From a virus, in IMG/VR virus record IMGVR_UViG_3300030450_000473, positions 1 through 24,034 of that record: a stretch of 24,034 nucleotides of DNA; one strand, given 5' to 3'. The notes beneath the pieces are model-generated. The model was not told the origin of the DNA and did no database searches. It was given only the letters and a program-made list of their open reading frames with translations. Positions within the stretch are counted from its first letter, which is position 1. Every line of letters starts with the position of its first letter. A program made the translations under genes and the position numbers. Positions 1 through 24,034 of this stretch are shown piece after piece.

Positions 1-41
1 GCAGGAAATGCTAGGAATAAGAGTAAAAGCCATTTCTTCAT
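1..41 (-). CDS. Partial gene with N-terminal signal peptide, lysis-associated candidate
   Basis: Only the first 13 codons and two bases are inside the window. They read MKKWLLLLFLAFPA, a positively charged start followed by a hydrophobic run ending in a small residue, which is a typical Sec or lipoprotein signal peptide. The ATG overlaps the stop of the upstream two-TM gene as ATGA, arguing for translational coupling. An out-of-frame ATG at 33 is also open, but lacks the coupling. Its place directly after a holin candidate makes a spanin or other lysis protein plausible; that is inference from position only. Confidence 0.6.
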   Translation of the reverse strand, partial: MKKWLLLLFLAFP

Positions 42-352
42 TCTTTTTTCTTTACCATAGGGCAGTTAACTGGGGTTCCTTTACCTTTGGAATTCGCTGT
101 ATTCAACCCAAAGCTAGCTAAAGCCCCAGTAAAAATACTAGCTACAAAAGTTATATCGGAACTTCCAGATTTCTTAATAATATTCCCAGGTAGCTCAACG
201 TAATTGAGGGTTATTATAAAACCAGCCCAGACAACTACGCCAAGTCTGACCATAGTAGAAAGTAGAGCTATTTGCTCTTCTTCGAACTCTCCTCGTTTTC
301 CTTTGATTCGGTCGATGAGTCCTCTTTTTTCTTCTTCCGGTTTTCCTTCCAT
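38..352 (-). CDS. Two-TM small membrane protein, holin candidate
   Basis: This 104-aa protein has a highly charged N-terminus (residues 1-27, rich in Glu, Lys and Arg), a hydrophobic helix at about 28-50 (core STMVRLGVVVWAGFIITL), a short linker with a Pro, a second hydrophobic helix at about 66-84 (TFVASIFTGALASFGL) and a Lys-rich tail. Two helices with charged ends in a protein of about 100 aa fit a class II holin, and T7 also has its holin gene (17.5) just after the tail fibre. Proteins of this type recur in cyanophages but are not functionally proven to my knowledge. The first 85 nt overlap the end of the upstream gene in another frame. No Shine-Dalgarno is visible. The holin role is inference. 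Confidence 0.75.
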   Translation of the reverse strand: MEGKPEEEKRGLIDRIKGKRGEFEEEQIALLSTMVRLGVVVWAGFIITLNYVELPGNIIKKSGSSDITFVASIFTGALASFGLNTANSKGKGTPVNCPMVKKKE

Positions 353-705
353 TTGTTAACTTTAGCTTGTAGTTGTTTCTGAACCTTTTTCTTGATAGGT
401 TCGAATAAAGATTGAGTAACAGTTGTTGTTGTTACTGCAATTACAGCTGTTGTTACCGCAGTTACCACCACCGCTGTTTCCGGTAGTGGCATTTCTATGT
501 CGATAACAGGTATCTTTAGTTTAGGTGGTTCGGGTTGTTCTGTCTTCTCATCAGAGGCCTCCTCAGTCTCTTCAGGGCGCTCTAAATCAGCTGGAGGTAT
601 GATGATAGGTTTAAAGGCTGGAACGTCCGCTCTAGGCTGTTTAAGGTACAGCTGAGGAATGTCCAAAGCTTTAGGTAAAACAGGGGTGGGTATTTTAATA
701 CTCAC
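268..705 (-). CDS. Hypothetical protein, Pro-rich with one TM segment and a charged tail
   Basis: I do not recognise this 145-aa protein. It starts at a GTG that overlaps the stop of the preceding gene (TAGTG). Residues 1-40 are rich in Pro, Ile and Leu. Residues 41-63 are acidic and Pro-rich (EETEEASDEKTEQPEP). Residues 76-98 are a Val/Thr/Ala hydrophobic run that could span a membrane (VVVTAVTTAVIAVTTTTV). The rest is strongly basic and then Lys/Glu/Ser-rich, and looks disordered. That last stretch overprints the start of the holin candidate by 85 nt. Its position between a tail-associated protein and a holin candidate suggests a membrane or lysis accessory, or a small structural protein, but nothing in the sequence decides this. 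Confidence 0.7.
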   Translation of the reverse strand: MSIKIPTPVLPKALDIPQLYLKQPRADVPAFKPIIIPPADLERPEETEEASDEKTEQPEPPKLKIPVIDIEMPLPETAVVVTAVTTAVIAVTTTTVTQSLFEPIKKKVQKQLQAKVNKWKENRKKKKEDSSTESKENEESSKKSK

Positions 706-1031
706 TAACTCTTAGGATATTTATCCTTCACTGCTTTAATTGCTTGTGCCCAACCACCTGTTGAATTAAGTGTACCTGCTACTATATCCTTATAAAGTAA
801 ATCTAATTGATCTCCAAAGTAAGGATACTCATCACGTCGTTTACCTTGATAAGCATTAGCAGTTTCTACATTAGTTAATCTAGTTACTTCAGCATCTACT
901 TCAGCTTCACTTGGTTTAGTTTGACTAGAATCTAGCCAATTTAAATTGCTCCACTGTTTATCTGCACCATACCAGACCCATTCTGCACCAGGTTTAAGGG
1001 ACTTTAATGCATCATCTTTTCCTATTGTCAT
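705..1031 (-). CDS. Small tail-fibre-linked protein, possible assembly chaperone
   Basis: This 108-aa protein starts at the ATG at 1031, not at the upstream start at 1112. A clear ribosome site, GGAGGT, lies 5 nt before it, and ATGA couples it to the tail-fibre stop. It has a Trp-rich N-terminus (AEWVWYGADKQWSNLNWLD), an acidic helix (PSEAEVDAEVTRL) and a C-terminal block with RRDEYPYFGDQLDLLYKDI, then a Trp and VKDKYPKS. I recall the YPxxGDQLDxLY-type block from many marine phage proteins next to tail genes. The small size and coupling to the fibre gene fit a fibre assembly chaperone or small fibre accessory, but this is inference. It is one of the few genes here with a strong Shine-Dalgarno. 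Confidence 0.8.
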   Translation of the reverse strand: MTIGKDDALKSLKPGAEWVWYGADKQWSNLNWLDSSQTKPSEAEVDAEVTRLTNVETANAYQGKRRDEYPYFGDQLDLLYKDIVAGTLNSTGGWAQAIKAVKDKYPKS

Positions 1032-4000
1032 GTTACACCTCCAGATATTTCCATAAGCGTTATATATGATGTTGGTGCTTGGTTTTGACCTTCCCAAGAA
1101 GGCTGAGCCCAAGCTTGTCCGGAATCATCAGTAAACATTAAAGAGAATTGTGTTTTATATGTAAGAGCAGTTGAACCATCTCCACCAGGGTTTGTATCTA
1201 CAAAGGATATTGTATGCCTCCAAGTTTCATTGTTAGCACCATCTCCAGCTGTATGGAAGTCATTATAAAGGTTAGCATCGTTCTTTTTAGACTCCATAAC
1301 AATAGTAGTACCTCTCAATACGTTAACACCAAGACCTTGGTTGTTTGTACTATTCCTATCTCTATATTGACGCATTACTTGGTTAACAGTTACCAATACA
1401 TCACTATTAGTTGCAGGTGTAATACTTGCACTTAATCCAGTATCAGCCATAGATGTACTGGTACTAGAGGCTTCTGTAGTAGTTGAACCTTGTACAACTT
1501 GTAATATCTTACCACCAGCTGCTGCATCTTCAAAAGCAGGCGGTGATCCGGCACCCGTAGATGTTAATACTTGACCGTCTGTACCTGGACCTACTGCAAC
1601 TGGATCTCCAGAAGCATCATATGTAATTATCTGCCCATCTGTACCACCTGCCATCTTGGCAAGGGTTATTTGGTTATCAGCTATGTGAGCTGTATCGATA
1701 CTACCATCTGTATAATGTTCAGAATCTATAGCATCGTCAGCGATTTTAGCACCTGTAACAGCGTCAGCATTAATCTTAGCTGTGGTAACTGCATTGCTTG
1801 CTATATGAGCTGCATCAATACTACCGTCAGTATAATGTTCTGAGTCTAAGGCATCGTCTGCAATCTTAGCACCCGTTACAGCATCTGCATTAATCTTAGC
1901 TGTAGTAACCGCATTACTTGCTATATGTGCCGCATCTATACTAGCATCTACATAGTGTTCTGAATTGATAGAATCATCTGCTATATTATCGCCGTCTACA
2001 CAGTCATTAGCTAAATGAGCATGATCGATAGAAGCATCTGTATAATGTTCGGAGTCAATAGCGTCGTCTGCTATCTTTGCTCCAGTCACAGCGTCAGCGT
2101 TTATTTTAGCTGTTGTAACTGCATTACTAGCTATATGCGCAGCATCTATGGACCCATCTACATAGTGTTCTGAATCAATGATATCATCTGCAACATCAGA
2201 TGCTTCACCAATAAATTTAGTAGCTCCTAAAGCTCCAGTAGAAGAATTAAAGGTTAAATTAGAACCACTCTTTGGCTCTAAATCACCTGTAGCTGCTGTT
2301 ACAAATAATGGGAAACATGTTGTATCTGTACTTTCATCTGCAACTGTTATATCTGTTGGCGTACCACCTGTAGCGGCTGCCCATTTAACACCTGAAGCTT
2401 CACTGCTGTCTGCTGTTAATACATGATTATTTGAACCAACTCCTAAGATAGTTGCATCTCCAGATCCATCACCAACGACAATTTGTCCTTTAGTTCCAAG
2501 ATCTGAATGCATTATAGCACCAGCAGAGTTAACATTAGTAGCATCTGTTACATCAGCACCGTCTTCTACGTTAATCATAGTACGTAGATTGGCAGGTGTA
2601 ATCTCTTCAATAACACCAGCACCTGATGAATCTCTACCTAATACTCTATCTGTAGTTGATACATTCTGTATCTTAGCATAAGTGACTTGATCATCTCCAA
2701 TATGTGCAGTATCAACAGAGCCATCTGTATAGTGTTCAGAGTCAATTGCATCATCTGCAATTTTAGCTCCGGTTACTGCATCCGCATTTATCTTTGCCGT
2801 TGTAACTGCGTTACTCGCAATATGTGCTGCGTCTATACTTCCATCTACATAATGTTCAGAATCTATAGAATCGTCAGCTAAATCAGCAGTTAATGTACCT
2901 GTAACAGTTGCACCAGCTGAAGTAGTTTCAAACTTCTTACTGTTATCGTAATAGAGTTCTACATTACCGTCTGGAGCTACTTTTACTCCATTTTCGCCAG
3001 ACTTAGCCATTAAATGCATTGTACCAGTGGTATTGGTCAAATACCCATGGCTTCCATCATGGTAGAGCTCTAGATCATTATCTGTACCAAGTTGAGCTTT
3101 AACACTATCTCCAAACTGAAGAGCAGCATCTAATACTTCTATATGTTCAGCACCAACTGCATCGTCGGCTATCTTAGCTCCTGTAATAGCATCCGCAGCG
3201 ATCTTAGCTGTCGTAACATTTAAATCAGCTATATGGGCTGTATCGATTGATCCGTCAGTATAGTGTTCTGAATCTATTGCGTCGTCAGCTACCTTAGCAC
3301 CTGTTATACAATCTGCAGCTAAATGTGCAGTATCTATAGAACCATCAGTGTAGTGTTCCGAATCTAAAGCATCATCAGCAATTTTTGCACCAGTTATAGC
3401 ATCTGCAGCTATTTTAGCTGTAGTAACATTTAAGTCAGCAATATGAGCGGTATCAATAGATCCGTCAACATAGTGCTCAGAATTTATGGAATCATCTGCT
3501 AAATCAGCAGTTAATGTACCTGTTACTGTAGCTCCAGCTGAAGTTGTCTCAAATTTTGTAGAATTATCGTATCGAAGTTGTACGGCTCCATTATTACCTG
3601 CTTGTAGAAATACTTCGCTTCCAGCAGCGTTAGTTAAATATAAAGTACCATCAGTTTGTATGTTTAAATTTCCTGTATTATTATCAATAACAGAATTACT
3701 TCCATCATGGTAGATCTCTAAATCACTACCAGTACCGAATTTAGCTTTAACACTATCATTAAATCTAGTATCACCTGTTATTGTACCACCACTCCCATCA
3801 AGAGTAGTAGCTACAGTCCAAGAACTACCATCATAAATATATAATTTATTATCTGTAGTGTTGTAATATAGGTCTCCATCATCATTATTAGATCCTGGTG
3901 CAGAAGAAGCTATACGATACTTATCTGCAAAGTCATTTACAGTGGCTAGATTAGTTGCAACTGTATTAATATTAGCAATACTACCAGCTACTGTTGTTAC

Positions 4001-5320
4001 TTCTGTAGCTTTAGGTGTAAGTCTATGGAATTTATATTGATGAAGTGTGGTAGTTGTTTCTACAAGACAACCAAAACCAGCTGCTAATACTGTAGTTCCG
4101 CAATCTGTAATAGTAACATCACTACCTGAAATATTATCTAAAGTAGAGTCAGGTATTGTACATGTACCAGTACTGGGTGTATAAGAACTACCTAAGACAC
4201 CAATAGATACGATAGTACCTGCTCCATTATTAACGTCAGGATTAGCAGCAGGGAATTTTGCCTCACTTGCTAATGGTACAAAACCACCTACATCATCTAC
4301 TAAATCAATAATTCTATCATTGATAGCAGCCGTAGTAGCAATGGTTGTATCATTATCAGGGAAAGAATCACCGTCTTTAATGGTTTCAGAAGTACTTTGA
4401 TTAAAGTACCTTGCTTCAGCTGCAGATGTAGTGAAGAATGATGTATCGTTAACACTATATTCAGATTGCTCGCTATTGGTTACAATAGTTGCTGCATCAA
4501 AAGCTGCTGAATCAATAGCTCCATCAGCTATATGTTCGTTATCAATACATCCTGCAGCTAAATGCTCGGAATCTATTTGGTCATCAGCTATCTTTGCGCC
4601 TGTTATAGCGTCAGTGTTTATTTTAGCTGTAGTTACAGCATTACTTGCTATTTTAGCAGCTGTAATTTGACTATCTGCTATATGAACAGTATCAATACTT
4701 CCATCTACTATTTCATCAGAATCAACTGCATCAGCAGCCATCATTGCAGCTGTAACTGTACCTGTATCTCCTGTCGTTACTACCGTACCGGTGACATTAG
4801 GTAAGGTAATAGTGCGATCAGCTGTAGGATCAGTAACAGTAAGAGTAGTTTCGTAAGCATCAGCTGTAGCACCTTCAAATATAATAGTAGTATCCTCATC
4901 CATCGTAAGGTTACCAGTCAAAGTACCACCAGTTGTATCTAACTTTTGCTCCATTATCTCCATAGATTTTCTAAGGAGTTGTTTTTGATTATTATTTAAA
5001 TCATCTGATTTAATAGAAGAACCTGGAGTAAAAGTAGATCTAGCTGTTGGGTTACCTAAATCTGTAATAGGTTTTATAATGACAGTACCACTAGATAAAT
5101 TACCACCACCAATATGTATGGTTTTAGCTGTTGTGTCTACAGTATATTCACGGGGAGAAGCTGACTCGTTAATTGAAGAGCTGGTGAAAGTTAATGCTGT
5201 ATTATCTAATAATACAACTACTTCTGACGCTTTAAATGTATCGAAACTTCCTGAGTAACTGAATGTATTAGCTGTTCCGGTATTAGCGGAATAAGCTTTT
5301 GATATTTGTGCGTGTGCCAT
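1028..5320 (-). CDS. Long repetitive tail fibre (T7 gp17-like N-terminus)
   Basis: This 1430-aa protein is the host-recognition fibre. The first 130 or so residues resemble the T7 gp17 particle-binding domain (FSYSGSFDTFKASEVVVLLD near the start, then SSIKSDDLNNNQKQLLRKSM). The shaft has blocks of an alternating repeat built from GAKIADDxIDSEHYxDGSID and xAHIASNAVTTAKINADAVT, at about residues 200-280, 605-725, 810-880 and 1045-1220. Between them sit two copies of a module containing DLEIYHDGS and KFETTSAGATVTGTLTA (about 520-605 and 735-810). The last 140 residues are non-repetitive and are the likely receptor-binding tip. T7 gp17 is 553 aa, so this fibre is much longer. It starts 1 nt after the gp16-like stop and has no Shine-Dalgarno. 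The enrichment in Ser, Thr, Asp and Ala and absence of Cys-rich or enzymatic motifs fit a fibrous trimer. Confidence 0.93.
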   Translation of the reverse strand: MAHAQISKAYSANTGTANTFSYSGSFDTFKASEVVVLLDNTALTFTSSSINESASPREYTVDTTAKTIHIGGGNLSSGTVIIKPITDLGNPTARSTFTPGSSIKSDDLNNNQKQLLRKSMEIMEQKLDTTGGTLTGNLTMDEDTTIIFEGATADAYETTLTVTDPTADRTITLPNVTGTVVTTGDTGTVTAAMMAADAVDSDEIVDGSIDTVHIADSQITAAKIASNAVTTAKINTDAITGAKIADDQIDSEHLAAGCIDNEHIADGAIDSAAFDAATIVTNSEQSEYSVNDTSFFTTSAAEARYFNQSTSETIKDGDSFPDNDTTIATTAAINDRIIDLVDDVGGFVPLASEAKFPAANPDVNNGAGTIVSIGVLGSSYTPSTGTCTIPDSTLDNISGSDVTITDCGTTVLAAGFGCLVETTTTLHQYKFHRLTPKATEVTTVAGSIANINTVATNLATVNDFADKYRIASSAPGSNNDDGDLYYNTTDNKLYIYDGSSWTVATTLDGSGGTITGDTRFNDSVKAKFGTGSDLEIYHDGSNSVIDNNTGNLNIQTDGTLYLTNAAGSEVFLQAGNNGAVQLRYDNSTKFETTSAGATVTGTLTADLADDSINSEHYVDGSIDTAHIADLNVTTAKIAADAITGAKIADDALDSEHYTDGSIDTAHLAADCITGAKVADDAIDSEHYTDGSIDTAHIADLNVTTAKIAADAITGAKIADDAVGAEHIEVLDAALQFGDSVKAQLGTDNDLELYHDGSHGYLTNTTGTMHLMAKSGENGVKVAPDGNVELYYDNSKKFETTSAGATVTGTLTADLADDSIDSEHYVDGSIDAAHIASNAVTTAKINADAVTGAKIADDAIDSEHYTDGSVDTAHIGDDQVTYAKIQNVSTTDRVLGRDSSGAGVIEEITPANLRTMINVEDGADVTDATNVNSAGAIMHSDLGTKGQIVVGDGSGDATILGVGSNNHVLTADSSEASGVKWAAATGGTPTDITVADESTDTTCFPLFVTAATGDLEPKSGSNLTFNSSTGALGATKFIGEASDVADDIIDSEHYVDGSIDAAHIASNAVTTAKINADAVTGAKIADDAIDSEHYTDASIDHAHLANDCVDGDNIADDSINSEHYVDASIDAAHIASNAVTTAKINADAVTGAKIADDALDSEHYTDGSIDAAHIASNAVTTAKINADAVTGAKIADDAIDSEHYTDGSIDTAHIADNQITLAKMAGGTDGQIITYDASGDPVAVGPGTDGQVLTSTGAGSPPAFEDAAAGGKILQVVQGSTTTEASSTSTSMADTGLSASITPATNSDVLVTVNQVMRQYRDRNSTNNQGLGVNVLRGTTIVMESKKNDANLYNDFHTAGDGANNETWRHTISFVDTNPGGDGSTALTYKTQFSLMFTDDSGQAWAQPSWEGQNQAPTSYITLMEISGGVT
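1660..4725 (-). repeat. Tail-fibre shaft repeats (AKIADD/IDSEH units), DNA-diverged
   Basis: Four blocks of tandem protein repeats lie within the fibre gene, at about 4725-4480, 3500-3135, 2890-2680 and 2180-1660. Each unit alternates an AKIADDAIDSEHYTDGSID-type segment with an AHIASNAVTTAKINADAVT-type segment. The amino-acid sequence is nearly invariant, while the DNA of different copies differs at most third codon positions. Confidence 0.9.
2876..3765 (-). repeat. Two paralogous fibre modules (YHDGS ... KFETTSAG)
   Basis: The fibre region 3765-3495 encodes FNDSVKAKFGTGSDLEIYHD ... KFETTSAGATVTGTLTA, and 3115-2876 encodes FGDSVKAQLGTDNDLELYHD ... KFETTSAGATVTGTLTA. The ends of the two modules match closely and the middles differ, as in a duplicated shaft domain whose exposed face has diverged. 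Confidence 0.85.
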
Positions 5321-5321
5321 A

Positions 5322-8300
5322 TTAATTACGTAAGGAAGGTTGGTTAAGTTCTAAAAGTCTTGGTATATCCGCTTCCATTGTAGCAGCTTCTTTTAAATGT
5401 GCTTCAGCTTTACGCCTTCTTATATCGTCTATATTGCTTAAATAGTTTTCAGCAATACGAATAGAATCAGAAAGAGCTAAATCAATTCTACGTTCTATAT
5501 TAGCAAATTTATCTGACTTGAAAAAGTCCGATCCTCTACCAGTTCTTCTTATATGAAGTAGAATTTCTCTATAACCTTTAATAGTTTTGCCGTCAATTTC
5601 AACTGTTATCCTGTTAGCATCAACCATTATACGTTGTAATTTCTTTCTAAATAAACCTTGTGTACCTACAAGTTTACTTAATTCACCTCTTTCTGCGTTT
5701 GTATATTCCACACCACCAGAAGATACATTAAAGTGTGGTGTTTTATCATATTCAATATCTATTAAGAATTTTTGTTCTTTAGAATTATCTGGGTATACTT
5801 TAAATGGTGAATAACTATTTCTAAAATTATTAAACCAAGTACCGGTGCCACGGACAATAGGTTTACCAGTAAGCCAATCATACATAGTAGGATTTGCACC
5901 TTCAGGATCTATTGCTTCAACCCATTTATTACGGTTTTGAATAAGCTGTAGGTAGTTATCATTATCTAATTCTTTAAGCATTGGATACATAGCTCTACCA
6001 AACTCATTACGTTGACCACCAAGCGGTAGCATAGCATTTGTGAAATTAGACGCCCATCTTGCTGCAGCGGTAGGATTTCCATTAAAGATATCACTTAACG
6101 GTTCTAAATTAGCTAACATTGATCTATTTGTAACACTTGCTCCTAATATGAATGAAAGTTTCTTACCTATATGTTCTAATTGTGTTGTACTGACTGAATC
6201 AAAATTATCCATTATATCAGTAGTCAACGCTAACCAATCTCCAACAGGTCCCATCCATTCGTAACTATGCCAGTTACCATCTAAACCTTGATAAGTTTTA
6301 GGCACCCATCCTGCAGCCCTACGAGAAGATTGTACTTGACGATCCCAATGACCATTACCACGTATCCTGTCTTGTGTTGAAAGAGTCCAGGCAGTCATTA
6401 CAGCCACAGAACCCGTTGCGACTCTTCCTCTTAATTCATTCCGAACAGCTTTAAATTTATTCATATAATTACCATCCATACTAATACCACGAGATGATAA
6501 TAGTTCTCTTATTTCTTCAAGTGAGAAACTTTCTACCTTTTTATTACCTACTGAACCTAAGAATTTAGCATAATCACCAGCGAATTTATGCCCTAAATGT
6601 ACTCTACTTAATGGACTATATTTGGTAAATATATCTAATACATTCATTGCAGTTTTAGGGAACATCATTACTGACCTTAAAATTGGTACATGTTTCATTA
6701 TGTTATTCAACCCTTCAACAAATGGAGTGTTTAAGTTTAAAGCTATTTCACGGGTAGCAAAATCTACTGCTTCATCAGTGATCATGCCATTTTCATCCCA
6801 ATTCTTAGCATATAAAGCTTTCCAACCTTCTTGAAATTCTTTTTGAGTCCAGTTACCATCAGGGTATTTCTTAAGTAGTAAATCAAACATTTCCCCTTTA
6901 TCGTTTGCTAGCTTATTAACAGCTCGTGAAAAGCCATCTAATGCTGTCATAGCGTTAGGACCGAAACGTAACCAAGGATGCCTGGCTAATGCTTCTTGCT
7001 CTTCATAAAGAGTTATCATAGCACTGGCACCATATTCGCCATTTTCTTCGTGAGCTTTAGCAGTAGCTTTTAATACATCAAGCCCTTCAGCTTCTTTTAG
7101 TATAAGATCTTCACGTATAACATAGGATATAGAATTAGGATCCTTTGATGCTTTAGAGAAGACTTCACCCATATGTCTCCAACCTACTTGAAGTGTATCA
7201 GCTAATCCTAAATATTGATGTGATGCACGCCTAAGCATTTCCCCATCACCTTCTCTTAAGGCACCATAGAAATTACCTGTCATTTGACTGACCATACCGC
7301 CAAAGTTACCAAGTAAAGCTTTCTGTGGTGTACTAAAAGCTGCTAATATAGAATTATAAATAGTACTCCAATAAGCTCTATTAACAATAGAAGGTATCTC
7401 AGGGTTGAAATCAACAAATGCTTTTGAAAATGTACCTAAACTATTCTCAACATACTTATTTAATTTATGTATAGAATGAATATCACCATTGGAAAATTCA
7501 TAAGCAAGCATTAATGGTTTAAGATATTCAGGATTTGATTTTGCAGTAGCTCTTAAAGTATCTATCCAGTTTTTAGCATTAGGAATAATTCCAGCGATTT
7601 GACTGTCTAAATCATCGACTATTTGTTTAGCTTGTCTTACTGATTCTTTCTTACCATTTTTAACGTAGTTTTTCCAAGTTCTTAAAGCATTCTTTCTTAA
7701 TCCCCATTCATAAGCAGCTATACTATTTTCTACTGTAAGTAACTCTAATCGATCTAATATTTGTTCTTGTGCTCTAGCTACAGCAGCAGGTACATCTACA
7801 AGTCTAGCACCTTCAGCTATATCAGATACTTGTCCAGCTTCAGATGTTATTAAATAAGCTTTTGCTTTTTGTGCATCTATATCTAAGAAGTCATCCATAT
7901 ACTTCTGCATAGCTTTTTTAGTAGCATTAAAACCTATTTCATCTAATTGCTTAACACCATCTATTGTAACTTTAAATTCATTTAATATCTTTTTTAAAGT
8001 ATTTGTAGGTGTTTGTGGATTAACAAGTATATTTGCTAAACCTGTTCCAGCTTCATCTATTTCTTTCCAAGATACATTAGTAGTACCTTTTAAATTATAT
8101 TTACCAGCTTTTTTTATATCTTTAGTTAAGCCTTTTACCAAAGTTCTCTCTGCTGCTGAATCGGCTTCTAAACCAAGTTTACGTGTAGCTTCTGATAACG
8201 TATTAGCTAAACGACCTTTTGTAGTACCTTTATTTTTAGCTATTCTAGCTTGATCAGTTGCTGCTCCTACGACACCATCAGAATCTTTAGTACGTAGAGC

Positions 8301-9527
8301 AGTATCATAACCTTCACCTAAATCATGAGCTCCTAATGTAGGTTCTTTTAAATCTGTTAAAGGACCTTTACCTTCTAAATAATTAGATAGATTAGTTTTT
8401 TCTCGTTGGTACTTAGCTTCTTGACGTAATATTTCATCTTCTATTGGATTGTCAGAATACTTAACATCGTCTAATGGATCGTGAATTAATTTATCAAGAT
8501 CCTTTTGTTTCATATTAGACTCTGCAACATATTTACTAGCACGTTCTACACTATTGCCAGATTTTATAATTTTTGTTAGTCCTTTAAATATACTAGCAAC
8601 AAATCCTATACGAACGCCTTCCATAGCATTCGCTCTTGCTTTTTGATCAGGACTTAATTTATCACTAGTCCAGCTATCAGGAATCCATTGGTGAAATAAC
8701 CATTGATTGTTTTTCCATTCAGTAGCGAGTGTATCGTTAAATCTATTTTGTTCGGCTACAACATCAACTAATACATTAGAACCTATATCAGTTCCAGATC
8801 CAATACCTTTATAAGCAAAACGTTGGAAGATAGGATTGTTACCTAGTTTTTGTAACCATAAAGGAGCTTTACCGGTTGCATGTAGTTTAGCTCCTGCTGA
8901 TATAATCTGCCCTTCTAGAAATAATGCAGGTAGTACAATACCACTTATATTACGTATACCTTGTGATAAACCATCTTCAAATGGTGTAGCTTTAGGTAAA
9001 TTTATTCCAGGTATTAAATTGACAAAATCAGTTGTCGTGTCCATTAAACCTGTTCCTGCAGCACCTAATCGCTGATGGAATTGGCCTCCATAACCATAAA
9101 ATTCAGTGGGTGATTGGCCTCCACCATATAAAAATCCCTGGTTTCTTTTTGTTTCTTTGTATTCATCATAGGACATGCCATGATATTTCATTGCCCACGC
9201 TTCTTGAGCTTCTGTTTTCTCAGGACCATTTGGTAATTTAGCCCAGGCTTGTAAATCAGTCCAGCTTTCATTACTTGAAGCTTTAGCAGGTTCAGTTGCT
9301 TCAGGTTCAGGAGAAGGTTCGGTAGGAGTTTCTTGTTGGCCAGCTTGTTGTATAACTTGTTCAAGATCTGGTTCTTGAGATTCTTCAGGAAGCGGATTAT
9401 TTAGAATCTCCTCAATAGTAGGTAATTCTAATTGTTGTTCATCTACTGGAGATCTGTTTTGAACAGAGTCCAGTTCATTAGTTTCAGCTGAAGTTACTTC
9501 AGTTAAACCCTCATAAGGAGTTGACAT
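5322..9527 (-). CDS. Internal core protein, T7 gp16-like position, no visible transglycosylase
   Basis: This 1401-aa protein occupies the T7 gene 16 position (last core protein before the fibre) and is close to gp16 in length (1318 aa). T7 gp16 is ejected first and forms part of the channel across the envelope. Here residues 1-100 are acidic, Gln/Glu/Pro-rich and low in complexity. A Gly- and Tyr-rich segment follows (residues 130-155), then hydrophobic stretches near 190-225 (ISGIVLPALFLEGQIISAG) and 720-755 (YNSILAAFSTPQKALLGNFG), and long helical regions. I do not see the N-terminal soluble lytic transglycosylase motifs of T7 gp16. The start is preceded by A/T-only sequence and lies 4 nt from the upstream stop. 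The assignment rests on order, size and composition. Confidence 0.85.
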   Translation of the reverse strand: MSTPYEGLTEVTSAETNELDSVQNRSPVDEQQLELPTIEEILNNPLPEESQEPDLEQVIQQAGQQETPTEPSPEPEATEPAKASSNESWTDLQAWAKLPNGPEKTEAQEAWAMKYHGMSYDEYKETKRNQGFLYGGGQSPTEFYGYGGQFHQRLGAAGTGLMDTTTDFVNLIPGINLPKATPFEDGLSQGIRNISGIVLPALFLEGQIISAGAKLHATGKAPLWLQKLGNNPIFQRFAYKGIGSGTDIGSNVLVDVVAEQNRFNDTLATEWKNNQWLFHQWIPDSWTSDKLSPDQKARANAMEGVRIGFVASIFKGLTKIIKSGNSVERASKYVAESNMKQKDLDKLIHDPLDDVKYSDNPIEDEILRQEAKYQREKTNLSNYLEGKGPLTDLKEPTLGAHDLGEGYDTALRTKDSDGVVGAATDQARIAKNKGTTKGRLANTLSEATRKLGLEADSAAERTLVKGLTKDIKKAGKYNLKGTTNVSWKEIDEAGTGLANILVNPQTPTNTLKKILNEFKVTIDGVKQLDEIGFNATKKAMQKYMDDFLDIDAQKAKAYLITSEAGQVSDIAEGARLVDVPAAVARAQEQILDRLELLTVENSIAAYEWGLRKNALRTWKNYVKNGKKESVRQAKQIVDDLDSQIAGIIPNAKNWIDTLRATAKSNPEYLKPLMLAYEFSNGDIHSIHKLNKYVENSLGTFSKAFVDFNPEIPSIVNRAYWSTIYNSILAAFSTPQKALLGNFGGMVSQMTGNFYGALREGDGEMLRRASHQYLGLADTLQVGWRHMGEVFSKASKDPNSISYVIREDLILKEAEGLDVLKATAKAHEENGEYGASAMITLYEEQEALARHPWLRFGPNAMTALDGFSRAVNKLANDKGEMFDLLLKKYPDGNWTQKEFQEGWKALYAKNWDENGMITDEAVDFATREIALNLNTPFVEGLNNIMKHVPILRSVMMFPKTAMNVLDIFTKYSPLSRVHLGHKFAGDYAKFLGSVGNKKVESFSLEEIRELLSSRGISMDGNYMNKFKAVRNELRGRVATGSVAVMTAWTLSTQDRIRGNGHWDRQVQSSRRAAGWVPKTYQGLDGNWHSYEWMGPVGDWLALTTDIMDNFDSVSTTQLEHIGKKLSFILGASVTNRSMLANLEPLSDIFNGNPTAAARWASNFTNAMLPLGGQRNEFGRAMYPMLKELDNDNYLQLIQNRNKWVEAIDPEGANPTMYDWLTGKPIVRGTGTWFNNFRNSYSPFKVYPDNSKEQKFLIDIEYDKTPHFNVSSGGVEYTNAERGELSKLVGTQGLFRKKLQRIMVDANRITVEIDGKTIKGYREILLHIRRTGRGSDFFKSDKFANIERRIDLALSDSIRIAENYLSNIDDIRRRKAEAHLKEAATMEADIPRLLELNQPSLRN

Positions 9528-9531
9528 AATA

Positions 9532-12063
9532 TTATTTATTTATGATTGGAGCCTGTGGTGTAAGTGAAGGCTTAATATTTTCATTTAGTAAGGGTGATAG
9601 ATTACCAGTTAAAGCGCAGTAAGCATACTTACATTCTTGAATTTCAAATAATTCTTCCCATATAGTAGGGTTATTCTTCATCAACTCTGCAAATATAGTT
9701 GCTCCTTCTGGCGTTAAATCATTAAGAGCATTAGGTTCAAGACTTTGGAATGCCGCTAATCCTGCAAATACTTTTGCTGATTGCTCAGCATCTCCACCAG
9801 TCGCACTGAATATTTCCATCCCAAGATCACCATAAATACCACTTTCCAACGCATCTTCTAAGGGAATATTCTTTAGAATAGTTTGGTTTGAATTCCATGT
9901 ATTTGAATATGTATCAGTGTGGAGATTAGTCCAATCAATTCCATTTGCTTTAAAAGCTTGTTTTTGCTGTGTTTGAAGTTCTGGTGGTAAATCTTCTCCA
10001 GTATGAGCTTTATGATAATAGTTAGCAAGATCTAAGGGAGATATCTTAGAATTACCATCATGTGATTTAATAATGTTAGAAAGTTCTACGATATTAGGTG
10101 GTAACTTTCCTTTTGACTTACTTAAATAGTTTATCATATCCGTCGGTGGAGTCCCAGCATCAACCCTTGACGCCCAAAATTCTGGACTCATAAGAGTATT
10201 GTCCACACCACCAAATTTTTTTATATCATCTCTTAATCCTATAACTTGTAGTGCTCTATTTCGTCGGTCTTGATACCTTGGGTTAAGTATTACGTCTTTC
10301 TGCTCTTTTACAATATTTGGAAACACACCTTGCCAATTCATATAATAACGTTTGCTTTCGTCATTACCACCACCGCCAGTATCTATCCAGTGTTTTTGTA
10401 GAAGTGTTGCTGCATTAACATAGGGACTATTTTTACCATACTGTTCTTTAAGTCTGCGTTTATTGTTTAACTCTTGAATTAATAAACTTTTTGCTTTTAC
10501 ACCCATTTCTGCACTTACTTGGTTTCCACTTGAATGTTTTGCTGTAGTCTTCAATCCAAAATCCATAAAAGCTTTTGAATATAAGCCATCAGTAAAATTT
10601 TTATACTCCTTCCACTCTTCACCTTTAAAGGCTTTTTGAAGAGATTCTACTAAAGGTTTAATGTCTTGATCGTTTAATACAGCATCGGGATAATTACCTA
10701 AATCATCAATTGTTATATTTCCTTTATTAAACTCTGTAATAAATTCAGCTTTACTTTTAATATTATTTATTGATGTTGGACTTCCTGATAGAAACAGCCT
10801 ATCCAACCGCGTGGTTTCAAAACCACCTCCTTGCAATTGCTTCATTGCCTCCATGTATACTTCCTTGACTTCTTCTTCAGCATTCTGACGTCCACTATTC
10901 CTTATTTCTTGTATTTTTTCTATTGCCTCTCCATTAATGTTGTTCTTGATTGCTTGTTGTTTATCATTATATATTTCACTAACTTCTTTCTCTGCATTAG
11001 CAGCTACAGCGGCTAATTCTCCATTTACTCCCCATCTACCTGGATGGACTTTTTTAAATGTATCCTCGACTTTGTATTTCTTACCTGCTGGTCTATTCTC
11101 GTTTAACTTTATTCTCATTTCTTCAGGTATTTCCATATCACCCATTTTTATTATATCAGCAAGCTTAATTTGCTTGCTTCGTATACCTTTATCAACGACT
11201 TCTTTAAAATACTTATTTCCCCAAGCACCTTCAAAACCAACAATATTTTTACCATCTGTTCTATTAGCAGCTGTTGTTATATAACTATAGAGAGTGTCTG
11301 GATTAAAATCCTTCAGCAGTACTTCAGTTGCTAATTGAAGGCGTTCGTTAGCAAATATTTGGTCAGAAATTCCAGTCCATTTAGCATGTAATTCTCCATC
11401 TGCAGTTTTAATTGTATCAAAAAATCCAATTTGCTTTAAATATGTTGGACTGAATTCACCTATATGATTTTCTTGCCACCAGTTTTTTCTTAAGTGCCTA
11501 CGAGCTACAATCTGTGCAGTAGGGTTTGATAAACCGGAAACTTGATTAATTCGAAAGGACTGATCCCCTATTTTTATCTCCTCATTGCTGTTAAGTAACG
11601 ACGACGATATATCAGCTTTATACCTAGCCGCACAATTACCTAAATGTAATTCAGCAATTTTTGCTGTATAAGCAGCTGACTTACCTTGAATAAGGTTACA
11701 AAGATTAATATCACCACCTGCTTTTCTAACTTCCAGACTGTTTATATTATCACGCTGTTCGTCCTGATTAATTCCGTCAATTACTCCTTTAGTAGCTTTC
11801 GCTGCTTCTCCATCTGGATCTAAAGTCTCTGATTTTGCATACCAATCTTCAACAGCTTGAGCTTGTTGACCTTCTTCCCACTTTTTGTGAGCCTTTCCGA
11901 GTTCTGTTGCTGCTAATTTAGAAAATTTTTGAACGAGCTTTCCTTCTGCCTCAGAAGCTTCTGCTAAGTAATTAGCTATCGTAGTGTTATTTAGTTGTTG
12001 CTGTTTAGTGTTTTCAGCTCCTGATTTTATTAACCAGTTTACATTAGATGCGTATGATGACAT
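9532..12063 (-). CDS. Internal core protein, T7 gp15-like
   Basis: This 843-aa protein sits between the gp14-like and gp16-like genes, the position of T7 gp15 (747 aa), which forms the middle of the internal core and the ejection conduit. It is mainly charged and predicted by eye to be helical. The N-terminal 100 residues are Gln/Glu/Ala/Lys-rich (KLVQKFSKLAATELGKAHKK), as in a coiled coil. No signal peptide or enzymatic motif is visible. The C-terminus has a short Cys pair (ECKYAYC, about residues 813-819) and ends in a Pro-rich tail. The leader is A/T-only without a Shine-Dalgarno, 22 nt after the gp14-like stop. Identification is by synteny and size rather than by a diagnostic motif. Confidence 0.85.
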   Translation of the reverse strand: MSSYASNVNWLIKSGAENTKQQQLNNTTIANYLAEASEAEGKLVQKFSKLAATELGKAHKKWEEGQQAQAVEDWYAKSETLDPDGEAAKATKGVIDGINQDEQRDNINSLEVRKAGGDINLCNLIQGKSAAYTAKIAELHLGNCAARYKADISSSLLNSNEEIKIGDQSFRINQVSGLSNPTAQIVARRHLRKNWWQENHIGEFSPTYLKQIGFFDTIKTADGELHAKWTGISDQIFANERLQLATEVLLKDFNPDTLYSYITTAANRTDGKNIVGFEGAWGNKYFKEVVDKGIRSKQIKLADIIKMGDMEIPEEMRIKLNENRPAGKKYKVEDTFKKVHPGRWGVNGELAAVAANAEKEVSEIYNDKQQAIKNNINGEAIEKIQEIRNSGRQNAEEEVKEVYMEAMKQLQGGGFETTRLDRLFLSGSPTSINNIKSKAEFITEFNKGNITIDDLGNYPDAVLNDQDIKPLVESLQKAFKGEEWKEYKNFTDGLYSKAFMDFGLKTTAKHSSGNQVSAEMGVKAKSLLIQELNNKRRLKEQYGKNSPYVNAATLLQKHWIDTGGGGNDESKRYYMNWQGVFPNIVKEQKDVILNPRYQDRRNRALQVIGLRDDIKKFGGVDNTLMSPEFWASRVDAGTPPTDMINYLSKSKGKLPPNIVELSNIIKSHDGNSKISPLDLANYYHKAHTGEDLPPELQTQQKQAFKANGIDWTNLHTDTYSNTWNSNQTILKNIPLEDALESGIYGDLGMEIFSATGGDAEQSAKVFAGLAAFQSLEPNALNDLTPEGATIFAELMKNNPTIWEELFEIQECKYAYCALTGNLSPLLNENIKPSLTPQAPIINK

Positions 12064-12085
12064 TATATACTAATAAATAGTTGGA

Positions 12086-12793
12086 TTACTTCTTTGGTAC
12101 TGGCTTTGTAGCTAATTTCTTTAGAGATTCAGCAGCATCAGCTTGCTGAAAGCCAGCGTATGCGGTACCAGCAGCACCAACACCGGCTATTGCTATATCT
12201 AGAAGCATCTGACCTGGACCTGGTTTTCCTTCTAATACTGGTGGTGTTGGTCTCCATCCATGTTCAGGAGCCCACTGTGTTTTCCCCCAGGCTCTCAAAC
12301 GCTTCCGTCTAGTATCATCCCAGATACGCTCTTTAGCTGAAGTTGTTTGATCTTCTTTTAGCATAACTTTAGCTAATGCTTCTGTATCTTTTTGTCCTTT
12401 TAATCTAGCAGGTTGAGCTGCAAATCTTGCAGCAGTAACGCCAGTCATCTCTCCAGCATAACTATCTTTATACATGTTGACCATAGTTTCTTGTTGCTTG
12501 AAACTATATTCAAGAGCCAACGCTTCAAGCTCAGCATCTTGCTGATTCCATTGATCATAATTTGATTGTATAAGATTATATAACTCTATTTCTGTATTTA
12601 AAACGTCGTTCTTCCAATTATTATTTCTAAGAGTTACTTCACGATCATACTGCTGATTATCTAAATGATAATTGTCAATTTTACCTTGATTGCGTTGTTC
12701 AACGGCTTTATTTTTACCGCTCTGAGCTGCGACCGCTCCTCCGGCTTGGAGAGCAAACTGAACTGCCGCTACTGCTACTGCTGGATGACACAT
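12086..12793 (-). CDS. Internal virion protein, T7 gp14-like
   Basis: This 235-aa protein starts MCHPAVAVAAVQFALQAGGA. The Met-Cys start followed by an Ala/Val/Gly-rich hydrophobic segment is like T7 gp14 (196 aa), the core protein that inserts in the outer membrane during ejection. A long Gln/Asn/Glu-rich helical region follows (about 25-115, with NNNWKNDVLNTEIELYNLIQ), then a basic middle (KRLRAWGKTQW near 165-175). A Gly/Ala-rich segment (LLDIAIAGVGAAGTAYAGF, about 197-215) comes before a Lys-rich end. It is preceded by the gp13-like gene, with which its first 80 nt overlap in another frame, and is followed by the gp15-like gene. Confidence 0.88.
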   Translation of the reverse strand: MCHPAVAVAAVQFALQAGGAVAAQSGKNKAVEQRNQGKIDNYHLDNQQYDREVTLRNNNWKNDVLNTEIELYNLIQSNYDQWNQQDAELEALALEYSFKQQETMVNMYKDSYAGEMTGVTAARFAAQPARLKGQKDTEALAKVMLKEDQTTSAKERIWDDTRRKRLRAWGKTQWAPEHGWRPTPPVLEGKPGPGQMLLDIAIAGVGAAGTAYAGFQQADAAESLKKLATKPVPKK

Positions 12794-13217
12794 AACAAAA
12801 TTCTATAAAGGTTAATTTATTTGGACCATATTTAAGTTCTCGTAGAAATTTAAATCCTAAAAACTTTAAAAGTTTTAAGTGGATAATATTACGTTTATCT
12901 ACGATATTCCAAAGCAAAGGTTCATCCCTGCTTTCTAGAAATTGCTTACAAAATCTAGCGTATGTTATTGGATATTTTTCAACAGTAGGTGTGCAAAGCA
13001 TCCAAATTCTACCGTCTTCTTGTACTCCTCCTATAGCGGCAATCTTGCCGTTAGGTGCTTTAAAATAATAAGAGTCTCCAATAAAAGCTGATTGAGGTAT
13101 AGAAAATAATGGAAAGTGCCCATGGCCTTCGTACACTTCTCTATAGTCATCAGGTCGTAAATTAGAGGCCACATAAACTGCAGCCTCCATTGTGATTGGA
13201 TGTATATATTCAGACAC
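12714..13217 (-). CDS. Internal core protein, T7 gp13-like with GNAT-type fold, overprinted tail
   Basis: This 167-aa protein starts at a GTG overlapping the tail-tube-B stop by 8 nt. The N-terminal block IHPITMEAAVYVASNLRPDD justifies this start over an internal Met at residue 10. The middle looks like an acetyltransferase-type fold: KIAAIGGVQEDGRIWML and then NIVDKRNIIHLKLLKFLGF, as in T7 gp13-family proteins of marine phages. T7 gp13 is a virion assembly protein, and the GNAT resemblance is structural, with catalysis unproven. The family-like part ends near residue 143 (LTFIEFCYV). The final 24 residues are Ser/Arg-rich and are read from the start of the gp14-like gene in a second frame. 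Confidence 0.85.
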   Translation of the reverse strand: MSEYIHPITMEAAVYVASNLRPDDYREVYEGHGHFPLFSIPQSAFIGDSYYFKAPNGKIAAIGGVQEDGRIWMLCTPTVEKYPITYARFCKQFLESRDEPLLWNIVDKRNIIHLKLLKFLGFKFLRELKYGPNKLTFIEFCYVSSSSSSSGSSVCSPSRRSGRSSER

Positions 13218-16200
13218 GTTTGTAATATTTTGGTGAATAATCTCCTTCCCAATTCATAGAATTAAGAGTTGCTGGAGATGGGTGATTAGATTTTATATGT
13301 ACATTTAAATTTGTATTTCTTTCATATATCGGTACAGTATGAATATATCCATCTGAAATAGCTTGTTCATCAGTAGTAGCAGAGCTGTTCCATTCTTTAG
13401 ATTCAAGAGTAGAAGTATAATCAGTCCTACCCTTACGTTTTAATGTAACATCAATAACACCTACATCACCGAAGTTAAAATTCATTCTATGTAGAACTAA
13501 TGAACCACGTGTTTCAGACCGGACTTTTTCTCCTTTTAATTGAGTTAAATACACTTTAGGTAATTCAACTTCAAATTCATACTCATAACCAACAATAAGA
13601 TCTGTATGTACTTCAAGGGTATGAGTACCTGAACCTATATTAGTTAAATCAACAGCAGTACCGGCTGAGGCATTAGACGTACTAGTAGCCAGTTTGATAG
13701 TATTAGCATCTACTTTAATAGCATAGTATGTAGTGTTATCAGTAAGGCCTCTGATAATACCTCCTAAAGTTTGAGAGTTATTACCAGTACCAGTTAGATT
13801 GATAATAGTAGGTGTAGAAGCTATAGCATTTGCTTTAGAAGCCGCTAACTTAATAGTATTAGCATCTACTTTAACAGCAAAATAAGTTGTAGTATCTGAT
13901 AAACCTGCTAAAGTCGTACCACTTGCATCATCATAATATACCTCATCACCAGATGATAAACCATGACTAGTGAAAGTTATTGTATCAGCAGTAGTATTGA
14001 CAGCAGAAGTAGCGATTGCTTGTTTATAACTTTCTTGATAAGTTAAAGCACTACCAGTTACAAGTTGATGGTTTGTTGCTGTAATAGTATTAGCATCGAC
14101 ATCAACATTAGAGGATGTTACTGAAACATTAGAAGTCTTCCAATTACCTGGTAATGTAACTGTAGGAGTTTCAAGTGTATGAGTACCTGCACCAGTGCCT
14201 GATAGGCTTATAACAGTAGGTGTAGTAGCGACAGCATTAGCACGATTTGTTGCTAATTGAATAGTATCAGTATCTACTACAACAACATAATAGACAGTGT
14301 TATCTGTAAGTCCAGAGAGAGCAGATGATCCTTCTTGGAAAGTTACAGGATTACCTTCTACTAAACCATGACTTAATATAGTAATGGTATTAGCAGTAGT
14401 ATTTACATCACCAGGGACAAAAGTTTTATCTATATGTTTTGTCGGCACATCATAGCTCTTACCAATGTTAGGGCTATCTGTTGTACAATAAACTGATAAT
14501 GTATTTGCACTATTATATCCGTCACCTAAAGTAAATGTAGTTAAATCATTAGAACTATCATAAGTTAGATTAGCATAAGTAATAGTCTTCTTGGTGTCTA
14601 AATGGACTCTATTTGTATCAGGATCAGTACCTATTAATAAAGTATCATCAGCTAATTTCAAGTCAAATCTTTCTAAAGTATATAAACCTGAATGTGGGTC
14701 ATCGTTTGGACTTAATACTGCATAATATGTATCATCTAATATTGTATGATATACAACAGGGTTAGGTAGTTCCCATCTAAACCATGCAGATTGAGCACGG
14801 TTCTCGCCTACTTGATACCACTTATAACCCCAAACTTCTTTTGAATTAGTATGGCTATCTAAAGTACCATCAATAGCGAATAGAACTAAACTGTTTTCAT
14901 TCGATTCTGTTGGTATAGTTATTTTATCTGGTAATAGTTTAGTTATAACTTTACTTTGTTCTACTACTAAAGGTTCAGTTGTAGGACTTATATTCCCCAT
15001 CTCATAATACCTTGCATTCTTACCAGTACTATTTAAGAAACCTAAAGTTGTTCCCAAAGTAATTGGTCTGGTATTTGAATTAAAAGCATAAGAAGATAAA
15101 TAACTAATCTTAGCTGTTTCAGGTGTCAGTAATGCTTCAGCACCTGAACTTAATAGGAACTGTTCACTAGCACTGAATATAGCTAAACCTGAATTAACTT
15201 CAACGGCATCGTAAAATTTTGTTGGGAATAAAGAACTTGACTGTAAATCAATTGGGTCTGCATTAGAAATTGTTAAAGCAGTTTTTGCCCAAAAATTATA
15301 AAAGTCATTAGGTCTAGATAAGATAACATTTTCACCACTAAGTATACCTATTCTGTTTCTAAAGAATACTAATTTATTAATAGTATTACCTACGAAAGAA
15401 GGTTTAGGGTTAGTTGTATCATCACCAGCTTCTCTTTTGCCCCAATCAGGATAACCGAATCTAAAGGCACCATTAGAGTAAGTAGTAGAACCACCACCAT
15501 TAATTGAGAAAGTACCAGGTAATACCCTAGTAAGTTTCAAAGGCATTGTAGTATTATCAAATTCTACTTCTGTATCAGGTGCAGCTACTTCTTCCCATAC
15601 ACCTTCACCCCAAAGGAATTTACTGAATGTACAAGAATCATCAGGAGTATTATCAATAGTACCATCGCCTATATCGGCGTGATGAAGATGGAAGTAATCA
15701 GTACTTTTGCTACTAACTTGATAGATACCACCTCTAGGAGCACCACTTGATGGGCTAGTAAACATTACTATAACATAATCATCATTCTCTAGACCATGAC
15801 CAGTTGCAGTTATAGTTACATCATCTGAACTTCTTGTATAAGTACCGTGTTGAACGATATCAACACCATCAGATCTCCCTGTAATACTATCATTTGTAAC
15901 TCCCGCTGCTTGAAATCTCAAGTAATAATCATCTTGATCATCACCACTATTAAGAATTTTTACAGTATAACCATGTCTACAAACACGGGGTAATTCAGAT
16001 ATATTATTAGCTTCACTAGTGATAATATTCATTAATTCTTTTTCACTAGTAGTAGCTACAAAAGGATCGTCTCTATGAAAATGGATACCATTACCAGCAA
16101 TAGTAGCTGCTATACCATGAGCACCTATACCTTGTGTACCATATTCACCTGTGGCAGCTTTTCTTATACCATCCAGAGTTGTTTTAATACCAGCTAATAT

Positions 16201-17280
16201 TGATGCTGCAGATACATGTTCATTTTGTGTAGCAGAAGTAGGTGCTGGACGAACTCCACATATACCTGCTTTACAACTAACCTGTACATGTGATCGAATA
16301 AAGACGTTAACTATCGCATCATTACCCATCCTATAATCTAAGTTATCATCATCATCCCAACCTTCTCCACCAAATTGTAATGATACATTTGGGTGGTATG
16401 AATCATTAAAGTCATCACTTCCACCATCATTAGCAATCTGACGTTGAACACAACGTAAATCTATTGCAAATTGTAAATTTCTTTTTCCAGAGGCTCCAGT
16501 TGCAGGAGGAGAACAATCAAACATTCCGTATTGATTATCTGCTGTAACCTGAGTATTCGTGCCTATTTGTTGAGTAGCAGAGGTTGTACCGTTTGCGTTT
16601 AACACTCCAGGTACTGCTATCTCTCTTGCAGCTAAAGAACATGCACCATTACTACTATAACCACTTACTGAACCTGTATCTATAGTAGGATTACAATATA
16701 TAGCTGTAGCACGTTTATATGTGATTTCACTAGTATCACCAGGAGTAGCAAAATCTAACGAATATTGTTTACCATAAGCTACAGTCTTAAGTTCTACAAA
16801 AGCTTCATTGAATAATTTAGGGGACTTATCATTCTGATCTGTTTTCATAGCAACAGTCTTACGCCTGTTAACAAAGAAGGTAGTTTCGTTAACTGTTGAT
16901 ACTTGTATATCAGAAGAACTCTCATCTGATAATGCACTATTATCTAAATATGTAGCTACGTTTGTACCTGCAACATCAGCATAATCCACGGGTATCTCAA
17001 CACCATCACTACATCTCCATATTGTAACATCCCCATCACTAGCAACTTGTCCAATGTACTGTTCACTTTCATTTGTATAAATATGAAACCATTTAGCATT
17101 AGCACCTGTGTCAGGTGTTATCTGTGAAACTAAATGACTGCCAGGTCTTTTGATGCATTGTCTTACAACATCAGGTACTGCATTTTTTAAATCTACTACT
17201 TGACCAGGTGCTTTCATTTCATCTGGTTGTGTAGAAATACCTAAAACATAATTAGGAATTGTTTGAGTTACATTTGCCAT
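13210..17280 (-). CDS. Tail tubular protein B, T7 gp12-like, enlarged
   Basis: This 1356-aa protein follows tail tube A with a TAATG overlap, as gp12 follows gp11 in T7. Hallmarks are the N-terminus (TIPNYVLGISTQPDEMKAPG, which is the 'GVSQQP' type start of nozzle proteins), KNAVPDVVRQCIKRPGSHLV near 30-50, FFVNRRKTVAM near 130, and KLVFFRNRIGILSGENVILS with RPNDFYNFW in the middle. A receptor-of-fibre type C-terminus follows (YEFEVELPKVYLTQLKGEKV ... RSETRGSLVLHRMNFNFGDV). T7 gp12 is 794 aa. The extra length includes an Ig-like repeat insertion at about residues 957-1222. It forms the tail nozzle and binds the fibres. Confidence 0.95.
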   Translation of the reverse strand: MANVTQTIPNYVLGISTQPDEMKAPGQVVDLKNAVPDVVRQCIKRPGSHLVSQITPDTGANAKWFHIYTNESEQYIGQVASDGDVTIWRCSDGVEIPVDYADVAGTNVATYLDNSALSDESSSDIQVSTVNETTFFVNRRKTVAMKTDQNDKSPKLFNEAFVELKTVAYGKQYSLDFATPGDTSEITYKRATAIYCNPTIDTGSVSGYSSNGACSLAAREIAVPGVLNANGTTSATQQIGTNTQVTADNQYGMFDCSPPATGASGKRNLQFAIDLRCVQRQIANDGGSDDFNDSYHPNVSLQFGGEGWDDDDNLDYRMGNDAIVNVFIRSHVQVSCKAGICGVRPAPTSATQNEHVSAASILAGIKTTLDGIRKAATGEYGTQGIGAHGIAATIAGNGIHFHRDDPFVATTSEKELMNIITSEANNISELPRVCRHGYTVKILNSGDDQDDYYLRFQAAGVTNDSITGRSDGVDIVQHGTYTRSSDDVTITATGHGLENDDYVIVMFTSPSSGAPRGGIYQVSSKSTDYFHLHHADIGDGTIDNTPDDSCTFSKFLWGEGVWEEVAAPDTEVEFDNTTMPLKLTRVLPGTFSINGGGSTTYSNGAFRFGYPDWGKREAGDDTTNPKPSFVGNTINKLVFFRNRIGILSGENVILSRPNDFYNFWAKTALTISNADPIDLQSSSLFPTKFYDAVEVNSGLAIFSASEQFLLSSGAEALLTPETAKISYLSSYAFNSNTRPITLGTTLGFLNSTGKNARYYEMGNISPTTEPLVVEQSKVITKLLPDKITIPTESNENSLVLFAIDGTLDSHTNSKEVWGYKWYQVGENRAQSAWFRWELPNPVVYHTILDDTYYAVLSPNDDPHSGLYTLERFDLKLADDTLLIGTDPDTNRVHLDTKKTITYANLTYDSSNDLTTFTLGDGYNSANTLSVYCTTDSPNIGKSYDVPTKHIDKTFVPGDVNTTANTITILSHGLVEGNPVTFQEGSSALSGLTDNTVYYVVVVDTDTIQLATNRANAVATTPTVISLSGTGAGTHTLETPTVTLPGNWKTSNVSVTSSNVDVDANTITATNHQLVTGSALTYQESYKQAIATSAVNTTADTITFTSHGLSSGDEVYYDDASGTTLAGLSDTTTYFAVKVDANTIKLAASKANAIASTPTIINLTGTGNNSQTLGGIIRGLTDNTTYYAIKVDANTIKLATSTSNASAGTAVDLTNIGSGTHTLEVHTDLIVGYEYEFEVELPKVYLTQLKGEKVRSETRGSLVLHRMNFNFGDVGVIDVTLKRKGRTDYTSTLESKEWNSSATTDEQAISDGYIHTVPIYERNTNLNVHIKSNHPSPATLNSMNWEGDYSPKYYKRV
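13610..14405 (-). repeat. Ig-like repeats inserted in tail tubular protein B
   Basis: Residues of about 957-1035 and 1090-1165 are two related copies (NTTANTITILSHGL ... TVYYVVVVDTDTIQLATNRA and NTTADTITFTSHGL ... TTYFAVKVDANTIKLAASKA). A third partial copy follows (RGLTDNTTYYAIKVDANTIK, about 1173-1222). Each ends in a Gly/Thr-rich GTGxGTHTLE-type strand. They resemble the Ig-like or BIG-type domains often found on phage tail surfaces; the fold is inferred. Confidence 0.8.
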
Positions 17281-17915
17281 TAACGTCTCAGCATTTGATA
17301 AGGTTTATAAGATTGATAAGATGAATCATCAGGCCAACCAAAGATGGTGTGATCTCCTTGTTGACATTCATACTCCATACATGCAGCTCGTGCTTGTAAT
17401 TCATATGTAGATAACATTTGCTGTAATTGTGGGTTCTGAACTAATTGTACAGCTGCTCTACCTGAAGCTTTATATATAATATAACGTTGGAAGGGTGCTG
17501 GTATATCTTCAAAACTAAGTAACCTTACTTTATTTACATAGAAATAATCATCATCAGGAAATGCAAAGGTATGATTTACTCTATCATAAAGTTTCCATTT
17601 ATCACTATCAGAGCTATCTTTTCTTCTTACAAAATCACGGGTACGATCATGTCCGTCCTCCATATCTATACGCATTACATCAGCATCAATAACTATATTG
17701 TCACTTGAATCTGTTGTTTCTTTGATATGATATTCTATATTAAATGTCCAGCCTTCATTTTGAACATCCTGATTACATTCTTTTAGTATATTATATACAA
17801 AAGATATCTCTGGATTAGTATGATCGATTGATGAAACTGGAGCTTGACCAATGCTACCCAAGATTGCATTCACAGCGGATAGTTCGGTATCGATGGTTAC
17901 AGTCGTGGTAGTCAT
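17280..17915 (-). CDS. Tail tubular protein A, T7 gp11-like adaptor
   Basis: This 211-aa protein matches T7 gp11 in length (196 aa) and in position between capsid and gp12. The N-terminus has TIDTELSAVNAILGSIGQAP, the start typical of gp11 gatekeeper or adaptor proteins. Then comes VYNILKECNQDVQNEGWTFN, and a C-terminal part IPAPFQRYIIYKASGRAAVQ. The adaptor ring joins the portal to the nozzle. Transcription enters through the strong terminator just upstream, so its expression needs read-through or a separate promoter. The ATG lies 27 nt after the terminator stem and has no Shine-Dalgarno. Confidence 0.95.
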   Translation of the reverse strand: MTTTTVTIDTELSAVNAILGSIGQAPVSSIDHTNPEISFVYNILKECNQDVQNEGWTFNIEYHIKETTDSSDNIVIDADVMRIDMEDGHDRTRDFVRRKDSSDSDKWKLYDRVNHTFAFPDDDYFYVNKVRLLSFEDIPAPFQRYIIYKASGRAAVQLVQNPQLQQMLSTYELQARAACMEYECQQGDHTIFGWPDDSSYQSYKPYQMLRR

Positions 17916-17934
17916 AGGTATAAATATTTGTGAA

Positions 17935-17965
17935 TAAAAAAAAGGGAGGTACGGGGACCCCCCTT
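17935..17965 (-). terminator. Intrinsic terminator between head and tail genes
   Basis: On the minus strand an 8-bp stem AAGGGGGG / CCTCCCTT (one G-U pair) closes an 8-nt loop at 17942-17965 and runs straight into an uninterrupted T tract (A tract 17935-17943 on the plus strand). This is a textbook rho-independent terminator, located 7 nt after the 65-aa gene and 20 nt before tail tube A. Confidence 0.9.
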
Positions 17966-17971
17966 ATTGAG

Positions 17972-18169
17972 TTAAGTATACTGCCCAGCAACTGTAGCGC
18001 AGGTATCAGTTACGCCTGATCCGCCTACGGTTGCATATGCTAGTCTTAAATTTTTAGTGGTAGACGCGACAGCTGATGCGCTGCCTCCGCCACTTGTATC
18101 AGATGGTGAGAGACGAGTCTCTGTTCCTTGACAGGAACCGTACTCACCAACTGCTGTTGGAGCTGCCAT
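17972..18169 (-). CDS. Small hypothetical protein (65 aa)
   Basis: This 65-aa protein is Ser/Thr/Gly/Ala-rich, has a pair of Cys (residues 13 and 56) and no membrane segment: MAAPTAVGEYGSCQ at the start and GGSGVTDTCATVAGQYT at the end. It has an A/T-only leader and starts 13 nt after the 55-aa ORF. I do not recognise it. Its place directly downstream of the capsid gene, before a terminator, suggests production at capsid-like levels. A minor head protein or decoration is conceivable, but there is no direct evidence. It resembles no T7 gene at this position. Confidence 0.65.
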   Translation of the reverse strand: MAAPTAVGEYGSCQGTETRLSPSDTSGGGSASAVASTTKNLRLAYATVGGSGVTDTCATVAGQYT

Positions 18170-18182
18170 AATATTTTATTAG

Positions 18183-18350
18183 TTAAGAAACTGTTCCTAT
18201 GTTAGCAGGGCTCAAATGCTTCCGACCATACTCTAAAGGAGTAGGAGGGTTCTTAGTGACTGATTGATCAACTTGACCAATGCCACTAAGACTTGCACCG
18301 TTCCCCTTAACTCTAGTAATAGTTGTAGATGTTCCAGGGTTAAGTGACAT
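18183..18350 (-). CDS. Small hypothetical protein (55 aa) after the capsid gene
   Basis: This ORF begins two bases after the capsid stop (start MSLNPGTSTTITRVKGNGAS, end KHLSPANIGTVS). It fills what would otherwise be a 180-nt gap between capsid and the next gene, in the same direction and with the same A/T-rich leader (TAATTATG). The composition is Ser/Thr/Gly/Pro-rich with a few basic residues and no TM segment. I do not recognise the family. Tight spacing and the lack of any alternative use for this interval are the main support. It could be a small head or head-tail protein. Confidence 0.6.
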   Translation of the reverse strand: MSLNPGTSTTITRVKGNGASLSGIGQVDQSVTKNPPTPLEYGRKHLSPANIGTVS

Positions 18351-18352
18351 AA

Positions 18353-19369
18353 TTAGCTACGTGCAGAAGTTAGTTCAATGGCACCTGCAGGGTTGAGTGT
18401 TCCACAGCCCATTGCGAGGCGTCCTACGAGTACATCACCTTGATACAGTACGGATACGTCGCCACCTGTGACTTGGACTTGAGGTCCAATTGCTTCAACA
18501 ATACCAGCAGCATCGCGCTGATAGATGAGTCCACAGTGAGTAGAGAAGTCTCCATTGTAACTGTTATTCTCACCAGATACTGGGTTAACAGTACCAGCCA
18601 AGAATGGAAGGTTGTTAGAACGCTTAATAGAAATACCTGCGATTTCAACTAGACCTTCACCAGAGTTAAGGTTACCTTGTGAGTTACCATAGTCTCTGTT
18701 TAGGATGTTAGAAGAAACCTGAGATACAAGAGCGTAGTATTGACGTGGGTTTAGTACGGCTGTACGTCCTGTCTTAGGAAGGTTCTTTTCGTCAAGAACT
18801 GCAGCAGCTTCAAAGAAAGCGTCCACTAGTGCTTGAGCATTGTACTCCTTAGTCACACCAAGTTCGATGGTTGTACCACCTGGCTCAGGTCCTGGAGATG
18901 CAGTGATAGGATGAGCTTCCCTTGCAGCTAGTGCAATTGTACGGAAGACTTTCTTATCATAAGCCTCAGCTAGAGCGTGACCGATCTTAGCGGAGATCTC
19001 GGATCTTAGAGAGTAGTGTGCAAGAGTTTCATCTAGATCATAAACGAACGCAGAGCTGATCAGAAGGTCATCGCACTGGATGGTCTTCTCAGCTACTGGA
19101 GGATCGCCTGATCCAAGTATAGGTTCACCAGGAGTATGGTAAGCCGCTTGCATGCGTCCCGTGAAGATGAACTGTAGTGATTTACCGTTCTTCAGGGTAC
19201 GTCTTTGTACTGTTTCACGTGCGATTGTTGCGCTTTCATACGCCTTAAACAATTCACCACTGAACAGTTTCAAATAGGTTGCGTACTTGGTATCATATGC
19301 AACTGAACCGGCGGTGTTTGAAGCCGCCTTATTCAGTGCACCGAGTACTGACTGTGTGGCATTAGCCAT
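18353..19369 (-). CDS. Major capsid protein, T7 gp10-like
   Basis: This 338-aa protein matches the T7 major capsid (345 aa) in length and in features: MANATQSVLGALNKAAS, then YLKLFSGELFKAYESATIAR (N-arm and E-loop), RTLKNGKSLQFIFTGRMQAA, EPILGSGDPPVAEKTIQCDD, SAFVYDLDETLAHYSLRSEI in the spine helix region, and RTAVLNPRQYYALV in the P-domain. It forms the HK97-fold shell over the scaffold. There is no sign of a second, frameshifted product as with T7 10B: the stop is followed by the next gene. The ATG has no Shine-Dalgarno (AATATAATGG) and follows a 172-nt structured non-coding leader. Confidence 0.97.
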   Translation of the reverse strand: MANATQSVLGALNKAASNTAGSVAYDTKYATYLKLFSGELFKAYESATIARETVQRRTLKNGKSLQFIFTGRMQAAYHTPGEPILGSGDPPVAEKTIQCDDLLISSAFVYDLDETLAHYSLRSEISAKIGHALAEAYDKKVFRTIALAAREAHPITASPGPEPGGTTIELGVTKEYNAQALVDAFFEAAAVLDEKNLPKTGRTAVLNPRQYYALVSQVSSNILNRDYGNSQGNLNSGEGLVEIAGISIKRSNNLPFLAGTVNPVSGENNSYNGDFSTHCGLIYQRDAAGIVEAIGPQVQVTGGDVSVLYQGDVLVGRLAMGCGTLNPAGAIELTSARS

Positions 19370-19541
19370 TATATTAAAGAGTTTGTATGTGTTTACAGAC
19401 TCTCAACGTTGAGAAAATTTTTTCGAATATATGTTGTGGTCTATCCCACCGTCTAGACAGCTTAAGGGTATCCTCGTAAGGGCCGAAAGCCAAAGGAAAG
19501 GAGGTCCGACACTGAGGTGCCTCCAGTCCGAAGTAGTTAAT
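19370..19541 (-). promoter_or_regulatory. Non-coding, structured leader upstream of the capsid gene
   Basis: This 172-nt interval has no ATG-started minus-strand ORF. It contains a perfect 14-bp palindrome TCTCAACGTTGAGA (19401-19414), 31 nt upstream of the capsid ATG. It also has a GTCTA/TAGAC stem near 19435-19460. At 19500-19531 there are two mutually exclusive stems: ACTGGAG with CTCAGT (19511-19527), and GGAGG with CCTCC (19500-19524), the latter followed by a T-rich run. This may be a terminator or antiterminator for the 182-aa transcript, a promoter leader, or an mRNA processing site. The role is inferred. Confidence 0.55.
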
Positions 19542-20090
19542 TTACCACTTCTTATATACAATATTAGAACCAGCTAATAGATGGGTACCAGATCCAGTAC
19601 CTGTAATCAATGCAGCTTGGAAAACTAAGCTACTCTTTGTAGCAGCAGTAACTAGAACATTGAATTCTACACCTAAGAATAGGCCACTAGTATCAGCTCC
19701 AACATCAACTGTAATGACTTCGCCTTCACCGTCTACTGAATAAGTACCAGTACCTTCGATGTTAGCAGCAGCTGGAGTATCAGCAGCAGTTGATTCTTCT
19801 GCACGTGCGGTTACGTCTGTGTAGATAGTTGATGCAACAGCTGTTGAGCCATCAGATTGGGCTAAAGTAGCAACTCTAAACTTAAGTTCATTAGTATTAT
19901 CTGAATCATACCAGATAGTATACTTACCCATTATTCTTTCATAGCCACCAAGAGGTATGCTAAGAGCAGATTGGGTTGCTAAAGTAGTGTTGGCTAAATC
20001 AGATCCATCATTTGCTAAGATCTTTTGTTTGAAACCTTCAGCAGAATGTACGACTGTTCCATATGTCGTATTGTTATAAAAAGGAGCCAT
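19542..20090 (-). CDS. Hypothetical protein upstream of the capsid gene (182 aa)
   Basis: I do not recognise this 182-aa protein. It looks all-beta: alternating Thr/Val/Ser/Gly segments, very few basic residues, no signal peptide, no TM helix. The start (MAPFYNNTTYGTVVHSAEGF) has an A/T-only leader (TTTTTATTATGG). The C-terminal half, with GVEFNVLVTAATKSSLVFQA and ending in SNIVYKKW, reads as beta strands. It forms its own unit, bracketed by a terminator upstream and the capsid leader downstream. The predicted fold and adjacency to the capsid gene would suit a capsid decoration, knob or fibre-like protein, but that is inference. Confidence 0.75.
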   Translation of the reverse strand: MAPFYNNTTYGTVVHSAEGFKQKILANDGSDLANTTLATQSALSIPLGGYERIMGKYTIWYDSDNTNELKFRVATLAQSDGSTAVASTIYTDVTARAEESTAADTPAAANIEGTGTYSVDGEGEVITVDVGADTSGLFLGVEFNVLVTAATKSSLVFQAALITGTGSGTHLLAGSNIVYKKW

Positions 20091-20215
20091 AATAAAAAGT
20101 TATTAAGATATTGACCTCACGTAGTTCCGCTACGTAAGACGTTAATAGTTTTGCGTGGTTGCGCACGGTGTACAATCTCTACAGTGTTTATGTTCATACA
20201 TATGTAGAGACTCTA
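20091..20215 (-). promoter_or_regulatory. Intergenic region with palindromes, likely promoter/leader of 182-aa gene
   Basis: The region holds no gene. It has a 15-nt palindrome TGTAGAGACTCTACA (20203-20217) whose half-site recurs as TCTCTACA at 20176-20183, giving three copies of the same half-site within 42 nt. A second hairpin, ACGTAG with CTACGT around a 5-nt loop, lies at 20119-20135 in the leader of the 182-aa gene. This lies just after a terminator, so transcription must restart here if the gene is expressed independently. I cannot assign a promoter consensus with confidence. Confidence 0.5.
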
Positions 20216-20258
20216 CAAAAGTTAAGAAACCCATGAGCAGAAAAACTACTGCCCATGG
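20216..20258 (-). terminator. Intrinsic terminator after the hli-psbA-barrel unit
   Basis: On the minus strand a 10-bp stem CCATGGGCAG / CTGCTCATGG (one G-U pair) around an 8-nt loop is formed by 20231-20258. It is followed by a moderately T-rich run, GTTTCTTAACTTTTG. It sits 17 nt downstream of the barrel-like gene. Confidence 0.75.
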
Positions 20259-20275
20259 AGAATCAATATACTTCA

Positions 20276-20638
20276 TTAGAAGCTATACTTGGTGCCGATT
20301 TTTGTAGCCCAACTGTTATCGACATTACCGTCATTAGTTTGGACTGCAAGTTCTCCGTAGAAATCAAGCTTTTCTGTAGCTGCTACGGATGCACCAACTT
20401 TACCTGACACCTGAGTATCAGTATCGGCTGCGCCATCTGTTGCTACTATAGCTGGCCCGCCTTGAACATAATATCCAAAGCCATCATTTCCACCTTCGTA
20501 ACCTACATGAAGGTCGGTAGTGGAGCTTGTATAATCAGACCCTGTGTAAGAGCCGTTGTTCTCCACGTTCACGTAAACTCCTGCGAAAGCCGGAGCGGCA
20601 AAGAATGTGGAAGCGAGCGCTAGTGCTAATCTTTTCAT
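20276..20638 (-). CDS. Secreted small outer-membrane beta-barrel-like protein
   Basis: This 120-aa protein has a clear signal peptide (MKRLALALASTFFAAPAFA, cut after residue 19). About 101 mature residues follow in alternating beta-strand patterns: VYVNVENNGSYTGSDYTSST, DLHVGYEGGNDGFGYYVQGG, QVSGKVGASVAATEKLDFYG, and a last strand ending in TKIGTKYSF. The terminal aromatic Phe in a strand is the classic signal recognised by the BAM machinery. The size suits a minimal 8-stranded barrel of the OmpA/Opa type or a fragment of one. Similar proteins recur in cyanophages as far as I recall, without known function. A virion role is unlikely with a signal peptide, so it probably acts in the host envelope. 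It lies 9 nt after a tiny ORF and before a terminator. Confidence 0.8.
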   Translation of the reverse strand: MKRLALALASTFFAAPAFAGVYVNVENNGSYTGSDYTSSTTDLHVGYEGGNDGFGYYVQGGPAIVATDGAADTDTQVSGKVGASVAATEKLDFYGELAVQTNDGNVDNSWATKIGTKYSF

Positions 20639-20647
20639 TTAAATAAT

Positions 20648-20704
20648 TTAAGTTAGTTTCGTGTAAGGCACGCCGCGATACTTTAGTTGGATCTTTTTTT
20701 GCAT
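20648..20704 (-). CDS. Tiny DUF4278-like peptide (18 aa)
   Basis: The reading frame encodes MQKKIQLKYRGVPYTKLT and stop. The core LKYRGVxY is the signature of the DUF4278 domain found at the N-terminus of small cyanobacterial proteins. A good ribosome site, GGAG, lies 7 nt before the ATG. The stop is 9 nt before the barrel gene ATG, which itself lacks a Shine-Dalgarno, so the peptide could couple translation into it. The peptide is far shorter than usual DUF4278 proteins (often 50-100 aa), so it may be a mini-gene or a remnant. Confidence 0.55.
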   Translation of the reverse strand: MQKKIQLKYRGVPYTKLT

Positions 20705-20751
20705 TGATCTTCTCCATAGTACCACATCCCCGTTCCATGATGTGGTTTCAT
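20683..20751 (-). CDS. Possible 22-aa peptide overlapping the DUF4278-like ORF
   Basis: An ATG at 20751 opens a 22-codon frame (MKPHHGTGMWYYGEDQCKK and three further residues). Its Trp/Tyr/His-rich composition is unlike random frames here. It overlaps the DUF4278-like frame by 22 nt and lies over two inverted repeats, which partly explain its sequence. The Shine-Dalgarno is weak (GGGA). I list it as a possibility only. Confidence 0.2.
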   Translation of the reverse strand: MKPHHGTGMWYYGEDQCKKRSN

Positions 20752-20767
20752 GCGTTCCCAATGGGAA
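20722..20767. repeat. Two inverted repeats downstream of psbA
   Basis: CCACATC (20722-20728) and GATGTGG (20739-20745) form a 7-bp stem with a 10-nt loop. TTCCCA/TGGGAA (20755-20767) form a 6-bp palindrome with one central base. Neither has a T tract, so they look more like mRNA 3'-end stabilisers or operator-like sites than terminators. Confidence 0.6.
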
Positions 20768-20784
20768 TGAACGGACGCGGCGTA

Positions 20785-20820
20785 GTGAATTAGCCGAGGA
20801 CGAATTTTCGGGTCGGCTCT
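20785..20820 (-). repeat. Imperfect direct repeat, copy at psbA 3' end
   Basis: This 36-bp stretch matches 22055-22090 at 26 of 36 positions without gaps. It covers the last nine codons and stop of psbA. In both copies the arms GCCGA and TCGGC are conserved, so each can fold as a hairpin; at the psbA end the stem reaches 6 bp. Confidence 0.7.
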
Positions 20821-21845
20821 GCTGCTAGATCTAGTGGGAAGTTATGTGCATTTCTCTCATGCATTACTTCCATACCTAAGTTGGCTCTGTTTAAAACATC
20901 AGCCCATGTAGGTACTACTTTACCATTGGCATCTAAGATTGATTGGTTGAAATTAAATCCGTTAAGATTGAATGCCATAGTTGAGACTCCCATGGAGGTA
21001 AGCCATATGCAAACCACTGGCCAAGTAGCAAGGAAGAAATGAAGAGAACGAGAATTATTAAAGCTCGCATATTGAAAAATCAATCTACCAAAGTAACCGT
21101 GTGCAGCTACAATGTTGTACGTTTCTTCTTCTTGCCCGAACTTATAACCATAGTTCTGAGACTCAACGTCTGTTGTTTCTCGTGTAATAGAACTGGTGAC
21201 CAATGATCCATGCATAGCAGCGAACAAAGATCCACCAAATACCCCCGCAACTCCCAACATATGGAAAGGATGCATAAGGATATTATGTTCTGCTTGAAAG
21301 ACAAACATAAAGTTGAACGTTCCTGAGATTCCCAACGGCATACCGTCAGATAAACTTCCTTGCCCGAAAGGATATACCAGGAAGACTGCAAAGGCTGCAG
21401 ATACGGGCGCCGAATAAGCAACTGCTATCCAGGGTCTAGTTCCTAATCTATAACTCAGTTCCCATTGGCGTCCCATGTAGGCACAAATACCAATAAGGAA
21501 ATGGAATACAATTAGTTGATAAGGTCCTCCATTATATAACCACTCATCCATATTAGCTGCTTCCCAGATGGGATAGAAGTGCATACCGATAGCGTTGGAG
21601 GATGGTACAACAGCACCGGAAATGATGTTGTTACCGTATAGTAATGAACCTGCAACAGGTTCTCTTATCCCATCAATATCGACAGGAGGTGCAGCAATAA
21701 AAGCAATAATAAAACAAGTTGCTGCGGTTAGTAGTGCGGGGATCATGAGTACACCGAACCACCCCACATAGAGGCGGTTGTCGGTGCTAGTAACCCAGTC
21801 ACAAAAGCGGTTCCAATCGGACCTATCTAATGTGGCTGTTGTCAT
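20790..21845 (-). CDS. psbA: Photosystem II D1 reaction-centre protein
   Basis: This 351-aa protein is D1, the core subunit of photosystem II that is constantly turned over in the thylakoid. Standard residues are present with a minus-3 offset: Tyr158 (YZ, Y161), Asp167 (D170), His187 and His195 (H190, H198), His212 (H215), Ser261 (S264), His269 (H272), and His329, Glu330, Asp339 and Ala341 (H332, E333, D342, A344). The oxygen-evolving cluster, P680 and QB ligands therefore look intact. Gln127 equals position 130, the D1:1-like form. After Ala341 a 10-residue extension ([10 protein letters not shown]) replaces the roughly 16-residue cyanobacterial one. AGGAG lies upstream inside the hli end, and the hli stop abuts the ATG. 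No intron interrupts the frame. Phage D1 is thought to sustain photosynthesis during infection. Confidence 0.98.
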
Positions 21846-22031
21846 TTAAAAAACTCCTGGGATGATTTGACCTGTGAATATGTAAGAACCAAGGGCGGCA
21901 ATGAATCCAATCATAGCCATCTGACCGTTAACACGTTCAGCATTTTCGAAGTAGTCTACATCCATTACTTCTACTTGTGGTTCGGTGGCGTATCTATTGA
22001 AGCGTCCGCCTTGTTCTGTTGTGGTTGACAT
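21846..22031 (-). CDS. hli: High-light-inducible protein (Hlip), one-helix LHC-like
   Basis: This 61-aa protein has a polar N-terminus and a single chlorophyll-binding-type helix with AERVNGQMAMIGFIAALG, then TGQIIPGVF at the end, the usual Hlip terminus. Hlips bind pigment and protect photosystem II or its assembly intermediates in thylakoids. The LHC motif is normally ExxNGRxAM; here the Arg is Gln (residue 37), while Glu32 and Asn35 remain. Its stop directly abuts the psbA ATG, and hli-psbA form one transcript. It has no Shine-Dalgarno of its own; a 65-nt leader with a repeat copy precedes it. The gene pair is typical of T7-like cyanophages. Confidence 0.96.
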   Translation of the reverse strand: MSTTTEQGGRFNRYATEPQVEVMDVDYFENAERVNGQMAMIGFIAALGSYIFTGQIIPGVF

Positions 22032-22054
22032 TAGGATAAATAAAATAAGAGTGT

Positions 22055-22090
22055 GCGAATTGGCCGAGGATGATAGGTCAGGTCGGCACG
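22055..22090 (-). repeat. Imperfect direct repeat, copy upstream of hli
   Basis: This stretch matches the psbA 3'-end copy at 26 of 36 positions, with both GCCGA/TCGGC arms kept. It lies in the hli leader and is not coding: the psbA-aligned frame has a stop within it. Confidence 0.7.
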
Positions 22091-22096
22091 ATCAGT

Positions 22097-22153
22097 TTAT
22101 TTTTTAGGGGGTCTACCCTTCTTTGAACCGTAGGTTCCTTTTCCTTGTGGCAT
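22097..22153 (-). CDS. Tiny AT-hook-like basic peptide (18 aa)
   Basis: This ORF reads MPQGKGTYGSKKGRPPKK and stop. Its start overlaps the stop of the 62-aa gene as TAATG, so it is translationally coupled. The KKGRPPKK segment resembles an AT-hook (basic residues around a GRP core), which binds AT-rich minor grooves. I recall short GKGTYG...GRPxKK proteins from many marine phages, usually unannotated. The function is unknown; DNA binding is inferred from the motif. Confidence 0.7.
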   Translation of the reverse strand: MPQGKGTYGSKKGRPPKK

Positions 22154-22341
22154 TAGGGTGACTCTGCTCCAGCTACAGTACCATCAGTTGTATTACCAAC
22201 TACCTTACTGCACTGTGTCACTTGAGCAGCTTTTGTACCGTTGTCATTATAAGGTATGAACCAACGGTCACCAGTTGCATTGACTTTGTAATTTACCACC
22301 ATCGCATTTGCGCGTGCTGATGGATCATAAGCTTTTGACAT
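22153..22341 (-). CDS. Small hypothetical protein (62 aa) after scaffold
   Basis: This ORF starts 2 nt after the scaffold stop and overlaps the next tiny gene by one base. It has a polar, soluble composition with one Trp and no TM segment (start MSKAYDPSARANAMVVNYKV, middle GDRWFIPYNDNGTK, end GTVAGAESP). A single Cys is at residue 44. I do not recognise a family. Tight coupling to scaffold and the next ORF supports it being a real gene. It sits at the boundary between head genes and the hli-psbA island, so it could be either a morphogenesis accessory or part of the accessory set. Confidence 0.6.
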   Translation of the reverse strand: MSKAYDPSARANAMVVNYKVNATGDRWFIPYNDNGTKAAQVTQCSKVVGNTTDGTVAGAESP

Positions 22342-22343
22342 GA

Positions 22344-23129
22344 TTAAAATTGTACGTTAGAACGTTCTAGTTTATCGTATAAATCCTGACGATAAGCAGG
22401 GTCTCTATCATATCGAGGATCAGACATGGCAGCAACTACTTCAGCTTGGCTACGGAATGCATCCTGTGTTCTAGCTGCTTTACCTGTTAACATCCTACCT
22501 TCATAACCTTCTTGATTTTCATACTCTGCTCGTAATCCTGCAACTGCCATTTGAATTGTACTAGTGTCACCATTATTGACAATATTATTAAAAGCATTTA
22601 ATTTATTTTCTGCTAAATTTTCAGCAGCCCAATTGGTTATTTTATTATATTCTGATTCACCACCTGCTGCATTATAAACTTGATTTATTTCAGCATCAGT
22701 AAGATCAGATACTTCTGTTTGAGTTTTTACAGGAGCGTCAGCTTGTATTTCCATATAAGCTTTTACAAGATCAGTACTACTCATCTCTGTAAATTTTTCC
22801 ATGGTTGCTTCGGAGATCTTACCATCATTTTCGTAATACTCTTTTGAAGCATCTGTTATTAACGATACAGCTGGAGATGACTCTACTTCTTCCTCTGTGT
22901 CCTCTTTAAGCGAAGCTGTTTCGTCTTCATCTTCCGTCTCCTTAGAGCCAAGCTTCTTTTGTAATTCAATGTAGGCATCCTCTAAGTCTTCAGCATTTCT
23001 AAATTTGCCAGCAAGAAGTTCGTTCTCTTCTTGTCCTAACTTCTCAGCTACCTCTAGAGAATTCTGCTCATCCTCAGTGAATTCGGGAGCGTCAGCAGGG
23101 GTGGGATCATACGTCAGTTTTTCCGTCAT
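22344..23129 (-). CDS. Capsid assembly scaffold, T7 gp9-like
   Basis: This 261-aa protein is very acidic and helical, with the start TEKLTYDPTPADAPEFTEDE, a Glu/Asp-rich stretch near 60-85 and a middle of long helices. It ends in a basic-plus-aromatic C-terminus (YRQDLYDKLERSNVQF), the usual shell-binding tail of phage scaffolds. T7 gp9 is 307 aa and lies between portal and capsid, the same order as here, except that hli-psbA and others now separate it from the capsid gene. The ATG has AGGAA 7 nt upstream and overlaps the upstream small gene by 23 nt. It guides capsid shell assembly and leaves the mature head. Confidence 0.9.
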   Translation of the reverse strand: MTEKLTYDPTPADAPEFTEDEQNSLEVAEKLGQEENELLAGKFRNAEDLEDAYIELQKKLGSKETEDEDETASLKEDTEEEVESSPAVSLITDASKEYYENDGKISEATMEKFTEMSSTDLVKAYMEIQADAPVKTQTEVSDLTDAEINQVYNAAGGESEYNKITNWAAENLAENKLNAFNNIVNNGDTSTIQMAVAGLRAEYENQEGYEGRMLTGKAARTQDAFRSQAEVVAAMSDPRYDRDPAYRQDLYDKLERSNVQF

Positions 23130-23334
23130 TCTTTATTCCTATAGCGGTGGTTACTTTTAGATTACCTAAACCTACTGTAGTTACAAGGTCAGGGTCAGCA
23201 CCTATAAGGGGCTTGGCTGCTATGCTAGTAGGTTTAGCTATCTCATTCTTATCTACCAATGGTTCAGGTTTACTAACTTTGGGGAGGGGCTTCTTCTTCG
23301 CCCTCTGTGGGCGACTCGCCTTGGTTGTTTGCAT
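23107..23334 (-). CDS. Small basic hypothetical protein (75 aa)
   Basis: This ORF overlaps the portal end by 62 nt and the scaffold start by 23 nt in different frames. It fills the 143-nt gap between them. The N-terminal 30 residues are strongly basic (ASRPQRAKKKPLPKVSKPEP), then a Gly/Val/Thr/Ile-rich part follows. No Shine-Dalgarno or recognisable domain is seen. It may bind nucleic acid or portal, but the overlap raises the chance that the start is further downstream. An ATG inside the gap would have to be sought; I do not see a better one. Confidence 0.5.
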   Translation of the reverse strand: MQTTKASRPQRAKKKPLPKVSKPEPLVDKNEIAKPTSIAAKPLIGADPDLVTTVGLGNLKVTTAIGIKNDGKTDV

Positions 23335-24034
23335 CTTGTTGTAATTGATCGTATCCGTCGTTTAAAGATCTACCCATTGCAGGGTTTTTACTGGGGTCCA
23401 TCATTGGAGTACCAGCTAATTGACCAGCTTGCTCCATTAGAGCTTGTTGCTGTTGCTGTTGCATTTGCTGCTGTTGCTCTTGAGCCATAGTCTCTGGTGA
23501 CTTAACTAAATTAAGTACATCGATACCTTGAGCAGCTGCTAATCGTTTAACATACTCACCTGGATCAAGGTATTTACCTATGATTTCAGGACCCATTGTT
23601 TGAGCTATAGTCGTGATAAATTGTACTAAGCTTTGTTGATCTTGACCTCTTCCTAAAGCATTAACACCTGCAACAATTTGTGGACGTACCATATCCCGTG
23701 GGATTTTAGGTAACTCCTTATTACGTTGTAGGATGTGTAATGTTCTATTAAGATAAGGGACTAAAAATTCAACAGTAAGTAATGAGAATAACCCACCTAA
23801 CTGTTGTTCAAGTTCCATTTGTGTAAGTCGAACTTCTTCTGCTGTAGTACGTTCGCTTTGCCTAACTTGTAGAACAAGGAAAGCATCGCTTATCCTTCTT
23901 TCTAAGTTCTGCATTTGCTCAGCTGCTGTTCTAAAGTCAGCTGTCTTACCAACTTGGATAACACCTACATCATCAGGTCTACCCTGAACGATTGCACCGT
24001 TACCAGCATCGGCTATAGTCTTTGGTTTTGTAGT
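23273..24034 (-). CDS. Head-tail connector (portal), T7 gp8-like, C-terminal part
   Basis: The frame is open to the window edge and gives the last 253 residues. The segment FRTAAEQMQNLERRISDAFL and then LTQMELEQQLGGLFSLLTVE are typical of T7-like portals, as are VPYLNRTLHILQRNKELPKI and RDMVRPQIVAGVNALGRGQD. The last 90 residues include a Gln-rich stretch (EQQQQMQQQQQQALMEQ) and an acidic end (EGEEEAPPQS), as in the disordered C-termini of portals. The protein forms the 12-subunit portal ring at the capsid vertex and receives the packaged DNA. The 5' part of the gene is outside the window. Confidence 0.93.
   Translation of the reverse strand, partial: TTKPKTIADAGNGAIVQGRPDDVGVIQVGKTADFRTAAEQMQNLERRISDAFLVLQVRQSERTTAEEVRLTQMELEQQLGGLFSLLTVEFLVPYLNRTLHILQRNKELPKIPRDMVRPQIVAGVNALGRGQDQQSLVQFITTIAQTMGPEIIGKYLDPGEYVKRLAAAQGIDVLNLVKSPETMAQEQQQQMQQQQQQALMEQAGQLAGTPMMDPSKNPAMGRSLNDGYDQLQQDANNQGESPTEGEEEAPPQS

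Follow-up and report, generated by a model that had tools for sequence, protein, structure and literature searches.

Hundreds of marine cyanophages carry a gene whose product has neither an established function nor an established structure. One copy is found at 20276-20638 (minus strand) of a 24,034-nucleotide stretch of viral DNA (positions 1 to 24,034 of the IMG/VR record IMGVR_UViG_3300030450_000473; hereafter the window), where it lies between psbA and the major capsid gene. This location raises the question of whether the protein acts on the infected cell or forms part of the particle. The initial annotation had described it as a secreted, beta-barrel-like protein that modifies the host outer membrane rather than joining the virion.

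The open reading frame is genuine: it starts with ATG, encodes 120 amino acids and evolves under purifying selection, with dN/dS of 0.08-0.11 in comparisons with five close relatives. Its product matched the Pfam family PF24653, 'Cyanophage outer membrane protein like beta barrel' (Phage_OMP), with 143.7 bits for a cutoff of 27 (E 4e-42). The alignment covered the full length, residues 4-120 corresponding to positions 5-122 of a model of length 122, and PHROG 417 was matched as well. The product is a member of this already known cyanophage family, whose function is unproven; from profile matches, predicted structure and alignment, we describe it as a predicted exported six-stranded beta-barrel of the outer-membrane type. 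By tblastn, the family was present in 459 of 50,697 phage records, all from cyanophages or marine/uncultured viral records, and 0 of 14 control genomes had a PF24653 family gene. The records use several names for it, namely gp222 (Syn9, NATL1A-7), T4-GC241, 'DUF680 domain-containing protein' (PhCOG173) and 'outer membrane autotransporter barrel'. The DUF680 name is unsupported, because Pfam never returned that model for the window protein or for the DUF680-annotated relatives scanned. The OmpX/OmpA-like model PF13505 (OMP_b-brl) did not match the window protein at E<=1, and its matches to relatives were weak and below cutoff (23.5 bits versus 28.7 for the S-SM1 copy). A PDB sequence search with the window protein alone returned only chance matches to antibody linkers, and a profile search returned none.

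No cellular homologue was seen in one scan of cellular genome contigs, which gave only phage-like contigs, binned in two MAGs (one actinobacterial, one of Dehalococcoidia) and in a Nonlabens assembly. In the last of these (NZ_RMVE01000006.1, 188 kb, Nonlabens xiamenensis 1Q3), gp220, Phage_OMP, nrdC and phoH are arranged as in cyanomyoviruses; this contig is probably a cyanophage genome inside a Bacteroidota assembly, either as contamination or as a co-sequenced phage. The other two, PBPX01000064.1 and PBPE01000100.1, are pieces of cyanopodovirus genomes that had been assigned to Tara Red Sea MAGs labelled 'Actinomycetota' and 'Dehalococcoidia'.

The N-terminus of the protein has the pattern of an exported protein. 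Codons 1-19 (20582-20638, minus strand; MKRLALALASTFFAAPAFA) form a predicted Sec signal peptide, in which a rule-based scan recognized the n-region MKR, the hydrophobic stretch LALALASTFFAAP and the cleavage site A-F-A/G, with predicted cleavage between A19 and G20. The pattern MKR...AFA/G is retained in nearly all relatives. The mature part comprises 101 residues and is highly acidic (net charge -9). The mean beta moment of its alignment is 1.09, compared with 0.70 +/- 0.10 in shuffles, none of 2000 of which reached this value. The protein ends with Y-S-F (residues 118-120; 20279-20287, minus strand), which is of the C-terminal beta-signal type: of 47 relatives, 46 end in F and all have Y, F or W at position -3. 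These observations bear out what had first been read from the sequence, i.e. a signal peptide followed by about 100 residues of beta strands and a terminal YSF.

We considered the possibility that the protein is a soluble beta-barrel or a lipocalin-like binding protein of the periplasm rather than an outer-membrane protein, which would be in keeping with its small size, with the charge of -9 of its mature form and with the periplasmic location of PstS and PhoA, the neighbours of a sister subfamily described below. The strands have one polar and one hydrophobic face, and a soluble barrel would have the hydrophobic face conserved and the polar one variable. The opposite was found, the polar face being better conserved in five of the six strands and equally conserved in the sixth, which argues for a barrel that sits in a membrane and has a polar core. 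The C-terminal aromatic-X-F (46 of 47) and the prominence of membrane barrels among the best fold matches also speak against a soluble protein, which we regard as very improbable. The protein is probably located in the outer membrane, as had initially been proposed; the signal pattern, the amphipathic strands, the C-terminus and the fold matches are all consistent with an exported barrel, whose predicted extracellular loops are variable and acidic.

The number of strands differs from what had been anticipated. The initial annotation expected eight and proposed structure prediction as a check; AF2, run with 31 relatives, predicted six (residues 20-31, 36-50, 54-67, 73-86, 91-100 and 109-118), with a pLDDT of 77 and a pTM of 0.63 for a shallow alignment in which three of the five models were poor. 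From the single sequence, the model was unusable (pLDDT 41). A Foldseek search of the PDB returned, among its best matches, FapF, OmpA and its minimal platform, OprF (TMq 0.57), OmpG and Ail, every one of them an outer-membrane barrel; these are evidence for the fold class and not for homology, because the E-values were only 0.04-0.2 and non-membrane chains were present among the matches too. Each of the three hairpins bears a Tyr-Gly pair (Y22/G46, Y57/G82 and Y94/G115). In eight-stranded outer-membrane barrels, the mortise-tenon Tyr-Gly motif is found on strands 5/6 (PMC5542473), and this pair corresponds to Y94/G115 of the window protein. Eight strands make up the smallest single-chain outer-membrane barrel known (PMC6340704); for the window protein, the sequence, the model and a mature length of 101 residues all favour six, and this predicted six-stranded barrel is the main new element of our analysis. 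An open porin was rejected as unlikely because of the small size of the protein.

To compare the members of the family, we used a tree and a residue comparison of 47 proteins, which separated two subfamilies. The window protein falls in subfamily A, together with other copies from podoviruses and with those that Syn9, S-SM1 and S-TIM4 carry next to nrdC. Subfamily B comprises the copies found immediately upstream of pstS in Syn19, P-SSM2, S-SM1 (where the order is OMP-pstS-phoA) and S-H68, as well as the copy of the podovirus P-SSP2; the S-SZBM1 copy clusters with it on a long branch. From A to B (41 or nearly 41 proteins versus 6), four charges of the interior are reversed: E26 and E96 become K, and K80 and K113 become E. 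In addition, H44 is replaced by R and Q59 by E. Residue 26 is on strand 1 and residue 113 on strand 6, while residues 80 and 96 are on strands 4 and 5, respectively. This paired reversal suggests salt bridges across strands and therefore a closed barrel of six strands, though as a single split of the tree it is not a statistical proof. An enzyme of the PagP, PagL or OMPLA type was also rejected, since the interior polar residues, other than the Tyr and Gly, are not conserved across subfamilies and the charges are swapped.

These data also bear on the possibility that the six-stranded chain is a subunit, at least two copies of which assemble into a larger barrel, forming a genuine pore for anions such as phosphate. 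With six strands, the chain is smaller than the eight-stranded minimum known for single-chain barrels (PMC6340704), in line with a subunit, and the linkage of subfamily B to pstS implies transport. Yet, the reversal of E26/K113 together with that of K80/E96 suits a contact of strand 1 with strand 6 within one chain, and we consider such an assembly to be rather improbable. With somewhat less than even confidence, we propose instead a natural, single-chain transmembrane beta-barrel made of three Tyr-Gly hairpins, below the eight-strand minimum, that exists as two subfamilies with reversed core interior charges, one of which is connected with the acquisition of phosphate by the host.

We next turn to the locus. 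On the minus strand of the window, the gene order is scaffold, a hypothetical gene, hli, psbA, Phage_OMP, a terminator, a second hypothetical gene and the major capsid gene. The two landmarks of this variable slot are the capsid assembly (scaffold) gene upstream (22344-23129, minus strand; assigned by synteny with NATL1A-7) and the major capsid gene downstream (18353-19369, minus strand; 97% identical to that of NATL1A-7 at the protein level). Homology identified hli (21846-22031, minus strand), which encodes a high-light-inducible protein, and psbA (20790-21845, minus strand), which encodes the D1 protein of photosystem II and is directly upstream of the Phage_OMP gene. A terminator-like hairpin with an 11-bp stem and a T-rich tail directly follows the reading frame (20259-20230, minus strand; fold z -4.4), and the 151-nt gap between psbA and the reading frame contains no terminator-like site. 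Such sites were found 3' of the gene in 19 of 96 relatives, whereas shuffled sequences had them in 2.2% and the upstream side of the gene in 2 of 87 cases. Judging from the sequence, the gene is probably the last one of a transcription unit that it shares, as the initial annotation had it, with hli and psbA.

The psbA-OMP gap (20639-20789) also holds an inverted repeat, CCACATC...GATGTGG, without a T tract. Between the Phage_OMP and capsid genes, a 182-aa protein is encoded (19542-20090, minus strand), which has a 67% identical counterpart in NATL1A-7 and occurs in several metagenomic contigs; it had no match in Pfam, PHROG, NCBIfam or PADLOC. NATL1A-7 has an annotated tRNA-Gly (4606-4676) between this gene and the capsid gene. 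ARAGORN found no tRNA anywhere in the window, in which the corresponding segment is 19370-19541. Elsewhere in the window, a tail-fibre-like gene of 1430 codons contains tandem repeats of 120 and 90 bp (1680-1988 and 3226-3411).

The closest cultured phage, NATL1A-7, carries its copy (CYIG_00007, 'gp222') at the corresponding place, flanked by psbA/hli and by the major capsid gene, with hli and psbA swapped relative to the window. Compared with the window, the Phage_OMP protein is 53% and the hli product 55% identical, whereas identity is 89-100% for the capsid protein and the products of the two small genes that follow its gene, indicating that the cassette is either exchanged or fast-evolving. 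In P-SSP2 (4959-5318), it is a copy of the pstS type, subfamily B, that occupies the podovirus hli-psbA slot; A and B therefore appear to replace each other at one locus. The gene is present in the cultured podoviruses 9515-10a, NATL1A-7, P-SSP2, S-RIP1, S-RIP2, S-SBP1, S-TIP37 and P-SCSP-R27W and absent from P-SSP7, P-GSP1, S-CBP1, Syn5, P60, SS120-1, S-CBP2, S-CBP42 and S-TIP28, which are viable without it; in these 17 phages it occurs only together with psbA. The S-TIP37 copy, which matches the family, is HOT80_gp30. Among 34 metagenomic podovirus contigs with both flanks (scaffold and major capsid), the slot contained psbA in 8 and lacked it in 26. A test of the full contig for 12 of the psbA-less ones (fragments of up to 37.8 kb) found no psbA elsewhere on them. 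The Phage_OMP gene is thus an accessory gene of the scaffold-capsid slot, linked with psbA in many but not all cases. Because 26 of 34 contigs keep the gene there without psbA, its position proves neither a host-modifying nor a virion role. The argument that it belongs to a psbA set, from which a host-modifying function had been deduced, was therefore rejected, real as the association is in cultured phages; the host-facing accessory role itself appears more likely on other grounds.

These grounds come mostly from orthologues. ORF224 of S-TIM4, which adjoins nrdC and is a PF24653 member by profile scan, acquired 13 different mutations, many of them disruptive. They arose only where populations had been evolved on Synechococcus WH8102, and together they reached a frequency of about 100% in each of these populations (PMC6224464). 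Its product was not among the particle proteins identified by mass spectrometry, and the authors considered it nonstructural and cited a suggested role in phosphate limitation (PMC6224464). Dispensability and a host-specific cost, as shown by others for this orthologue, fit an accessory protein acting on the envelope better than a part of the virion. We nevertheless considered a minor virion-associated protein, on or in the particle, that would be expressed with the adjoining scaffold and capsid genes. The position of the gene in podoviruses, which is conserved and immediately precedes the major capsid gene, agrees with this, as does the detection of the S-SZBM1 orthologue, a family member by profile scan, in CsCl-purified virions (2 peptides, 25% coverage, emPAI 1.06; PMC9146016). 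Presence in purified virions had been named at the outset as an observation that would count against a host-side role, and the two proteomes differ in this respect: the protein was found in S-SZBM1 and was absent in S-TIM4, whose loss-of-function phages are viable. Shed or co-purified outer membrane could account for the former. Further arguments against a virion protein are the predicted Sec signal peptide and the membrane-type surface, the neighbours in the myoviruses inspected (nrdC, pstS, talC or sugar genes), and the survey of Sullivan et al., in which DUF680 was found in 15 of 16 cyanomyoviruses and set apart from virion structural genes (PMC3037559). A virion protein is, in our judgement, improbable. 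The portions seen of papers on cyanopodovirus core genes and on P-limited infection by S-PM2 do not mention the protein.

For what an envelope protein of this kind might do, the initial annotation had named blocking superinfection, altering permeability and aiding nutrient uptake. The main rival to our interpretation is superinfection exclusion, in which the barrel, once inserted in the outer membrane of its host, would hide or obstruct the receptor that competing phages use. The outer-membrane type and the variable acidic extracellular loops are compatible with this, and so are the rapid exchange of the gene between near-identical phages (53% identity to NATL1A-7 for a capsid protein at 97%), the host-specific cost in S-TIM4 (PMC6224464) and the fact that some copies, in S-H68 and P-TIM68, adjoin glycosyltransferase or sugar genes. 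However, subfamily B sits with pstS and phoA, and PADLOC models gave no match at E<=1. The linkage of this sister subfamily to pstS/phoA favours nutrient uptake, and superinfection exclusion seems unlikely, while deserving to be kept in mind. The phosphate link is a property of subfamily B, and the window protein belongs to subfamily A; a role in phosphate acquisition is proposed here only tentatively.

Taken as a whole, the explanation that we consider likely is that of an accessory, nutrient-linked outer-membrane-barrel protein of the infected cell, belonging to Phage_OMP subfamily A and not needed for the virion. The gene would probably be transcribed with hli and psbA during infection, and its product probably secreted through the host Sec pathway and cleaved after A19. 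The Omp85/Bam machinery of the host would then probably fold it into a small six-stranded barrel in the outer membrane of the infected cyanobacterium, with short acidic loops pointing outwards. The interior is probably closed by the conserved salt-bridge network, which would make an open porin unlikely. The product of this exchangeable gene would alter the host envelope during infection without being required for building virions, and this change would most likely aid the acquisition of nutrients (phosphate) in poor water. If the six-stranded barrel is real, the lower limit for outer-membrane barrels drops, and barrel folding could be studied on a natural protein of minimal size. Should the envelope role hold, the host outer membrane joins photosynthesis, carbon and nucleotides among what cyanophages remodel, with a tie to phosphate limitation.

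Within PF24653, the window copy is that of a T7-like podovirus, of subfamily A and placed in the hli-psbA-to-capsid slot, and its signal peptide, strand pattern and C-terminus are as in the rest of the family. With barrels of the OprF/OmpA/OmpX type, it has in common the up-and-down meander, the polar core, the Tyr-Gly pair on strands 5/6 and the aromatic C-terminus; unlike these, which have eight strands and about 135-177 residues in the matched chains, it has six predicted strands and 101 residues. Phages are known to place proteins in the host envelope during infection, as exemplified by the outer-membrane morons Lom of lambda, Cor and Llp, mostly from coliphages. The protein proposed here would resemble them, by description, as a phage-made component of the host envelope.
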